64,000 bases of DNA, from positions 1-64,000 of the forward strand of contig NZ_LGKP01000030.1 of the NCBI RefSeq assembly GCF_001306135.1, given 5' to 3'. The notes beneath the pieces were generated by a model that saw only the letters and a program-made list of their open reading frames with translations, searched no databases and had not been told where the DNA came from. Origin of the DNA: Herpetosiphon geysericola (GTDB lineage: Bacteria; Chloroflexota; Chloroflexia; Chloroflexales; Herpetosiphonaceae). Each line of letters begins with the position of its first letter. The stretch's first letter is position 1. The position numbers and the translations under genes are program-made. Positions 1-64,000 of the stretch are shown one piece after another.

Positions 1-127
1 TCGCTACACGATTTGAGAAACTGGCGCTCAACTATCTCGGATTCGTCCATCTGGCCATGATTCAACGCGTGGTTCGGCTCCTTGCCCCATCCACACCAGT
101 ATCCTGAATTATCAGACAGAGCCTAAA
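1..127 (+). mobile_element. 3' end of an IS5-family insertion sequence with the transposase C-terminus
   Basis: An open frame enters from the left edge and stops at 105-107. Its last residues contain RFEKLALNYLGFVHLAMIQR, which resembles the C-terminus of IS5-group DDE transposases from memory; the catalytic core lies outside the window. After the stop, the sequence around 110-127 (on the minus strand GGCTCTGTCTGATAATT) looks like an IS5-type terminal inverted repeat, and the reading frame of a restriction-endonuclease-like gene on the other strand breaks at the same place. The other end of the element is not visible, so size and target duplication cannot be given. Confidence 0.6.
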
Positions 128-343
128 TCGTTGATAGCACTTACATTGTCCTACTTCGATTCCTGGGATGGTTCGTCGGCTCAAAATATCGATACCATAT
201 TGTTTTTCACCACGAATACCGTATACCACAGGAAGACGAATGTTTGGCTCATAGTACATAAGATCGCGGCAGAGCTTTTGAAAACGATATTCGTCAAGCT
301 CATAAAACGGAGGTTCGTCACCAGCATTGATCCGTGAGCGCAT
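127..343 (-). pseudogene. Restriction-endonuclease-like protein, N-terminal fragment cut by an IS
   Basis: The start at 343 is preceded by GGGAGGA. About 70 residues follow that fit the N-terminal half of an Mrr/REase-like fold: a helix with FQKLCRDL, then GIDILSRR (candidate catalytic Asp) and VGQCKCYQ (candidate Gln-x-Lys). After that the frame runs into the terminal sequence of the IS and becomes meaningless. The rest of the protein, probably an NTPase or sensor part in full-length relatives, is absent from the window. This is best read as a defence or genome-surveillance gene inactivated by transposition. The family assignment rests on motif spacing only. Confidence 0.5.
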
Positions 344-550
344 GATTCCTCCCGCTATCAAACAAATGTTTCAATCAGATCTGTATTTCATTATAAAGAC
401 TCTTTTTGTGCCTGACAACTCCATGGAGAGAAAGCAGGCAATGAATAGTACATAATCCAAATCGACGATACAATGGCGATGCTGAGCCATAAAAATATAA
501 TTACAGAATTGTATTTCGTCAATAAAATAAGTGATATAGGGCATATAGAT

Positions 551-1702
551 TTATCTTTGCAGAATCCGAATAATTTCGCTCAGCAAGACATCTAACTCGC
601 GCGCAGAATCTACCTGAACACGCGTCGGCAACACCTCGGATGCCCGAATATGGGTATGCAAATGGCTATCCGCAATCTTACGGACGGAATTATTGAGAAT
701 GCCCATCGAATCCTTGAACGACCGTGACCCTGGATAGTTATTCACGACCTCATTAAAGGTTTTGCAGGCAAAGATTGGCGGCACATGATCAATGATGGCC
801 CGCGTTAGCATGGCAGCGGCAAACAAGGCCCGTTGATCCATACACAGCACCAATTCCTCTAACAGCCGAATCAATTTGCGCAGATCAAAGGCAGGATTAT
901 CCGCTGCGATGGCTCGTAGGTCTGTTAGGCGTTGCGGGTCAACCACATCAATTGGCAACGGTGCTTGGGGCAGATCGGCAGTGACCGAGGCTAGCAAGCG
1001 TTCCATCGTTTTTCCATCGGCAGCCCCCACGAAATTACCATGGATGAGGCGCTGGCACACTGTTGTGATAATCGACAATTCGCGATCCGGCGCATACAAG
1101 CGGATACCATCAATCCAACTCCAGATACGGGTAACTTTTTGACTATTTGCGAGTCCGCGTCGTGGTGGGTAGACGCACCACGCGGGATCAGCCCCGGCAT
1201 CAGTAAATAGCCCATCCACGATAAAAAGACTGTGTTTTCGGCCCATGAAGGGCTTCCCAAGGCAATCAATGAGTTCTTTGGGAACAAGGGACGGTCCATC
1301 CATGATCCGCTTGCGGGCCGTAGCAACGATGCTGATTTGCTCATCCATATAGCGAGAATAGGTACTATACGGATGCTGCCAGCGGTACATCCGGGCAAAT
1401 TGTTTGTCCTTTGGCAGCGATTCGGCAGCACGCTCATCGGCGTAGTGGGCGAGATAGTGCTGTAAGCGCGGCTTCAGCGGTTCGCCTGTATAGGCAAATT
1501 CAAAGTGACCGCGCTCATGGTCATTGAGCAGCACCGCCGTTTGGAGAAACCAGGCTTGATACGCATCAATGCGCTGCTGCGCCTCCGCTGGGGTGAGTGG
1601 CTGCGCGGATTGCAGGTGTTGGAGATACGATTTTACTTCAAGGCCACGCGCATAGGCAGCTTGAAGGGCTTTAAAGAGGGAACGTCGTTCTTCAGCATCC
1701 AT
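551..1702 (-). CDS. Hypothetical protein, 383 aa
   Basis: I do not recognise a named family. The ATG at 1702 is preferred over the TTG at 1717 because AAGGAA lies 7 bases upstream of it. The protein is soluble and helix-rich. The last 100 residues (MLTRAIIDHVPPIF, then a SFKDSMGILNN segment and IADSHLHTHIR) resemble a C-terminal domain that I have seen in uncharacterised proteins near defence and RM genes, but I cannot name it. It stands alone on the minus strand between an IS-interrupted REase gene and the XRE/ImmA operon, which suggests a defence-type neighbourhood without proving it. Confidence 0.7.
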   Translation of the reverse strand: MDAEERRSLFKALQAAYARGLEVKSYLQHLQSAQPLTPAEAQQRIDAYQAWFLQTAVLLNDHERGHFEFAYTGEPLKPRLQHYLAHYADERAAESLPKDKQFARMYRWQHPYSTYSRYMDEQISIVATARKRIMDGPSLVPKELIDCLGKPFMGRKHSLFIVDGLFTDAGADPAWCVYPPRRGLANSQKVTRIWSWIDGIRLYAPDRELSIITTVCQRLIHGNFVGAADGKTMERLLASVTADLPQAPLPIDVVDPQRLTDLRAIAADNPAFDLRKLIRLLEELVLCMDQRALFAAAMLTRAIIDHVPPIFACKTFNEVVNNYPGSRSFKDSMGILNNSVRKIADSHLHTHIRASEVLPTRVQVDSARELDVLLSEIIRILQR

Positions 1703-1790
1703 AGCAGATTCCTTCAATCACAAGTGTCTCTATTTGGTATTAGTGAGCGCAATCAGTAGCAACGTCCGACGAAATCCCATGAGCCAATCA

Positions 1791-2369
1791 TTATACGTAG
1801 TTAAACAACCATAGTAGTCCTATTGTGATACCAAAACCATACACCCATCCGCCGAGAACCTGCATAGGAGTATGATGCTTTACAGGGATACGAACAATAC
1901 CGGATAGTAATGCTAAGATGAAAAAGATAATCATATGTGGAATAGAGACAACAAGAAATAATGCTGAGCACCCCATAGCCACGGCTGCATGAAAACTAAT
2001 CTTCCAAAACCACGTAATAAGGGCAATGATGATTCCCCCAATTAAGGCGATAGCCATACCATCAGTCATCATCGCCGGAACTCCAATACTCCGATAGAAC
2101 AAAAAGGAGATGAGTAGCCCTACGAGCAGAAGTATTAGTGTTACTCGTCGCTGCTCTTTAATCACCAGATGATAGGAGGCGAAAACCCCTCGTTTCGTTT
2201 GAATAAAAATATAGAACAATCCTGGTAACAACCCAAGCAATAAAATCCCTATGTCAATAAGAACAGCTATAAAGGAGTGGCGAACGAGAGCGCTATACGT
2301 GGCCACGGTTGCCAGCATCAGAACGGCTGGATGCAAAATATACGATGCGATGGTTGCAAACTTGGTCAT
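1791..2369 (-). CDS. PAP2-like membrane phosphatase-related protein
   Basis: This 192-residue protein has five or six hydrophobic segments and two motifs of the PAP2 (type 2 phosphatidic acid phosphatase) superfamily: a KISFHAA segment near residue 130 in place of SGH, and RIPVKHHTPMQVLGGW near residues 160-175, which fits the third motif with its conserved His. PAP2 enzymes hydrolyse lipid or prenyl phosphates at the membrane. The Arg of the first motif is not clear, so activity is uncertain. It is the last gene of a minus-strand operon and its start overlaps the stop of the upstream gene by ATGA, so its translation is probably coupled. Confidence 0.7.
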   Translation of the reverse strand: MTKFATIASYILHPAVLMLATVATYSALVRHSFIAVLIDIGILLLGLLPGLFYIFIQTKRGVFASYHLVIKEQRRVTLILLLVGLLISFLFYRSIGVPAMMTDGMAIALIGGIIIALITWFWKISFHAAVAMGCSALFLVVSIPHMIIFFILALLSGIVRIPVKHHTPMQVLGGWVYGFGITIGLLWLFNYV

Positions 2370-3454
2370 AATCTCCCTTTATTCATCTGCTGCAAACGAA
2401 AGAAGTGTTTTGCAACATTCAAGTAGTATTCATCTTCGTTATCAGGAACCTGAATAACTTTATGTGGACCTGGTTGATTGAATTTTGTAGAAGAATCCGA
2501 CCCTAATGATTCCACAAATGCTTGAGCCTCTTCAAAAGGGTTGAGTTTAGCAATATGAAAATGACTTAATATATTGTCGCGAATATCACTTATTTCATAG
2601 ATAATCCGATACTCGGAAAGATCAGGATTGGGTAAGTATGCCCTTACAACTTCATTTATTTTCTGATGAAAATCTCTCAAAATCTTCTGATTTTCGAGAG
2701 ATTGGTTTGATCTAATTTTTACAATTGGATATGCTAGTACCTTAAATATTATCTCGTGGCCGCCGGTTCCTGTAATAATGAGCAAAACAAAAATAGTTCT
2801 TACAAGGCTATAGATGTTATTTATATCATCCCGATAGATATCTGTGAAAAGGTATGAGATATTAATATTGATAATAACAATCAACATTGCTATCATTCCA
2901 AATTTGAAACCATATATGGTCATATACCTACGAACTTTATAAGCAAGGATAGGTATTTTTCGATTCTTTATATCGCCTTCATCAATTTCTACAACCATTC
3001 CCATAATAACAAAAGATAATCCATAGTGAATTGTGTAGGATAAATAATATGTCAAGTCTCGATGGAAATAGTCATTATCGAGGAACGACCCAAAATTAGT
3101 ATCCTTACGGGTATAATCTAAAAAAACCACAATTAATGATAGCCCTGTATAAAGAAGATAGTATTTATTTTGCCAAAAGTGATAATACTTTTGGTTGCCA
3201 TGTACAGTATCTGCAACAATATAGGCAAATAATAAACCTTGTTGAACCAAGAAGATACCTAGTGCATGAAATATAAAGTTAACTGGCTGGATAGCTGCCG
3301 ATAAAACTGCAATAGTTAAGCATAAGGTTGATATGGCAACTCTCCTCGCAACATGACTATCAACATGATGTCGAGATTTAAGAACTGTTTTCCAAACTAA
3401 AATTGCAGCGATAGTTACTGCAACTGTTATGTTTCTACCTAGTGTTATATTCAT
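2366..3454 (-). CDS. MAB_1171c/DUF6545-like polytopic membrane protein
   Basis: The protein has 362 residues. The first 230 contain about seven hydrophobic segments with charged loops, and the last 120 are soluble and helical. This layout and its place after an ImmA/IrrE peptidase match the so-called MAB_1171c family putative transporters, known mainly from Actinobacteria; the match is from memory of architecture. Its function is unknown in the family. The start overlaps the ImmA/IrrE stop by ATGA and its stop overlaps the PAP2-like start in the same way, so the products are probably made in fixed ratio. Codon use is AT-richer than in the conjugation region, consistent with separate transfer. 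Confidence 0.6.
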   Translation of the reverse strand: MNITLGRNITVAVTIAAILVWKTVLKSRHHVDSHVARRVAISTLCLTIAVLSAAIQPVNFIFHALGIFLVQQGLLFAYIVADTVHGNQKYYHFWQNKYYLLYTGLSLIVVFLDYTRKDTNFGSFLDNDYFHRDLTYYLSYTIHYGLSFVIMGMVVEIDEGDIKNRKIPILAYKVRRYMTIYGFKFGMIAMLIVIININISYLFTDIYRDDINNIYSLVRTIFVLLIITGTGGHEIIFKVLAYPIVKIRSNQSLENQKILRDFHQKINEVVRAYLPNPDLSEYRIIYEISDIRDNILSHFHIAKLNPFEEAQAFVESLGSDSSTKFNQPGPHKVIQVPDNEDEYYLNVAKHFFRLQQMNKGRL

Positions 3455-3969
3455 TTTTGATATTCTCGTTTAATCGAATCTCTCACTATAGTTGGTAAAG
3501 AAGCTAAGTACTCACACTGCCGTATTTTAATATCTAAAACGGTCGCCAGTGATTCTGCTTCTAATTCAAGGGGAGATGCATAGGTATCAGTATTAATATG
3601 ATCATAAAGAATATTTATTGGTATCTGCTTAGCTATATCATTCCAGAGGAAATTTTCAGTCTTTATGTGGTTTAGGAGAATATGTGATAACTCATGAAGT
3701 AAGGTCATTGTTTTTCTCTTATTGTTAATATCCTCTCGTATTACGATATAGTAAACATCGGTAAGTGAGATGACTAACCCTGTCCTACCTACATCCATTG
3801 AGCTGTAATCTACGATTACAGGTTTTTGAAGTTCTACGTAATCAATAATATTACTAATTGATAGACTATCCCCAAATAAATTGAGTAGATTATTGTATAC
3901 CCTGTGACATGGTAATGGGAGACTCTTAGCCAGTCGCTCAACATTAACCATGTTATCCGAACCTGTCAT
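3451..3969 (-). CDS. ImmA/IrrE-type zinc metallopeptidase
   Basis: The 172-residue protein carries LLHELSHILLNH near residue 88-99, the HExxH zinc-binding helix of the ImmA/IrrE (M78) family. These peptidases usually cleave a partner XRE-family repressor, as ImmA does with ImmR of ICEBs1, and thereby switch on a mobile element or stress genes. The gene immediately upstream encodes an XRE regulator and overlaps it by ATGA, which is the expected partner arrangement. A third zinc ligand Glu could be in LELEAESLATV near residue 140. Cleavage of the neighbour is inferred, not shown. Confidence 0.82.
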   Translation of the reverse strand: MTGSDNMVNVERLAKSLPLPCHRVYNNLLNLFGDSLSISNIIDYVELQKPVIVDYSSMDVGRTGLVISLTDVYYIVIREDINNKRKTMTLLHELSHILLNHIKTENFLWNDIAKQIPINILYDHINTDTYASPLELEAESLATVLDIKIRQCEYLASLPTIVRDSIKREYQK

Positions 3970-4310
3970 TTTTTCTTGCCCCGAATAATATCAATAATAG
4001 CTTGAACGCTACTACTTTCATTCTCATTTAATCCTATTGATCGGAGTGCAACAGAAACTTGCGTATCTGGATCAAGCATGTCGTTATTAGGATTAATCTC
4101 TGGAAAAAAGTAGTTGATTGGGACATTGAAAAACCTTGCTAAACCAAGCAAAGTATCACGTCCAGGGTTAGTGATAATACCCCGTCTTAATTTTCCGAGA
4201 TAGGATGCATCACATCCTATTGTTCGTGCAACATCCTGATTTGAGTATTCATTTCCATCAGATTTAGGATGGTCACGAAATAAATCATTAATAAGTTCTG
4301 AAAAATCCAT
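3966..4310 (-). CDS. XRE-family helix-turn-helix regulator
   Basis: This protein has 114 residues. Residues 22-65 (SNQDVARTIGCDASYLGKLR then LLGLARFFNVPINYFF) form a lambda-repressor-like HTH and the following FFP turn typical of XRE repressors. It is the first gene of the four-gene minus-strand operon and has CGGAG 8 bases before the ATG. The two 12-bp repeats at 4363-4396 lie in its promoter region and are the likely operator. The downstream ImmA/IrrE peptidase is the probable anti-repressor. The likely role is to keep the operon silent until a damage or phage signal. Confidence 0.85.
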   Translation of the reverse strand: MDFSELINDLFRDHPKSDGNEYSNQDVARTIGCDASYLGKLRRGIITNPGRDTLLGLARFFNVPINYFFPEINPNNDMLDPDTQVSVALRSIGLNENESSSVQAIIDIIRGKKK

Positions 4311-4362
4311 ACAGTCGGCTCCGAGGCTGGATTAAAATCTTGACTGATTTGGCGACGAGGAT

Positions 4363-4396
4363 TATAATCTAGTAGGCAACAGACTATAATCTAGTA
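4363..4396. promoter_or_regulatory. Two direct operator-like repeats TATAATCTAGTA, 22 bp apart
   Basis: TATAATCTAGTA occurs at 4363-4374 and again at 4385-4396. The spacing of 22 bp is about two helical turns, so both copies face the same side of the DNA. They lie 55-90 bp upstream of the XRE gene start and overlap its probable promoter. Autoregulation by the XRE protein is inferred from position. Confidence 0.5.
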
Positions 4397-4990
4397 TATT
4401 GTAGGTTGCTTATAATGTAGAAAGCCGCCGAGTTCCTTAGGCTAAGCGGCCTCCATCCACCGATGTCAGGGTTGCACCTTAACAATCGATGCCTTAATTG
4501 TACCCGATCACTCAGAACTCTTCAATGCCCTGACCATCATGGCGTGCAGTGTCACGTTGAAGATCGTTCTGTTTATATGCCTTAACTGATGATAAGCTTG
4601 GAGTCGGTGACAATTTAAAGTTTGGGAAACCAGACAATAGGGAATAGTAGAAGCAGGTAGTGGCTATTCCAAGGAGGATTGTGCTTGCATGATCGCTGTT
4701 CACTGTAGTACACTGATGTGGTATAGTGTGTACTAGCTTTTTATCTAGAGGAGGGTCATTCGACCTTCAACGTGATACCACCATAACACTACCGTTGTGT
4801 TTCCCAATAGCTAGCGGGGATAAAGAAAAAACTAGCTAAAAAAGAAAGAACGCGTTCTCGCCGCCAAGCTGTTCGCGTTCCTCTTGATATCTGTACTCCC
4901 AGCTATGGGAGCTGTTTTGCTACCACCGAGTATACACAGTCTCTTGATCTGTGTCAAGTCTCCGGTTGTGGCAGGGAGCGTTATACCCCT
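4397..4990. other. Noncoding stretch with several inverted repeats before the initiator-like gene
   Basis: I see no convincing gene here. Notable structures are TAGCTAG at 4808-4814 paired with CTAGCTA at 4832-4838, the perfect palindrome GAACGCGTTC at 4848-4857, and hairpins CTCCC-N6-GGGAG and CTTGA-N6-TCAAG between about 4897 and 4957. This density of short palindromes directly upstream of a replication-initiator-like gene is what an origin or initiator-autoregulation region would look like. No clear iterons are visible, so an origin is only a suggestion. Confidence 0.35.
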
Positions 4991-6625
4991 ATGCCATCCA
5001 CCCATCCTTCTGGTGGGGCCACCGCCATGCGCACGCCGCCGTGGTTGGCTGCCCCGGATTCTGACTATCTCTGGGTTCCGACCCAGCTGCTCGCCACCCT
5101 GTATGATTCACCCACCGCCATTGGACTCTTTACGCTGATTGTGCGGCGCTGGCTCGCCAGTGACACCGCTACGGTCGCCATGAGCGATCAGGATATTCAG
5201 CGCTACGATCCTGCCCTCTGCCGTGGGTCGATTCGCGCCGCCATCAAGCGTCTGGTTGACGGCGGCTGGATTCAGGTGACGCGGCACGCCGGACGCAAAA
5301 CCCAGTATTGCCCTGCATGGGGCCGATCAACGAATGCCCGTCTCTGGTCGAAAACGCAGCCGCAGCTCAATCGGCGGCGGGTGCGCACGGTGCGGCTTGA
5401 TCGCAAATTGCTCGACGACTATATGGGGCGCTTGATTCCGCATGCCAAAGCCCCGGCACTGATTGAACGCTATGGGATGCGTGCCCACCTCACCTTGGCC
5501 GATGTGGGAACCTATCTGTTGATGCAGCACACCAGCCATGCGGTCAGCGCAACCCCTGCCTTGGAGCAGCTCGATTTGTGTTTCCAGTCGGAAGCCTTGG
5601 CGGTACCGACCACTGAGGAAACGCTGGCCAAAATGGAGCTAAGCGAGCAGGGTGCACGCCGCGTTGGCATCGTGAAACCGCCCGTGCAACCCCGTCCCGC
5701 GCACACCGATCCGCGTCCGGCACTTTTTTTTGTGCCTGGGGAATTGGCTAGGCAGTTGGCTAGGCAGTTGGCTAGGCCAGCGGCCCAAGCGGAGCGTGGT
5801 TTTAGCGCAGCCCAACGGGGCAAAACGGCGGTTGTGAAAAAAGGATCGTTGGTCACAGGGATTAAAGGCAATAAAGCGAAAAAGAATCCCCCTACCCCCT
5901 TGAATACAACCGAACAAGTGCAAAAGAAAACACTCTGTGGTGGAGAGTTATCTTTTAGAGAAAATGGAGAGCGATTAATGCGTGAAAATAACGAAGGGGA
6001 TGCAACCAATCACCGTCCAAATCAGCCGCGCCGCCGCCGAAGCATTATGTCAATTCCAGAAACACCGAGCGCTGAGCGCCTGCGCGCATTGAATGTTCGG
6101 CCCCAAACGTGCGCTGAATTGGCCGATCTACCGCTGGACCTCATCAATGCCTGTATTGCCGATGGCCAAGCGCGGCCAGCGGTCCGTGATTTGGCCGCAT
6201 GGACGGTCTCGATGGCCCGTGATGCGCGGGATTTTGGCTGGCAGGTTGCGCTGGATAAGCGGGGCGTGCGCCCCACGGACGACTTCTGGGCTGATCCCGA
6301 CGCGGCGATTGCCAAGCTCAACGCGCGGCTTGGTCGTGCCGAGGAGGTCGTAGCGGATGCGCCTAAATTGGCAGCTGAGGAAACCCCATCCACCCCACCA
6401 CCGCCAGGTGGTGGCGATCAGCAGGAGTCTACGGCGACCGATTGCCCCGATTGGATAGCGCCCGCAGCGTGGCAAACGTTGTCGCCTGCCCTGCGGGATG
6501 TCTTGGAGCGTTCGCACTTGCAGGGACGGCAGGTCGTAGCCTATGATAGTGGGCGACAGCGCATGCTGGCCGATTACGAGGCGCAGATCGAGCGCTTGGT
6601 GATAGCCGCACTGCTGCGGCGTTGA
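4991..6625 (+). CDS. Replication-initiator-like winged-helix protein
   Basis: The 544-residue protein starts with a region that looks like two winged helices: LLATLYDSPTAIGLFTLIVR, then SIRAAIKRLVDGGWIQVTRH (recognition helix and wing) at about residues 75-98. This resembles the DNA-binding half of plasmid initiators and phage-type replication proteins. The middle is low complexity and basic and includes a triplicated RQLA element. The C-terminal third is acidic and helical. It is the first gene of a long plus-strand run that contains ssb and the transfer genes. ATG 4991 has a weak GGGAG 12 bases upstream; ATG 5027 (MRTPPW) is a reasonable alternative. A replication role is inferred from context and fold. 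Confidence 0.5.
   Translation: MPSTHPSGGATAMRTPPWLAAPDSDYLWVPTQLLATLYDSPTAIGLFTLIVRRWLASDTATVAMSDQDIQRYDPALCRGSIRAAIKRLVDGGWIQVTRHAGRKTQYCPAWGRSTNARLWSKTQPQLNRRRVRTVRLDRKLLDDYMGRLIPHAKAPALIERYGMRAHLTLADVGTYLLMQHTSHAVSATPALEQLDLCFQSEALAVPTTEETLAKMELSEQGARRVGIVKPPVQPRPAHTDPRPALFFVPGELARQLARQLARPAAQAERGFSAAQRGKTAVVKKGSLVTGIKGNKAKKNPPTPLNTTEQVQKKTLCGGELSFRENGERLMRENNEGDATNHRPNQPRRRRSIMSIPETPSAERLRALNVRPQTCAELADLPLDLINACIADGQARPAVRDLAAWTVSMARDARDFGWQVALDKRGVRPTDDFWADPDAAIAKLNARLGRAEEVVADAPKLAAEETPSTPPPPGGGDQQESTATDCPDWIAPAAWQTLSPALRDVLERSHLQGRQVVAYDSGRQRMLADYEAQIERLVIAALLRR
5744..5779 (+). repeat. 12-bp tandem repeat, three copies, inside the initiator-like gene
   Basis: TTGGCTAGGCAG is present at 5744-5755 and 5756-5767, with a third copy differing in its last two bases at 5768-5779. 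It stays in frame and encodes repeated RQLA in the low-complexity linker. Copy number could vary by slippage without breaking the protein. Confidence 0.85.
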
Positions 6626-6642
6626 TAGACGGAGGATCGGCG

Positions 6643-7152
6643 ATGCGACGACGGTTGTGGGTGCTTGGCGTACTGCTTGTGGTGAGTGGGTTTATCGTGG
6701 TTGCTGGCCGTGACACGGCGCGGTTGTTCGGGTTGTGGTGGGGGCCGTGTTATACCATCCCTGAGTTGGAGCGGTTTCCCGAAACGCGCTTTCGCCTGCC
6801 TGATGCGACCGTCAAGGAGTCGCGCACGATTGAGGACGTATACAGCCAACGCTATCCGTGGTATGACTCTCTGGATTGGGTGATCGAAAGTCCCCAGGAT
6901 TCGTCCACGATCATCCACGCCTATACCGCGTATTTGGCAGCGCAGGGGTGGCAGATGGCGGTTAATAATCCACCGTTGCAAATCTCATGGAGGAAAGACC
7001 GTCTTCGGATGGAGCTTTCAATGCTGTCGCCGGATCAGGTGCGACCACAGTTGCGTCCAGCAGAAGGCAGTGCTGCGACCCTCTATCTCGTTCAGTTTAT
7101 GGAATCCGACACCGGCTCGTGTTCGGTAGTTCCGCCTGCCCCGGTGGAGTAA
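6643..7152 (+). CDS. Hypothetical membrane-anchored protein, 169 aa
   Basis: ATG 6643 is chosen because GGAGGA lies 6 bases upstream. Residues 3-24 form a single N-terminal membrane anchor or uncleaved signal. The rest is a soluble domain rich in Trp and Tyr with no family I can name; two Cys residues (in GPCYTIP and TGSCSVV) could form a disulfide outside the cytoplasm. It follows the initiator-like gene by 17 bp and probably shares its transcript. Confidence 0.65.
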   Translation: MRRRLWVLGVLLVVSGFIVVAGRDTARLFGLWWGPCYTIPELERFPETRFRLPDATVKESRTIEDVYSQRYPWYDSLDWVIESPQDSSTIIHAYTAYLAAQGWQMAVNNPPLQISWRKDRLRMELSMLSPDQVRPQLRPAEGSAATLYLVQFMESDTGSCSVVPPAPVE

Positions 7153-7183
7153 GCATGGCGGTCTTGTCCTTTTGGGGAATCCT

Positions 7184-7363
7184 ATGCGCCTTCGCTCGCT
7201 CATTCGCGGGGTCTACACGGTGCTTGCCGTGATGGTTGCCGTTGCGCTGCTGTCCGGTCGCAACGACCCCGCAACAAATCTGTTGTTGAGCCTTGCCGCG
7301 ATGCTGATCATTGGCTTGGTCAGCTGGTGGGCGTGGCTTGGGGAACGCCATCGCTCCGAGTAA
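7184..7363 (+). CDS. Small membrane protein with a paralogue 0.8 kb downstream
   Basis: The 59-residue product has two hydrophobic segments (TVLAVMVAVALL and NLLLSLAAMLIIGLVSWW) and ends in a charged GERHRSE tail. ATG 7184 is used because the longer frame has no ribosome-binding site. Its last 42 codons are repeated almost unchanged in the gene at 8025-8159. The function is unknown. Confidence 0.55.
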   Translation: MRLRSLIRGVYTVLAVMVAVALLSGRNDPATNLLLSLAAMLIIGLVSWWAWLGERHRSE

Positions 7364-7421
7364 GCCTGGCTGATTGCGCAGCAGACCATGGTCTTTTTTG
7401 TCCGCAGAAATAATCGGAGGA

Positions 7422-7664
7422 ATGATGACCAACCGATGGGAAATCCTGATTTGCACGGCTCCTGTCGGCAGTGCTGCGGCGATAGCCACGAGCCTGGAGC
7501 AGGGTCATGGTATCATCCAAACTCCGGTGACTGGTCAAGGCGAGTACCGTGTCCATGGGGAGCCTCCTCGGCCTTGGTGCGTGGTACTTCCACGCCTACC
7601 GCAGATTGACTTCCCACGGGACGTGCACGCCAACGCCATGCAGGAGCAGCCATGGAGATCATGA
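7422..7664 (+). CDS. Hypothetical small protein, 80 aa
   Basis: ATG 7422 or 7425 follows CGGAGG closely. The sequence WEILICTAPVGSAAAIATSLEQGHGII suggests a small alpha/beta fold. I do not recognise it. It overlaps the next gene by 13 bp, as expected inside an operon. Confidence 0.5.
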   Translation: MMTNRWEILICTAPVGSAAAIATSLEQGHGIIQTPVTGQGEYRVHGEPPRPWCVVLPRLPQIDFPRDVHANAMQEQPWRS

Positions 7665-8014
7665 CACCTCAGCAACGCACCATTTGGATTGAATCGATCA
7701 CTATCGCCAACTGGATGTCGCAAGCGCTTGAAGGATCCCCCGAGGGACTCTCACGCCTGATCCGCAGGCAGCTTCAGCATCCGAAGCATGCAGCACTCCT
7801 GATTTGTGATCCCGGCGGAGACGTGTTGCCACCGTATAAATGCACGGCGATCTTGAAATCCACGTCCTTGACGGCAGCAGGTTTTTATTCGTGGGTTGAG
7901 GTGTGTTGGTTTGTTGCCAATCTCGATCTCCCCATCCCTATCATGGTTGCGACCCTTGTCGAGCGCCTTGTCTGGGAGGATGTGGCGCAGGATCGATCGT
8001 TCGACGATCTCTAG
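7652..8014 (+). CDS. Hypothetical protein, 120 aa
   Basis: The product is a soluble mixed alpha/beta protein without a motif I can assign. It overlaps the preceding small gene by 13 bp and is followed after 10 bp by the short paralogue of the two-segment membrane protein. It belongs to the accessory cluster between the initiator-like gene and ssb. Confidence 0.5.
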   Translation: MEIMTPQQRTIWIESITIANWMSQALEGSPEGLSRLIRRQLQHPKHAALLICDPGGDVLPPYKCTAILKSTSLTAAGFYSWVEVCWFVANLDLPIPIMVATLVERLVWEDVAQDRSFDDL

Positions 8015-8024
8015 ACGGGAGCTG

Positions 8025-8159
8025 ATGCTGGTGGCGCTGGTGCTGCTGTCCGGTCGGAATGATCCCGCAACCAATCTGCTCTTGAGCCTCGCCGCGATGC
8101 TGATCATTGCCTTGGTCAGCTGGTGGGCGTGGCTTGGGGAACGCCATCGCTCAGAATAA
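8025..8159 (+). CDS. Truncated paralogue of the small membrane protein at 7184
   Basis: The 44-residue product starts at an ATG preceded by CGGGAG and shares the LLSGRNDPATNLLL part, the long hydrophobic segment and the GERHRSE tail with the 59-residue protein upstream. It lacks the first hydrophobic segment. The nucleotide identity shows a recent segmental duplication. Having its own start signal suggests that it is expressed and is not just debris. Confidence 0.5.
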   Translation: MLVALVLLSGRNDPATNLLLSLAAMLIIALVSWWAWLGERHRSE

Positions 8160-8167
8160 GCCTGGCT
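8042..8167 (+). repeat. 126-bp direct duplication (first copy 7246-7371)
   Basis: Positions 7246-7371 and 8042-8167 align over 126 bp without gaps, including the stop codon and the bases GCCTGGCT after it. Differences are mostly at third codon positions, so both copies have been under protein-level selection since duplication. Confidence 0.85.
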
Positions 8168-8243
8168 AATTCCTGAATCCCTCGTGCTGCCTGCGTCCTG
8201 CAGGAGCCTTTTTTCTTGTGTCTTTTTGCATACTGAATCTGTT

Positions 8244-8290
8244 CCATGCTGCTCGCAGAGCAGCATGGGCTTTGTGTTGGCTTTTTTTTG
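8244..8290 (+). terminator. Perfect 11-bp stem-loop and delayed T-tract before ssb
   Basis: CCATGCTGCTC (8244-8254) pairs with GAGCAGCATGG (8258-8268) around a 3-base loop. Eight T residues follow at 8282-8289, 13 bases after the stem, so this is not a canonical terminator. It could be an attenuator or mRNA stabiliser between the small accessory genes and ssb. Confidence 0.5.
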
Positions 8291-8307
8291 AATCAAGGAG
8301 GTTCTGT

Positions 8308-8655
8308 ATGGCAAGCGATGTCAATTTCGTCGTGATCGAAGGGCGGGTGGTGAACGAACCAGAGGTGAAGGTGACGACGGGCAATAGTTCGTTGACGACG
8401 TTTCGCATTGCCAATCACCGTTGGATACCGGGGAATGAAGGCCGCGAAGGGCGTGAAGAAGTGAATTTTATGGCCGTGAGTTGTTGGGGGAATACCGCCG
8501 ACCGCGTGGCGCAGCGGGTGAGCAAGGGCTGCAAAGTCGTGATCAAAGGCCGCTGGCAGGTTCGGCAATGGCAGGATCAGGAGAGTGGCCAGCAGCGCGA
8601 AGGCCATGAACTGGTGGCCGATGATGTCGCGGTCACGCACGAGCCACGCGGCTAA
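8308..8655 (+). CDS. ssb: Single-stranded DNA-binding protein
   Basis: The 115-residue protein shows the SSB OB-fold pattern: VNFVVIEGRVVNEPEVK, then LTTFRIANHRW, VNFMAVSCWGNTADRVAQ and KGCKVVIKGRWQVRQW. SSB coats single-stranded DNA during replication, and plasmid copies act during conjugative transfer. It lacks the long Gly-rich linker and acidic tail of chromosomal SSBs and ends at HEPRG, as short plasmid or ICE SSBs often do. ATG 8308 has AAGGAGG upstream. It stands between the initiator-like gene and the transfer locus. Confidence 0.9.
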   Translation: MASDVNFVVIEGRVVNEPEVKVTTGNSSLTTFRIANHRWIPGNEGREGREEVNFMAVSCWGNTADRVAQRVSKGCKVVIKGRWQVRQWQDQESGQQREGHELVADDVAVTHEPRG

Positions 8656-8681
8656 TGACGATGCACTGAAAGGAGATCACC

Positions 8682-9167
8682 ATGCGACGATGGATTGTGA
8701 TGGGATTGATCGTAGGAAGTCTCATTGGTGGGAGCGGCCACAGTGCTGCCCAGCCGCAGACGGGTATTACCGCAACCGTGGATGTCCCCATCAATGGGAT
8801 GACGGTGGTGGCCCAAGTGACGATCACGAGTGCGATCATGACGGATCTTGACCTTCTTGCCGAGGTGCCGCCCGCGATGGACTCGGGCGCGCTGGTCTTG
8901 ACCCGTGCCACTGGGCAGAGTCAGACACTCCAGGTCTTGCTGGTGACGGATGATGCAGGCTATCACGCATTTCAATCGCAGGGGATGCAGGTGTTTCCTG
9001 GTGATACGCTCAGTTGGCAGCTGCTGATGGATCGGCCAGCGATGTCCGGCGAGCGCGTCACCATTACCGCATCGAGTAACTTCGGTAGGATTGAAGCGAG
9101 CGCCACGGTGCTGCTCAATCAGATCACCACGACGTGGCTGCCCGTGGTGGTAGGAGCCGAGCGATGA
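8682..9167 (+). CDS. Secreted protein, 161 aa
   Basis: A signal peptide covers about residues 1-23 (MRRWIVMGLIVGSLIGG, then SAAQ). The mature part is beta-rich with Thr and Val and contains no Cys. I do not recognise the family. It follows ssb by 26 bp and overlaps the next lipoprotein gene by ATGA, so both are co-translated. It belongs to a group of exported proteins placed at the head of the transfer locus. Confidence 0.65.
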   Translation: MRRWIVMGLIVGSLIGGSGHSAAQPQTGITATVDVPINGMTVVAQVTITSAIMTDLDLLAEVPPAMDSGALVLTRATGQSQTLQVLLVTDDAGYHAFQSQGMQVFPGDTLSWQLLMDRPAMSGERVTITASSNFGRIEASATVLLNQITTTWLPVVVGAER

Positions 9168-10759
9168 GCCGCCGTTGGCTTGGGGTTGGGCTGCTCGTAA
9201 TGTTGGTTGGTTGTAGCCGCCTTGCGCCGAGCCAGCTTGCTGGAACTGCGGCGGTCTTGGGCTGTTGGCCGTATGGCTTTGAGCAGCCACCGCCGACCGC
9301 GACCAATCCGGTGATGCTGTCACCGCCGAGCGGAACCGGAACGCCATTGTCCACGCTGACCGCCAGTCCCACCGCCGCGCCGACGATGCCCAGTTGTACC
9401 CCCGCCCCGAACACGCCGACACTGACCCCCAGTCCAACACCCAGTCCAACCCCGTGGACACGGCCTACCGCCGCACCGCCAGGGGGGAAGGACACGCCAC
9501 CGCTGAATCTCTCGAACATGCCAGGCTACGATCAAGACCCCGCGATTGCCGTCCATTCCACCGAGGGCTGGGCGGCGGTCGTGTGGGCAAACTGGCTGAA
9601 CGAGTTTCCGACCGAGGCGAGTGTCATCGTGAAGGTGCAAGACCCCGCGACCAAAACATGGCGGCGCGGTCTAGGGGTCAACACGGGAGCCGTCACCAAG
9701 GGTGCAGGCGCGCCCGCGATTGCCATTGACCCCCAAGGCCGCATCCATGTGGTCTTTGCGCAAAACGGGCAGGTGGTGATCACGACGAGCGCCGATGCTG
9801 GTCGCACATGGACAATTCCCAACCCCATTCCGCTACCGAGTGGCAGTCAGGGCGGGCGCATGTTTCAGTTGGTGGTTGACGCAGCGGGCCAGCTGCATCT
9901 GTTCTTGATCAGTGCTGATCGCTGCTTTGATTGTTACCACGCGGTGCATGCGCAGCGGGCCAGCGATAGCAACGGCCCATGGACATGGCAGGATTGGCTG
10001 ATTGCCGATTCCAAACAACTTTATGGTGACATCGCCACGGTGCCGCTGCCCAATGGCACGATCCGCACGGTCGTGGCGATTGGCGTTGGGGAGGCGGTGC
10101 GCATCGTGACCCAAGACGGTCGGAATGGCGCATGGGTTGAACGACCGCGCAATCTTGGCGGCTTGCCGATTCAGCCACAGGTCGTGGCCTGGATTGACCT
10201 CATGGCCTTTACCGACGCAGCAGGCCAGTCGCAGGTCTGTGTGAGTTGGGGCCAATACAGCAAAAGCGGCCTCTTTGTCGCCTGCTCGCGCGATGCAGGA
10301 CTGACATGGGACGTGCCGGAAGTGTTGGCCTACCACGCCGCGCAGGGAGCGGAGCCAACCCCCGATCCCGCCGCGCCAACGCCTGCGCTGGAGGACAACC
10401 CGAATCCCAGCGAGGGTAGCGGCCAACGTGGCTTTCATCCTGAATTGTTGTACGAGCCGAGTACCGATAATCTGATGGCCGTGTGGAGCCTGCTCGATGG
10501 CAGCGCCTCCACGCTGGTCTACAGCTATCGGCCTGCGCAGGGCGGGGCATGGTTTCCCGTCATGACGACGACCGTCACCGAACCCGCCTTGGGCGTGTTT
10601 GGCGCGACCCGCCGCAGCGCCGCCCGCAACCCGCGTGTGGCATTTGCCGGACACGGTGTCGCGATGGTGACATGGATGGAAATCGAACGCGACGAAAACC
10701 TTGAGGTGTACGTGGGCGGCTTTCTGCCTGCAACGCTGTTAACGCGCCCAGAGAATTAG
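9164..10759 (+). CDS. Lipoprotein with BNR/Asp-box (sialidase-like) beta-propeller
   Basis: The start at 9164 overlaps the previous stop. A lipobox (LVMLVGC, Cys near residue 19) predicts lipid anchoring outside the membrane. A Pro/Thr-rich linker extends to about residue 110. The remainder looks like a beta-propeller with two clear Asp boxes of the SxDxGxTW type (SADAGRTW, and SRDAGLTW later). Such propellers occur in sialidases and in many non-enzymatic surface proteins. The catalytic Arg triad and Tyr/Glu pair of true sialidases cannot be confirmed, so a binding role on the cell surface is at least as likely as glycosidase activity. Confidence 0.7.
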   Translation: MSRRWLGVGLLVMLVGCSRLAPSQLAGTAAVLGCWPYGFEQPPPTATNPVMLSPPSGTGTPLSTLTASPTAAPTMPSCTPAPNTPTLTPSPTPSPTPWTRPTAAPPGGKDTPPLNLSNMPGYDQDPAIAVHSTEGWAAVVWANWLNEFPTEASVIVKVQDPATKTWRRGLGVNTGAVTKGAGAPAIAIDPQGRIHVVFAQNGQVVITTSADAGRTWTIPNPIPLPSGSQGGRMFQLVVDAAGQLHLFLISADRCFDCYHAVHAQRASDSNGPWTWQDWLIADSKQLYGDIATVPLPNGTIRTVVAIGVGEAVRIVTQDGRNGAWVERPRNLGGLPIQPQVVAWIDLMAFTDAAGQSQVCVSWGQYSKSGLFVACSRDAGLTWDVPEVLAYHAAQGAEPTPDPAAPTPALEDNPNPSEGSGQRGFHPELLYEPSTDNLMAVWSLLDGSASTLVYSYRPAQGGAWFPVMTTTVTEPALGVFGATRRSAARNPRVAFAGHGVAMVTWMEIERDENLEVYVGGFLPATLLTRPEN

Positions 10760-10790
10760 GGGTAAACCCCATGTTGATGGAGGAGGGTGT

Positions 10791-11150
10791 ATGGCATCAC
10801 CAAATACGGCCAAAGAACGCATTGCAGCTATCCAACGGATGTTAAACGATGTGGTCGATGGGTTGGATGGCAATGGATTTTCATGGTCAGCAGCCCAGCG
10901 AGACGAGCGGGTTTCCCTGCTTGAACACGTTGGCATAACATTACGCACCAAAACGCAACTGAACGCAATGGGCTATCGGTTGAAGCACGGAGCACAGCCC
11001 GTTGGGGTTGCACGCTATAAAGCACCATTGCACTGCTATGAGGAGCCGCTGTATATCCTTGAATATCAGTGCGTTGCGGTACCAAACGCTTCAGCCAATC
11101 CCCAAAAAAACAAGCAACCGACCGACGGTTCATTCTCGCCCAACGAATAG
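10791..11150 (+). CDS. Hypothetical protein, 119 aa
   Basis: GGAGGAGG precedes the ATG. The product is soluble, has a helical N-terminal half (KERIAAIQRMLNDVVDGLDG) and a disordered C-terminus. I recognise no family. It lies between two lipoprotein genes of the transfer locus, after a small GGGG-TAAA-CCCC hairpin. Confidence 0.55.
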   Translation: MASPNTAKERIAAIQRMLNDVVDGLDGNGFSWSAAQRDERVSLLEHVGITLRTKTQLNAMGYRLKHGAQPVGVARYKAPLHCYEEPLYILEYQCVAVPNASANPQKNKQPTDGSFSPNE

Positions 11151-11160
11151 GAGCATCCGT

Positions 11161-12423
11161 ATGAACGACCGCGCCGTGGGGTCACTCATTCTCGTTCTGA
11201 GTTTGGCGACCTTGCTTGCTTGTGCGCCGACCTACGGCGACGACGATCAGCCACCGACGATTGTGGCGAACTGGCAATGCCCAACGCCCAGCCCGATTCC
11301 CACGACGCAATCAGGCACACTACCAACGCCAGAACCGCCGACCAATGCGACCTACGTGCCAGGCACGGAGCCAACCGCCGAAGGCATCTACACCACCCCG
11401 CTGCCAACCGCAACCCCATATGTCCGAACTGGCAGTGATTACTATGTCAATCAGCGCATTCAGATTAATCAGTACACCCTGCGCGTGACCAGCTACCGCA
11501 CCCAGCCTGCCAGCAACGGCAATGCCTATCATCTGGTCACAATCGCGTTAGAGAACCCAACGCAAACGGAGTGGCCGTTGTATCTCGATTTCTCGCAGCT
11601 GCGGGCGATCAAAGGAACGGACGGACGCATGATCCAAGCGACCTGGTATCCCAGCGAGGAAGCCGCGCAGCAGTTGGGCATTAGCCCTGCCACCGACCCG
11701 CCGCTTGAGGAAATAAACGACACATTGATTGGCGGCTATCCCATCGGCACCAGTAGCCGCACGCTGGTGTTTGAAGCGCCCGCAGGCGACGCGCAGGCAT
11801 GGGGGATTACGCTCACCAACGCCGATACGAGCCGCGACGATGGTGCAGGCAGTGGCCAAGTCTGGGTGCTCTTGCGCAACGACCCCAATTGCACCACAGG
11901 CGTGGGCGGCGGCGCCAGCGAGGGCGGAATGATTCCCCCCGCAGGCGTTCCCAGCACCGGATCAGGGCGGTGGCCTGTTCCTTTAGACACGCCGATTACC
12001 CGTGGCTATGGCTGCCACAGCTTTTACACGGGCACAAAAGGGCCGTGTGGTGGCAGCACGCCATGGTGGCACGATGGCATTGACTTCGCCAAGCCTGTTG
12101 GCACACCGCTCTACGCGACCCGCGATATGACCGTGTTGTACGCCGGACGCGACACCTCGACGATGGATTGTTCCTGGCTGATTCCCCAAAACGACCCCCC
12201 GTACACGGGCTTTGGCAATTATTTAAAAACGCAAGATAGCCAAGGCTTTGTGTATTGGTGGGGGCATGTTTCACAGTGGTCAGTGAGTACAGGCCAAACG
12301 GTGCAGGCAGGCCAGCAGATTGCCGCGATGGGCAAAACGGGCTGTTCTACGGGATCACACCTGCACTTTCGGGTGCGGCTGAATGGCCTTGATAGAAATC
12401 CACTGGATGTGATAGCGAAATAG
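11161..12423 (+). CDS. Lipoprotein with C-terminal M23 (LytM) peptidase domain
   Basis: ATG 11161 follows AGGAG and opens a lipoprotein signal (ATLLACAP, Cys near residue 21). A Pro/Thr-rich linker comes next, then a beta domain (about 95-240) resembling DUF4352-type immunoglobulin folds, then the M23 domain at about 280-420. The zinc-site motifs are visible: WWHDGIDFAKPVGTPLYA (His and Asp) and GSHLHFRVR (HxH). M23 enzymes cut peptidoglycan cross-bridges. In conjugation loci they open the wall locally for the transfer channel, which fits its place before the VirB6-like gene. Confidence 0.85.
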   Translation: MNDRAVGSLILVLSLATLLACAPTYGDDDQPPTIVANWQCPTPSPIPTTQSGTLPTPEPPTNATYVPGTEPTAEGIYTTPLPTATPYVRTGSDYYVNQRIQINQYTLRVTSYRTQPASNGNAYHLVTIALENPTQTEWPLYLDFSQLRAIKGTDGRMIQATWYPSEEAAQQLGISPATDPPLEEINDTLIGGYPIGTSSRTLVFEAPAGDAQAWGITLTNADTSRDDGAGSGQVWVLLRNDPNCTTGVGGGASEGGMIPPAGVPSTGSGRWPVPLDTPITRGYGCHSFYTGTKGPCGGSTPWWHDGIDFAKPVGTPLYATRDMTVLYAGRDTSTMDCSWLIPQNDPPYTGFGNYLKTQDSQGFVYWWGHVSQWSVSTGQTVQAGQQIAAMGKTGCSTGSHLHFRVRLNGLDRNPLDVIAK

Positions 12424-12441
12424 CCGAAGGAGGACAACCCA

Positions 12442-12819
12442 ATGCACACCCTTGTGCAGGCCGTTGTGGCGGCCTATGCCAGCGGTACGCCGGATGTGGT
12501 GGCACTCACGCTGGCCCATATGACGACGCAGATTACGGGGCAACCGCTGCCAGCGGAAGCCTATACCACGCTCTTGATGCACTGTCGCTCAGGACTTCGG
12601 GCGATGGAGCGCGACGGCACGGGCATCATTCCACTCTCGCTCAGTGATGGACGCACGGTGTTGGGGATTCGGTTGACGCTGGATCAGCGCACGTTGCTGG
12701 TGACGGTGCTGCCGTGGAAAGGCGAGATTGCCACGGTGGTGCGCTGGCTCGACCGCTTCGGCGTGGCTAGCCCCCGCGTGCGAATCCCACCGTTGGCACT
12801 CAGGGAGGTCGGCGCATGA
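12442..12819 (+). CDS. Hypothetical protein, 125 aa
   Basis: The product is soluble with alternating helix and strand, and no family is recognised. AGGAGG lies upstream of the ATG. It overlaps the following gene by ATGA and is inside the transfer operon, so a cytoplasmic accessory role in transfer is possible. Confidence 0.6.
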   Translation: MHTLVQAVVAAYASGTPDVVALTLAHMTTQITGQPLPAEAYTTLLMHCRSGLRAMERDGTGIIPLSLSDGRTVLGIRLTLDQRTLLVTVLPWKGEIATVVRWLDRFGVASPRVRIPPLALREVGA

Positions 12820-13496
12820 AGCTCTTGTTATTGGTGCTCTTTACCACACTTACCCCAGTCGTGGCAGGGCGCGGAGATTTGACCCTGTTGGTGCGCGACC
12901 CCGCAGGCCAACCCATCCCCCAGTTAACCGTGACGGTATTTCACGATACGGACAATGATGGGCGGGTGTTGGTCGCGACCATGGCCACCGATGCGACCGG
13001 ACGGATCACGCTGCCGCAGCTCGCATGGGGCCTGTATATCGTGCAGTTTCAGGGTGCAGGGATTCAAGCACCCAATGAGCAAAACATGGGCTTGCTCGAC
13101 GACGGCGGCGGGACGAGCAATGGCTTTGGCGTGCGGTTTGCCGAGGCCAGCCGCACTGAGCGCTTTGTGCTCACCCCCATCAACGGTGAAACCGTGCTGG
13201 TGCCGCTCTTTGACATGGCCGAGCGTGATGATGCCCCGCCGCAACCCTACGATCCCGTATTTGCCATGCTTGGCGTGCCCACGCCGACCGCGTTTTTGGT
13301 GCGCGATGTGGTGGAAGGCCGCGTGGATGCCAGCGGCCAACCCATCCGCGCCCGCTTCGATGCAGGCTGTTTGATCGGCGTTGGGTTGCTGGTGTGGGGC
13401 ATGGCGGTGGTGGCATTTCTGGGCTGGTGGCGATTGCGGCGACCCCGACCCCCAACCCCGACAAAGGAGGCCGACGATGCCCGATTGGATGGATAA
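12816..13496 (+). CDS. Secreted SpaA/Cna-B-like protein with C-terminal membrane anchor
   Basis: The protein has 226 residues. A signal peptide covers residues 1-17. Residues 20-110 look like a prealbumin-type Cna-B/SpaA beta-sandwich (LLVRDPAGQPIPQLTVTVF, then DATGRITLPQL). A membrane segment near 185-208 (LIGVGLLVWGMAVVAFLGWW) is followed by an RLRRPR tail, so the layout is that of a surface protein held in the membrane. No LPxTG motif is visible. It overlaps the VirB6-like gene by 20 bp. Confidence 0.65.
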   Translation: MKLLLLVLFTTLTPVVAGRGDLTLLVRDPAGQPIPQLTVTVFHDTDNDGRVLVATMATDATGRITLPQLAWGLYIVQFQGAGIQAPNEQNMGLLDDGGGTSNGFGVRFAEASRTERFVLTPINGETVLVPLFDMAERDDAPPQPYDPVFAMLGVPTPTAFLVRDVVEGRVDASGQPIRARFDAGCLIGVGLLVWGMAVVAFLGWWRLRRPRPPTPTKEADDARLDG

Positions 13497-15669
13497 CCTT
13501 GTTCAACAGCCGCTCTACCAGCTCGAACAAATTGTGGCGCAGGTGACGTGGGGCGTCAATCGTGCGGGCCTCTTCATCATCGACGTCTTGGATCGCTTTC
13601 GGGCGCAACTGGTGACGCAAGGCTTTACCAAGGCGCTCGATACGGTCAGCACCGAGATTTTGGGGATTAGCCGCCCCGTCGTTGAACTCTCATTGACGGT
13701 GGGCATGCTGCTGATTATCGCAACCCCCATCATTCGCTTCCAGTGGGTCAACATTAAAAAGGTGCTTGGCTTGGCCGTCATCGTCCCGCTCTTGTTGCCG
13801 ATGTTGGCAGGTGGATTCCAAGATATTGACGCGGCGCGGAGTGACTTAGGGTCACTGTTTTACAACGAGATTTTCAGCAGTTCATCGTTCAACATTGCTC
13901 CTGGTGATGCAGCCCAAGGGACGGATCGCGGGATTTTGGTCGATGGCAGCGGCCAGATTCCGGCGTATGGGCCACGGAATGATGGCCGTTCAGGACTTCG
14001 CGGGGTTGATATTGCGGCCTCGTATCTGTGGGCCACCCGCAGCGATGTGGTCGAAAGTAGTCGCTTGTTACCGACGGCGTTTGAGCAACAGTATTTTCCC
14101 TACGATATTGGCGCGTTTGGCAATCAAGATACCGATGTGCGCTGGCAACTGATTGAGCAGGCAGGCGGCGGGATTACCCGCACGGTCTACGGCCTGATTT
14201 TGGTGGCCTTCGCCTTTTTGGAGACCTTAATCAATGTGGCCTTTACCCTTGCCCTTGGCTTTCAGTTGATTGCCCTGATTATCGCTACCTTATTCATGTG
14301 GTTCACGCCATTTGAAGGCATGGTCGTGGGCATCATCAAAAAGATGGCCGATTTGATGCTCCAGAGTTGGGGGATCAGCGCGGTGCAGGGCTTGACACTC
14401 GCTGCCGTGGTCAGTGCCGCCAACCAAAGTGGCTCGATTGCCGTGCTTGGGGTCGGGATTCTTGGGCTTGCCTTAGAGATTGTCTATGTCACGGTGGCCT
14501 ATAAGGCGGTCATCGGCGCCATCACGGGCATGGGCAGTGGTGGCGGCATCAGTTCGGTCGGTCGGGCGCTCGCCCCCGCAGCGGCATTGGCCACGGGTGG
14601 CGCAAGTGCGGTGTTGGGTGGTGCCTTGGCTGCCCCCAAAGCGGCGCTGGCCTACCAAACCGCCCGCCAGTCGGGCGTGAGTAGCAGCGCGGCCTTGGGC
14701 TACGCGGCCCAAAGCAATCGACCCCTTGCCGCGATCGGCAATTTGGCCACGCTGATGGGCTACGGGAATAGTGAATACACCGCCGGAGCCGCCATCGGCC
14801 AGAACGCCAAAGACCGCCGCTATGGGATGCACAGCCCCATGGCGCGGCATCAATTAGGCATGCACGCCGACCGCGAGCAGCAACGCACGGAACGAACCCA
14901 GGATCGCCAAGTGGCCCACGCGCGCCAACAGCAGCAGGAGGCGGATCGCCATCACGCTTTAGAACGACAGGCCCAGCAGGCGATGGCCCGTGAACAAGCA
15001 CAAGCCCGCCAAGCGCAACAGGATGCCGAACGGCAGGCCGAGCGCCAGCAACGCATGGCCCGCGAAGCCTACGAAGCGCCGATTAAGGCAATAGGCCGCC
15101 CGCAGATCGCCGAGGCCATGACCAGCGCCTATGTCAGCGCCTACGCCGACGATCCAACCAAGCCCGCGAATGTGGACAGCGTGACCAACGTGATTGGCCT
15201 TGCGCCTGGCGCGTTTGGCTATCAGACCGCCGCCGTGCAAACCGTCTTGGATGATTTGCACGCAACGCCGTTTGCGCCGGATTTGGCGCAGCGCCTCATG
15301 GTGGAGGCGGGACAGGAAGGGCAATTTCGACCGGAAACCCGCGCCGAAGCGCAGCACGACTTAATGGCGAGTGGGATGACCGAGGCGGTTGCGAATCGCC
15401 GGATGCAGACGATGGAGCGGCATATGCAACGCATACCCAGTGGCGTGAAGGTCAGTGATGCCGAGGCCGCCGCTGCGCTTCAACAGCAACCGAGTTCGTA
15501 TGCAGGCTATAGCGCGGAGCATCGGCAGCGGCCCAGCGAGCGCGAACCCGTGATTACGCCGACCCCCGAACGGATTGCCGCCCCGCCCCCTGCCGCCTTG
15601 AGCGCGCCAACGGAACAACGCCCACGCGGTTATGGACGTACCCCGCGCCGATCCCGCGCCGGACACTAA
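13477..15669 (+). CDS. VirB6/TrbL-like polytopic transfer protein
   Basis: ATG 13477 follows AAGGAGG. The 730-residue protein has five to seven membrane segments within residues 66-350 and a long polar C-terminal region. Residues 465-530 are a Gln/Arg/Ala-rich predicted coiled coil. This layout matches VirB6/TrbL-type proteins, which form the inner-membrane part of the type IV secretion channel. The assignment rests on topology, size and neighbours (pilin, VirB3-, VirB4-like genes downstream), because this family has little sequence conservation. It overlaps the end of the upstream surface-protein gene. Confidence 0.65.
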   Translation: MPDWMDNLVQQPLYQLEQIVAQVTWGVNRAGLFIIDVLDRFRAQLVTQGFTKALDTVSTEILGISRPVVELSLTVGMLLIIATPIIRFQWVNIKKVLGLAVIVPLLLPMLAGGFQDIDAARSDLGSLFYNEIFSSSSFNIAPGDAAQGTDRGILVDGSGQIPAYGPRNDGRSGLRGVDIAASYLWATRSDVVESSRLLPTAFEQQYFPYDIGAFGNQDTDVRWQLIEQAGGGITRTVYGLILVAFAFLETLINVAFTLALGFQLIALIIATLFMWFTPFEGMVVGIIKKMADLMLQSWGISAVQGLTLAAVVSAANQSGSIAVLGVGILGLALEIVYVTVAYKAVIGAITGMGSGGGISSVGRALAPAAALATGGASAVLGGALAAPKAALAYQTARQSGVSSSAALGYAAQSNRPLAAIGNLATLMGYGNSEYTAGAAIGQNAKDRRYGMHSPMARHQLGMHADREQQRTERTQDRQVAHARQQQQEADRHHALERQAQQAMAREQAQARQAQQDAERQAERQQRMAREAYEAPIKAIGRPQIAEAMTSAYVSAYADDPTKPANVDSVTNVIGLAPGAFGYQTAAVQTVLDDLHATPFAPDLAQRLMVEAGQEGQFRPETRAEAQHDLMASGMTEAVANRRMQTMERHMQRIPSGVKVSDAEAAAALQQQPSSYAGYSAEHRQRPSEREPVITPTPERIAAPPPAALSAPTEQRPRGYGRTPRRSRAGH

Positions 15670-15697
15670 TCGACCCTGATTGAGAAAGGAATATTGC

Positions 15698-17608
15698 ATG
15701 ACCCGCACCCTTGTGCGGCGCTGGCATATGCTTGGCATTCTGCTAAGTGTCTGGTTAGTGCTGCTCACGACAACCGCCCGCGCATCCACGCCGCTGGCAG
15801 TTGCCTTTAGCGTCGCTGAAGCAGGCCACGGTGAACCCGTGACCCTGACCATTACCGCAGCGCTGCCATTGGCGACGACGATCACGGTGGAGCTTGATGC
15901 CAGTTTGATGGTCACGGCCTCGCCCAGCGATTGCCAGTCCAGCGCGGCCCAGTGGCAATGCCGGACTACGGACACGCCGTGGATTGGCGTATTCGTGGTG
16001 GCGTTTGACCCCGCGACCCCCGCCGGAACGGTGGCCACTGCCACCGTGACCGCACTCAACGCGAGCGCAACGGCGCAGCTGGTGGCGATTGGAATTCCGG
16101 CAGCGACGGCCACGGCGACGACTACCGCGACGAGCCAGCCAAGCGTAACGGCAACCATGCCAAGCGTGGCCACGGAAACCGCGTGGCCAACCGCAACCCC
16201 GTGGCTGACCCCCACGCCGATGTTGCCGAGCGCCGAACCAGTGCCCGATAGCGCGGAACCCAATAACGAGGCAGACCGCGCAACCCCATTGGGCGTACCC
16301 GCGACGCTGGATAAACTCTCATTCTGGCCGCTGGGGGATGTGGATTATTTCGCGGTGCAGGTGAAACCGAGCCAAGCCGGATTGACCCTCACGATCAACA
16401 CCTATTTAACGGTGGGGTTGGATACCCAGCTACGCGTGTTGACCAGCGACGGTGCTGCAATCGCCAGCAATGACGATGTGTCGCCAACCGACCCGCGTTC
16501 GTCGCTCGCCCTGCGCGCCGAAGCCGGAACCTATCTGGTGGAGGTTCGCAATGTGGCCCCAACCCATCCGGCGTTCAAAACCTATCGCTTGGAGGTGGCA
16601 TTCATCACAGCCCCCGTTGGCGCGCCAAACCCTACGGCGGAGGCCTCCCCAGCAGCCGCCCCATGGGATAGCTATCACGGCAACTACCAGTGGGACACCG
16701 CCGCGCTGATTCCGATTGGCGACACCGTAGCGGACTTGACCTTTGGCTGTCCTGACTATGCCTATTTGGATTTGGCCAGCTGCACCGTGCCCGACTTTTT
16801 CACCATCAGCGTGAAGGGCGGCTTGTGTTATTCGGCCAGCACCACGGTAGCGGCGGGGGTTGACACCAACTTAATTGTGTATGGCCCCGAACGCGACATG
16901 GCCGCGCCATGGGCAGGCAACGACGATGCAGCCCACGACGAGGCAGGCAGCACGGTGCTCTTTTGTGTGCCCGAAGCGGCAGGCGTGTTGGATGCCTATC
17001 TGCTGATTGGCCAAGTCGGACGGCTCGCCCCACCCCTGAACGAGCGCACGTACACGCTACGGGTTGACCGTTGGTTGCCGACCACGGCCACGCCAACGGC
17101 CACAACGATCCCCATGGGAACCGGTGGCACGGCAGGCGGCAGCGTCCCGAATAACGGTGGCGATGGCATGGGCGGTAGTAATCCGCAGCCTCAACCAGCC
17201 GCCCCGCAACCAACCCTAATCCAGCGGGATACACCGTTGGCAGGCATCCAGATTGAGGAAATCCCGCTGGCCCAAGCGGCCCAACCCACGGCGCAGCCGA
17301 CCATCCTTGTTCCCTTGAGCGTGGTGGTCTGTTACGACGGGGTGCATGCGAACAAGAGTTGTGACATCGACGAAGGGGTGGCAGGCGTGACCGTGTATGT
17401 CACCGACGAGCAAAGCGGCACGGTGTTAGCGCAAGCCGTGACCGACCCCAGTGGCAGGGCGGCGATGAGCGTGCGGGTGCGCGATACCGCGATGCTGATA
17501 GTCAGCATGCCGAGCTTCGATGCCACCCAGCGGGTATCCGCGCGCACGCCACAGGTCAAGCCGATCATGGTCTCAACCGTGACCCCGCTGCCAGCCTTAT
17601 TACCGTGA
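15698..17608 (+). CDS. Secreted protein with pre-peptidase C-terminal (PPC) domains
   Basis: A signal peptide covers about residues 1-28. A beta domain similar to DUF11-type repeats comes first, followed by a Thr/Pro/Ala-rich linker. At about 180-290 lies a PPC domain (SAEPNNEADRATPLG, then GDVDYFAVQV and AGTYLVEVRN), and a second, more divergent one is around 320-470. The C-terminus has another beta domain with KSCDIDEGVAGVTVYV. PPC domains are non-catalytic folds of secreted proteins. A structural or adhesive role in mating contact is a reasonable inference. Confidence 0.7.
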   Translation: MTRTLVRRWHMLGILLSVWLVLLTTTARASTPLAVAFSVAEAGHGEPVTLTITAALPLATTITVELDASLMVTASPSDCQSSAAQWQCRTTDTPWIGVFVVAFDPATPAGTVATATVTALNASATAQLVAIGIPAATATATTTATSQPSVTATMPSVATETAWPTATPWLTPTPMLPSAEPVPDSAEPNNEADRATPLGVPATLDKLSFWPLGDVDYFAVQVKPSQAGLTLTINTYLTVGLDTQLRVLTSDGAAIASNDDVSPTDPRSSLALRAEAGTYLVEVRNVAPTHPAFKTYRLEVAFITAPVGAPNPTAEASPAAAPWDSYHGNYQWDTAALIPIGDTVADLTFGCPDYAYLDLASCTVPDFFTISVKGGLCYSASTTVAAGVDTNLIVYGPERDMAAPWAGNDDAAHDEAGSTVLFCVPEAAGVLDAYLLIGQVGRLAPPLNERTYTLRVDRWLPTTATPTATTIPMGTGGTAGGSVPNNGGDGMGGSNPQPQPAAPQPTLIQRDTPLAGIQIEEIPLAQAAQPTAQPTILVPLSVVVCYDGVHANKSCDIDEGVAGVTVYVTDEQSGTVLAQAVTDPSGRAAMSVRVRDTAMLIVSMPSFDATQRVSARTPQVKPIMVSTVTPLPALLP

Positions 17609-17615
17609 GGACGTT

Positions 17616-19211
17616 ATGAGTGAGCATCAGATCGAAGCCCTGTTGGCGGAGATTCCCGCCGACGAGCGGGCGACCTTTCAAGCGTTTTACCAAGAGCGCT
17701 TATATGCCGCCATGCAGGCGGCCAGTCGGCGCGGCGGCATGGAGGTTGATCCCGACCAGATTGAAGAAGAACTCGTCGATGCCCTCATCCGCGAGGCCGA
17801 GGGCAGGGATAGCGCGAGCGGGATGGGCATGGTGCCAACGACTGAGGGGGAATATGCCCTGATTCCACCGGAAAGTGATCCGCGCCTCGCCCAACCCGCC
17901 AAGGGGAGTGGCCGCAGCGGCGACGCAGGCGCGATGACCCCGCAGCGCTGGGCCGCGATTGGGCTGGTGTTGCTGGTGCCGCTGCTCTGGTTCTTCTGGC
18001 CAAGCGGCGACGGCGATACCGATACCGATACGCAGGCGCTCGATACCACGACCACGCCGATGACGACGACGCTTGCCCTCGTTACCCCAACCGCGTTGAC
18101 CGACTTTAGCGGTGGCAATGATGTCACCGTCGCCTATCCCGCCTCGCTCGAACTTGCCCGCGACGATGGAGCCAGCCCCGATGTCTATCGCGTTCTTGCG
18201 AGTGCCAGCGAGCTTGGCGGCGTGTGGGAGCCAGACGTGCCGGAGGGCGTGGCTGCCTGGCTGAATGGCTCCTATATCAATCACATTTTCTGTTTGCCAA
18301 CGACCGCGAAAAGCACCATTGACGGCTTGAATCGCGGCAGCGTGATTACGATGCGCCCCGCGAGCGGCGCGGTACGAACCTACACGGTAGTGCGGGTGCG
18401 CGAGGTGGGCAGGCAGGAAGTTGAGGTGCTGGACCAGCGCCGCGCAGGCATGACCTTGATTCTCTGCGGGGACGGCCAAAATGAACGCACGGTCGTCGAA
18501 GCGGCCTATCAACCTGCGAGCCAAACCACGGCCACACTCCAACGGGGACAGGCCGCAACCGTGCCCGATATGGCCCGCCTCACCGTGCAAACGGTGCAGA
18601 CCCTTGCCCCAACGACCACCACCCCAGTCGGATTTGCCGAAGTGGCGATCACGGTGCAGGTCGAAAACCTCACGGGCCAAGTCTGGACCAGCCAAGCGAT
18701 GGCTGACCAGCTGGTGCTTGACGGCGTGTTGGCCGAACGGGTGACGGTTGAACACGATGCGATTGATGCCCACGCGGCGCGCCGCGTGACCTATCACTAT
18801 CTGGTGCAAGAAACAGGCGGCCAAGCAATCTGGCGGGCAACCGCCTTAACGGGCGAAACGGTGGCGGTGGCACTGACGATTCCCCCCGCCCCTGCCGGAG
18901 CCGACCGCCGCCCGTTTATCACCACACTTGACCCTGCGTCCGTCCGGCTTGAACCCTTAGGCAACGGCCACCGCTTCACGATCACGGCAGTGCTCACGGC
19001 CACAGGCAGTGACCCCGTAACGGTCGATCTGAACGGGGTGAGCGTGTGGAGTGGCGGGCGCACCGTGCCGCTCGATGGCACGAGCGACAGTTTGCCGATT
19101 GTCCTTCAGCCAGGCACGCCCACGCCGCTGCGGCTGGTGGCGAGCGTGCCCGATGTGGCCCAACTGGAAATGCAAATTGGGCAGCAGCGCTGGCGGATCA
19201 CGCTGCCCTAG
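17616..19211 (+). CDS. Membrane-tethered sortase-like protein
   Basis: The 531-residue protein has an acidic cytoplasmic N-terminus (1-108), one membrane helix at about 110-128 and a large outer part. Residues about 190-300 follow the sortase pattern: GGVWEPDVPEGVAAW, then SYINHIFCLP with a candidate catalytic His, then GLNRGSVITM, and finally TLILC with Cys and NERTVVEAAY with Arg. This H/C/R set and order is that of sortase transpeptidases. Residues beyond 320 form beta domains unlike usual sortases. It could process or cross-link the surface proteins or pilins of the locus. No LPxTG substrate is obvious in the window, so the activity is unproven. Confidence 0.55.
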   Translation: MSEHQIEALLAEIPADERATFQAFYQERLYAAMQAASRRGGMEVDPDQIEEELVDALIREAEGRDSASGMGMVPTTEGEYALIPPESDPRLAQPAKGSGRSGDAGAMTPQRWAAIGLVLLVPLLWFFWPSGDGDTDTDTQALDTTTTPMTTTLALVTPTALTDFSGGNDVTVAYPASLELARDDGASPDVYRVLASASELGGVWEPDVPEGVAAWLNGSYINHIFCLPTTAKSTIDGLNRGSVITMRPASGAVRTYTVVRVREVGRQEVEVLDQRRAGMTLILCGDGQNERTVVEAAYQPASQTTATLQRGQAATVPDMARLTVQTVQTLAPTTTTPVGFAEVAITVQVENLTGQVWTSQAMADQLVLDGVLAERVTVEHDAIDAHAARRVTYHYLVQETGGQAIWRATALTGETVAVALTIPPAPAGADRRPFITTLDPASVRLEPLGNGHRFTITAVLTATGSDPVTVDLNGVSVWSGGRTVPLDGTSDSLPIVLQPGTPTPLRLVASVPDVAQLEMQIGQQRWRITLP

Positions 19212-19233
19212 ATCAGTTAATAGGAGGAACGCA

Positions 19234-19422
19234 ATGAACCGACAACAACGGAGCCGGTATCAGGGGTGGTGGTGGGGAATCGGGGTGGTGAGTGGCGGTG
19301 GTGTTGGGTTCGTTGGATTGGTTGGATGGGATGCCACGCTCGTCAGCCGAGGGTTGGCGTTGGTGGCGGTCGGGTTGGTCGTGTGGAGCTATCGCCCCAC
19401 ACATCGGGTTGGATTGGATTAA
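19234..19422 (+). CDS. Small two-segment membrane protein, 62 aa
   Basis: AGGAGG precedes the ATG. Two hydrophobic segments (GIGVVSGGGVGFVGLVGW and GLALVAVGLVVWSY) are joined by a short polar turn. Size and position just before the pilin genes would fit a VirB3- or pilus-accessory-like peptide, but no family can be named. Confidence 0.55.
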   Translation: MNRQQRSRYQGWWWGIGVVSGGGVGFVGLVGWDATLVSRGLALVAVGLVVWSYRPTHRVGLD

Positions 19423-19447
19423 TGGTTGTTTTATTGGAGGAAATCCC

Positions 19448-19810
19448 GTGAAGAAGTTTGCCTATGCCGTTTTGACCGTGATGGTGTTTGGGTTGGCCGT
19501 CTTTGCAGCCCCCGCCGCTGCCAGTTATGCCGCGCCGATTGGCGGGAGTGTGGAAGCTGTTGTTGACGAGCCGACCTTGAACCAAGTCGGGCAACTGGAA
19601 GCCAAGATTGAAGAAATCACCGAGCAATTGACCACCGTTGGCCGTCCGCTCGCGGTGTTGGCGTTAGTGCTGGTGTTTATTAGTTACGTCGCGGAGCCAG
19701 TTCTGCCAGACTGGGCGCGTGAAAATAAGGGCATGATGCGCAAAGTCTTGTTTGCGGCGTTGGGCTTGGGCGTGATTCCTGACCTCGTGGGCTTCGCGTT
19801 CGGCAGCTAA
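19448..19810 (+). CDS. VirB2/TrbC-like pilin, copy 1
   Basis: The start is GTG 19448 after GGAGGAAA. The 120-residue product has a cleavable signal ending near AAASYA, a short polar part, and two hydrophobic segments (PLAVLALVLVFISYVAEPVL and VLFAALGLGVIPDLVGFAFG) separated by a charged RENKGMMRK loop. This is the layout of VirB2/TrbC pilins, the subunits of the conjugative pilus. The second copy starts 456 bp downstream and is nearly identical after the signal. It stands immediately before VirB3- and VirB4-like genes, as in other T4SS loci. Confidence 0.75.
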   Translation: MKKFAYAVLTVMVFGLAVFAAPAAASYAAPIGGSVEAVVDEPTLNQVGQLEAKIEEITEQLTTVGRPLAVLALVLVFISYVAEPVLPDWARENKGMMRKVLFAALGLGVIPDLVGFAFGS

Positions 19811-19845
19811 ATCGCGCATCCCCTTTTCGTGATACAGCAGATCGC

Positions 19846-19864
19846 GCGGGGTGCGATGCCCCGC
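19846..19864 (+). other. Stem-loop between the two pilin genes
   Basis: GCGGGG (19846-19851) pairs with CCCCGC (19859-19864) around a 7-base loop, 36 bp after the first pilin stop. There is no T-tract, so mRNA processing or stabilisation is more likely than termination. Confidence 0.45.
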
Positions 19865-19903
19865 CTATCGGATTGATTCCCATCTTTTTTTGGAGGAAAC
19901 CCC

Positions 19904-20266
19904 ATGAAATCGTTCGCTCATGCAGTATTGGCAATTATCGTGTTCGGTCTTGCCGTGTTCGCTGGCCCAGCCGCTGCCAGTTACGCCGCGCCAGTTGGTG
20001 GCAGTAGCGCGGTCGTTGCCGATGAGCCGACCTTGAATCAAGTCGGGCAGTTAGAGGCAAAAATCGAAGACATTACCGAGCAATTAACGACCGTTGGCCG
20101 TCCGTTGGCGGTGTTGGCGTTGGTGCTCGTGTTTATTAGTTATGTGGCCGAACCCGTGTTGCCCGATTGGGCACGCGAGAATAAAGGGATGATGCGCAAG
20201 GTGTTGTTTGCCGCGTTGGGCTTGGGTGTTATCCCCGACCTCGTGGGCTTCGCCTTCGGCAGCTAA
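19904..20266 (+). CDS. VirB2/TrbC-like pilin, copy 2
   Basis: This 120-residue protein starts at ATG 19904 after GGAGGAAA. It has the same layout as copy 1. The signal region differs at many positions and the N-terminal mature segment differs slightly (GGSSAVVADE against GGSVEAVVDE), while the last 80 residues are practically identical apart from an Asp/Glu exchange. DNA differences are mainly silent. Both copies therefore appear functional. The flanks after each stop share CCCTTTTCGTGATACAG, so the duplicated unit included the 3' region. Confidence 0.75.
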   Translation: MKSFAHAVLAIIVFGLAVFAGPAAASYAAPVGGSSAVVADEPTLNQVGQLEAKIEDITEQLTTVGRPLAVLALVLVFISYVAEPVLPDWARENKGMMRKVLFAALGLGVIPDLVGFAFGS

Positions 20267-20300
20267 TACCCCCTTTTCGTGATACAGATTTGATAGCAAT

Positions 20301-20328
20301 GCAGAGCACCGCACACGCGGTGCTCTGC
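20301..20328 (+). other. Perfect 12-bp stem-loop after pilin copy 2
   Basis: GCAGAGCACCGC (20301-20312) pairs perfectly with GCGGTGCTCTGC (20317-20328) around ACAC. It lies 35 bp after the pilin stop and just before the Shine-Dalgarno sequence of the VirB3-like gene. With no T-tract it may protect the pilin mRNA or lower read-through, giving more pilin than channel proteins. Confidence 0.6.
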
Positions 20329-20346
20329 TGGTGAACGGAGGCAGTG

Positions 20347-20763
20347 ATGGCGCGCGAATTAGAGCAGTTTTTAGCACGCGGAGAGGAAAAAGCATTCTGG
20401 CTGTTTACGTACAAAAATGCTGGCGGGGCGATTTTAGGTGGCTTTATGGGTAGCCGGATTGGCCAAATCCTCGGAACCGGCGGGATCGTGATGGCCTTGA
20501 CAATGGTCGGGGTTGGGGTTGGTTTAGGCATCACGTTGAATCGACGCGGCTTAATGTGGGGACGGCGGTTGTGGTTCACCATCCTGTTTTACCTGCGCAG
20601 TGCCATCAAGCCACGCACGATTGATGCAGCCGACTGGTATCGGGTGATTGAAGAACGGGAACATGCGGTGGGATTAAGTCACGCTGGCCAACTGGTCTTG
20701 GCCCCGCGCACGATGGCCAGCGAAGCCGTGGCCCAAGGACGGTCGGAAGGAGAAAGCCCATGA
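20347..20763 (+). CDS. VirB3/PrgI-like small transfer membrane protein
   Basis: ATG 20347 (or the preceding GTG) follows ACGGAGG. The 138-residue protein has two adjacent hydrophobic segments at about 24-60 (GGAILGGFMGSRIGQILG, IVMALTMVGVGVGLGITL) between charged ends. This is the layout of VirB3/PrgI-type subunits that sit next to VirB4 in type IV systems. Its stop overlaps the VirB4-like start by ATGA, the usual coupling of this gene pair. Confidence 0.65.
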   Translation: MARELEQFLARGEEKAFWLFTYKNAGGAILGGFMGSRIGQILGTGGIVMALTMVGVGVGLGITLNRRGLMWGRRLWFTILFYLRSAIKPRTIDAADWYRVIEEREHAVGLSHAGQLVLAPRTMASEAVAQGRSEGESP

Positions 20764-23099
20764 ATCAGCAACCCTTGTGTTTGACGATTGACCCGTTTTC
20801 AGTGCGGCAGTACCGTGAGGAATTGCCACAGCTCGAACAACGCTTTGCCAACTTTTGGGCAGGCATCACCTACGATGCGCGGCTGATCTCGTGTACGCGG
20901 CGTTTTTCCTTTGCCCCAATTCGTCAGCGCCTCCGGCAGCAAACCAGCCCGCTCGATGACCTGCGGGAGTTGCTGCCGCTGCTCTTGGCGGTGCAGGACG
21001 GTGAGCCGCGTGCTGAGGCATTAACCAGCCTGGTACAGAAGCGGCTCGCAATCTATGAGCGGGCGACCGCTGCCTTGCAGGATGCGCCAACCGTGCGGCA
21101 TGCCTTGCGCGCGCTGGCCGACGGCGCGACCGATGCCACGACGCTGGCCGTGGTTGCCGACGGCTGCCGCCGCGCCCTCTGGCCATGGCGCTGGCTGAAA
21201 AACTACCGCCGTGCCTACGAGGTCATGGAGCGCGAAGGCAATCCCCTTGGTATCCACCATTATTTCATCGCCTGGCCATCAGAATACACCGATGCCGAGG
21301 CCGTGCGCAGTGTGCTTAAGGGCACGTTTTTGTTGCCCGATGTCCAGATCGCACCGCTCCCGCCCTTGTTTCACGGAAAATACCGCGAAATGGCAACCTA
21401 TCTCAGTCCACTCGACGAGGGCCGTCCGTATTTGCGCGTCATTCACGCCTTCGATGTGCGCGGCGAGTGGGATTTGGGCAGTATGCAGGAGTTGCTGAGT
21501 GGCGAAGAAGAATTGGCGGTGGCGGTGGATGTCACCACGTTGCCGCGTGCCAAGGCGCAGCGCGCGACGACCGATGCGTTTAACGTGCTCGAAGGCGCAT
21601 TGACCGCGCGGAATGCCGTGAAGGATGCCAGGGCCGAACGGGCATACCGCGATGTCAGTTACGCGATGAATGCGTTGGATGTGCAGCAGTTGCATGAAGT
21701 GGCGTATGCGATCCTGATCCAAGCGCCAAGCGTGCGGGATTTGAATCGGATCACCCAAACCCTGCGTGACCGCATGGGCGCACGGCTCAAGCTGGATGTG
21801 CTGAGCGGAACCCAAGGCGAGTATTTGAAGCTTTTTACCATGACACCGAGCAAACAGATTGCCGCGCCGCTCATCCGGCGAAATGCGCTCAGCGAGCATG
21901 TCGCGGCCAAAACGCCGTGGGGTATTCGCAAGAGCGACCGTACCAGCGGCATCCTGTGGGGCTATGATCCGCACGATCAACTGCCATTTCACTATGATCT
22001 GTTTGGGGCCACCGGAACGGACAACCCGCACTTGCTGATGCTTGGGAAGGCTGGTTCGGGGAAGACCGTGACCCTTGGGGCCTTGGCCTTAAGACAAGCG
22101 GTAGCTGGCAATCAAGTGATCATGTTCGATCCCGTAGGCAAATGTGAGTGGTTGTGTGAAGCGGTGGGCGGGGGAGCCACCTATTATCACTTGGCCAATG
22201 AGGTGGCGATCAATATTCTTGACCCGCTCTCGACGAGCCTCAACCGTCAGAAAAATCATGTGGAGCGCAAACTCTCGATGATCTTAGGGCGTTCCATTCA
22301 CCACGGCACGGGCGTGCAGCTGCATCCACGGCTCTTAACGAATGCCGAGCGGGGCGCGTTGGAAGCTGCGTTAGCATCAACGCGGATCTATGGCCCCGAT
22401 GGCGCATTCCTCGCCCAAATGGATGATGAAACCGCGCCGCTCTTGAGCGACTTGGTGCTGGCCTTGCGCGAAACCAACCGCCCCGTTGGCCGAGCCTTGG
22501 CTGAGGAAATCACGGATATTGCCTTGCAATCGCAGGCCCACCTCTTTGATCGCCAAACAACCTTGAAGTGGGATTTTGGTAGCGATGTGGTGGCCTACAA
22601 CCTCAATAATGCGGATAAAGCCCTCTTGCCCATGTACCTCGACCATGGATTTACGGCGCTGAATCAGTATGTGCGTAGCCCACAACGGCGCGCCCGCAAC
22701 CAAAAGCTGGTGTGCATTATCGATGAGTTTGGGGTCATGTCGCAGATCGAAAGCCTCAAGGCCGAGGTCGCGTATGACACCAAAGAATGGCGGAATTACG
22801 GTGCAGCCATGTGGTCAGCCGATCAGAACGCATCCACATATATGGGCGGCAGCGGCAATGCCCAAGACTTCAGCAACCAGACCACGAATAACACCGCCGT
22901 GAAGCTGTTTGGCCGCCAAGAGGGGACGGACGCGAATCTTTTAGCCGAGGCGTACCCCGAATTATCACCCAGTGATATTGCGGCGATCCGCACGGCAGGT
23001 GCAGGAGAGTTCGTCGGTATTTTCGGGACGAACGACGTCCACCATTTGCGCATGCAATTGACCGATCAAGAAGTGGCCTATTTCATTCGGAAGGGCTAG
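20760..23099 (+). CDS. virB4: VirB4-like conjugation ATPase
   Basis: The 779-residue protein has a Walker A motif GKAGSGKT near residue 430 and a Walker B segment KLVCIIDEFG near 650, followed by AAMWSADQNASTYM, typical of VirB4/TraC/TraE ATPases. The N-terminal 350 residues match the CagE/TrbE/VirB part that docks on the channel. VirB4 powers pilus assembly and substrate transfer at the inner membrane. It follows pilins and a VirB3-like gene in the classical order. It is by far the best marker that this is a conjugation system. Confidence 0.9.
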   Translation: MNQQPLCLTIDPFSVRQYREELPQLEQRFANFWAGITYDARLISCTRRFSFAPIRQRLRQQTSPLDDLRELLPLLLAVQDGEPRAEALTSLVQKRLAIYERATAALQDAPTVRHALRALADGATDATTLAVVADGCRRALWPWRWLKNYRRAYEVMEREGNPLGIHHYFIAWPSEYTDAEAVRSVLKGTFLLPDVQIAPLPPLFHGKYREMATYLSPLDEGRPYLRVIHAFDVRGEWDLGSMQELLSGEEELAVAVDVTTLPRAKAQRATTDAFNVLEGALTARNAVKDARAERAYRDVSYAMNALDVQQLHEVAYAILIQAPSVRDLNRITQTLRDRMGARLKLDVLSGTQGEYLKLFTMTPSKQIAAPLIRRNALSEHVAAKTPWGIRKSDRTSGILWGYDPHDQLPFHYDLFGATGTDNPHLLMLGKAGSGKTVTLGALALRQAVAGNQVIMFDPVGKCEWLCEAVGGGATYYHLANEVAINILDPLSTSLNRQKNHVERKLSMILGRSIHHGTGVQLHPRLLTNAERGALEAALASTRIYGPDGAFLAQMDDETAPLLSDLVLALRETNRPVGRALAEEITDIALQSQAHLFDRQTTLKWDFGSDVVAYNLNNADKALLPMYLDHGFTALNQYVRSPQRRARNQKLVCIIDEFGVMSQIESLKAEVAYDTKEWRNYGAAMWSADQNASTYMGGSGNAQDFSNQTTNNTAVKLFGRQEGTDANLLAEAYPELSPSDIAAIRTAGAGEFVGIFGTNDVHHLRMQLTDQEVAYFIRKG

Positions 23100-23110
23100 A
23101 GGAGATGGAC

Positions 23111-23278
23111 ATGAAGCTGATGAAGCGCAAGGAGACCACGGGACAACAGGAACGGGCTGACTTGGCCAACGCGACCGAGCAGCTGCACCGCGTGTTGGCG
23201 ATCCGTTGGTGGCGCTGGCGACATGGGTTTTTGGCGGCAAAACGCGTGGAGATCGAGCAACGCCGCCGCGAAGGATAG
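23111..23278 (+). CDS. Small basic protein, 55 aa
   Basis: ATG 23111 is 6 bases after AGGAG; ATG 23105 in the same frame is too close. The product is strongly basic and helical, with HRVLAIRWWRWRHGFLAAKR in the middle and a C-terminal EQRRRE. It follows the VirB4-like gene by 11 bp. No family is recognised. Confidence 0.5.
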   Translation: MKLMKRKETTGQQERADLANATEQLHRVLAIRWWRWRHGFLAAKRVEIEQRRREG

Positions 23279-23307
23279 TGATGCATGGTGTATGGAGGAT
23301 AGAAACA

Positions 23308-23703
23308 ATGCAACGATGGCTATTGGTGTTGGTATTGGCAAGCGTGTTGGTCGGCTGTGGTGAGGCTGCGAGCCGTTCAAAAAGCTCAGTGGATGTGATC
23401 ACCACCTGGGCGGAGGCGGTCGTGGCCGACGATTGGGCAACCGCAACCGCCATGATTGGCTGGGAGCCAGAGCGTTGGGAGCGGGTACTTCGTGGGAAAG
23501 ACGGAACCGATGACTACACGGCCTATGCGTTGGTGGGCGACCCCGTGGTCTTAACCGCCTCAACGACCGCAAAGATTCAATGGACTCGCGCGGGCGATCC
23601 CAAGCCACAGTGTATGACGGTCGAAGTGGGCAAGAGTAACCGGATCACGGTCAATGGCTGGTCGCTCTGTCCTGGCGAATCGCTCAACCGTCCTATCCCG
23701 TAG
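23308..23703 (+). CDS. Small lipoprotein, 131 aa
   Basis: A lipobox ASVLVGC (Cys near residue 17) follows a short basic start. The mature domain, with TWAEAVVADDWATATAMI and two later Cys residues, resembles cystatin- or NTF2-like small lipoproteins found in transfer loci, but the match is loose. It is the last gene before a terminator-like hairpin. Confidence 0.6.
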   Translation: MQRWLLVLVLASVLVGCGEAASRSKSSVDVITTWAEAVVADDWATATAMIGWEPERWERVLRGKDGTDDYTAYALVGDPVVLTASTTAKIQWTRAGDPKPQCMTVEVGKSNRITVNGWSLCPGESLNRPIP

Positions 23704-23725
23704 CACCCGAGGAGAGGGTGAGGAT

Positions 23726-23749
23726 CGGCGGGAGTTCTCAGTCCCGCCG
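23726..23749 (+). terminator. 8-bp stem-loop between convergent genes
   Basis: CGGCGGGA (23726-23733) pairs with TCCCGCCG (23742-23749) around 8 bases. It lies between the lipoprotein gene and the convergent DUF6326-like gene and could act for both strands. A T-tract is missing. Confidence 0.4.
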
Positions 23750-23802
23750 TTGCTGGGTGTGCTCGCTGCGTCTACCCACGATAGATGACGCACCGTGATC
23801 GA

Positions 23803-24255
23803 TTACCGCGTGATCCCAGCCGTCGTGCGAGGCCACGTCCACGCGGTACGCAGGATGAATACGAGCAGCAGCACCTCGATGCCGATGGAGAGACCATAGA
23901 AGGAGGCCCAGTCCCACGATTCGCCTGCTGCGTTGATGGCCGCGAACGGAATTTCAAACGCTGCCACAATGAGGTTCGTGGTACGGTTCGCACGGGCGGG
24001 CAGAGCCATCGAGAGGACGATCATGAGGGCGGGGATGGCCACGAGCGCGAGGACGATGGTCAAATAGGTTGGGCTGATGGCGAACTCAAAGATGACCCCC
24101 GACCGGATTTGATCGATGGCTCCCGGCTTGTAGAGGTGGAAGTAGTCCACGTAGATGTAGAGGACCATGAAACTCGTCCAGGCGGCGGCGAGCTTTGCTT
24201 GGACGGGAACCTGCCCATCCGCAAGGGGTGGCATCGGTTGTTTGATCGCATTCAT
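23803..24255 (-). CDS. DUF6326-like membrane protein
   Basis: The 150-residue protein has four membrane segments with the DUF6326 pattern: YIYVDYFHLYKPGAI in the first loop, then TYLTIVLALVAIPALMIVLS and a last segment IEVLLLVFILRTAWTW. The function of the family is unknown. It lies on the minus strand inside the otherwise plus-strand transfer locus and is probably cargo. ATG 24255 is the start that leaves the first membrane segment intact; longer frames add only low-complexity sequence. Confidence 0.7.
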   Translation of the reverse strand: MNAIKQPMPPLADGQVPVQAKLAAAWTSFMVLYIYVDYFHLYKPGAIDQIRSGVIFEFAISPTYLTIVLALVAIPALMIVLSMALPARANRTTNLIVAAFEIPFAAINAAGESWDWASFYGLSIGIEVLLLVFILRTAWTWPRTTAGITR

Positions 24256-24493
24256 CGATTTGTCCTTGTCTTGAATCATGCTGAAGCATGTTCCGCAGTA
24301 TAGGGACACCATGGGCGTGGCGGATAGACACGAAAGTGTGGTTGGCGAGTGGGGTGGCGCGATGCACCGTACACGGGAAACCGAGCGCGTTGGCCGCGAC
24401 GTGGGCGGCGCGGCTCTAGGCGTGGCATGCAACCTTCGCGACGGTCGTGCGTTTAACATGGCAGCATGATTGATCGTTGTGAAGGAGGGTCGC

Positions 24494-25021
24494 ATGAAAC
24501 GGCTGATTGGAATCCTCATGGTGGTGCTGGTGGCCGCGTTGGCCGGATGGGCATGGACGCGCACACTGCCCATGGCGACCGCCGCTGCGCCGCGCGTCGC
24601 AGAATCGGCCATGGTGGATGGGGGCGGGTATGGGATCTATGGCTGGGACGGCGGGTTGCAGGTCGTGTTGATCTATGAGGGAACGGTCGCCGCCCAAACC
24701 TGTGATATCGACCCTGCCGATGGGGCCGCAGACGAGGTATATCGCTGTACGATTCCCTTTGCGAATGGTACGACGACCCAGTGGTCGATCCGCAGCGCGG
24801 ATGGCAAAACGGGGCGTATCACGGTGGATGGCGTGACCTATGCCGTGCCGCGTGAGGCCACGGTGCTGCGGATCAATGGCGATGGTGTGGGCCAACGGGT
24901 GACGGCGTATCAGCGGATACTGCCGCCGTTGACGCTGGGCGATGCCAGCCGGACGCTGGAGCAATGGATGGCGCGTGATGCCGAGTTTGCGCCCTTTGCC
25001 GCACTGTTCCGTTCCGAGTAG
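24494..25021 (+). CDS. Exported hypothetical protein, 175 aa
   Basis: ATG 24494 follows AAGGAGG. Residues 1-30 form a signal peptide or anchor (LIGILMVVLVAALAGWAW). The mature domain has two Cys residues (QTCDIDPAD and YRCTIPFANG) likely to form a disulfide. I do not recognise the family. A terminator follows directly, so it may be monocistronic. Confidence 0.6.
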   Translation: MKRLIGILMVVLVAALAGWAWTRTLPMATAAAPRVAESAMVDGGGYGIYGWDGGLQVVLIYEGTVAAQTCDIDPADGAADEVYRCTIPFANGTTTQWSIRSADGKTGRITVDGVTYAVPREATVLRINGDGVGQRVTAYQRILPPLTLGDASRTLEQWMARDAEFAPFAALFRSE

Positions 25022-25054
25022 ACGGAGTATCCACAACCAAATAACCGACAAATG

Positions 25055-25086
25055 ACACCAGCACCCCAATGCTGGTGTTTGGTTTT
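25055..25086 (+). terminator. Rho-independent terminator after the exported protein gene
   Basis: ACACCAGCA (25055-25063) pairs with TGCTGGTGT (25070-25078) around CCCCAA and is followed by TTGGTTTT. It separates the preceding exported-protein gene from the coupling-protein operon, which should therefore have its own promoter. Confidence 0.75.
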
Positions 25087-25144
25087 AAGCAATGCGGGAT
25101 GGTCACTGACGATCCCGCGTTCGTGTATCCAGAAGGAGGATCGG

Positions 25145-27109
25145 ATGAGTCAACCACCAGCCCAGTCCGCGTCGAGCGACAGCGGCGGGGCGATGATGGG
25201 CTTCTTCATGGGCCTGATTGTGGTGCTTGTGGCGCTCCCCGCAGCCATTGGGGCATTGTGGGGCAGGCGTTTCATGAAAACGCACCAGCCCATGGTGGCG
25301 ATGCTTGCGTTAGCAGGCGCAGGGCTGATGGCCCTCGTGGTCTGGTCGCCCTTGCGCGATCATTTAACGGAAAGCCGCACGGCGATTGAACGGGGCAAGC
25401 GGCGCGATGGGATTATGGGCGTGGTGCGCGCCGGAGCCAGTGCGATTCCGCTGCTCTGGCTGTATACGATTCCGCTTGCCCCTGCGCTGACGATGGTGTG
25501 GGAGAGCGTGCGGCCCAAGTCGCTCGCAGAACAACAGGCAGAAAAGGATAGCCACGCCAAGGAAAAGCGGGACATCCAGCTGGAATCGGCCAAGCGGCGC
25601 GCCATGAAAGCCAGCGCGGCCAGCCTGACCCAGCGCCCTGTGACCAAGGACATTGATAGCGCGACCGTGCTTGGTGCCAAGATTCAGGGCGATTCCTTGT
25701 TCTTTGCGGTAGAGCATAAACGCCTGATGTATCTCACCACCAACATCGGCGCAGCCAGTCTGCATATGCTGTTTATTGGGGAAAATGGTGCCGGGAAATC
25801 GGAGTCGATGTTGCGTGTCGCAGCGTCAATTGCGGCTTCGACGAACTGGGATGTATTCTTTGTCAACCCCAAAAATGACGTGAAGATGATGCAGCAGTTT
25901 TACGACTTAATGGCCTTCTACGGGCGGCAGTGTCGGCTATTTCCGCAGGAGCCATATAACGGTTGGGAAGGCGATAGCGGGGCCTTGCTCAGTCGGATCA
26001 TGGCGATTCCCGCCTATGCGACCGAAGGCGCAGCGTCATTTTATTCCGACATGGGGGAAGTCTATCTTCGCGCCGTGCTCAATACGGATGAGGCGTTGCC
26101 CAGTTCGTTTGAGGAGTTAGAAGAACGGCTGCAATACGGGCGCTTAGCTGACCAGTATAAGAACGATGCGCAGGGGTTTGCGCGGGTGGCCAGTATCAGT
26201 GCCGCCGATGCCAAAAGCGTGTTCATGCGCTTTGCGACCATGACCCCGAAACTGACCCAAATCCGGCGGGACGGATGGCGTTTAAGCGAGGCCCGCGCCG
26301 CCTATTTTGGTTTGCCCGTGTTGGCCAACGAACGCGATAGCCAGAGCATCGCCAAGTTTCTGCTGGAGGACATCAAACATTACTTATCGACGCGCAAACC
26401 CGCCGACCGCCGCGCCTTGTTTGTCATCGACGAATTTTCGTCATTAGGGACGGAGAGCGTGATCCGCTTAGCCGAAATGGCGCGGAGCTTGGGCGGGATC
26501 GTGATGTTGGGGACACAGACCTTGGCGGGCCTTGGTGATGCCGATCAACAGGCGCGGATTGTCGGCAACATGACGGTGGTGCTGCATCGGATGAGCGCCC
26601 CCGAAGAACTGACGAAATTGGCAGGGGTGCAAAAGGTCATGACGACGATTCACCAGTTTCAGGGCAAGCAGATTTTGAAACGCGGAACCTATCGCATGGA
26701 GGAGGAAGCACGCATCGACCCGCAAGATGTGCGCACCTTGCCGACCGGATGCGCCTGGGTGATTGCACGCGGGGCAGCGGCCAAAGTCCAGTTTGCCATG
26801 ATGCCTGATGTTCCACGGATGCCCATCGTGATTCAGCGGCCCCGCCGCGCGCCGACCCCCGCTGCGGCATTTGCGCCGCCAACGCTCGCTGTCACGGTGG
26901 CCAGCACGGGTGCAACCATTCCGTTGGCCGATGGTGTGGACATGAGTTTTGGCGCAACCTTTACCCCGATTGACGAATCGACCGATTCTGACCTGATGCC
27001 GGAGGATACGCCTCCCACCCATGAGACGACCCTAGTGATGGAGGATCATGCTGATGTTACTGGCGACGACACGCTCAGCTTTGGTGCACGTCGCATTGAC
27101 GGCGCGTGA
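25145..27109 (+). CDS. VirD4/TraG-type conjugative coupling ATPase (T4CP)
   Basis: ATG 25145 follows AAGGAGGA. The 654-residue protein has two N-terminal membrane segments (about 17-40 and 50-65), a third hydrophobic patch near 100-120, Walker A GENGAGKS near 212 and Walker B ALFVIDEFSSLG near 427. This matches the VirD4/TraD/TraG family, which brings the relaxase-bound DNA to the channel and pumps it through. The C-terminus is Pro/Thr-rich and acidic, a common place for substrate recognition. The last 62 bp overlap the next gene in another frame. Confidence 0.85.
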   Translation: MSQPPAQSASSDSGGAMMGFFMGLIVVLVALPAAIGALWGRRFMKTHQPMVAMLALAGAGLMALVVWSPLRDHLTESRTAIERGKRRDGIMGVVRAGASAIPLLWLYTIPLAPALTMVWESVRPKSLAEQQAEKDSHAKEKRDIQLESAKRRAMKASAASLTQRPVTKDIDSATVLGAKIQGDSLFFAVEHKRLMYLTTNIGAASLHMLFIGENGAGKSESMLRVAASIAASTNWDVFFVNPKNDVKMMQQFYDLMAFYGRQCRLFPQEPYNGWEGDSGALLSRIMAIPAYATEGAASFYSDMGEVYLRAVLNTDEALPSSFEELEERLQYGRLADQYKNDAQGFARVASISAADAKSVFMRFATMTPKLTQIRRDGWRLSEARAAYFGLPVLANERDSQSIAKFLLEDIKHYLSTRKPADRRALFVIDEFSSLGTESVIRLAEMARSLGGIVMLGTQTLAGLGDADQQARIVGNMTVVLHRMSAPEELTKLAGVQKVMTTIHQFQGKQILKRGTYRMEEEARIDPQDVRTLPTGCAWVIARGAAAKVQFAMMPDVPRMPIVIQRPRRAPTPAAAFAPPTLAVTVASTGATIPLADGVDMSFGATFTPIDESTDSDLMPEDTPPTHETTLVMEDHADVTGDDTLSFGARRIDGA

Positions 27110-28061
27110 CTTGGCCATTTTTGAGACCTTGACCCAGGTGCGCTTTTTGACCGCTACGGCGATTGAATGGCTGCACTTTCCTGATCGCCGCCCGGTGTGG
27201 GAGGCGGATATGCAGGCACGATTAAAGAGTGCAGCGCACCCACCGTATCGGGTTGGGCGCGTCGTGCATCGGCGGTTGCACTTATTGGCTGCCGCAGGCT
27301 ATTTGTCGCGCATGGTACGGCCAACCGCGATTCGCAAACATACGTGGGGTGGCCGCGAACCCGACTTGTTAAGTTTGACCGAAGATGGAGCCTTAGCGTT
27401 GGCAGCAACCACCGATGATGCGCATATGGCAGTGGAATCCTATCGGGTGCGCGAGCGCTCAAGCTCGGTAACGCAGCATACTGCCGAGATTGGCGAGGTC
27501 TATGCTGCGTTGCGGGTGAAAATTGCAACCATGCCTGGCATGGCCATGGAGGACTGGCGCAGCGATCACATGACGGCGCGGAGTTACGATCATCTCACGG
27601 TGGTGCGCCAACGGGCAGGCGGCATGGAACGGGTATCGTTGCCCGTGGTTCCCGATGGCACGTTTGTCTTGGTGCATCCGCACGGGCGTTTGCGGGTCTT
27701 CATTGAGGTGGATCGGGGCACGCGCCGCCTCGAAACATGGCGAGAGAAGATCGAAGCCTATCATGCCTATGCTGGGAGTGCCGAGTTGCGTGCACGCTAC
27801 CAGACGGACACGTTTGTGTTGTTGACGATAGCCCCCACCGTTGCCCAGCAACAACGCTTGATGAATGCGACGGCAGCCGTGTTGGGCGGTGCGAGTTCAC
27901 ACTATTTGTTTACCTTGCGAGCGGCGGTGCATCCGCTGCGGATCGGTGGTGAATGGCAGAAAATCACGGCGGTGAATCGGGCCGTGGTTGCGGCAGGGTT
28001 CCAACGCCAAGCCACCGAAAAAGTGAGTGCAACCACCAGTCGGCATGTGTTCTTACAGTAA
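27048..28061 (+). CDS. Replication-relaxation (Replic_Relax) family transfer protein
   Basis: The 337-residue protein starts at ATG 27048 after GGAGG, inside the coupling-protein gene. It has a winged-helix N-terminus (RDLAIFETLTQVRFLTATAI, then VGRVVHRRLHLLAAAGYLSR) and a second half with DGTFVLVHPHGRLRVFIEVDRGT, the pattern of the Replic_Relax/MobC-like family found beside T4CPs in Gram-positive and Chloroflexota mobile elements. Family members bind oriT or act as relaxases. No separate classical relaxase is seen in the window, so this is the best candidate for the nicking-complex protein. Confidence 0.75.
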   Translation: MLMLLATTRSALVHVALTARDLAIFETLTQVRFLTATAIEWLHFPDRRPVWEADMQARLKSAAHPPYRVGRVVHRRLHLLAAAGYLSRMVRPTAIRKHTWGGREPDLLSLTEDGALALAATTDDAHMAVESYRVRERSSSVTQHTAEIGEVYAALRVKIATMPGMAMEDWRSDHMTARSYDHLTVVRQRAGGMERVSLPVVPDGTFVLVHPHGRLRVFIEVDRGTRRLETWREKIEAYHAYAGSAELRARYQTDTFVLLTIAPTVAQQQRLMNATAAVLGGASSHYLFTLRAAVHPLRIGGEWQKITAVNRAVVAAGFQRQATEKVSATTSRHVFLQ

Positions 28062-28846
28062 GATTGCCTGTTCAGTTGGAGTGTACACAAAGGTGTTCAT
28101 TAGATGGGCAGGGTTGCAGCGACCAGTTGAAGTGAACACCCAACGGGGCCAGTGGAAGCCCGAAACGGGGATACGGAGCTAACGACAATTGCACTTCGGT
28201 GGGGGGTATGCTGTCGCCGTTTGACCCACCAGCAAGGGCTAAAGCCTGCTGCGCTACGCTTGCACTGGTGTTCCACCCGTCGCCATCAACCCCCCACCGA
28301 AGTGCAGCCGCCCTGCGGGGCGGCAGGCGCGGCGGCTGCGCCGCGCCACCGTGGGAAATCCCATCGTCCAAGTGCTGCCTATCTCACCTCGCTACGCGAG
28401 CGCCTGCGGCGGTTCTGCGAACGTTGCGATACACGGCTTAACGCACTGGGACTCATGGCTGCGCAGCCCCTACGGGCAATCCTGCGGCTTGGTTTGCAAC
28501 GCTGCTTGGGGTTCGTCGCGGGGGCGCTCCTCACCCGATTTCCCACGGTGGCGCGGCGACGTGCGCACCAACCTTCAAGAGGCGGAGCCATAGCCAAACA
28601 CCGTGCAATCCCGAGAGGCGGAGCCATCAAACAGGCGCACTCTGCCTTGCCGCGTCTGCCGCCGTCGCTCCCGCATGGAAGGTCAGGCCACGCCAACGCC
28701 CCTGCACGGCAACCATTCCCCAACGATAGTCCAATCACCCAGGGCAATCCAGTCCTAAAAGGCGAACCAGAACCAAGGGCCGTGCGAAGGCTTATGCCGT
28801 GATTCTTCCCGGACGTTTTTAACAGGGCTTCGCGTGGAGTGGTCAG
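28062..28846. other. GC-rich noncoding region with strong inverted repeats, candidate oriT or origin
   Basis: No convincing gene is present; the long plus-strand frame at 28152-28802 is Arg/Pro/Ala-rich and lacks a start signal. The region holds a perfect 18-bp inverted repeat (28190-28207 with 28289-28306), a 7-bp stem at 28307-28324 and a perfect 9-bp GC stem at 28326-28347. The 13-mer GAGGCGGAGCCAT is repeated near 28580 and 28617. Lying directly after the relaxase-type gene and before the partition locus, it is where an oriT would be expected. Confidence 0.45.
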
Positions 28847-28984
28847 CGAGAGAAGGGTGACGATAGCACGCTGTGAGCGTCAAAATGCCAGCGAGAGGTC
28901 TCGGAGAGCTTCGCCGAGAGTTGAGAGAGAAGTGAACGAGAACTCAGCGAGAGCCGATCAGGTGGTTCACGAGAGAGTCGAGAG
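28847..28984 (+). repeat. Six CGAGAG motifs in 138 bp upstream of the partition locus
   Basis: CGAGAG occurs at 28847, 28892, 28915, 28948, 28970 and 28979. Five of the gaps are 45, 23, 33, 22 and 9 bp, so most are near multiples of 11 bp. Such clustering is not expected by chance for a 6-mer. It may be a centromere-like array or a protein-binding region of the neighbouring partition or transfer genes. Confidence 0.5.
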
Positions 28985-29043
28985 AGGATTCAGAACAGCA
29001 AAACCATGTCGATAAAGGGTATAAAAACCTTGTCATGAATTCA

Positions 29044-29137
29044 TTACAAGAGATTACGATTCGTTACGAGATACTGAGAGTGAATTGACAAAGGACGTTA
29101 CAATATATTACAATTCGTTGCGTATGGTTACAGGAGG
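29044..29137 (+). promoter_or_regulatory. 10-bp phased TTAC repeats overlapping the parM promoter (parC-like)
   Basis: TTAC recurs every 10 bp at 29044, 29054 and 29064, and again at 29098, 29108, 29118 (as TTGC) and 29128, with a common extension TTACRATTCG. The second group overlaps a promoter with TTGACA at 29085-29090 and TACAAT at 29109-29114 (18-bp spacer) and runs into the AGGAGG of the parM-like gene. In type II partition systems ParR binds helically phased 10-11-bp iterons that serve as centromere and operator. This array fits that role exactly. Confidence 0.65.
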
Positions 29138-29147
29138 ACAAAACCCA

Positions 29148-30392
29148 ATGACAACCCATGCATCCGTATCAACTGACCCCACAACCAGCGTTCGTCGTGA
29201 GCCGCTGACGATTTATCAATATATGTTGACAGGCCAACCGCTCAAGGATAATAATGCCCAATTGCCTCAGTTGGTCGAGGTCAAAGGTCAGCCCATGACC
29301 GCGATTGGGATTGACCCAGGCAACGGGGAGATGAAAGCAGCGATGATGGGCCTTGATGGGCGGCTCATCACGGTGCAGCTTGTGTCAGCGTACCGCATTG
29401 CCGTTACCCTTGGCGGTGGCAAAAGCCCCACTACTTACACCGTGAATGGCGGGCCAGCGTTTTGGATTGGCCGTGATGCGGTGCAAATGAAGGGCGACGC
29501 ACTTCCCATCGGGCCAACTGCTGTCCGATTAGAAGATCCGCGCCAAATTGACTTCTATGCAGCGGGTGTGGTTGAACTCTTAATCAAAGCCCATTGTACG
29601 CCTGGTCAATACACCTTGGCCACGGGTTTAGCGTTGCCGAACATGGAGATGCAGGCCCAGGTTAAGAAGAATGAATCGGGCGAAGAGGTGGAAGTTTTTG
29701 GCGTGGTTCCAGAAACCAAACAGGCCATTAAGGATCATATCTATGGGAAAACCTACCATGTGAATCGCACCGATGAAGATGGGGACGTGACCAATTGGCA
29801 GATCACCTTTGGCCAAGTCTACACGCAGGCACAGAGCTATGGCACGTTCATGGCCTTGACCCATACGATTTTCGGGACCCGTCGCACAGATGGCATTCAG
29901 GAATATGCCATTATCGACATGGGCCGTGGCGATACCCATGAAACCCTCATCCAGTTATCACCCACGTTTCGCATGATGACCAAGCGCACAGGTGAGGGAA
30001 CCATCAAACAAGCCCGCGCTGTTGCTCGCGCCTTGGCCGAGTTTGATTTGAACGATGCCCAAGCGCAAGAAGCCTTGATCACCCGCAGTATCCTTGACGG
30101 AGGCCGACCCAAATCGATTAATCACGTCGTCGATAAAGTGGTCGAACGCGAAACCCAAGAAATGCTCAGCCGCTTGTTACCAGCGCTCCGTAACCGCAAT
30201 GCCTTCATTGCCTTTACGGGGGGCGGAACGAAAGATGCGACGACCTTGCAAATGATTAACGACCGCATGGACAGCGTGGGGCGCAGCGCCGAGAGTTTTG
30301 TGATTGTTCATCCCGAAGTCGCCAGCGTGTTGAACGCGGTCGGAACGCTCTTAAAAGTCTTGTTTACCGAGCTTGCACGAAAGGGACGATAA
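29148..30392 (+). CDS. parM: ParM/Alp-like actin-type partition ATPase
   Basis: ATG 29148 follows AGGAGG. The 414-residue protein shows the actin-fold nucleotide motifs: phosphate 1 AIGIDPGNGEMKAAMMG near residue 52, phosphate 2 AIIDMGRGDTHETLI near 256 and the adenosine motif FIAFTGGGTKDATTL near 353. ParM-like proteins polymerise to push plasmid copies apart. The next gene starts one base after the stop and encodes a small DNA-binding protein, as in parMR operons. The phased repeats upstream complete the system. Family identity is firm; the subfamily cannot be fixed by eye. Confidence 0.85.
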   Translation: MTTHASVSTDPTTSVRREPLTIYQYMLTGQPLKDNNAQLPQLVEVKGQPMTAIGIDPGNGEMKAAMMGLDGRLITVQLVSAYRIAVTLGGGKSPTTYTVNGGPAFWIGRDAVQMKGDALPIGPTAVRLEDPRQIDFYAAGVVELLIKAHCTPGQYTLATGLALPNMEMQAQVKKNESGEEVEVFGVVPETKQAIKDHIYGKTYHVNRTDEDGDVTNWQITFGQVYTQAQSYGTFMALTHTIFGTRRTDGIQEYAIIDMGRGDTHETLIQLSPTFRMMTKRTGEGTIKQARAVARALAEFDLNDAQAQEALITRSILDGGRPKSINHVVDKVVERETQEMLSRLLPALRNRNAFIAFTGGGTKDATTLQMINDRMDSVGRSAESFVIVHPEVASVLNAVGTLLKVLFTELARKGR

Positions 30393-30824
30393 ATGACAAC
30401 CACCCCCAAATCGATCCGCGTCGGTGAACGGAGTATGCAGGTGCTGGATGCCCTGCGTGTCCAGTTAGCCGATCAATACAGTAGTGACTCCGCCCTATTG
30501 ACCGAGGCTGCACGGCGCGGCTTACTCGTCATGGCGGTCGAAGCCTGGCATGCCGAGGCGGGTCAGTATGGGGGCCACCAGCCGAAGGAGCTTGCACGGC
30601 TCCTGCGGTATGAATTGAATGCACTGTTTAACTTTCTCTTAGAGCAGGACGAGTTGCCGCCGATGTTGCGGATTGTTGCTGCTCCAACGCCTCCAGCGGT
30701 TGTGCCAATCATGGTTGCAACTGAGCCAGTGGTACAACCCGAACCGACCGTTACGACGGTGGAAATTGATACGACCGTGATGGACTTGATGGAGTTGGCG
30801 GGGCAAGATGAGGAGTGGGATTAG
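30393..30824 (+). CDS. ParR-like DNA-binding adaptor of the partition system
   Basis: The ATG directly follows the parM-like stop. The 143-residue product has an N-terminal strand and helices (KSIRVGERSMQVLDALRVQL, then DSALLTEAARRGLLVMAVEA) compatible with a ribbon-helix-helix fold as in ParR, and an acidic disordered C-terminus that could contact the filament. No sequence family is certain. The role is inferred from order, size and the phased repeats upstream. Confidence 0.55.
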   Translation: MTTTPKSIRVGERSMQVLDALRVQLADQYSSDSALLTEAARRGLLVMAVEAWHAEAGQYGGHQPKELARLLRYELNALFNFLLEQDELPPMLRIVAAPTPPAVVPIMVATEPVVQPEPTVTTVEIDTTVMDLMELAGQDEEWD

Positions 30825-30870
30825 CAGATGTTTTGTGATTTGACCATCCTGCTATAATAAGGCAAGAAAA

Positions 30871-30909
30871 ATCCCCGCACCACAAAGCGTCAACCAGTGG
30901 TCGGGGGAT
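30871..30909 (+). other. Interrupted 13-bp stem-loop in the leader of the next operon
   Basis: ATCCCC and ACCAC (30871-30883) pair with GTGGT and GGGGAT (30897-30909) with a 2x2 internal loop. A TATAAT box lies at 30853-30858 just upstream, so the hairpin would be at the very 5' end of the mRNA for the membrane protein at 30988. It may be a terminator for the partition operon without T-tract or a leader element. Confidence 0.4.
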
Positions 30910-30987
30910 GGACGACCCTATATTGATCGCTAGGCCGTCACCGCAATAATACCATGCGGAACGGTCTCCCGAAAAGGAGCCACGTGT

Positions 30988-31674
30988 ATGGATGCAACGG
31001 CAACGCCCCAAGTCTCAGTGAATACGTCGAGTGTAGTGCGCCCAACACCCGTTGTTGCTCAAACCGCACCTATTGCGGTGACAGTTCCACCCGAACCTTT
31101 GATAAAGCCGACCGCGCGGCGCTCTCATACCTTTTTTCGTCTCTCACAGCTTGGCGACTACGTACAAGAATGGGGTGGTATTCTCTTTTTTGCGGTTTTA
31201 GGGATTGCCTTGTGGCGTGCTGATGCCCACTTTACCCTATGGTTCTTTGGTGGATGGATGCCGAGCATTATGGAACAGCTCTCCTATGCGCAGTGGCTGA
31301 TTCCTACCCTCTTGACCCTTGGCCAATTGTACTTTTTTGTTGGCCCAGCAAAACTGAAAATGCTGCATGCGGTGCGCAAGGTGGCTGCCGACAATCCTGA
31401 GCATGAAACGAACTATCGCAAATATCTCAAATTGCGCAAGCGGTTTATGCGTCATACAATTGGCTTTTTGGCCGTCTCGATTATTAATATCGGCACCTCA
31501 GCGCAAGGGATGTATGAATGGGCCGCAGGTCGCACCATTAATCTCTTTGGGGGATTTACGCTACCACAGCCTGGAACTCCCTTACGCATGCTCTGTTTTG
31601 TCCTTGGCATTATCTTAGCCTTTGGTGCGGAAAAAGCTTTCAAGGCGGCATGGGATGAATATAAAGACCGATAG
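30988..31674 (+). CDS. Four-segment membrane protein paired with the FtsK-like ATPase
   Basis: AAAAGGAG precedes the ATG. The 228-residue protein has a Pro/Thr-rich 45-residue head, then four membrane segments (for example WGGILFFAVLGIALW, WLIPTLLTLGQLYFFVG, TIGFLAVSIINIGTS and MLCFVLGIILAFG). The loop between the second and third is strongly basic. I know no family name. The FtsK-like gene follows 9 bp later, so the two likely form a membrane complex. Confidence 0.6.
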   Translation: MDATATPQVSVNTSSVVRPTPVVAQTAPIAVTVPPEPLIKPTARRSHTFFRLSQLGDYVQEWGGILFFAVLGIALWRADAHFTLWFFGGWMPSIMEQLSYAQWLIPTLLTLGQLYFFVGPAKLKMLHAVRKVAADNPEHETNYRKYLKLRKRFMRHTIGFLAVSIINIGTSAQGMYEWAAGRTINLFGGFTLPQPGTPLRMLCFVLGIILAFGAEKAFKAAWDEYKDR

Positions 31675-31683
31675 GAGTCTCCA

Positions 31684-33306
31684 ATGATTCTTGCTTTTCT
31701 TGATACCTTGAATCCTGGTCAAACACTCCTACTGGTGCTTGCATTATTTGGGGTTATTGGTGCACGGAAGGTTTGGAAATGGTATCGCGTTTTTAAACCC
31801 CAATGGGATGCATTCCAAGCGTGGAAAACCAGTGCTATTGCAGCAGTGGTGCAGCCTGTGACATCGACCCCAACAATACCTATTCCAACCCCAGCTGCTC
31901 CCACTATTCCGATTACGCCACATGAATCCCTTGTTCTCGACTTGAGCCGTATTTCACGCGAAGCGGTGGCTGGGGCGAATGGCGCACTCCAAAATCCGCC
32001 AGCTCATTTGGATACTGCCCGCGCCTATATTCAAAAATATGTTCCCCACGGTCGGGTGAGTTTCCCGATTGGTTGGTGGACAGATAGTCAAACAATCCAC
32101 TTAGCGGTTGGCCACTTTATTGGGGATATTTACAATATCCTTGTCACCGCGATGCCAGGCAGCGGCAAGGATAATTTGATTCTCAATATGGCCTATAGCC
32201 TCATGCATGACTATTCACCCGAAGAACTCCAGTTCTTTGTGATGGATGGAAAAGGTGGGGCAGACTACCTTGATTGGGATAAGAAGCAGCATGTGTTTCA
32301 TATTGCCGAAGAAGGTTATCAGCTCACCGAAGCCATGGAATTGCTCTCGGCGATTAAGCTGGATCGCAAACGTTGGTTGAAACAAGCGCGTGTCAGTAGC
32401 TGGGATAACTATCGCGGCGCTGATCGGCCACCGTTGATGATTGTGATTATCAGCGAATTAACCCAGCTGCTTGAGGTGATGACGCGCAGCGAGGTTGAAT
32501 CATGGCTGATGCGCGAGGTTAATGTCTGGCGCGGTCTTGGTTTGCGTTTAGTCGTAGGAACGCAAAATACCTCTGGTTGGTCGAAAGAATGGCGTGCAGC
32601 CATGGAATGTTTCTTTGCGGGGCTTCAGCCATCGGGTGATGAAGTCCGACCCAATACAGGCAAGACAACCAAGGAATTAGAAGAAGTTTTACAGGTTGTT
32701 CCACCCCATCGCTTACCCAATGTGCGCGGTCTGTTTACGGCGGTGCATCGCAATACGGCAGTAAATGTACGCACAACCTATCTTGATGATGATCAACGCA
32801 TGCTGTTAGCATTACGCTTGCCCGATCTCACACCTGAGCAATCACTTGCCCAACGGCGCGAAAAAGCACGGCTGGTCGCGGCTTGGCAGTCGTTTAATCG
32901 GATGATTAGTGCCAGTAGTGATAGCCAACCTCATTTTGTTGAGCATGAGACCAGCATCGCGCCGCATGTTTCTGAAGAACCAATTACGCCGATGCCAAGC
33001 GCTGCGGAAGGCCTGAATCAAGGGCTTGGCTATGATCGGCTTGCGCTTGAACGGTTGCTGGTGGCCATTAGCCAGAACCGGAGCCGCAAGCTGGAGGAGC
33101 TAGCCGATGAACCGCTCTTTATCCAAGCCTGTGTTGTCGAGTATGCGCGGGTCAAGAGCAATAGCGGTGTTGTACGGGCGCTCTGGGGCGAACAAGGCTA
33201 CTCTGGTACGAAAGATCGTGTTGTGAAGGCTGCGCTTGAGCGTGCAGCACAACTACAACGCGGCGTTCAGGATGACACCTTTTTACAGGGTCTATTAGCG
33301 GCTTAA
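31684..33306 (+). CDS. FtsK/SpoIIIE-like DNA translocase with altered Walker motifs
   Basis: The 540-residue protein starts with a membrane segment (about 12-30) and a Pro/Thr-rich linker. The motor domain contains MPGSGKDN near residue 157 in place of GSGKS/T, and PLMIVIISELTQLLE near 255 in place of a DE Walker B. FVMDGKGGADYLDW and VVGTQNTSGW further match the FtsK domain. The C-terminal 90 residues look like a winged-helix domain (VRALWGEQGYSGTKDRVVKA). It may move DNA during transfer or segregation. The K-D and S-E changes raise doubt about normal ATP turnover. Confidence 0.75.
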   Translation: MILAFLDTLNPGQTLLLVLALFGVIGARKVWKWYRVFKPQWDAFQAWKTSAIAAVVQPVTSTPTIPIPTPAAPTIPITPHESLVLDLSRISREAVAGANGALQNPPAHLDTARAYIQKYVPHGRVSFPIGWWTDSQTIHLAVGHFIGDIYNILVTAMPGSGKDNLILNMAYSLMHDYSPEELQFFVMDGKGGADYLDWDKKQHVFHIAEEGYQLTEAMELLSAIKLDRKRWLKQARVSSWDNYRGADRPPLMIVIISELTQLLEVMTRSEVESWLMREVNVWRGLGLRLVVGTQNTSGWSKEWRAAMECFFAGLQPSGDEVRPNTGKTTKELEEVLQVVPPHRLPNVRGLFTAVHRNTAVNVRTTYLDDDQRMLLALRLPDLTPEQSLAQRREKARLVAAWQSFNRMISASSDSQPHFVEHETSIAPHVSEEPITPMPSAAEGLNQGLGYDRLALERLLVAISQNRSRKLEELADEPLFIQACVVEYARVKSNSGVVRALWGEQGYSGTKDRVVKAALERAAQLQRGVQDDTFLQGLLAA

Positions 33307-33327
33307 CAGCGTTAATAGATATATTTA

Positions 33328-34716
33328 CTAAGGGATGTGGAGATTATTATTCTTAATAAATCGTACAAGAGTATTTGTGGATACATGGAGTATCCTTGCA
33401 ATAGCTGCTTTTGCAACCTTATGTTTAAGATATTTCTTAATCTCATTTTCCTTTCCTGATAACTTATATTTTGGTTTAGGATTAAGGAATTTTTGTAGAT
33501 CTGCTACTGACGTAATTGATTTAAAATACTCTTCTGTAAGTATTGTAAATGTAATTGCTTTAGCTATATTTCCTGTGAAAGTAACAGTATATTCGTCAAT
33601 CTCGAAATCTTCCAATCCTGAATGAACTATTTTTGATCTAATTTCATAGATTTTTTCTAAATCTTTTCGTAAATCGGTTTTTATTTTATCTTTCACATAT
33701 AGTTGAAATAAATTATGTTTTTTATTGTTTATATAAGGTAGAATTCTTTCTATGTATAATTTAAATCTTTTAGTAATTTCATTTTTTTGATTATCAAAGA
33801 TAAGGGTTTCAATGGCAGTAATATAGGCAATAATCCGGCTTGAAAGTCTTTCCTCTAAATGTGCTTTTCCTATCCAACATAATGATTTTGTTATAACAGA
33901 TAAAAGATTATTATTTCTATTTATATAGCTTACTTGGATGATGTCCTCAATTCTTTTTAATCCATTAATTTGTTTATTCTCTAGTAATTTTTCAAGATCG
34001 ATATTCATTGGATCAAGGAAATTTATTTTATTAGGCATGAGTTTTTTATTATATGAATCTGTAGTATAAACGTATATTAGTCTGGATTCGCTTATATAGT
34101 TTTTGGTTGAAATAGTATAGTAAGGATTTCTATGAATTTTTTGATAGGAATTTAGTACATCTATCAATATATTTATTAAATAATATCCTAATTCTGCTGC
34201 TGCATCATGCTCATTTGATGAAATACTTAAGGATATAAAATTAGTTTCTGTGTCTTCATATATCTTGCTTTCGAATGAAAAGCAGCCAAAAAATATGATT
34301 TTTTCTTTAATGATATTTATTCCATAAATTGGTATCGATATAGTATATAGTGATTTCTCTTTATCTATGAAATCTGTTAAGGATTTTTGTTTTTCCTTTA
34401 ATCTATCCCGATAATTAGATAGATTCTTATTTAAGAGTATGTATTTTAAGATAAAATCCAATTCCATTTCTATCCTATTTTTAGTATATCCCCTATTGGT
34501 ATACTCGTAGATATCTTCGATTAATTGTAAGTAAATAGATGCATATTCTCCTGCAAAATGATAAGAACCAGTAGCAGAGTCATAAAAAGAAATGTTGGAT
34601 GTGTTATCAAATAAGTCTTCCGTTGTATATTGATATTTGGGGAGAGATATAATCTTAGCTACGAACTTTTGTAGATTTGTTAGAATTGTGTGTTTTTTTT
34701 GTTCTTTCGCATCCAT
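33328..34716 (-). CDS. HEPN-domain protein with C-terminal HTH, next to type I RM
   Basis: This AT-rich 462-residue gene differs sharply in base composition from its neighbours, a sign of separate acquisition. Residues about 285-400 resemble an Apea/HEPN helical domain: RIIAYITAIETLIFDNQ followed by EIRSKIVHSG, where RSKIVH is the Rx4H ribonuclease motif. The last 45 residues (VAKAAIARILHVSTNTLVRF) form a resolvase-type HTH. HEPN proteins are frequent RNase effectors of antiphage systems. It starts 13 bp after the hsdR stop on the same strand, so it is probably an abortive-infection partner of the restriction system. Confidence 0.6.
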   Translation of the reverse strand: MDAKEQKKHTILTNLQKFVAKIISLPKYQYTTEDLFDNTSNISFYDSATGSYHFAGEYASIYLQLIEDIYEYTNRGYTKNRIEMELDFILKYILLNKNLSNYRDRLKEKQKSLTDFIDKEKSLYTISIPIYGINIIKEKIIFFGCFSFESKIYEDTETNFISLSISSNEHDAAAELGYYLINILIDVLNSYQKIHRNPYYTISTKNYISESRLIYVYTTDSYNKKLMPNKINFLDPMNIDLEKLLENKQINGLKRIEDIIQVSYINRNNNLLSVITKSLCWIGKAHLEERLSSRIIAYITAIETLIFDNQKNEITKRFKLYIERILPYINNKKHNLFQLYVKDKIKTDLRKDLEKIYEIRSKIVHSGLEDFEIDEYTVTFTGNIAKAITFTILTEEYFKSITSVADLQKFLNPKPKYKLSGKENEIKKYLKHKVAKAAIARILHVSTNTLVRFIKNNNLHIP

Positions 34717-34729
34717 TTGCTAACCCCTC

Positions 34730-37700
34730 TTATCGTACTATCTCGCGTGCCAACATCTCCGCCTGTTTGATCACGGTTTCCGTTGCCAACGCCTGCATAT
34801 TGGGTGGATAGCCATATTTATTCAAGACCCGCTTGATCAGAATCCGCAGTTTGGCTCGCGCACTCTCTCGGATCGTCCAATCAATCGACGTGTTATTCCG
34901 GACTTGCTCGGTTAACACCACTGCCAGCTCGCGCAGCATGCGTTGTTCCATCAGTTGCCGCGCATCGCCCTGGCTGGCCACCGCCGTATAAAAGGCATAT
35001 TCAAACGCAGTCAAGCTCAGGTTTTGGGCCTCGCGATCCGCTGCGATGATCTGTTTACTCAGGCTAATCAATTCCTCGATGACTTCGGCTGCCGTTAACA
35101 CCCGATTGTGATAGCGGTGCATTGAGCTATCAATTTGTTCGAGCAGGCTGGTGCTTTGCACGAGATTGGTTCGAGCGCGAATGGTCAGCTCATTGCGCAA
35201 GAGTTTATTGAGCACTTCCGCCGCCAAATGCTGGTGCTGGTAGTCCTTGAGTTCGGCCAGAAAGTCATCGGAGAGAATCGCAATATCAGGCTTTTTGATC
35301 CCCGCTGCATCAAACACATCAATCACGGGTTCGGCCACTAACGCGGCATCAATGACTTGGCGAATGGCGGTTTCCATCCCACTGGCACTGCGGCCTGTCT
35401 CGCTGGCACTGACTTTAACGAGCCGAGCCTTGACCGCTTGATAAAAGCCGATCAGATCTTGCTGAGCTAAGGCTTCAGGATGGGGAATTGCTAAGGCATA
35501 GGCTTGACTGAGCATGGCGACATGCTTCACAAAGCGATCCTTGCCATTATCAGGCAGTCCCAAGATATGATTGGCTGCCCCCAGTAAGATCATGAGTTTT
35601 TCGCCCGTATCGGCAGTGGGATAGTGGGCATGGGGGAAGCCAAAGAACAAGTTCTGGATAATTTCTAGGTATTCCTGCATCAGTCGCACGGCTTGCTCTT
35701 GAATCAGCGCCGGATCACCCCGTCCCCCCGCATCAGCATAGAATGAGAGCGCATGTTTGAGATCGGCTGCAATTCCCAAATAATCGACAATCAACCCACC
35801 TGGTTTGTCTTTGTAGACCCGATTCACTCGTGCAATCGCTTGCATCAGGTTATGGCCCTTCATGGGCTTATCCAGATACATGGTATGCAAATTGGGTGCA
35901 TCAAAGCCCGTGAGCCACATATCGCGCACAATTACCAGCTGAAGTGGATCATGATCATCCTTGAGTCGTTCCGCCAAGCGGCGACGTTGTTCGTTGGTCG
36001 TATGGTGTTTGGCAATGCTTGGCCCATCATTGGATGCGGCACTCATCACGACCTTGATTCGACCTTGATTGAGATCCGGGTGATGCCAGTCAGGCCGAAG
36101 GGCGATAATCGCCTCGTACAAGGCCGCCGCAATCCGCCGCGACATCGTGACAATCATGCCCTTGCCTATGAGCGCTTCGGTGCGAGCCTCAAAGTGACTG
36201 ACAATATCGGCGGCAATCGTGCGAATCCGATCCTGACTGCCAATCAGGGTTTCCATCGCATCCCACTGTTGGCGGGCCGTATCGGCAATCGTGGGATCAT
36301 CGACATCGAGATCGTGATCGAGCGCGGCTATGAGGTTGCGCCCATCGGCGGTGAGGCCAACCTTGGCCAAGCGACTTTCATAATAGATGCGCACGGTTGC
36401 GCCATCCTCGACCGCATCAGCAATATCGTAGATGGCGACATAGGGGCCAAAGACCGCAGGGGTGTTAATATCATGGCGCTCAATCGGGGTTCCGGTAAAG
36501 CCCACGTAGGTGGCGTTGGGTAAGGCATCGCGCAGATATTTGGCAAAACCATAGCTGGTTTTGAGCTGCAACGATCCATCCTGTTCATCGCCTGTAACGG
36601 TCGTTTTGCTGTCAAAGCCATACTGGGAGCGGTGCGCTTCATCGGCAATCACCACAATATTGGCGCGCTCGGAGAGGGTATCAAAAACGGTGCCAGAGTC
36701 GGGCAAAAACTTCTGAATGGTTGAAAAGATGACCCCGCCTGCATTGACCGCCAAGCTGCGTTTAAGGTGTGCCCGATCGCTCGCTTGGATTGGGGTTTGG
36801 CGCAGCAGATCGGTAGTGGCAGCGAAGGTATCAAAGAGTTGATCATCCAGATCATTGCGATCCGTAAGCATGAGAATCGTGGGATTGTTTAAGGCCAAGA
36901 CCAGTTTGCCGACGAAAAAGACCATGGAGAGTGACTTGCCCGATCCTTGGGTATGCCAAATCACCCCGCCTTGTTTGCTCCCAATTACGGTCGGTTGGGG
37001 ATTGTCGATCCCTGCGCGTTGAAAGAGAATCGGGTCAAATGGTGCATCCTGCATCCCCGTAGCGGCGAGGGTGGCCGCAACCGCCGCATTGACCGCATAG
37101 TATTGGTGATAGGCTGCCAGCTTCTTGACGAGCTGTTTGGTCGTGATGGTGGTGATCGGATCGTTCTTCGTTGTTTCTTCAAAAACGATAAAGTGGCGAA
37201 TGACATCCAGTAGGGTCGTTGGGTTGAGCAGATCAATGATCGTGACCGCCAACGAGTTTTGGATGTCAGTATCACCAGGGCGTTTCCAAGCAAGAAAGCG
37301 ACTATAGGCCGCAGCGAGTGCCCCCACGCGGGTTTCCATACCATCGGAGAGAATCAAGATGGCATTGGTCGCAAAGAGGGTAGGAATTAGGCTGGTATAA
37401 GTGTCGAGTTGGCGATAAGCCGATTCCAAGGTGGCATGTTCATCGGTTGGATTTTTGAGTTCGATCACAATGAGCGGTAGGCCATTGACAAAGAGGACGA
37501 GATCGGGCCGTTTCTCATGATTCTCATGCTGCACGGTGAGTTGATTGACCACAACGAACTCATTGTTGGCGGGATTGGTGAAATCAATCGCCCAGAGCCG
37601 TTCGCCGCGCTCGCCCCCGTCCTGCTGGGTACTGACCGCAATGCCCATGGTGAGCAGGCGATGCAGCTGGGCATTGGTTCCCATCAGATCGCCGACCATG

Positions 37701-37930
37701 GGCTGGGTCAGATGGCGCATGGCTTCCATACGCATGGCTATGGTCGCGGTCGGATTTATTCGCTGGATGGCGGCTTCGAGGCGTTGCCGCAAGAGTACGT
37801 CGGTAAACCGTTGGCGTTCGGCGGTCGGGTCTTCTAAGCTGGGGGTGGCGCGGTGGATCACCGTATAGCCCTGGGCTTCGAGCAGCTGAAGGGCGAATTG
37901 TTCCACCGCGTCTTCTGATAATCCAGTCAT
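34730..37930 (-). CDS. hsdR: Type I restriction enzyme, R subunit
   Basis: The 1066-residue protein has an N-terminal PD-(D/E)xK nuclease (RPDLVLF, then LIVIELKNP near residue 157), Walker A TQGSGKS near 326, the DEAH box VVIADEAHRSQYG near 430, and further SF2 helicase motifs (FTGTPIE, MSRRIAA, DMWLTGFDAPNL). HsdR translocates DNA and cuts it away from the recognition site as part of an HsdR2M2S complex. All motifs are intact and the length is normal. It is third in the hsdM-hsdS-hsdR order and is followed by the HEPN gene. Confidence 0.95.
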   Translation of the reverse strand: MTGLSEDAVEQFALQLLEAQGYTVIHRATPSLEDPTAERQRFTDVLLRQRLEAAIQRINPTATIAMRMEAMRHLTQPMVGDLMGTNAQLHRLLTMGIAVSTQQDGGERGERLWAIDFTNPANNEFVVVNQLTVQHENHEKRPDLVLFVNGLPLIVIELKNPTDEHATLESAYRQLDTYTSLIPTLFATNAILILSDGMETRVGALAAAYSRFLAWKRPGDTDIQNSLAVTIIDLLNPTTLLDVIRHFIVFEETTKNDPITTITTKQLVKKLAAYHQYYAVNAAVAATLAATGMQDAPFDPILFQRAGIDNPQPTVIGSKQGGVIWHTQGSGKSLSMVFFVGKLVLALNNPTILMLTDRNDLDDQLFDTFAATTDLLRQTPIQASDRAHLKRSLAVNAGGVIFSTIQKFLPDSGTVFDTLSERANIVVIADEAHRSQYGFDSKTTVTGDEQDGSLQLKTSYGFAKYLRDALPNATYVGFTGTPIERHDINTPAVFGPYVAIYDIADAVEDGATVRIYYESRLAKVGLTADGRNLIAALDHDLDVDDPTIADTARQQWDAMETLIGSQDRIRTIAADIVSHFEARTEALIGKGMIVTMSRRIAAALYEAIIALRPDWHHPDLNQGRIKVVMSAASNDGPSIAKHHTTNEQRRRLAERLKDDHDPLQLVIVRDMWLTGFDAPNLHTMYLDKPMKGHNLMQAIARVNRVYKDKPGGLIVDYLGIAADLKHALSFYADAGGRGDPALIQEQAVRLMQEYLEIIQNLFFGFPHAHYPTADTGEKLMILLGAANHILGLPDNGKDRFVKHVAMLSQAYALAIPHPEALAQQDLIGFYQAVKARLVKVSASETGRSASGMETAIRQVIDAALVAEPVIDVFDAAGIKKPDIAILSDDFLAELKDYQHQHLAAEVLNKLLRNELTIRARTNLVQSTSLLEQIDSSMHRYHNRVLTAAEVIEELISLSKQIIAADREAQNLSLTAFEYAFYTAVASQGDARQLMEQRMLRELAVVLTEQVRNNTSIDWTIRESARAKLRILIKRVLNKYGYPPNMQALATETVIKQAEMLAREIVR

Positions 37931-37959
37931 CCGCTCCTCCTACCAGAACTGAGAATACG

Positions 37960-39132
37960 TTAATATGCCACACGAATCTCGCCGGACATAAGCTTGGGTA
38001 ACAAGGTATCGCGAAGGTGTTCGAGTTTTTGAATTTGCTGAGTATTATGGATAATTTTATCGTTAATGGGTTTACACTGCTGCTCGAATTGATTAATCAA
38101 ATCTGTAGGTGGTAATGCTACGGAAAGTGCTTCTAAATCAGTTTTTGTAATAGACCCAAAAACTGTTCCTTCATTATTGAAGGCCTTCAATGATTGCATT
38201 AACGATCGTATCTTAAAGAATGTGTAGGTGTATAACGATGGATTTTCTTTATAGCGTATTGCAGCTACTCCACGACCGATGCAACAGGTTTCCCATGCCA
38301 TATTCTGCTCTCCTACAGGAGCACGAACACTAATGAGTGTATCAAATCGCTGTGCGAGCCGCATAGGGGCTGTAGTATAGACACGGTTGGTTGGAAATCG
38401 AAATCCAAAATCTGCATTGCCTTGAAACATTGGCATACCTTGTCCATGTTCGTTGTATGACGAGCCAGCAGGGGATTGTCCCATCGTAATAGTAAATTCA
38501 TCTATAAGATTGCCTTTGTTCCATCCATCGCGGGCATCCTCGATAAACCATTGACGAAAGAGCGTTTCTGCCATCTCTTCAAGGGTTGCATTTTGACGGT
38601 GCAACAGATCAATTTTGGCATCAAGGCTGCTCAGGACATCGGCAATGGCTTGTTGTTGAGGGATAGGAGGTAAGGGTATTTGAAGGCTTTTCAGACCTTC
38701 TATAGTGAGAGCTTTCTGTGCAGACCCAATCATAATTGATTCTAGACTCCGTTGACCAATATATGATTTAATCCAGCGATATAGAAAATTAGCGTTTAAC
38801 CGTGATGATATATTTCTAATCCAGATAAGATTCCCATCTTTAAAATAGAAAGGGCCAAGATTGTTAACGACAAAAGGGATCCCCGATCGTTCGCCAACAG
38901 CGCTGATCAGTAAATCCCCATCCTGTGGTGCTCCATATTTATTTCTAATGGACTCAAACTTGTCGTGAGAAATATAAAGAGGTTCTTCGATTTTAAAACC
39001 AAATTCTAGCTCAATGATTTCTTTAGAACGGAAAAAAGGAATTCCTGAAGCGACATAATCAGAATAGAAAATGCGTTTACTTGATGTAATATCGGCTACA
39101 TCTCCCAGCTTTATATTTGCCCACTCACTCAT
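37960..39132 (-). CDS. hsdS: Type I restriction-modification specificity subunit
   Basis: The 390-residue protein has two target-recognition domains. The first runs from WANIKLGDVADI to the conserved helix IPLPPIPQQQAIADVLSSLD (about 175-195), the second from GWNKGNLIDEF to the C-terminal helix ending in LRDTLLPKLMSGEIRV. These repeated helices set the spacing of the bipartite recognition site. The overlap with hsdM is ATGA. Sequence specificity cannot be read from the protein. Confidence 0.93.
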   Translation of the reverse strand: MSEWANIKLGDVADITSSKRIFYSDYVASGIPFFRSKEIIELEFGFKIEEPLYISHDKFESIRNKYGAPQDGDLLISAVGERSGIPFVVNNLGPFYFKDGNLIWIRNISSRLNANFLYRWIKSYIGQRSLESIMIGSAQKALTIEGLKSLQIPLPPIPQQQAIADVLSSLDAKIDLLHRQNATLEEMAETLFRQWFIEDARDGWNKGNLIDEFTITMGQSPAGSSYNEHGQGMPMFQGNADFGFRFPTNRVYTTAPMRLAQRFDTLISVRAPVGEQNMAWETCCIGRGVAAIRYKENPSLYTYTFFKIRSLMQSLKAFNNEGTVFGSITKTDLEALSVALPPTDLINQFEQQCKPINDKIIHNTQQIQKLEHLRDTLLPKLMSGEIRVAY

Positions 39133-40673
39133 ACCTGTACCCTCGCCAAATTCTCCAAAATAGCCTGATTCAAGGCCGCTTCTTCCGCTAATTGGGCCTC
39201 AAACTCTGCCTTAAGGGTGCTGAAGCGTTCGGTAAAATCAAAGGTCTCGTCATCATCTGCTAAGCCCACATAGCGCCCAGGCGTGAGCACATAGTCCAGT
39301 TCTTGCACCCGATCCAACGAGACTGAGGCACAGAAGCCTTTAATATCTTCATACGAGGCATCGCCCGTGCGCCAGGCGTGGTAGGTGCTGGCAATCGTCT
39401 GAATATCATCCGCCGATAATTCACGGGTGCGCCGATTGATCAAATGGCCCAAATCACGCGCATCAATGAAAAGAATCTCATGCTTACGCGGATGACCATT
39501 GGCGCGCGCACGATTCAAGAACCAAAGCGAGGCAGGAATTTGGGTATTCAAGAACAGCTTGGCAGGCAGATTGACAATACAATCAATCACATTGCCCTCA
39601 GCAATCATGCGTCGTCGAATCTCACCCTCACCACCTGTTTTACTGGTCAGCGCCCCTTTGGCCAAGACCACGCCTGCCCGCCCGTTTGGGGCCAAGTGAT
39701 AAAGAAAGTGTTGGAGCCATGCAAAGTTGGCATTGCCAACGGGTGGGGTGCCATACATCCAGCGGCCATCCTTGCGCAACGATTCCCCGCTCCAGTCGCT
39801 GACATTGAATGGTGGATTGGCAATGACATAATCAGCCTTGAGATCAGGATGGGCATCCTTTAGGAAGGAGCCTTCGGTATTCCAGCGCACCTGTGAGCTA
39901 TCAATCCCACGAATAGCCAAGTTCATCTTAGCCAACCGCCAGGTCGTTTGATTGCTCTCTTGGCCAAAGATCGAAATCTGATCAATCCGCCCTTGGTGCT
40001 CAACCACAAACTGTTCAGATTGAACAAACATGCCACCAGACCCACAGCACGGGTCAAACACGCGCCCGTGATAGGGTTCCAACATCGCCACGAGTAATTC
40101 GACGATGCTACGCGGGGTATAGAACTGACCACCCTGCTTGCCTTCGGCGAGAGCAAATTCCCCCAAGAAATATTCAAAGACATGGCCCAAGACATCGCGG
40201 CTGCGGGTTTGGGCTGCATGCATTGCAATGTTACTCATCAAGTCGATCAACTCGCCAAGAATCGTGGGATCGAGGTTTTGGCGGGCATAAACCTTGGGTA
40301 ACACGCCCTTGAGGGAGGGGTTTTCTTGCTCAAGCGCATCCATTGCCTGATCGACCACGACCCCAATCGTGGATTGTTTGGCCTGGGCTTGGAGGTGTGG
40401 CCAGCGCGCCGCCTCAGGCACATAAAAAATATTTTCGGCCAGATAATAGTCGCGATCATCGGGGTCTGCGTTTGCAAACTCGCCTTCGCCAGCAACCAGT
40501 TTGGCATGCAGGGTCGAGAACGCATCCGAGATATAGCGCAAGAAGATCAGGCCCAAGACGACATGCTTATATTCGGCTGCATCAATATTTTTACGGAGCT
40601 TATCCGCTGCTTTCCATAATTGTTTTTCTAAGGGTTCTTCATTGGTATTGGAAATCATGGAGATTTGTGCCAT
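39129..40673 (-). CDS. hsdM: Type I restriction-modification methyltransferase subunit
   Basis: The N-terminal helical domain (EKQLWKAADKLRKNIDAAEY) and the adenine methyltransferase motifs are clear: VFDPCCGSGGMF (motif I, near residue 209) and VIANPPFNVSDW (motif IV NPPF, near 286). HsdM methylates adenine within the HsdS-defined site. ATG 40673 is preferred to the upstream TTG because it opens the usual family start. It overlaps hsdS by ATGA. The 200 bp to the divergent gene at 40871 must hold both promoters. Confidence 0.95.
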   Translation of the reverse strand: MAQISMISNTNEEPLEKQLWKAADKLRKNIDAAEYKHVVLGLIFLRYISDAFSTLHAKLVAGEGEFANADPDDRDYYLAENIFYVPEAARWPHLQAQAKQSTIGVVVDQAMDALEQENPSLKGVLPKVYARQNLDPTILGELIDLMSNIAMHAAQTRSRDVLGHVFEYFLGEFALAEGKQGGQFYTPRSIVELLVAMLEPYHGRVFDPCCGSGGMFVQSEQFVVEHQGRIDQISIFGQESNQTTWRLAKMNLAIRGIDSSQVRWNTEGSFLKDAHPDLKADYVIANPPFNVSDWSGESLRKDGRWMYGTPPVGNANFAWLQHFLYHLAPNGRAGVVLAKGALTSKTGGEGEIRRRMIAEGNVIDCIVNLPAKLFLNTQIPASLWFLNRARANGHPRKHEILFIDARDLGHLINRRTRELSADDIQTIASTYHAWRTGDASYEDIKGFCASVSLDRVQELDYVLTPGRYVGLADDDETFDFTERFSTLKAEFEAQLAEEAALNQAILENLARVQV

Positions 40674-40870
40674 GGTGTGTTGGTATCCTTCAACTGGCAA
40701 GGTGGGTGCTGCTTGGTATAGTACCGAAGAATGGCTTGCTTGTCGATAGGTAGCGAATATTTATCCTTACAATTTATTGCATGGGATCTAGACAGAGGAT
40801 TATAGAGCATGGTAGGATTTAATAATATTTTTCTACCTATACGCTACTTTGAAGATATTGGGAGAATCAC

Positions 40871-42067
40871 ATGGCAACGCGACGATCAAGCTGGCGACCT
40901 TGGAGTGATCATCCTATCATTGCATCTGTAACCGCGCTCGCAGCAGTTGCAGCCGTCATTATTGCCATTGTCTCATTAGGTAAGACTCAAGCAACATCTG
41001 TCGAAATAGTGGGCCGTATTATCGACGACACAACTCAAATTCCTATTAGTGGCGCGAAAGTTTCTTTCGATATGAAGAATACACCGCCAATTGTGTACTC
41101 AGATACTGAAGGTGTTTTTCGCTTCATTATATTGCTTGATGAGGATAGCGTAGCTGGAAAGATTATTGTTCAGAAAGAGGGGTTTGCTAATTATGATCGG
41201 CTTATTGATATTCAAGAAACAACCAGAACCATCGAAGATATTCGTATTAAGCCTATTTCTTCAACCCCTCCTGCTTTAGAATCAGGTGCAATAGCAACTG
41301 CTACAAATCTGCCTCAACAGGTTATTTCAGATAGCGTGATCGATGTCCATAGCACATCATCATGCACGAATGGTGGTGCATATGCTCCCATTTACGATGA
41401 TAGTTTTAATGGTGAAATATTTAATAACCAACCATTTGATGAATCGATGCTCGATGAGGCTGACAAGGTATGCTGGTCAAGAGTTATCAATATTGACATT
41501 GTTGGAAAATCCGATGATGGTTGGGTGAAGCTCGCTCCTTATCTCGTTCTTGATGTAATTGCAAACAATGAGAGAAACGTTACAGGCATTGATAATAGTT
41601 TTGATCTGCATGGAGGAATCGCCGATTATCCAGATGAATTTTTTGCATATTTAGATGAAAAAGCAATGGGTATCATGGCAGCACCATTATATCCGGGATT
41701 TTCCGCTAGTGCTGATTCTGAAAAGACAAAACAATCGGATGAGTTGAATCGAGTAGGATATTTCTCCTTAGCAAAATCGGAGTTAGAGGTATTTAGTTTA
41801 AGTGTTCATGCTTTTTATAATCGCGAGATAACATTTAAAGTTGGTGTTGTATACTCCTATAAAGGAAAACAGAATATTCATTGGATTCCTGAGGAATTTA
41901 CCGTAGAAGGTACTACAACGACATTAAAAAGATGGGATGGCCTTTTTATGACATTTGAAGGTGAAATAGAAGTCGATATGAATGAAAGTAATGAATTATT
42001 AACTAATTTTATTAAGCGATCTAAAAATATTTCACATGAATATCCTGCATTCCCTTTAACGAATTAG
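40871..42067 (+). CDS. Membrane-anchored protein with carboxypeptidase-regulatory-like domain
   Basis: The 398-residue protein has a basic start, one membrane helix at about 14-37 (IIASVTALAAVAAVIIAI) and then a beta-sandwich like CarboxypepD_reg (VEIVGRIIDDTTQIPISGAK, then YSDTEGVFRFI and KEGFANYDR). The remaining 260 residues are unassigned. It is transcribed away from hsdM and is the first gene of a three-gene plus-strand cluster. A sensing role at the membrane would fit but is conjecture. Confidence 0.6.
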   Translation: MATRRSSWRPWSDHPIIASVTALAAVAAVIIAIVSLGKTQATSVEIVGRIIDDTTQIPISGAKVSFDMKNTPPIVYSDTEGVFRFIILLDEDSVAGKIIVQKEGFANYDRLIDIQETTRTIEDIRIKPISSTPPALESGAIATATNLPQQVISDSVIDVHSTSSCTNGGAYAPIYDDSFNGEIFNNQPFDESMLDEADKVCWSRVINIDIVGKSDDGWVKLAPYLVLDVIANNERNVTGIDNSFDLHGGIADYPDEFFAYLDEKAMGIMAAPLYPGFSASADSEKTKQSDELNRVGYFSLAKSELEVFSLSVHAFYNREITFKVGVVYSYKGKQNIHWIPEEFTVEGTTTTLKRWDGLFMTFEGEIEVDMNESNELLTNFIKRSKNISHEYPAFPLTN

Positions 42068-42128
42068 ACTAGTTTGATGGATATACCTTATCTATATTGG
42101 TGCCATCTGATACTGAGGATATATCTCT

Positions 42129-43142
42129 ATGAAGCAAGGACTATTAATACCACGAGAACGTCGATCGGCGAAAAAATTTATTCGTGATCAGCTTCGTATT
42201 CGGAACCTCACAAACTATACCCGTGATACTCCTCACAAGAATGCACTTATTCATATTCATTCAAATGCTGAATTTTGGACTGCGCTTGAAAAACAAACAC
42301 TGTTGTGCCAGCAAATCTACCTTGATTCATTTCAGCTTGTAGATTGGTTTCCTCGTTCGCCTGGGTATTACTATACTGATGAAGCTCGTCGCAACCGTTT
42401 CGAAGCAGCACATCACGTTTATACTCACGATGAATCAATGTATGATCCATGGGGAAAGATGTTAATGATGGAGGGTGGGGTTGGCTGTATTCGGCTCGCG
42501 CCACAACAACTCGGTAGTAATGAAGTATGGTTTTATACAGCGACGAGTGATGGGATGTGCCACTCTGGTATTCCACTAGTTATTCCAAATCATCTCTTGC
42601 AAAATTCTGATATTCGTCGCCGGAAAGTTTCGATAACAGGGCATCTTTGTTTTAAAACGATGCTTAATATGGCACATCATGATCATTTACGAACAAAACG
42701 CGTGACACAAGCCTATATTTATGTGGATGAATTAATCGATGATGGCCATTCGTATGACCCTGTCCTGCTTACACCAATGGCTTTCTTTACCCAATCATCG
42801 AAAGGAATTGATAAGCAACATCTGTTGAATCCCCCAGATTTTAAACAAATTCTTGACAAAGGCATGGTTGTATATAGACAGGTCGTATCCGATGATAATG
42901 CTGAACTGGATGCTACCAGCGATTGGATGCAATCCTATGTGGCATCGCATGAAGGCCATATGATTACGGACTTTGATCAACAACGGCCAGCCTTTGGCAT
43001 ACCAATTCTGAGTCTCGATGAAGCATTAAAGCTAGCTGCTCGGGAGTCACGAATCATCATTCAAAATTGCAATATTAATGAAAGTGTTATCACAGCTAGG
43101 AATGATGGATGGATAACTATGGATACACGCGGTAATTTCTAA
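42129..43142 (+). CDS. Unknown protein of the DUF4365 cluster, 337 aa
   Basis: No family is recognised. The protein is soluble and rich in His, Tyr and Asp, with clusters such as MAHHDHLRTKR and AAHHVYTHDESM that could bind metal. A segment LLTPMAFFTQSSKGIDKQ follows. It lies 61 bp after the membrane protein gene and 27 bp before the DUF4365 gene, and its AT-rich codon use matches both, so the three genes probably arrived together. Confidence 0.6.
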   Translation: MKQGLLIPRERRSAKKFIRDQLRIRNLTNYTRDTPHKNALIHIHSNAEFWTALEKQTLLCQQIYLDSFQLVDWFPRSPGYYYTDEARRNRFEAAHHVYTHDESMYDPWGKMLMMEGGVGCIRLAPQQLGSNEVWFYTATSDGMCHSGIPLVIPNHLLQNSDIRRRKVSITGHLCFKTMLNMAHHDHLRTKRVTQAYIYVDELIDDGHSYDPVLLTPMAFFTQSSKGIDKQHLLNPPDFKQILDKGMVVYRQVVSDDNAELDATSDWMQSYVASHEGHMITDFDQQRPAFGIPILSLDEALKLAARESRIIIQNCNINESVITARNDGWITMDTRGNF

Positions 43143-43169
43143 GTATTTAGAATGTTGCTGGAGATTGAT

Positions 43170-44813
43170 ATGTCATCGTTGCCGATACGAAATCGTAAGC
43201 ATGTCCTTGAAGAAGAATCACGAAAATTTGTAGGCAATATTATTCCATCCGAATGGATTATTCGTGGCGAATCCCCATCTGATTATGGGATTGATATGCA
43301 AATAGAGCTGGTTCTTAATGAGCGTGTAACCGGAGCGTCGTGGTCTATCCAGCTAAAAGCGACCGATAAACTTGAGCGAAAGAAAGATGTTGTTACCTAT
43401 TCATTTAAGACATCTACTCTTGCATATTTTCTTGCACGACCTGAACGTATTATATACATAATGTATGATGCGGTGGATAAGGTGGCCTATTGGATATGGA
43501 TACAAGAGTATATTCGAAATGACCTTGAGAAGACATGGTTGAAACAAAAGACTGCAACCGTAAAAATCCCGAAGACGAATATCTTCAATAATGATGCTAT
43601 TCCTATTATCCAAAATCGGGTTCTTCATGATAATGAAGCGCATCGATGGCTATCAGCTGTCCAGACGGCAAATCATCCCTACTTTTCATACCAATTCCAA
43701 AGTAAAGACAATGGTTTTGAAATTGGCGTTTCGCCGCGTTATCCTGGGGCTGATCAGGACTCGCCAGTCTCAATTAATGGTACTTTTCGGTTTGATGCAT
43801 CAGAACATGGACGAGCCAATCTACAAAAGTTTAAAGATATGATACGAACAGGTATACCTGCCGAGTTTGATTCAAGTGTTTTTGAGGGCTTTAACGTACA
43901 TGATATCTTTTATCCGATTATGCCTGAACTTGAAAGTTTCCAAACATCGAAAATTTTAATTAGCTCTATTCCTGGCCAAAATCCCCAAACGATAAAAGTA
44001 TCCTTTTTTGATAAGCATGGGACGCTTGTACAACGCTTCCCTTTTATTGAGCTTGTTGATGTGCAATCGGGGACAGAAGAGGTCACGTTTACCAATAAGG
44101 CACAGAAACTCTCTATTACAACAACGATGACGGTGAGTAAAGTCAGCAATACTATTAACATCTCATTTGGGTTTGATCATGGTCCAGGCACGCCTATCCA
44201 AACCATATACGAGACCATTACTGCAATGATGGATATGAATGATGCGAATTCGATAGAAATAATAAATTTACAAACAGACACGGTGTTGATTAGGGATGAT
44301 TTTAAAGATTATGTGACCGAGATACCATCTCAGTTTGTCCAATTAATCGAAGCATTAATGATTATTCAAGAACGATGTAATATTGAGTTGATATGGCCTG
44401 ATTCGCTCGAACCTGAAGATGCTGAACGGATATTATTTGTCGCAACGATTTTATTTTTAGGCAAGGTTCGTGTACACAATCCAATTACTGTTCCGCTTCT
44501 CTATGAAGGGGCTGAAAAGCTTCTACGGGTTTATCAAGCCAAAAATAGCCTCCATTTGAGAGGAACATCTGCCGCTAAAGCAATTGATATTCTTGGATTC
44601 TCCATTGAGCTAGGTGACTATGTGCTCTATGCCCCAGAGGTCACTATGAGCGTGGATGACCTCCAATCTATTGATACATTTATCAAACGTGGAAAACTAC
44701 AGGATGTGCTTCTTGTTACCTTTCATACTGGCGAGGTTGGGGCCGAATTGATATTCCCGCAGTGGATACCGGTGATGGAGGACGAAGAAAGTGGAGATAA
44801 TGATAAAGACTGA
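43170..44813 (+). CDS. DUF4365 nuclease-like protein, candidate defence effector
   Basis: ATG 43170 is 6 bases after GGAG; ATG 43152 lacks such a site. The first 140 residues match the DUF4365 domain: FVGNIIPSEWIIRGESPSDY, GIDMQIEL and WSIQLKAT give the D...(E)-x-Q-L-K pattern of a PD-(D/E)xK-type nuclease. The next 400 residues are beta-rich and unassigned, with an ending DLQSIDTFIKRGK. DUF4365 proteins occur in defence islands as putative nucleases. As third gene of the cluster beside type I RM, it is the likely effector. Confidence 0.65.
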   Translation: MSSLPIRNRKHVLEEESRKFVGNIIPSEWIIRGESPSDYGIDMQIELVLNERVTGASWSIQLKATDKLERKKDVVTYSFKTSTLAYFLARPERIIYIMYDAVDKVAYWIWIQEYIRNDLEKTWLKQKTATVKIPKTNIFNNDAIPIIQNRVLHDNEAHRWLSAVQTANHPYFSYQFQSKDNGFEIGVSPRYPGADQDSPVSINGTFRFDASEHGRANLQKFKDMIRTGIPAEFDSSVFEGFNVHDIFYPIMPELESFQTSKILISSIPGQNPQTIKVSFFDKHGTLVQRFPFIELVDVQSGTEEVTFTNKAQKLSITTTMTVSKVSNTINISFGFDHGPGTPIQTIYETITAMMDMNDANSIEIINLQTDTVLIRDDFKDYVTEIPSQFVQLIEALMIIQERCNIELIWPDSLEPEDAERILFVATILFLGKVRVHNPITVPLLYEGAEKLLRVYQAKNSLHLRGTSAAKAIDILGFSIELGDYVLYAPEVTMSVDDLQSIDTFIKRGKLQDVLLVTFHTGEVGAELIFPQWIPVMEDEESGDNDKD

Positions 44814-44850
44814 GGGAAATTGACATAAATATATGTTCATTGTTGCTTGG

Positions 44851-44874
44851 TCCACTATCCCTCACGATGATGGA
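44851..44874. repeat. 24-bp dispersed palindrome, copy 1
   Basis: The pattern is TCCAnTATC, six central bases (CCTCAC here), then GATnnTGGA. This copy ends 7 bp before the start codon of the zinc-ribbon gene. Related copies are at 45640, 46701, 57666 and 63180. Confidence 0.65.
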
Positions 44875-44881
44875 GTATAGG

Positions 44882-45628
44882 ATGAGTAAACGCCACGTTA
44901 TTGTTGGCCAACACACCCGATCCATGCCGTTGCGTACATTCACCATCATTTGCCGCTGGTGTGGGAATGAAGCCACCATCGAGAGTTACCCAGGGCGAAC
45001 CCCGACGCTCTGTAGTCCTGAATGTCTTGAAGCTGCACGGAAAGACCACGACCGCCAACGCAAAGCCGCCCAACGCGCCAACAAGCCCGCGCCAGCAACA
45101 CCACGAGGCCGGAAGCCGATGCCCCGCCCGCAGCGGTTTGTCGTGTGGCCATCGCAGCTGAATCGCAGCCTGGACCGATCGATCGATCGCCAGCTGACCG
45201 CGATGAAAACGAAGTTTGATGGAAGAAATCTGATTGCCACGCTGGAAACACTGCTCGTCGAATATCTGGCCGTGAATGTGCGGTGGGTCATATTGGAGTG
45301 TTTTGTGCGGGAGCCACAGAAATTGGCCGAGCGCACGGAGGTCGTGTTAACCACGATTGACGATCCGGAACACAAACATAATCAATGGCAGCGGGAGTTG
45401 GATACCTTGCGCAGCGAATTTGCACGGAATGGAACCCTGAATCAAGCCCAGCGAGAGCAGCTGTGGGCTATCGCACGACCCATCGAATTTGCGGTTGTCG
45501 GGCGGCATGGGTTAAGTCAAGACTACCAGGAACGCTTAACCGGAGCACAACGCGCGACCGCCGAGCGAGCGCTGGCAGCGGCCTTGGTCAGACTGGAAGC
45601 ACTCTTGCTTGATCGCGAATCAGCATGA
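44882..45628 (+). CDS. Zinc-ribbon plasmid-type protein, 248 aa
   Basis: ATG 44882 follows AGTATAGG. Residues about 20-48 hold a four-Cys site (ICRWCGN, then TLCSPECLEAARK) as in short treble-clef zinc ribbons of mobile-element proteins. A basic Pro-rich linker follows, then a helical domain (KFDGRNLIATLETLLVEYLA) and a second helical part ending in LEALLLDRES. DNA binding is likely, function unknown. The last 81 codons are duplicated downstream at 46446-46689. Palindromes of the same family stand on both sides of the gene. Confidence 0.6.
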   Translation: MSKRHVIVGQHTRSMPLRTFTIICRWCGNEATIESYPGRTPTLCSPECLEAARKDHDRQRKAAQRANKPAPATPRGRKPMPRPQRFVVWPSQLNRSLDRSIDRQLTAMKTKFDGRNLIATLETLLVEYLAVNVRWVILECFVREPQKLAERTEVVLTTIDDPEHKHNQWQRELDTLRSEFARNGTLNQAQREQLWAIARPIEFAVVGRHGLSQDYQERLTGAQRATAERALAAALVRLEALLLDRESA

Positions 45629-45639
45629 TTTCTATTTTG

Positions 45640-45663
45640 TCCAATATCTCTCACGATAATGGA
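45640..45663. repeat. 24-bp dispersed palindrome, copy 2
   Basis: TCCAATATC, centre TCTCAC, GATAATGGA. It lies 11 bp after the stop codon of the zinc-ribbon gene and is included in the 279-bp segmental duplication whose other copy is at 46446-46724. Confidence 0.65.
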
Positions 45664-45810
45664 TTTCAATATTTGATACACCTTGGAGTATCACACTATA
45701 TATACTACAGTACTATACGCGATATTATTAGAGTACTATTTCAAGTACTATTCCAATCGGGATTAGAGTACTAATGATTATGTTGACAAAATTGGCAAAT
45801 CGGCTGAAAA

Positions 45811-45845
45811 TAAAGGCACAAGAGTTCGTACCTCTTGTGCCTTTA
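45811..45845 (-). terminator. Perfect 14-bp terminator stem of the 45-aa peptide gene
   Basis: TAAAGGCACAAGAG (45811-45824) pairs without mismatch with 45832-45845 around 7 bases. On the minus strand it follows the peptide stop by 7 bp and continues into ATTTTC. It is a strong intrinsic terminator for a very short transcript. Confidence 0.8.
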
Positions 45846-45852
45846 TGCCAGT

Positions 45853-45990
45853 TTAGTTTAAGTCCGTTGACAAGCGGATAAGCGATGCGACCAGGTTGAT
45901 AACAGAACTGACATTCTTTTTCAACCAATTGGACATATTGCGAAAACGTCGGGCCATCTTTTGATGGCTCTTCTTTTTGCCTTTTTCCAT
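45853..45990 (-). CDS. Short cationic amphipathic peptide, 45 aa
   Basis: The ATG at 45990 has a strong GGGGGTG 8 bases upstream. The peptide begins MEKGKKKSHQKMARRFRNMS and continues with NWLKKNVSSVINLVASLIRL, that is a basic head followed by an amphipathic helix. It has no Cys, so it is not a thiopeptide or lanthipeptide with rings from Cys. A leaderless bacteriocin, a type I toxin-like membrane peptide or a small regulatory protein are possible. A consensus promoter, an attenuator-like leader and a perfect terminator frame the gene, so it is surely expressed as a unit. A GTG frame from 46000 overlaps it but lacks a correctly spaced ribosome site. Confidence 0.55.
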   Translation of the reverse strand: MEKGKKKSHQKMARRFRNMSNWLKKNVSSVINLVASLIRLSTDLN

Positions 45991-46073
45991 AGCTTTTCAC
46001 CCCCTTTCATTGATATTTTTATAGAATCCTCCTTTCGTGATTCAAATACCAATTGTTAGGCGACCTTGGGTAT

Positions 46074-46122
46074 AAAAAAGCCGCACTGGAGATCAATGAC
46101 GATCATAATATTCCAGTACGGC
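46074..46122 (-). terminator. Attenuator-like terminator hairpin in the peptide leader
   Basis: On the minus strand GCCGTACTGGA (46122-46112) pairs with TCCAGTGCGGC (46090-46080), one mismatch, and six T residues follow (46079-46074). It starts only about 8 nt after the expected transcription start and about 80 bp before the peptide gene, so it can stop transcription early or define a short RNA. Confidence 0.65.
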
Positions 46123-46136
46123 GGTCGCTAATTGGC

Positions 46137-46165
46137 ATTATATAGGTCGCTATAACATATGTCAA
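46137..46165 (-). promoter_or_regulatory. Perfect consensus sigma-70 promoter for the 45-aa peptide
   Basis: On the minus strand TTGACA (46165-46160) and TATAAT (46142-46137) are separated by exactly 17 bp. Transcription should start near 46130 and run through the attenuator-like hairpin to the peptide gene. Nothing else on this strand could use it. Confidence 0.8.
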
Positions 46166-46445
46166 TAGGAATAACCTAAGCTACGTGTGCTATGTTTGAA
46201 ATTGTGTTATAGGGTAAACCCATACTTTATAAGTATTCATTGATCAAGCTTTAAAATTCATGTCATTCTAAAGGGATGAATTCAATAGTAGCCACGAATC
46301 GCGGTCTAAATAATCCTCTCACGAAAAAGAATTATTCAAGTATTCGTGATACCGTGCTGTTCATTAAAAATAAAATTCTTATGTTTTTCTAATGTTTGAT
46401 TATGCGTGCGTGCAAACTTAGATGATCCATAGCTATGCTATCGCG

Positions 46446-46689
46446 ATGGCAGCGGGAGTTGGATGGATTGCGCAGCGAGCTTGCAGGGAATGGAAAACTG
46501 AATCAAGCCCAGCACGATCAGCTGTGGGCTATCGCACGACCCATCGAATTTGCGGTTGTCGGTCGGCATGGGCTGAGTCAAGACTACCAAGAACGCTTAA
46601 CCGGAGCACAACGCATCAGTGCCGAGCGCGCGCTGGGAGCGGCCTTGGTTCGGCTGGAAGCACTCGTGGTTGATCGTGAATCAGGGTAA
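46446..46689 (+). pseudogene. Truncated duplicate of the zinc-ribbon gene
   Basis: The frame encodes a copy of the last 81 residues of the protein at 44882-45628 (for example WAIARPIEFAVVGRHGLSQD is identical). The zinc-ribbon and the first helical domain are missing and there is no ribosome-binding site. The duplication is gap-free at a constant offset of 1061 bp and extends through the palindrome behind the gene to 46724. It looks like a remnant. Confidence 0.75.
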
Positions 46690-46700
46690 TAATTATTTTG

Positions 46701-46724
46701 TCCAGTATCCCTTACGATAGTGGA
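46701..46724. repeat. 24-bp dispersed palindrome, copy 3
   Basis: TCCAGTATC, centre CCTTAC, GATAGTGGA. It is the duplicate of copy 2 within the 279-bp duplication. From here to 47009 I see no gene. Confidence 0.65.
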
Positions 46725-47009
46725 TTAGTGAATACAGATTATGATAGCAGCATATTCTTGTATAAGGGTCAATCAGGACACTATGATTGAGAGTTGAGGT
46801 TACTTTCACGCTAAGTTCATAGGTTGATAATATATACCGAGCACGCGTATTGGCAGAGTGTTTTTATCCTAGTGTAATGCCATAAAAATGCAGGAATAGG
46901 AATGATAAATACTTCGTATCCTTGGGTAATGCTGCCATGGTGAAGGATCGGTATGTGGTACCAAGGCAATGGCTTAGTTTGGTTACTTTATTAGATGTGT
47001 CACAATTTG

Positions 47010-47045
47010 GGCCTCAGCGCTATGCATTCTCGTGGCGCTGAGGCC
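47010..47045 (-). terminator. Perfect 11-bp stem-loop downstream of the secreted-protein gene
   Basis: GGCCTCAGCGC (47010-47020) pairs with GCGCTGAGGCC (47035-47045) around 14 bases. On the minus strand it lies 85 bp after the stop of the secreted-protein gene and has only a weak T stretch, so termination is plausible but not certain. The 290 bp further left contain nothing I can name. Confidence 0.5.
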
Positions 47046-47129
47046 ACATATCGAGGTATGGGTCATTCGGGATGAGTTTTAGGGTTGTGTTATAGATTGC
47101 TCTAGCAATATTTAAGTTGTTATTTTTGT

Positions 47130-47585
47130 CTAGGACCAAGAATTCGGGGAGAACCAGGACTTACAGGTATAATCGCCTGTATATTCTATGTGAATCCAGG
47201 TATCATAGCCCATCCAAGGACGTGGTTCCGTAATGCTGCATTGTCGAGTGCCTGAATAGCCTTGAAAGGTAAATTCTACTGTGATAGTCTTATCGGGTTT
47301 CCACCACCAACCCCAAAGCGCATAGGCAGAATAACCATTTGCACTGTAGGAAGATGTCCACATGGTAGGTTGATTTTCTTGATTCCGGCCAGTAATCTTG
47401 ACTTGTTGAACGGAGCATGATCCGCCACATGCATTTCCACCATGAACCGCAACCATTGATTCATTGGATCCCCACAACGTCTGATGGGGCTGCTCGACTG
47501 TTGATTTCGCTTGGGCAGGGATTGGTGAAAGAGCGAACCTGCTAACGAACACGCAGAGCCATAGCAACGTCTGTAATCGTTTCAT
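47130..47585 (-). CDS. Small secreted Cys-containing protein, 151 aa
   Basis: A signal peptide covers about residues 1-26 and ends at PIPAQA. The mature protein has four Cys in two groups (NACGGSCSVQQ, then RQCSIT and YTCKSW), so two disulfides are likely, and is rich in Trp, Tyr and Ser with a beta-sheet pattern. I recognise no family. It lies downstream of a glycine-rich peptide gene and a LuxR-type gene on the same strand. Two identical inverted ATACCGGTAT-centred boxes stand in the 260 bp before its start. Confidence 0.65.
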   Translation of the reverse strand: MKRLQTLLWLCVFVSRFALSPIPAQAKSTVEQPHQTLWGSNESMVAVHGGNACGGSCSVQQVKITGRNQENQPTMWTSSYSANGYSAYALWGWWWKPDKTITVEFTFQGYSGTRQCSITEPRPWMGYDTWIHIEYTGDYTCKSWFSPNSWS

Positions 47586-47685
47586 AGAGAATACCTCATG
47601 GGTCGCACATGAAAAATACGATGCTATGGTGATGTGCGACAGGACTAAAATCTATTAAACCATGCTGTCCAATGTGCTGTATCAT

Positions 47686-47802
47686 CAATACCGGTATGTG
47701 TTTGTTCATAGAACAATGCAGGAATCAAGATGCTCTCATGAGTTGTTCCCACCGGAGCAGTGATATTGCGCTATCCTGTGCTATAAACCCATACCGGTAT
47801 TG
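47686..47802. promoter_or_regulatory. Pair of 13-bp inverted boxes centred on ATACCGGTAT
   Basis: CAATACCGGTATG at 47686-47698 and CATACCGGTATTG at 47790-47802 are exact inverted copies, each with a 10-bp palindromic core, and their starts are 104 bp apart (about ten helical turns). They lie between the glycine-rich peptide gene and the secreted-protein gene. A dimeric regulator with looping, possibly the LuxR-type protein nearby, would fit. Confidence 0.5.
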
Positions 47803-47849
47803 TATCCACAGCGGTGTGTGAAACATCCAATGGGGGAGGTTTATGCTAT

Positions 47850-47948
47850 CTATTTCCTTCCACCCTGGTTGCCTGTGCCACCATTCCCTTTCGAACCACC
47901 TGATGATTTACCACCATATCGGCCTCCGTTCGATGATCCTTTTGCCAT
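47850..47948 (-). CDS. Glycine-rich short peptide, 32 aa
   Basis: An excellent AAAAGGAGG lies 6 bases before the ATG. The product starts MAKGSSNGGRYGGKSSGG and ends in GNGGTGNQGGRK; almost half of the residues are Gly and the charge is basic. No hydrophobic segment or Cys is present. Comparable Gly/Ser-rich short peptides include microcin-like precursors and RNA-binding Gly-rich tails, but no family can be claimed. It lies on the same strand between the LuxR-type gene and the secreted-protein gene. Confidence 0.5.
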   Translation of the reverse strand: MAKGSSNGGRYGGKSSGGSKGNGGTGNQGGRK

Positions 47949-48132
47949 GACAGCCTCCTTTTACGAAAAGAATGAATCGTATTCCATTGCTAAGAATGCG
48001 TGATGGTCTATCGTTCTTTCAGCTGCTTCCTGCTCATCGGATTGACTATCAGCACGTCTTTAGAAGGAACATGATGAGCCTATCCTATTGAGCTACGATT
48101 ACAATCCTGATCTGTGACCTGACCCATCAGTA

Positions 48133-48345
48133 CTAGGCATCCATAGGATCATTGTCGCGTGTCATATAGGCAATTGTTGCCTCAACCCGTCCCGTTACCC
48201 GCAGTTTCTGATAAATGATCGTGACATACCAACGAACCGTTGCAACGGATAAACCCATTGCTGCTGCAATCTGTTTATTTGAGTATCCAGCCGAAAGCCA
48301 TTTCCATAGTTCTTGTTCTCTTGGACTGAGATTGCGGGTGGTCAT
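48133..48345 (-). CDS. LuxR/GerE-type HTH regulator without sensor domain
   Basis: ATG 48345 follows AGGAGGAAGCTT. The 70-residue protein is only the DNA-binding domain: LSPREQELWKWLSAGYSNKQ, then IAAAMGLSVATVRWYVTIIY and QKLRVTGRVEATI, the complete four-helix LuxR/GerE fold. Single-domain proteins of this type act as DNA-binding switches or with a separate partner. It is divergent from the HTH-TM-FGE gene, and the 160-bp space between them contains an inverted repeat. Confidence 0.85.
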   Translation of the reverse strand: MTTRNLSPREQELWKWLSAGYSNKQIAAAMGLSVATVRWYVTIIYQKLRVTGRVEATIAYMTRDNDPMDA

Positions 48346-48413
48346 AAGCTTCCTCCTAATCACCCACATTCCATACAAGCTACCGTAGTACAATAGCCAA
48401 CGACTACTATGTG

Positions 48414-48438
48414 GGTGGTATCGAAATCACATACCACC
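48414..48438. promoter_or_regulatory. 8-bp inverted repeat between the divergent luxR-type and FGE genes
   Basis: GGTGGTAT (48414-48421) and ATACCACC (48431-48438) are separated by 9 bp. It shares the GGTAT/ATACC half-site with the boxes at 47686 and 47790, though in the other orientation. It could be an operator common to both divergent genes. Confidence 0.4.
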
Positions 48439-48505
48439 ACCCTACTCGTTTACCCTGAAAATAGGGTTTTCAAGCTGAAAATTGTGCTATCAAGCAGGAG
48501 AAATC

Positions 48506-49801
48506 ATGCCTATGGCGACCCTGAAGCAATTAATCATCGAGTATCGCAGCCGGATTCCTGACTATAATCAAGATAAACTTGCGCAGGATATGGGATATAC
48601 AGCGGGGGGATTGTCCAATGTTCTGAATGGAGAAAGACCCTCAGCTATTACACGAGATTTTGTCTTGAAGGTTGTCAAAATATTCCACGATCATCATGCG
48701 ATACGCTCGCGTGATGAAATTGATAGTCTTTTGGCAGCGGGTGGCTTTGCCAAACTAGGAACACAGTCATCAACTGTCGAAACGGCATTACATACGACAT
48801 TTCCTGCCTTAACGCCTGAGAGGCAGGTTGTCCAGACACAGTATTCGATCCCGATACGCCGCATAATGACGGTTGGCGCAATAGTGCTTGGGCTTTCAAT
48901 AATACTGTTTCTCTGGTTCGATATGCCGCAACGTTGGTCTCTATCACGCTCCCCTACGGTGCAGGCACAGCCCCCAATAATTCGTGATGGGATGGTCTAT
49001 ATTCCAGAGGGATCTTTTCTTCGTGGGAGTACGGAGGATGACCTGCGGTATATAGAATCCTTATGTATTGATATCAGTAAGGAGTGTAATCGCGCGTTGT
49101 TTAGCGATGAGTTACCCCAGATGGCAATTTGGTTGCATGACTATTGGATTGGACAGCATGAGGTGACAAATGCACAATACCAAATTTTTGTTGAGGCAAC
49201 CCATTATGTGACTGATGCTGAAAAAAGAGGTGAAAGTAAGGTCTGGAGTCGATTAGCCCGGACGTTTGAGATCGTAAAGGGTGCTAATTGGCGATCTCCA
49301 GGCGGCCCTACGACCAGTATTGTTGAAAAATTGGAGCATCCTGTTGTTCACATAGCGTACCATGATGCTGAAGCCTACTGTCAATGGGATGGCAAACGCC
49401 TTCCCACAGAAGCAGAATGGGAACGAGCAGCACGAGGAGTCGATGGATGGATATTCCCGTGGGGTAACGAGTGGGATGCAACGCGATTAAATCATGCCTA
49501 CGAAGGAAATTCATTTGGTACCAAAGCAATCGGGTCGTTTCCCGCCGGGGCAAGCAAGGATGAAGTGCATGATATGCTTGGCAACGTGGCAGAATGGACG
49601 AGTGATTGGTATTCTGGTGAATATTATAAATCTGGAGAAACACGGAATCCGACGGGGCCGAAAGTATCGACCGGACAGCATGTACGTCGTGGTGGAGCAT
49701 GGAATACGCAGTCGGGATTTTTACATGCGACGTGGCGTATTGATTTGAAAGATGATACGAGCGATAGCACGGGTTTTCGATGTGTCGAAGACGGAAATTA
49801 A
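48506..49801 (+). CDS. HTH-transmembrane-FGE/SUMF1 fusion protein
   Basis: ATG 48506 follows AGGAG. Residues 1-85 form an XRE-like HTH (DKLAQDMGYTAGGLSNVLNG). A membrane helix is at about 118-138 (IMTVGAIVLGLSIILFLWF). Residues 155-431 are an FGE-sulfatase (formylglycine-generating/SUMF1, EgtB/PvdO) domain with GMVYIPEGSFLRGS, EVTNAQYQIFVE, RLPTEAEWERAARG and the end STGFRCVED. Most bacterial members of this fold are not sulfatase activators and several are domain-binding or defence-associated. The topology puts the HTH in the cytoplasm and the FGE part outside, suggesting a one-component membrane sensor. Confidence 0.8.
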   Translation: MPMATLKQLIIEYRSRIPDYNQDKLAQDMGYTAGGLSNVLNGERPSAITRDFVLKVVKIFHDHHAIRSRDEIDSLLAAGGFAKLGTQSSTVETALHTTFPALTPERQVVQTQYSIPIRRIMTVGAIVLGLSIILFLWFDMPQRWSLSRSPTVQAQPPIIRDGMVYIPEGSFLRGSTEDDLRYIESLCIDISKECNRALFSDELPQMAIWLHDYWIGQHEVTNAQYQIFVEATHYVTDAEKRGESKVWSRLARTFEIVKGANWRSPGGPTTSIVEKLEHPVVHIAYHDAEAYCQWDGKRLPTEAEWERAARGVDGWIFPWGNEWDATRLNHAYEGNSFGTKAIGSFPAGASKDEVHDMLGNVAEWTSDWYSGEYYKSGETRNPTGPKVSTGQHVRRGGAWNTQSGFLHATWRIDLKDDTSDSTGFRCVEDGN

Positions 49802-49802
49802 A

Positions 49803-50033
49803 TCACGCTTGCGAGGATTGAGAGATCGCTATGGTCAGGATGAAATTACAGGATAGAATTAGTACAAACATACTCACCATTCCATGGTCATGGTTCGAAC
49901 ATCCAGAAGCCGCGCCACGGGCTATCACAGCCACTAGCAGCAGGGCCACGCTACTCATGAAAACCGAGCAGTACTTCCATAAACCACGGTGGCGGGTCTT
50001 CTTCCGCTGCTCTGCACGCCACTTCGCCAGCAT
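49803..50033 (-). CDS. Possible small membrane protein, 76 aa
   Basis: The frame from ATG 50033 has a basic head (MLAKWRAEQRKKTRHRG) and two hydrophobic segments (VFMSSVALLLVAVIARG and VSMFVLILSCNFILTIAI). The ribosome-binding site is weak and it converges on the FGE gene. It may be real, but only the hydropathy supports it. Confidence 0.3.
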   Translation of the reverse strand: MLAKWRAEQRKKTRHRGLWKYCSVFMSSVALLLVAVIARGAASGCSNHDHGMVSMFVLILSCNFILTIAISQSSQA

Positions 50034-50336
50034 AATGTATTCCCACTGCACAACGTATTTGCATAACCTCAGCTGCATCCACGAACCCACTGCACCCGCG
50101 ATGCGTCGTGCGCCGCAATCCATTCGTGCCACCCCGCCAAGCATCCTGTTTCTCATTTGGCCGCGCCATCTGACCCTATGTCATGCGCCCTGCAAGCGAA
50201 CCACAATCACCAAAGGTTCAAGTCATCCTTGGGCGGTTATCAGATAGTGGCCGCTGCGCGGTGGTCATTTGGTTAGTATTCAAACGCACACGGCAGTGCT
50301 GGCATGAATGCGCCGATCCACGCCTAAAAGTTGTTC

Positions 50337-50388
50337 TTGGGGGCGGGAAGGGAAACCATCGCCCCAAGTTTTTCCTTCCCGCCCCCAA
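50337..50388. repeat. Perfect 15-bp inverted repeat
   Basis: TTGGGGGCGGGAAGG (50337-50351) is the exact reverse complement of 50374-50388, with a 22-base loop. It is far from any gene end on either strand (350 bp before the accessory operon). An origin, cruciform or transfer-related structure is possible; a terminator is less likely. Confidence 0.7.
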
Positions 50389-50648
50389 ACCCCCACCCAT
50401 CCTTTCCTTCACCCTCCTCCTCTCCATCTCTCACGACCAAGGAAACTGCCGTGCGCGGCAGGCCATTAATGCGCGGAGCGCCGCGCACGAAACCGAGCGA
50501 CCACGCCAGCAACTGTCCCGCAGCGGCCCGTACAGCGCGTCACAGCACCCATGCTGTGACCGCAATGAGCCAACGACAAGCCTAAAAATCGAGGCGCTGA
50601 AATGGTTGGAATTGGTCGTTTTAGGCCATTAGAAAGGGAAGAAAATTA

Positions 50649-50677
50649 TTGACAAAGAGTTGAAAATAATATATAAT
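50649..50677 (+). promoter_or_regulatory. Perfect consensus promoter, copy 1
   Basis: TTGACA (50649-50654) and TATAAT (50672-50677) have a 17-bp spacer. It starts the accessory operon with the 64-aa gene at 50745. The block CGTTTTAGGCCATTAGAAAG just upstream is conserved in copy 2 and may be an operator. Confidence 0.8.
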
Positions 50678-50744
50678 ACAGAGGAAATCAAGAACGGTAG
50701 CGAGTGTACCAGCGCCTCTACCGCCTAGCACAAGGGAGCCAACT

Positions 50745-50939
50745 ATGAACACCCTCAATACCACCACCGACGTAGAGCTTTTGAGCGATGCAGAGTTAGA
50801 GGTCCGTGAGGCTGCCATCATAGCCCACATTGACCACTTGAAAGGCTATTTATGGCAGATTGATGTCGAGCGTTGGAGCCGTACCCAATTCCCCATGCCT
50901 GCTAGTATTCCCGTGATGGCCGAAGAATACGCCGCCTAA
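50745..50939 (+). CDS. Small acidic protein, 64 aa
   Basis: AGGGAG precedes the ATG. The product is helical and acidic (LSDAELEVREAAIIAHIDHL), with no family known. It is the first gene after the consensus promoter and is followed by a perfect stem-loop. Small acidic proteins at such positions sometimes mimic DNA, which cannot be judged here. Confidence 0.6.
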   Translation: MNTLNTTTDVELLSDAELEVREAAIIAHIDHLKGYLWQIDVERWSRTQFPMPASIPVMAEEYAA

Positions 50940-50956
50940 GTCGGAATGGAGAGTCA

Positions 50957-50980
50957 CGAGCGGCCAGTCTTGGCCGCTCG
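50957..50980 (+). other. Intercistronic 10-bp stem-loop
   Basis: CGAGCGGCCA (50957-50966) pairs with TGGCCGCTCG (50971-50980) around GTCT. It stands between the 64-aa gene and the next gene, without T-tract. Confidence 0.6.
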
Positions 50981-51003
50981 CCAGGAGTGAGAGGGGAATC
51001 CCC

Positions 51004-51522
51004 ATGCTGCCAACTACCAGCCAAATGGACTTATTCAGCGATACCGCCCCAGTGATCGCCCAACCCGTGATTGTGAAACAACCAGCCGCACCGCGTCCAA
51101 TGGAGCGCATGATCCACGCAAGCCGCTGGATGGGTGTGAGCGTGGTACGCGCGGCCTTCACGAAGCCCAACAGCACGATGCTGCACCTCATGGTTGGCTC
51201 GGCATGTTACCAGTTTGGCGCACGCGAACTGCGCCGCTTGTTAGAAGATGTGGCCGATACCCACACCATCCAGATCACTGCTGACCCTAACGAGGATGCA
51301 ATCCGCGTCCAGATCCGCGACACCAACCAGCGGATTTATAGCACGATGCTGATTCGTGACGGCGCATGGCACCGTGAACCCCGCGCGAAGGTTCCCGCCA
51401 AACGGCAGCGCTGGATCATGGGCGATGCAGCCTACACCGCCGCGCATGAAACCGCCTATCGCGATCTGGCCAAGAAAACCACCGCCCAAACGATTCGCGT
51501 TGTCTTGCATTCAGTCCAGTAA
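51004..51522 (+). CDS. Hypothetical protein, 172 aa
   Basis: The product is soluble with a beta-rich core and a basic patch (KVPAKRQRW). An N-terminal QMDLFSD-type stretch resembles short linear peptides of plasmid proteins. I know no family. It is the second gene of the accessory operon, and 270 bp of duplicated control region follow it. Confidence 0.6.
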   Translation: MLPTTSQMDLFSDTAPVIAQPVIVKQPAAPRPMERMIHASRWMGVSVVRAAFTKPNSTMLHLMVGSACYQFGARELRRLLEDVADTHTIQITADPNEDAIRVQIRDTNQRIYSTMLIRDGAWHREPRAKVPAKRQRWIMGDAAYTAAHETAYRDLAKKTTAQTIRVVLHSVQ

Positions 51523-51697
51523 GCGGATACATCCATATCAGACCAAACCATGATGCACAGAACATCCCGCATAAACCCGTACAGCGCGTCACAGCACCCG
51601 CGAAACGCCCCCAACCAGCCAACGACAATCTGCAAAATCGCGGCGCTGAACTGGTCAGAAATAGTCGTTTTAGGCCATTAGAAAGGGAAGAAATTTT

Positions 51698-51726
51698 TTG
51701 ACAAAGAGTTGAAAATGATATATAAT
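51698..51726 (+). promoter_or_regulatory. Perfect consensus promoter, copy 2
   Basis: TTGACA (51698-51703) and TATAAT (51721-51726) have the same 17-bp spacer and nearly the same flanks as copy 1, from about 51570 to the start codon of the ArdC gene (identical AAGGGAGCCAACTATGAAC). The duplication gives the antirestriction gene a second, equal promoter. Confidence 0.8.
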
Positions 51727-51793
51727 ACAGAGGAAATCAAGAACGGCAGTAAGTGTACCAGCACCGCTACCGCCTAGCACAAGGGAGCCAACT

Positions 51794-52720
51794 ATGAACA
51801 CCAACCGCAAGTCCATGTTGACCGCCGACGAACGTACCGCCCGTGATACCGAACGCCGCAGCCAGCTGGATAGCGCCTTAATGAATGGGGTTCAAGCCAT
51901 TTTGGATAGTGACACCTTTCAAGCGGCCCTTGCGGCGAATGCCAAGTTTCACGCCTACAGCGCCAATAACGCCATGCTGATTTGGCTGCAAAACCCCGCT
52001 GCCCAGCGCGTGGCAGGGTTCCACACGTGGCGAAAACTAGGGCGAACCGTCAAAAAGGGCGAAAAAGGCATCATGATTTATGCGCCGCGCGTTGCCTCAA
52101 AAATTGACGCAGCGACGGGCGACGAGCAAACCCATGTGTATTTTGGGATTGAACATGTCTTTGATGTGTCGCAAACCGAGGGCGACGACATCCCCACGCT
52201 CGATTGTCCCATTTTGACCGAGGAACGCGGCCACGAGATCTATGATTGCTTGGTTGCCTATGCGACCCGCGAAGGATTGACCGTCAGTAACGACGACCAG
52301 CATGCCATGGGTGAGGCGATGGGCTATTATTCAGCATCGTCACGTTTGATTTGGATTCGCCCAGCCGCCAAAGCACAGATGGTGAAAACGCTCATTCACG
52401 AAATCGCCCACCATTTAACGGTGGGCAAGCACACCCGTGAGGCGGATGAGACGATTGCAGAGGGAACCGCCTATCAAGTCTGTGCCTGTTTGGGGATTGA
52501 CAGCAGCGACCGCTCATTTACCTATATCGCTGGTTGGGCAGCGCATGAGGGCGGAACCGCATTAATCAAGCAGGTCTTAGGCCATATCCAAACCATCACC
52601 AAGCAGATCATGGCCATCGTTGCGCCAGCTGAGGAGGCCAGCGACGGCGCGCCGGAACCACCGCCACCCACCGCTGCCTCCGTCAAACGCCGCCGCACGA
52701 TGACCGCGATGGCCGCCTAA
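51794..52720 (+). CDS. ardC: ArdC-like antirestriction protein with zinc-protease-like domain
   Basis: Residues about 45-110 carry the ArdC N-terminal pattern (YSANNAMLIWLQNP, then VAGFHTWRKLGRTVKKGEKG). Residues about 195-215 contain KTLIHEIAHHLTVGKH, a HExxH zinc site as in the ArdC metalloprotease domain. ArdC binds single-stranded DNA and protects incoming plasmid DNA from type I and II restriction. A strong promoter of its own would fit early expression after entry. The window also encodes a type I RM system, so the replicon both carries and counters restriction. Confidence 0.85.
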   Translation: MNTNRKSMLTADERTARDTERRSQLDSALMNGVQAILDSDTFQAALAANAKFHAYSANNAMLIWLQNPAAQRVAGFHTWRKLGRTVKKGEKGIMIYAPRVASKIDAATGDEQTHVYFGIEHVFDVSQTEGDDIPTLDCPILTEERGHEIYDCLVAYATREGLTVSNDDQHAMGEAMGYYSASSRLIWIRPAAKAQMVKTLIHEIAHHLTVGKHTREADETIAEGTAYQVCACLGIDSSDRSFTYIAGWAAHEGGTALIKQVLGHIQTITKQIMAIVAPAEEASDGAPEPPPPTAASVKRRRTMTAMAA

Positions 52721-52745
52721 CGAGCGAAAAAAAAAGGCAGCGGCC

Positions 52746-52768
52746 TCACGCCGCTGCCGATGATAGGA
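52746..52768 (+). other. Intercistronic 9-bp stem-loop after ardC
   Basis: GGCAGCGGC (52746-52754) pairs with GCCGCTGCC (52760-52768). Nine A residues lie directly in front, so it would be a true terminator only on the minus strand. The next Shine-Dalgarno sequence follows 6 bp later. Confidence 0.6.
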
Positions 52769-52778
52769 GGATAAAGCC

Positions 52779-53129
52779 ATGACCAACGATCCAGCCATGA
52801 TCGACATCTATCAAACCATCGCCGCGTTAGACGACCAGATCGCCTGTCTCAACGCCGAGCGCGAGCAGGCCCGAACGACCTTAAGCGGCCTCGTCGAAGC
52901 CGCAGGAGGAAAAGTGATCCTTGATGGCGTCGCGACCATGGAAATAACCCGCCCTGCGATTGTGATGAGCTACGATCGGGCAGGATTGGAAGCGCTGGTA
53001 CGGAAACTGGTGGCGAATGGGCGAGGAGGGATTGCCGAGATGATCGAAAAGCAGCGCAAGCAGCACCATCGCGCGGGGAGTTTGCGAATTACCAAGACAC
53101 GTGGAATAGCACCCAACGAAGCCGCTTAA
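52779..53129 (+). CDS. Coiled-coil hypothetical protein, 116 aa
   Basis: ATAGGAGG precedes the ATG. The first 45 residues form a coiled coil (IDIYQTIAALDDQIACLNAE), and the rest contains a short beta part and a basic helix (EKQRKQHHRAG). Nothing links it to a named family. It is co-transcribed with ardC and followed by a perfect stem-loop. Confidence 0.6.
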   Translation: MTNDPAMIDIYQTIAALDDQIACLNAEREQARTTLSGLVEAAGGKVILDGVATMEITRPAIVMSYDRAGLEALVRKLVANGRGGIAEMIEKQRKQHHRAGSLRITKTRGIAPNEAA

Positions 53130-53135
53130 AACAAT

Positions 53136-53166
53136 GCGCTGGTCGTGTAACCAGCACGACCAGCGC
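53136..53166 (+). other. Intercistronic 12-bp stem-loop
   Basis: GCGCTGGTCGTG (53136-53147) pairs perfectly with CACGACCAGCGC (53155-53166) around 7 bases. No T-tract follows. It separates the coiled-coil gene from the SWIM-like gene. Confidence 0.65.
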
Positions 53167-53194
53167 GTGTTTAGTACCCAAAGGGAACCAAACT

Positions 53195-53779
53195 ATGAAC
53201 GCATTAATTGTACCCGAAGCCGCGCGCATGCGTCAAGCGCTCTATGCACAAATTGCCACCACCACCAGCGCCCGCGACCTGCATGCCCTCGCCCGTTCGT
53301 TATCAGCCGTTGAGCGTGCCGTAGCGTTGATCGCGGCCCAGCATCCGCAGGCCATCGACGACCTATCCGACGACGTGGCGCAGTATATCCTTGTCTCTGA
53401 TGGGACTCGCCGCTACCGTGTGACCGTTGGCCACAATGCGGCAGGAATCCCGTGGCAGTGTCCATGCCCACAAAAACGACGAGGCTATAAGGATACATGC
53501 ATCCATATGATCGCGGTTTCGTTGTGGCTCGCAGCGGAACGTGAACGCCAGCGCCAAAGCGCTCATCAGTTTGCTCAACACATGCTCAATGTGGCCATCA
53601 CGGCCTACGAGGATGCAACCGAGCACCGCATGCGCTGCGAAGAACAGCTCGCCGAAGCGCACCGCGTGGAAGCCCAAGCGTGGCAGATCGTCTCTGAGCG
53701 ACGTGAGGATGTGGCACGCATCGAGCGGCAGGCTCCCCCACCGATGATGCCACCCCAGCATAATCGCGGCGCTGCATAA
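53195..53779 (+). CDS. SWIM-type zinc-finger protein, 194 aa
   Basis: Residues about 87-105 (WQCPCPQKRRGYKDTCIHM) match the SWIM finger CxCx(n)CxH, a DNA- or protein-binding motif. It is preceded by a small beta part (QYILVSDGTRRYRVTV) as in other SWIM domains, and followed by a long helical, probably coiled-coil C-terminus. It may bind DNA in the accessory operon. AAAGGGA lies before the ATG. Confidence 0.65.
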   Translation: MNALIVPEAARMRQALYAQIATTTSARDLHALARSLSAVERAVALIAAQHPQAIDDLSDDVAQYILVSDGTRRYRVTVGHNAAGIPWQCPCPQKRRGYKDTCIHMIAVSLWLAAERERQRQSAHQFAQHMLNVAITAYEDATEHRMRCEEQLAEAHRVEAQAWQIVSERREDVARIERQAPPPMMPPQHNRGAA

Positions 53780-53791
53780 GAGCATCCCTGT

Positions 53792-53818
53792 GCCATGGTG
53801 GAGTAATTTCACCATGGC
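53792..53818 (+). other. Intercistronic 9-bp stem-loop
   Basis: GCCATGGTG (53792-53800) pairs with CACCATGGC (53810-53818) around GAGTAATTT. It is the fourth such hairpin in the operon. Confidence 0.6.
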
Positions 53819-53861
53819 GCATCCGCACGTTAAGGAATGATGTTTGAGGAGGAATTAAGCA

Positions 53862-53948
53862 ATGACCCATAACTATGACCGATGGAGGCGTGTATGGCCC
53901 GACCGACCGACCGAACCTACGCCGATCAGGGCATTCCTGGACGGGTGA
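53862..53948 (+). CDS. Possible 28-aa leader peptide
   Basis: A strong AGGAGGA lies 9 bases before ATG 53862. The frame (MTHNYDRWRRVWPDRP and so on) runs over the start of the next gene in another frame and stops at 53948. It may couple translation to the gene at 53894, whose own site is weaker. Only the ribosome-binding site supports it. Confidence 0.3.
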   Translation: MTHNYDRWRRVWPDRPTEPTPIRAFLDG

Positions 53949-54532
53949 AACAAAGTATCAGCCGCACGACCGGACAGCCCGTGACCCTGTACGTTGCTGA
54001 GCAAGCAGGGATCGAAGCAGATCACCCGTGGGTGGTGGTCTGCGAAACCCATCAAGAACAAGCGAGCTATCCAACCTTACGCCAAGCGGAGCAGCATATC
54101 CCACTTGGCGATTGGTGCGCCGCCTGCACGGCGGCACCGAAGCGAACGCCGACGGTTATCGCCTATGGCGCGCCCGCAAACCCGCACAAAGGTCGTCGAA
54201 CAAGTCGCTTTGTGCGGGTTCATGGAGATCGATTTCTGGCATTTGGCAAGGATGTCTATGATCATCTCGGGAATCCTGACTGGATTGGCCTTCAAATGAA
54301 AGGTAATGCGGTGATCTTGCTGGCTGCCGAGGAACCAGAGAAACACGGGCAGGGAATTTATAAGGTGAAGCCGAGTAGCCATACCGGAGTTGTTTTAACG
54401 GTGAAAACCTTCCTTACTGAACACCAGATCGCGAATGGCAAATACATTCCGGTGTTAACAGGCAAGACCGTGCGGTTTGTGCCGGATCGGACGACTGATC
54501 AGGCAATCACTGGAGAAGCGGAAGATGCATGA
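53894..54532 (+). CDS. Hypothetical protein, 212 aa
   Basis: ATG 53894 is 5 bases after GGAGG. The N-terminal part has HTGVV-like beta segments later and a possible zinc pair (VCETHQE with DWCAACTAA). No family is certain. The stop overlaps the excisionase-like gene, so both are translated together. Confidence 0.55.
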   Translation: MARPTDRTYADQGIPGRVKQSISRTTGQPVTLYVAEQAGIEADHPWVVVCETHQEQASYPTLRQAEQHIPLGDWCAACTAAPKRTPTVIAYGAPANPHKGRRTSRFVRVHGDRFLAFGKDVYDHLGNPDWIGLQMKGNAVILLAAEEPEKHGQGIYKVKPSSHTGVVLTVKTFLTEHQIANGKYIPVLTGKTVRFVPDRTTDQAITGEAEDA

Positions 54533-54755
54533 GTTATTATCGACGACCCAAGTCGCCAAACTGTGTAAGCTCTCGCAGCCGATGATTCATCAGGAAATCA
54601 TGGCAGGTCGCCTCGTCCCCAGTTTCAAATCAGAAGGCAAACAGCGCACCCGCTACCTGTTTACGCGCGAGGATGTGTTGGCGTATCAAGCCTGGCGAAC
54701 CGCGACGTATAACGAGCAGTTTGACCCGCTGCCGGAAGAGGAGGATACGGCATGA
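54525..54755 (+). CDS. Excisionase/MerR-type HTH protein, 76 aa
   Basis: The product has the helix-turn-helix with wing of the excisionase (Xis) and MerR group: LSTTQVAKLCKLSQPMIHQE, then MAGRLVPSFKSEGKQRTRYL and FTREDVLAYQAW. Such proteins bend DNA in recombination or regulate plasmid genes. No integrase gene is visible, so regulation is as likely as excision. It overlaps both neighbours by a few bases. Confidence 0.75.
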   Translation: MHELLSTTQVAKLCKLSQPMIHQEIMAGRLVPSFKSEGKQRTRYLFTREDVLAYQAWRTATYNEQFDPLPEEEDTA

Positions 54756-55183
54756 ATCCCACGACTATCCAGTGGTTTTGCGTTGGTATGGCCATGGGTT
54801 GCTTGTTCGTATCCATCATCGCAGCAATCGTGTATTGGCTGCCGGAATCCGATCCACCGTTCTGGTCTCGGAATGTTGCGGCTCGCAGTTTTATGGCGGC
54901 GATTGCCTTCATTGGGGTGAGCATCCCTACCTGGATCGAGCCAGCCGCAGCCGCCCGCTTTGAATTCTGGCTGCTGCAGAGCCAGCGGCCCATGACTGGT
55001 ACAGCGCTGTGGTGTTTTATCCTGGCACTGGTCAGCATCGGCATTGCCGTTGGTGCAAGCATCGCCGCGATCTTCAGCGAATCGGATTGGATCGGGCGAT
55101 GGCAAACAGTGGCCAGGTATGCCCGCAGGGCATGTCTCTCCGCCATTATCATGTGTATTGTTTTTTGGAATCTTGGCGCATAG
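54752..55183 (+). CDS. Four-segment membrane protein, 143 aa
   Basis: The protein has four hydrophobic segments (for example FCVGMAMGCLFVSIIAAIVY and ALWCFILALVSIGIAVGASI) and short polar loops. It overlaps the excisionase-like gene by ATGA. No family is recognised. Confidence 0.6.
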   Translation: MNPTTIQWFCVGMAMGCLFVSIIAAIVYWLPESDPPFWSRNVAARSFMAAIAFIGVSIPTWIEPAAAARFEFWLLQSQRPMTGTALWCFILALVSIGIAVGASIAAIFSESDWIGRWQTVARYARRACLSAIIMCIVFWNLGA

Positions 55184-55192
55184 GGAGCAATA

Positions 55193-55384
55193 ATGAAGGA
55201 TTTGCTGGTGATGCTCGCCATCTGGCTGTTTTATGGCTGTATCCTTGGCTCGGGAATCGCCACGATTATGAGTTTTTTTGGCCCGCTGGAGCGCATGCTC
55301 TGGTTTCGCCGCGCATCATTCTATCTGATACGGGCTGCAACGGTGGTCGGTGTAGTGTTGACAGGACTTGTGTTGTTAGGCTAG
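55193..55384 (+). CDS. Two-segment membrane protein, 63 aa
   Basis: GGGAG precedes the ATG. Two hydrophobic segments (LLVMLAIWLFYGCILGSGIA and LIRAATVVGVVLTGLVLLG) flank a basic LWFRRAS loop. It follows the four-segment protein by 9 bp and may be its partner. Unknown function. Confidence 0.55.
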   Translation: MKDLLVMLAIWLFYGCILGSGIATIMSFFGPLERMLWFRRASFYLIRAATVVGVVLTGLVLLG

Positions 55385-55434
55385 CCAGCGCGCCCCGCTC
55401 TCGGTATACTCGGCATAGTGTGAAAGGAATCAGG

Positions 55435-55521
55435 ATGGCCGAAGCATTGACCGAGATTGACACCGAGGATCAGCGCACACACGATGTTATGAACGATCCA
55501 TTGGAGCTTCACGGCGGCTAA
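55435..55521 (+). CDS. Possible acidic 28-aa peptide
   Basis: AAAGGAATC and CAGG precede ATG 55435. The product (MAEALTEIDTEDQRTHDVMN then DPLELHGG) is acidic. It lies 20 bp upstream of the antitoxin gene. Only the start signal and position support it. Confidence 0.35.
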   Translation: MAEALTEIDTEDQRTHDVMNDPLELHGG

Positions 55522-55541
55522 CCGACTACAAGGAGGATATG

Positions 55542-55763
55542 ATGACGGTAATTGACATAACGAAAGCGCAGCAGCAATTAGCCGAACTGATTGAGGCCGC
55601 CACCCAAGGCAACGAAGTGATTATCACGCGCCCTGATGGCAGTGCCGTCCAACTGATTCCAGTCGCCACAGGCACGCCCCAGTTTGGCAGCGCCCGTGGC
55701 AAGATTCGCCTGCGTGCCGATTTTGACGACCCGCTTGCGGATGGGATGGAGGATGCGGCATGA
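55542..55763 (+). CDS. Phd/YefM-type antitoxin
   Basis: ATG 55542 follows AGGAGGA. The 73-residue protein has the Phd/YefM pattern: a first strand and helix MTVIDITKAQQQLAELIEAA, then EVIITRPDGSAVQLIPV. The N-terminus binds DNA and the C-terminus would wrap the toxin. It overlaps a VapC-type gene by ATGA. Because the toxin gene has an in-frame stop, the antitoxin may now act alone as a repressor or as protection against related toxins. Confidence 0.85.
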   Translation: MTVIDITKAQQQLAELIEAATQGNEVIITRPDGSAVQLIPVATGTPQFGSARGKIRLRADFDDPLADGMEDAA

Positions 55764-56149
55764 GGTTTTTGCTCGATACGCATACGCTGCTCTGGTATTT
55801 GGCAGGTGATCCGCAGCTGCCCGCAGCGGTGCGCGCGCGGATTGAGTAGCCCAACGCCCAGCGCTTAGTCAGTTTGGCCAGCATCTGGGAAATGGCGATC
55901 AAAATCTCGTTGGGCAAGCTCGATTTGGGCATGTCGCTGCGTGAACTGGTGCATGAGCTGGTGCCGCAGAATGGCATGCTGCTGTTTGGGATTTCGACGC
56001 TGCATCTGGAGCAGATTGTCACGCTGCCGTTTCATCATCGCGATCCGTTTGACCGCATGTTGATTGCCCAAGCTATCGTGGAGCAGATTCCGATTCTTGG
56101 GCGGGACAGTGCGTTTGATGCCTATCCGGTGCAGCGGTGGTGGGGCTAG
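55760..56149 (+). pseudogene. vapC: VapC/PIN-domain toxin interrupted by an in-frame TAG
   Basis: The frame begins with RFLLDTHTLLWYLAGD (first catalytic Asp), meets TAG at 55847-55849 after residue 29, and continues in the same frame with ASIWEMAIKISLGKL (catalytic Glu) and HHRDPFDRMLIAQAI (Asp pair) to a normal end at 56149. Everything else of a 129-residue PIN domain is intact. A single base change (for example CAG or GAG to TAG) explains it. The toxin is therefore probably dead, unless TAG is read through by a suppressor. Confidence 0.85.
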
Positions 56150-56167
56150 CATCGAAAGGAGCCAGTG

Positions 56168-56344
56168 ATGGGTGACGAGTGGCTACCCGACCCACGGGTG
56201 CGGCGCATCGACTTGGATGATCCGCTCATCATGCTGCTGCTCATGGAATTGACGCAGGCCGAACGCGACCGCACGGGCACGGGAACCCTGATGGCCGTCC
56301 CAATCATTCAGGCAGCCCACACAGCGATGATGGGTGACCCGTGA
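56168..56344 (+). CDS. Hypothetical protein, 58 aa
   Basis: AAAGGAG precedes the ATG by 7 bases. The product has a charged head and the helical stretch LIMLLLMELTQAERDRTG. No family is known. It continues the accessory operon after the toxin remnant. Confidence 0.45.
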   Translation: MGDEWLPDPRVRRIDLDDPLIMLLLMELTQAERDRTGTGTLMAVPIIQAAHTAMMGDP

Positions 56345-56389
56345 GGATAAAGTCAGTCCCGGTAGTAGGTGTCGCTGTAGGAGGATGCG

Positions 56390-56680
56390 ATGCAGAAATT
56401 TTGTCGCTATTGCCATACGAAATTAGCGGTTTCAACCACGGGGTTGCAGCATCACGAAGCCCACTGTGCAGCGAATCCAACTCGCCAGGTGTTCCCGACC
56501 GCGCATGCAACGACGAAGCGCAAGCCGAAGCGATGGACATGTCCCGTGTGTGCGACGGAAATTGACTACTGGTGGCGTAAGCGTCACCCGTGTTGGCGCC
56601 AGGAGGATCGCGCACGCGGTATCCCGCACGACCAAGCCGTTCGCAGCCCATCAACAGGCGAGACAGACGCACTGCCCTGA
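56390..56680 (+). CDS. Double zinc-finger protein, 96 aa
   Basis: AGGAGG precedes the ATG. Two CxxC...HxxxC sites are visible: FCRYCHTKLAVSTTGLQHHE with a following HC, and TCPVCATEIDYWWRKRHPC. Their repeat suggests tandem C2HC fingers that bind nucleic acid. The C-terminus is unstructured. Its stop overlaps the next short frame as TGATG. Confidence 0.6.
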   Translation: MQKFCRYCHTKLAVSTTGLQHHEAHCAANPTRQVFPTAHATTKRKPKRWTCPVCATEIDYWWRKRHPCWRQEDRARGIPHDQAVRSPSTGETDALP

Positions 56681-56781
56681 TGCTGTGCGAGCGGCGTGGA
56701 ATCAACTTTCGCCAAGCGGAGGCAGGCTTTCGCCTGGTGTGGGAGTCGCTGGAAATCACCATGGTGGCCGTCCAAGGGTGA
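56680..56781 (+). CDS. Possible 33-aa coupled ORF
   Basis: The ATG overlaps the stop of the zinc-finger gene (TGATG), which allows termination-reinitiation. The product (NFRQAEAGFRLVWESLEITM in the middle) is helical. There is no independent ribosome site. It may equally be a chance frame. Confidence 0.3.
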   Translation: MLCERRGINFRQAEAGFRLVWESLEITMVAVQG

Positions 56782-56969
56782 TTACTCGTCGCCTTTACCA
56801 ATGACCGCAGGTTCATAGAGATTCTGAGCCACCAGCTCCATCCATTGCGCACATGCACTGAATGAAGCGTGCGTGCTACGGAAACCGCATGCGCGTTGCA
56901 GCTCCGTGTTGCGCGAGGGCCACTGATTTGGTATGCTATGGGCCTCGACGTTCTCGCCACGTAACGGCG

Positions 56970-57004
56970 AACGCGCGGTTCATGGGGTGAACTGCGCGTT
57001 TTTG
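56970..57004 (+). terminator. Terminator at the end of the accessory operon
   Basis: AACGCGCGGTTCA (56970-56982) pairs with TGAACTGCGCGTT (56988-57000), one G-T wobble, and runs into TTTGT. It ends the plus-strand operon that started at 50745. Confidence 0.7.
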
Positions 57005-57295
57005 TCTCATGGTGGCCAAGCGTAGCCGTCAGGCATATATGGTGTGTCGCACGCACGGGACATCGCTACGGGAGAAAGTGGCAGTGGTTGGTGTAGCGAT
57101 GAATACGGTAAGCACGGTGAAGGCGGCATTATAAGGCGATTGACAGATTTGGTATAATGGACACAGATTATGAAACAACCACTCTTTGTTTGACATAATT
57201 ATTACGTCTGTATCCATCATGTCTGGTGATGATCACGCAATGCCTCTGAATGCGGCTCGTCGAGCAGGCGCATTTGCAAACGTGGACACAGAGGA

Positions 57296-57621
57296 CTTGG
57301 AATGGCCTTAATCCCCGCGAGAGGATTAAAACTCGACCAGTTCAAAGAGGCTAACCAAAGTCAACCTCCTTGGAATGGCCTTAATCCCCGCGAGAGGATT
57401 AAAACGATTGGATTCATGAAAATATAAAATTTCTTACCAACCCCTTGGAATGGCCTTAATCCCCGCGAGAGGATTAAAACAAGCCATCAGACTATCCTCC
57501 ATAACACTATCAATGCGCTTGGAATGGCCTTAATCCCCGCGAGAGGATTAAAACTAACTGTTACAGTTGGAGTATTAGTTGGTACCAGCTTGGAATGGCC
57601 TTAATCCCCGCGAGAGGATTA
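57296..57621 (+). CRISPR. Short CRISPR array, five repeats and four spacers
   Basis: Four identical 37-bp repeats start at 57296, 57369, 57444 and 57518, and a fifth at 57589 loses its last four bases. Spacers are 36, 38, 37 and 34 bp. The repeat begins CTTGGAATGGCC, has the 7-bp inverted core TTAATCC-N8-GGATTAA, and ends ATTAAAAC, like the 8-nt ATTGAAAC handle of many type I and III crRNAs. The broken last repeat puts the leader on the left, and a terminator at 57631 agrees with plus-strand transcription. No cas genes are in the window, so Cas proteins must act in trans or the array is a relic. Confidence 0.93.
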
Positions 57622-57630
57622 TCATTAACG

Positions 57631-57664
57631 AACCAGCGCCCATCACGACGCTGGTTTTTCTTTT
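57631..57664 (+). terminator. Intrinsic terminator directly after the CRISPR array
   Basis: AACCAGCG (57631-57638) pairs with CGCTGGTT (57649-57656), followed by TTTCTTTT. A similar but degenerate hairpin with T-tract stands at 63147-63179, in both cases directly before a copy of the 24-bp palindrome. Confidence 0.75.
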
Positions 57665-57665
57665 G

Positions 57666-57689
57666 TCCTGTATCCCTCACGATGCTGGA
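57666..57689. repeat. 24-bp dispersed palindrome, copy 4
   Basis: TCCTGTATC, centre CCTCAC, GATGCTGGA. It forms a unit of about 58 bp with the terminator before it; the same composite unit appears near 63147-63203. Confidence 0.6.
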
Positions 57690-57836
57690 AAGAATGCAAG
57701 GTTTCCTCACCCATCGATGGCCTAGCATGAGCGCTTCCCGAGGGCCGTGACGAAGAGATTTTTGCATTTCGTTTCGCCCATGCCAGAAATTGCGGTTGTG
57801 TGGCTCTGGATAGGATGAACCTAGAAGGAGATAATC

Positions 57837-58067
57837 ATGCAAAAAGCAGAAGCCTTGGCCCATATTGATGCAATTATTGCCGACTTGTCGAATGGGGATC
57901 TCTTCGATGCGGTTGGTGAAGAAGGATACTTGTTGCTCCGCGAGGCCTTAGAAGTGGTGCAGCTAGCGTTACAGGGAAAGATATTCCCAACGGAGGCCAA
58001 CCAGCGGCGGCTCATGGAGATTATTAATCAGCAATTGACCAACCCGCCGGATGCCTTCCCGAATTGA
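57837..58067 (+). CDS. Hypothetical protein, 76 aa
   Basis: AAGGAG precedes the ATG. The product is a small acidic helical protein (KAEALAHIDAIIADLSNG, then LLLREALEVVQLALQGK) with no known family. It is the first gene after the CRISPR array. Confidence 0.6.
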   Translation: MQKAEALAHIDAIIADLSNGDLFDAVGEEGYLLLREALEVVQLALQGKIFPTEANQRRLMEIINQQLTNPPDAFPN

Positions 58068-58115
58068 TAGGCTGGCCCATGAGAAGCGGGATGCCGTGTT
58101 TTGGAGGATGGCCCT

Positions 58116-58955
58116 ATGCGTTTGTACGACCGTTTGTGCTGGAAAATTGGCTTGCCCCCCATGCCCGTGATCGATGCCTCATCGATTGCCGATGCCATCG
58201 ACGCGCTGCCTGTTGATGTTCCGCGCTATCCTAGTTCCAGCTATGGAATTGTGGCACCGCCATTTCATGCGTGTTTCGTCGAAGCAACGACCGTGGGCGA
58301 GTCGGGAGCTATCGTTGGCCAACGGGGTGTGCTATTTCGCGCGACGACCGATCGCATTCACCCTACAACCCCTGACCGAACGCGCTGGACTCTGACGCTT
58401 GAAGCCTTTATGTCCATTAAAGGCCAAGGGACGTATGGGTATCAGCAGCTGGCGGTCGTTTTTCTGGATCGGCAGGGCAAGATTATCAATGACATGTTGA
58501 AAGGGGTTCCGCTGCTGCCCAACCCCACCCAGTATGCGAAGATTGGCCAAAGCCGTGTGCCAGGCGCGGCACTGCATTGTGTCTATAGCCTGAAGGCGAT
58601 TAACGCGATGCATCTATCCTGCCCCGCTGAGCATCTGACTCCAACGGATGACGAACGGCGGCACTATCAGCGGAAAGCGGGTGCAGGGAGTGAGCCAACC
58701 GAATATTACCTCTTGAAGGTCCGGCCACGCGCCAAAGGAGGCTTTGAGACGATTGGCCATGGGCAAGCCGAGGAGCCACGCCGCGCCCATGTGGTGCGGG
58801 GTCATTTTAAGTATTATGACCCGGAACGCCCCATGTTTGGCCAAGCTGGCAAGCATGGCATGATCTGGATTCCCGATCATACCCGTGGTGACGCTGAACG
58901 TGGATCGATTGCGAAGGGCTATCAGGTTCAGCCGCCAGCGCATGAACCATCCTAA
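58116..58955 (+). CDS. Mobile-element hypothetical protein with RGHF...HxRG motif, 279 aa
   Basis: ATG 58116 is 7 bases after GGAGGA. The C-terminal 60 residues (HVVRGHFKYYD, PMFGQAGKHGMIWIPDHTRG) resemble a motif that I have seen in many unnamed phage and plasmid proteins, in which the conserved His and Arg residues recur. The N-terminal 150 residues are mixed alpha/beta. No reaction can be assigned. Confidence 0.6.
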   Translation: MRLYDRLCWKIGLPPMPVIDASSIADAIDALPVDVPRYPSSSYGIVAPPFHACFVEATTVGESGAIVGQRGVLFRATTDRIHPTTPDRTRWTLTLEAFMSIKGQGTYGYQQLAVVFLDRQGKIINDMLKGVPLLPNPTQYAKIGQSRVPGAALHCVYSLKAINAMHLSCPAEHLTPTDDERRHYQRKAGAGSEPTEYYLLKVRPRAKGGFETIGHGQAEEPRRAHVVRGHFKYYDPERPMFGQAGKHGMIWIPDHTRGDAERGSIAKGYQVQPPAHEPS

Positions 58956-59052
58956 CGCATCCATGGTGCTTAACTCGTATCGTTTTTGGTAGAATGAATG
59001 GGTATTGCAACGACTGGTTAGTATTCCCTTTCATGCGCTGAAAGGATCACCC

Positions 59053-60237
59053 ATGGCCCATACCCTTACCGAACCACAATGGGTACTCGTTGATGAAACC
59101 CTGCATGCGCTTGCTGATTTTGCGCACCTGCCTCCCAGCAAGCGCCCAGCTGCAATCTGCCCCGTGTGCCGTGAACCGGTATTGCTCAAGCTGGGTACGA
59201 AGCGAACCCACCATTATGCCCATTATTCAGGGGCCACCTGTGCCACCACGAACCCAGAAACCGCCCTCCACTTAAATACGAAATGTTATCTTGGCACGCA
59301 GCTGCGGGATGCCTCGGCGCTGCGGATTGCGATCCCATGTCAGAATCGTTGTGGTGCCTGGTCACGACGGCCTTGGCTGCAAGACTGGGATACGGTTGCA
59401 ATTGAATATCGTATGGATAGTTTTCGACCCGATATTGCCCTCATCCGACAAGGGAAGGTGGTTGGGGCAATTGAGGTTGTGGTGACCCATCCTGTTCATG
59501 AGGACAAGCAAGCCTATTTTGCCCAAGAGGCTGTCGAGTGGATTGAGGTTGCTGGTAATGTGCGACTTTATGAGGGGCCTATTCCATGGCGACCTAACGC
59601 GTCACTCCTGATTATCGAGGGTCGCGGCAGCCCGCCACGTTGGATGTGTACGCGATGTCAAGCCGCAGCAGAAGCCGCTCAGCGTGCCGCCGAGAAGGCG
59701 CAGATCGCACTGCTGGCCGCTCAAGCGCAAGAAGCCATTGCCCAAGAGAAGGCGCAGGCTGAACTGTTGGCCATGCAAGCGCAGAAAGCCGCTGCCGAAG
59801 AAAAAGCACAAGCCCAGGAAGTCGCCGCCGAAGAAACGGTGCAGGCTGCACAAGGAAAGCCGAATCGGGAAGAAATCCGGTTCGTCAAGCTGATCGATTT
59901 TTATTTTCCGGCGGGAAAGAAAGTCCGTGAAGCCTATTACATTCTGCATCATTATCACAAGCATGTTGTGACCCAGATTGTGCTCACGACCGCGAGAGGA
60001 GAGGTGATTGTGCATGTGCGTGCATCACAACCGAAAGCCACCATTCAGAATGGCCTTTTTATCTATTTGCAACAGCATGTCAAACGCTATCTTCGGCAAG
60101 CGCAGCCGATCACGTATGATGGTTCTTGGGGCTGGCAGCCCTGGGAAGACGGCCAGTTGCTCATGGCCACGAATACCCATCGGTTTCCATTTCGCTACGT
60201 GTGGGATGCAACACAACAGCGGTGGGTCGATGCTTGA
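59053..60237 (+). CDS. CoiA-like protein with zinc finger, nuclease-like domain and coiled coil
   Basis: ATG 59053 follows AAAGGATC. Residues 35-60 hold CPVCREPVLLKLGTKRTHHY with a following AHYSG, the CoiA-type zinc site. Residues 120-165 contain FRPDIALIRQGKVVGAIEVV, the PD-(D/E)xK-like core found in CoiA. An Ala/Gln/Glu-rich coiled coil spans about 205-285, and the C-terminus (300-394) is unassigned. CoiA supports DNA recombination in competence. Members on mobile elements may process incoming DNA or act in defence; both are open here. Confidence 0.65.
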   Translation: MAHTLTEPQWVLVDETLHALADFAHLPPSKRPAAICPVCREPVLLKLGTKRTHHYAHYSGATCATTNPETALHLNTKCYLGTQLRDASALRIAIPCQNRCGAWSRRPWLQDWDTVAIEYRMDSFRPDIALIRQGKVVGAIEVVVTHPVHEDKQAYFAQEAVEWIEVAGNVRLYEGPIPWRPNASLLIIEGRGSPPRWMCTRCQAAAEAAQRAAEKAQIALLAAQAQEAIAQEKAQAELLAMQAQKAAAEEKAQAQEVAAEETVQAAQGKPNREEIRFVKLIDFYFPAGKKVREAYYILHHYHKHVVTQIVLTTARGEVIVHVRASQPKATIQNGLFIYLQQHVKRYLRQAQPITYDGSWGWQPWEDGQLLMATNTHRFPFRYVWDATQQRWVDA

Positions 60238-60462
60238 CTAAAATAGTGCTGTGATAGGATGGTGGTTGTAGGGCAACTGCGATGAAGATTGTTTCGGTAT
60301 AGCTAGGAGAACATATAATGACTTCAGAGGCATGGGTTGCGATAGTAAGTATTGTTGTAGGTGTATCAAAGCCAGGCTATACTTGACCCAGATCGCCAAT
60401 CGAAATTGACCCAGCCCTAATTCGGTCTACACTCTCGTCATCTATCCATGACGGGAGGGCCG

Positions 60463-61701
60463 ATGCTTAGGAGCAACACCGTGCATACGATTCGTGATCT
60501 GTTGGCACAAGGCTATTCGATTCGGGCCATTGCCCTCGAAACTGGCATCGCCCGCAATACCGTGCGGAAATATCTTCGTGGTACGCCCGAAGCCGCACCC
60601 CGTCCGCGTCGGCCATCCAAACTTGATCCCTTCAAGGCCCAAATTCGTCAGTGGTTGACCGAGGATCGCCTCTTTAATTGCGAAACCATGTTTGAGCGGC
60701 TCAAAGCCAGTGGCTATACGGGTTCCCGCAGTTTACTCAAGCTCTTTGTGCAGCCCTTGCGTCCACCACGGCCTGGTCGTCGTCCGGTGCGCCGCTACGA
60801 AACCACGCCAGGCGAGCAACTCCAGATTGATTGGGGGGAGTTTCTGTATGAACAAGATGGCCAGATGCACAAACTCTATGGCTTTACGGCGGTCTTGAGT
60901 TATTCACGGATGCGCTTTGTGTGTTTCACCAAACGCAGCGATACCGCATCGCTGATCCGCTGTCTGATGCAGGCCTGTCAGTATCTGATGGCCTGCCCCA
61001 GACGATCTTGGCCGATCGCATGAAAAGTGTGCTCTTGCAGATGGATGGCCGAACGCCTGTCTGGAACCCTCAATTCGCTGATTTTCTGGCGGCGATTGGG
61101 GTGACTCCACGGGTCTGCCGACCCTATGCCCCCCAGACCAAGGGCAAAGTGGAGCGCTCGATTGGGGTGATTAAACAGAGTTTCTGGCCGGGTGTTCGGT
61201 TTACCGACCTCGCGGATCTCAACGCCCAAGCGCAGACATGGTGTGATCGGCGCAACCAACGGGTTCATGCCACAACCCATGTTCCACCGCTTGATCGCTG
61301 GGTTGAGGAAGGCCTCCGCCCACTGCCCAGCGGCTTTGCATGGGAACGGTTTGCGCTTGAGGAGCCGTCGGGTCACCAACGATGGGTTTGTCTCCTTCGA
61401 TGGCGTTTTGTATGGCGTGCCATCCAGCGCCCACGCAGCAGGACGGGTTGTCCAAGTCGGAGTCCGGCATGGGGATGTTCTGATCTGGTCAAATGGTCAG
61501 GAAATTGCCCGCCATCCCATGCGCTTGCGCTCGGGAACGCAGGTGCAGCATCCGACCCAGTTTGCCGGAATCCTTCCCGCAAGCACGCATGCGCCCAGCC
61601 CGACCCCGATTGGTCATCAGGTCACCGCACCGCTGCCCGTGCGACGGTCATTAGCCGAGTATGACCAGATCTATGGGATTATTGCGGAGGTTGGCGCATG
61701 A
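60463..61701 (+). pseudogene. istA: istA transposase with two frameshifts
   Basis: From ATG 60463 (GGGAGG upstream) the frame has the HTH (YSIRAIALETGIARNTVRKY) and the first part of the DDE core (QLQIDWGEF). Near 60984 one base is missing: the sense continues in another frame with DGLPQTILADRMKSVLL. Near 61365 a second shift leads to VTNDGFVSFDGVLYGVP and the normal end at 61701. Together the pieces form a complete IstA of about 410 residues. Two shifts make programmed frameshifting unlikely, so the element probably cannot move by itself. Confidence 0.8.
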
Positions 61702-62435
61702 AAACCGTCTGTGCAGCGTTGAACTTGACGACCTTGGCAAGCGTCTATGCCGATGTTTTGGCCGAAGCCCGCCAAGCCCAGTGGTCGTATGAAGAACTGT
61801 TGACCCGCGCCTTAGCGGTCGAGGTCGCTGGCCGCCAACAGCGTGCCCAAGAACGCCGCTGGCGAGCTGCACGGTTACCCTTTGCCGCACGGCTGGAGGC
61901 CTTCGATTTCCGGTTCCAACCAAGTGTGTCGGAGCGCATTGTCCGTGAATTGGCCAGCCTCAGCTTTATCCAGACCGCGACGAATGTCGTGTTCATGGGA
62001 CCACCAGGTGTCGGGAAAACCCACTTGGCCTGTGGGTTAGAGTCCGCTGCCTTGGACGCAGGCCATAGCGTACAGTTTGTGACCTTACGGGAACTGGTGG
62101 CGCAGCTCGATGCCCCGACTGCGCGAGGTGGTATGACGGTCGTGCGGCGCTACCGCCAGCCAACGCTGCTGGTGATCGACGAAATTGGCTATACCCGGCT
62201 GCGGCCTGAGCATGCCCATGCGTTGTTTGACCTGGTAACCGCTCGCTATGAACGCCATCCGACCATCTTAACCAGTAATTTGACCTTTGCGGAATGGGGC
62301 GGCCTCTTGGACGATGATGTCTTGGCCACTGCCATGCTTGACCGCTTGTTGCATCATGCCGAGGTCATTCCGATCAATGGTCGGAGTTACCGGATGCGCC
62401 AGCGAACCTTAGGTGACACCACCACCGGAGCTTAA
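61698..62435 (+). CDS. istB: IstB ATP-binding transposition helper
   Basis: The 245-residue protein overlaps the istA end by ATGA and carries VVFMGPPGVGKTHLACG (Walker A, about residue 100), LLVIDEIGYTRL (Walker B, about 160) and TSNLTFAEWGGLL (sensor region). IstB is a DnaA/AAA+-type regulator needed for IS21 transposition and target choice. All motifs are intact, so it could still help an active IstA elsewhere in the genome. Confidence 0.92.
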   Translation: MKTVCAALNLTTLASVYADVLAEARQAQWSYEELLTRALAVEVAGRQQRAQERRWRAARLPFAARLEAFDFRFQPSVSERIVRELASLSFIQTATNVVFMGPPGVGKTHLACGLESAALDAGHSVQFVTLRELVAQLDAPTARGGMTVVRRYRQPTLLVIDEIGYTRLRPEHAHALFDLVTARYERHPTILTSNLTFAEWGGLLDDDVLATAMLDRLLHHAEVIPINGRSYRMRQRTLGDTTTGA

Positions 62436-63146
62436 TTTTGTGAGGGTGGGTCATTTTTCCCTGACGATCTGGGTCAAAAAAAAACTGGCCTTGACAAGGT
62501 GCTGCTTTCTCTATGGGTACGATGATCATTATGACAAAGGAACGGCGGTCTCCGCTGCGTCAGGCGCTGTATACCAAACAATTAGAACTTTATTTTGAGT
62601 TAGTTCATCGTATTATCGAGATAACCAATCTTATTTCTGCCACCTTAGAAGATGCAAGCGGCTATTATCACAATGAGTATATTAGGGCTGCAATGATGCA
62701 TGAGCCCGAGAATTGGCTTGAGGAGGAACTACCGGGTGACTATGAATCGCAAATCGATTATAAAACAGTAAGGCCCACAATCGAACGGTTATATGATGAA
62801 ATTACGGCAAAGATGGAGGTTTGGATAAACTTTCTGCCTGAACAAATAAGCCGTGATATATGGATGTTCACGCAGTATATCTATGATCATGGAATAGATC
62901 CTGAGAGAGATTCCGATTATTTTGATGCTGATAACTCCAAAGAATTCCTTGATAAACAAACAAAAAATATTGTTACAGGTATTCAACAGCACCTTGGTAT
63001 TGATGAACTTTCGAATGATATTCTTGATCTCTTTAAATCTCGGCACGCACATAAAAAAGGCCAGAAGAAGCAGTAATACCATGACTTTGGCTACGACGGG
63101 CTACTACATTACCCTGTATAGGAGTGATATAGGCCAGCCCAATGTC

Positions 63147-63203
63147 TCAGCGCGCATCGCGACGCTAGTTTTTTTATTATCCAGTATCCTTTACGATAGT
63201 GGA
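63147..63203 (+). repeat. Terminator-like hairpin plus 24-bp palindrome, copy 5
   Basis: A degenerate hairpin (CAGCG with CGCTAG) and a T7 stretch are followed at 63180-63203 by TCCAGTATC, centre CTTTAC, GATAGTGGA. The whole 57 bp align with 57633-57689 behind the CRISPR array. It lies between the split membrane-protein gene and the last gene of the window. Confidence 0.65.
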
Positions 63204-63286
63204 AAAGACGGATATTTGCCTGCATGGCCACGCATGGGGTAGTATAGCCAGCAGCAGAAAAGAGCGAGTATCCAGAGTTGATCCCT

Positions 63287-64000
63287 ATGACTGATGGGCG
63301 AAAAAAGAATGGTGGCCGTCGTTCGGGTGCTGGCCGCAAGCCCAGCTTAAACCCCATCGCCGCCGTGCGGTTGCGCGATCCCGCACTTCAGGCGAAGCTG
63401 GTGGACTTGACCCGCCGCGAGCGCGAGGCAGAAGGAGACGCATTCATCAGTCAAGAACAGGTGATTGCGATGCTGATTGAGGATGCCCATGCCGAGCTAG
63501 TGGCATGGGATTCGTTGGCCCAGTCCTCGACCACGCTACCAGCAATGATTGATTATCCAACAAATCAATTATTGCCATCGCCAGCACTGCATGCCTCTAT
63601 GCGCGAGCAATCGCTGCTCGGACCGAGCAGGGCCACCGCCTTGCCGTGTGCCTATCAGCTGGTCATTACGATTGAGGATGTCACGCCACGAATCTGGCGG
63701 CGGCTCGTCGTCACCAGCGAGACGACCTTGGCCCAGCTGCACACGTATCTCCAGATCGCCTTCGAGTGGGACGACGTTCATTTGCATGAATTTCGGCTGC
63801 ATGGCGCGGTCTGTGACGAGGCGATGACATTAGGGCAGCTGGGGGTGCGGCATGGCGATCTCTTTGATTATGTGTATGACTTTGGCGATTACTGGCTCCA
63901 CGCCATCGCTATTGAGGATTGTACGCCGATGAATCCCCGCGCACGCTACCCCCGTTGCACGGGCGGCGCACAGCCTGGACCCGAAGAAGATTCAGGCGGC
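63287..64000 (+). CDS. Plasmid pRiA4b ORF-3-like protein, 3' end outside the window
   Basis: The frame is open from ATG 63287 to the window edge (238 codons seen). The first 60 residues are basic (GRKKNGGRRSGAGRKPS) and include a helical part. From about residue 125 the pRiA4b ORF-3/IS1096 TnpR-like domain is clear: YQLVITIEDVTPRIWRRLVV, then LAQLHTYLQIAFEWDDVHLH, EFRL and YDFGDYWLH. The function of this widespread mobile-element family is unknown. The AAGRK-type N-terminus resembles AT-hook-like DNA contacts. Confidence 0.75.
   Translation, partial: MTDGRKKNGGRRSGAGRKPSLNPIAAVRLRDPALQAKLVDLTRREREAEGDAFISQEQVIAMLIEDAHAELVAWDSLAQSSTTLPAMIDYPTNQLLPSPALHASMREQSLLGPSRATALPCAYQLVITIEDVTPRIWRRLVVTSETTLAQLHTYLQIAFEWDDVHLHEFRLHGAVCDEAMTLGQLGVRHGDLFDYVYDFGDYWLHAIAIEDCTPMNPRARYPRCTGGAQPGPEEDSGG

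Follow-up and report, generated by a model that had tools for sequence, protein, structure and literature searches.

What does a 45-codon reading frame on the minus strand of a Herpetosiphon geysericola contig do, and is it a gene at all? We addressed this question within the window, i.e., the whole 64,000-nucleotide stretch analyzed here, taken from the start of a contig of 76 kb. An earlier note on this DNA had described the frame together with a promoter, a leader, a ribosome-binding site, and a terminator; these elements were all found where it had placed them, and the minus strand reads as it described. Herpetosiphon is a predatory, antibiotic-producing genus, and our searches found no plasmid-stability peptide or small-protein toxin described for it. 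With its clear expression signals, the small gene is a compact, directly testable candidate, and as one orphan gene in one genome it is of moderate to low general interest.

The VirB4-like ATPase encoded at 20760-23099 has counterparts on the 99,204-bp plasmid pHAU02 of Herpetosiphon aurantiacus (88% identity) and on another contig of our comparison set (genome G003; 90% identity); the window also encodes TraD/TraG-like and FtsK-like proteins. Because of these matches, the 76-kb contig is most likely a plasmid of the pHAU02 family, to judge from sequence, and no overlap was found between its ends. In H. aurantiacus 114-95, pHAU02 (99,204 bp) accompanies a chromosome of 6,346,587 bp (PMC3368417). 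The small gene is flanked by an ORF at 44840-45628 and, at 46422-46689, by a truncated duplicate of this ORF. Relatives of the ORF occur in four other genomes of the genus, on small contigs that resemble plasmids. In one of the related genomes (G004), the counterpart of the ORF runs directly into sequence matching the window from 49871 onwards; hence, the window from ~45690 to 49870 is extra DNA relative to that genome. By this comparison, the small gene appears to be lineage-specific cargo in an insertion that related plasmids lack.

The small gene has a perfect promoter, as the earlier note had claimed: TTGACA-N17-TATAAT at 46165-46137 on the minus strand matches the consensus at 12 of 12 positions. 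The window holds three perfect promoters with this N17 spacing, the others being at 50649 and 51698, compared to none in shuffled copies, which makes consensus promoters a genuine feature of this replicon. Transcription of the small gene likely starts near 46130-46129. Two direct copies of TAGCGACC (46152-46145 and 46130-46123, minus strand) lie 22 bp apart with the -10 box between them and recur nowhere else in the window; this repeat is a possible operator of the small gene. A second possible operator is an inverted repeat, CTATAACA/TGTTATAG (46205-46212 and 46150-46157), around the -35 region. The other two perfect promoters are nearly identical to each other (TTGACAAAGAGTTGAAAATRATATATAAT; 50649-50677 and 51698-51726, plus strand), lie ~1.05 kb apart in a duplicated segment, and precede a 64-aa frame and an ArdC-like gene.

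Fold and stem scans placed a hairpin followed by six T residues, i.e., an intrinsic terminator or attenuator, at 46122-46074 on the minus strand. It begins ~8 nt past the likely transcription start, has an 11-bp stem (GCCGTACTGGA, 46122-46112; TCCAGTGCGGC, 46090-46080) with a small inner hairpin inside, and is followed directly by TTTTTT (46079-46074). The fold of the 68-nt leader has an energy of -25.2 kcal/mol (z -4.7), which none of 200 shuffled sequences equaled, and of 6000 random 75-nt pieces drawn from the window, only 11 held a stem of at least 10 bp with a T tail. The hairpin with six T close behind the promoter, as previously noted, is thus well supported. A generic terminator scan listed neither this hairpin nor the one at the 3' end, and the leader loop exceeds the limit of that scan. 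An intrinsic terminator therefore stands between promoter and gene, as in a transcription attenuator; no competing antiterminator hairpin was found in the leader. A 16-codon frame, MIVIDLQCGFFIPKVA, begins in the loop of the leader hairpin and has no convincing Shine-Dalgarno (SD) sequence. Further downstream, a second leader hairpin (46053-46008; z -2.1, matched by 6 of 200 shuffles) carries in its loop the second SD-like sequence noted earlier, AAAGGAGG (46035-46028); the surrounding segment 46060-45990 folds with a z of -2.6. The RNA between the two terminators has modest structure (z -1.8; 8 of 200 shuffles).

The ribosome-binding site AAAGGGGGTG (46007-45998) was compared with every start of a frame of 30 codons or more in the window, 3335 in all, and forms the most stable anti-SD duplex (-20.6 kcal/mol) when an E. 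coli-like 16S tail is assumed; the GGGGGTG site was rightly called strong. It precedes the 45-aa frame MEKGKKKSHQKMARRFRNMSNWLKKNVSSVINLVASLIRLSTDLN (45990-45853, minus strand), which has a coding-like codon score of 7.5 bits, where coding segments score 13.6 ± 7.4 and shifted frames -8.9 ± 6.9, and only 1.1% of shifted segments score as high. This bears out the frame as previously described. An overlapping 29-aa frame at 46010 was rejected as coding (codon score -7.2). After the stop codon, a perfect 15-bp inverted repeat at 45846-45810 folds with a z of -7.5 and is followed by TTTTC, or by TTTATTTTC when the A-U end of the repeat is counted as unpaired. The "perfect" 14-bp terminator of the earlier note is therefore right as to a strong stem after the stop, but the stem has 15 bp and its U tail is moderate. 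Because of the promoter, the hairpins, the strength of the SD, the codon usage, and the 3' inverted repeat, we regard the minus-strand frame as very probably a real protein-coding small gene, whose transcription and termination efficiency we infer from these sequence elements.

Folding of the full mRNA left the SD mostly paired and the AUG paired, and the 5' GCGACC of the predicted full transcript pairs with a GGTCGC inside the frame. When the leader was folded alone, a GGTCGCC stretch paired with the SD instead. GGTCGC occurs twice in the transcript, each copy a perfect complement of the 5' GCGACC, which is free in the short RNA. As a lead from models of one sequence, without covariation, GCGACC/GGTCGC pairing would allow a switch among the 5' end, the leader, the SD, and the frame.

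The predicted peptide, with 11 positive and 2 negative charges (net +9), has 8 of its 11 K/R within the N-terminal 17 residues. AlphaFold2, run on the single sequence, returned one helix over residues 5-44 (pLDDT 88; pTM 0.43). The largest 18-residue hydrophobic moment falls on residues 10-27; thus, the basic head and amphipathic helix proposed earlier hold as predictions. The most hydrophobic stretch, residues 27-44, has an 18-residue mean of only 0.33 on the Eisenberg scale and is therefore too polar for a standard membrane span; by this measure, the peptide has no continuous transmembrane stretch and is amphipathic instead. Heptad a/d positions over residues 12-44 read M F M L N V L L L L, i.e., hydrophobic at 9 of 10 positions with one Asn, a pattern matched by 0.9% of shuffles. 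Taken together, these predictions are compatible with a basic helix that self-associates or with a helix bound to a membrane surface.

The earlier note had proposed a homologue search in Chloroflexota. We ran it across 301 Chloroflexota genomes, 60 relatives, and the same genome, and found nothing credible for the peptide, although for a 45-residue, possibly fast-evolving peptide such a failed search does not prove absence. Nothing credible emerged from IMG/VR, PLSDB plasmids, INPHARED phages, Pfam, NCBIfam, PADLOC, PHROGs, or the PDB, nor from GTDB contigs searched with the patterns MEKGKKK, FRNMSNW, and MSNWLKKN. Two hits to back-translated MSNWLKKN were rejected, as they lie inside large unrelated proteins, and a match to the PHROG 18250 integrase, spanning 25 basic residues at E 0.011, seems to reflect composition. 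The leader DNA matched only itself and short chance stretches among relatives and plasmids, and in the five genus-mates even the DNA of the small gene was absent. Rfam gave nothing at the gathering threshold; its sub-threshold hits on the 3' hairpin were plastid psbA 3'UTR stem-loops, which we judged to be chance. A pattern of promoter plus T6 hit nine other places in the genus, all belonging to two recurring types that are shared between genomes and have no relation to this locus, and a scan of related plasmid loci for small ORFs with SD, promoter, and terminator found no analogue. Since neither peptide nor leader has a detectable relative, conservation cannot decide the function. What can safely be said is that the plasmid carries here an orphan gene for a small protein, behind a leader that resembles an attenuator; we do not file it under type I toxins, bacteriocins, or the other families considered.

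On the plus strand, a weak candidate promoter (TTGACA-N17-GAAAAT, 10/12; 45783-45811) faces the small gene, and a candidate terminator with an 8-bp stem and a T-rich tail lies inside the frame (45951-45978). Together, they would yield an antisense RNA of ~160 nt over most of the 3' part of the gene. Sites resembling promoters or terminators are no more numerous in the region than chance predicts from shuffled sequence, so this RNA may not exist.

What, then, does the peptide do? With low confidence on mechanism, we tentatively put first an attenuated, plasmid-borne, growth-inhibiting, membrane-active peptide under RNA-level control, similar to a type I toxin, because the expression anatomy and the plasmid location are best explained by a peptide that needs a low level. 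RNA polymerase would start at the consensus promoter (46165-46137), and most transcripts would stop at the leader hairpin, giving a putative leader RNA of ~55-60 nt. Read-through transcripts would carry a structured leader with the main ribosome-binding site and start codon partly paired, and would end at the 15-bp 3' hairpin. Their product, the +9 amphipathic helical peptide, would inhibit growth at the membrane and would be kept low by attenuation, leader folding, and perhaps the antisense RNA. Type I toxins have self-closed mRNAs, which the predicted pairing of the SD, of the AUG, and of the 5' GCGACC with the frame calls to mind. Further support comes from expression signals (promoter, SD, and hairpin) that chance would hardly produce, from codons used as in coding sequence, from the plasmid context, and from a charged, amphipathic product predicted to form one helix. 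At 45 aa and with its own promoter and ribosome-binding site, the frame resembles the small ORFs (usually <60 aa) of such systems. The convergent promoter with an in-frame antisense terminator has the layout of 3'-overlapping toxin/antisense pairs such as yonT/SR6, where toxin and antisense RNA overlap at the toxin 3' end (PMC5848175). The gene shares with this Bacillus type a small ORF, a strong sigma-A-type promoter, a mobile element, a candidate convergent promoter for an RNA over the toxin 3' part, and a partly closed mRNA leader; it differs in a very basic peptide without a clear membrane span, a weakly predicted antisense RNA, an extra early leader terminator, and a lack of sequence similarity.

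Several results weigh against a type-I-toxin-like peptide. Type I toxins typically carry a hydrophobic transmembrane helix (PMC8309996), whereas the best 18 residues here are too polar for one; the candidate antisense sites are not above chance, the structure between the terminators is only modest, no known toxin or antitoxin matched in Pfam, NCBIfam, PADLOC, or Rfam, and there is no relative in which conservation could be tested. Cytosolic type I toxins do exist. Transcription-attenuated plasmid leaders are also familiar from the Inc18 repR attenuators, in which a plasmid gene is likewise separated from its promoter by an intrinsic terminator, but here no replication gene follows, and neither a competing antiterminator hairpin nor an antisense RNA against the leader was seen. 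Behind this first choice, we rank two readings level, each rather doubtful. One is an exported antimicrobial peptide acting on other bacteria: size, charge, helix, and the lack of a leader peptide or signal sequence are as in leaderless bacteriocins and other cationic amphipathic antimicrobial peptides, and very strong expression signals, a plasmid location, and a predatory host would suit it, but no transporter or immunity gene was present among the scanned neighboring ORFs and no bacteriocin family matched in Pfam or NCBIfam. The other is a small basic DNA- or RNA-binding peptide, bZIP-like in its basic N-terminus and self-associating heptads, which might bind the TAGCGACC repeats and so repress its own transcription, or act on plasmid functions. 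The a/d pattern, the clustered K/R, and repeats two helical turns apart around the -10 point this way; any amphipathic membrane helix would show the same heptads, however, and no homologous DNA-binding family emerged beyond the compositional integrase hint.

A locus that works mainly through RNA, either the ~60-nt leader or a longer noncoding transcript, with the frame incidental or secondary, is unlikely. Promoter and leader hairpin alone make a complete small-RNA gene, and the longer transcript holds two perfect complements of the 5' GCGACC, which is free in the short form, but in a noncoding RNA one would not expect an SD stronger than any other in the window, an ATG in a good position, or codons used as in coding sequence. 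More improbable still is a remnant of a mobile element or cargo, recently acquired and without selected function here: the gene does lie in a lineage-specific insertion beside a truncated duplicate gene and has no copy elsewhere, yet decay would erode its expression elements and frame, which are all intact and near consensus. A long shot is that it is the first member of a new Chloroflexota plasmid module for a regulatory or toxic peptide, in which an early-terminated leader RNA and a self-closed peptide mRNA control each other through the repeated GCGACC/GGTCGC. Of the earlier reading, the expressed-looking small gene with a premature-termination site stands; a toxin, bacteriocin, or signal found no support in a homologue, a secretion or immunity partner, or a membrane span.

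Just upstream of the candidate opposing promoter lie four AGTACTA sites (45709, 45732, 45744, and 45767; cluster 45703-45773). Clustered AGTACTA pairs occur in this genome only here and at C23:450259-450296, where the pair is followed closely by a TATAAT box and precedes a 294-aa frame, an arrangement that favors a regulatory role for these sites. The words AGTACTATACGC and GAATAGTACTTGA are common to the window cluster (45703-45773) and that of the chromosomal 294-aa frame (L071 1501-1550), and plasmid and chromosome may possibly share a regulator; the shared longer words face opposite to the direction needed at the small gene.

Further neighbors encode a LuxR-type HTH protein and a protein of 151 aa whose start is signal-like and which matched nothing in Pfam. 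A type I restriction system also lies nearby, and next to it is a gene (43152-44813) for a protein with an N-terminal DUF4365 domain. This protein matches PDC-M02A, a candidate defense family, and its gene is a possible defense gene. The ORF at 44840-45628 belongs to a family of Herpetosiphon plasmid genes with a cysteine-pair N-terminus and no Pfam family above cutoff. Finally, a near-palindrome of ~26 bp, TGTCCANTATCCCTCACGATARTGGA, recurs at 44849-44874, 45638-45663, 46699-46724, 57664-57689, and 63178-63203. Its two arms are separated by a 6-bp spacer, and copies stand before and after plasmid ORFs both in the window and on related Herpetosiphon contigs, in several relatives between the -10 box and the start codon. 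Possible roles are that of an operator or that of a recombination site aiding the exchange of cargo.
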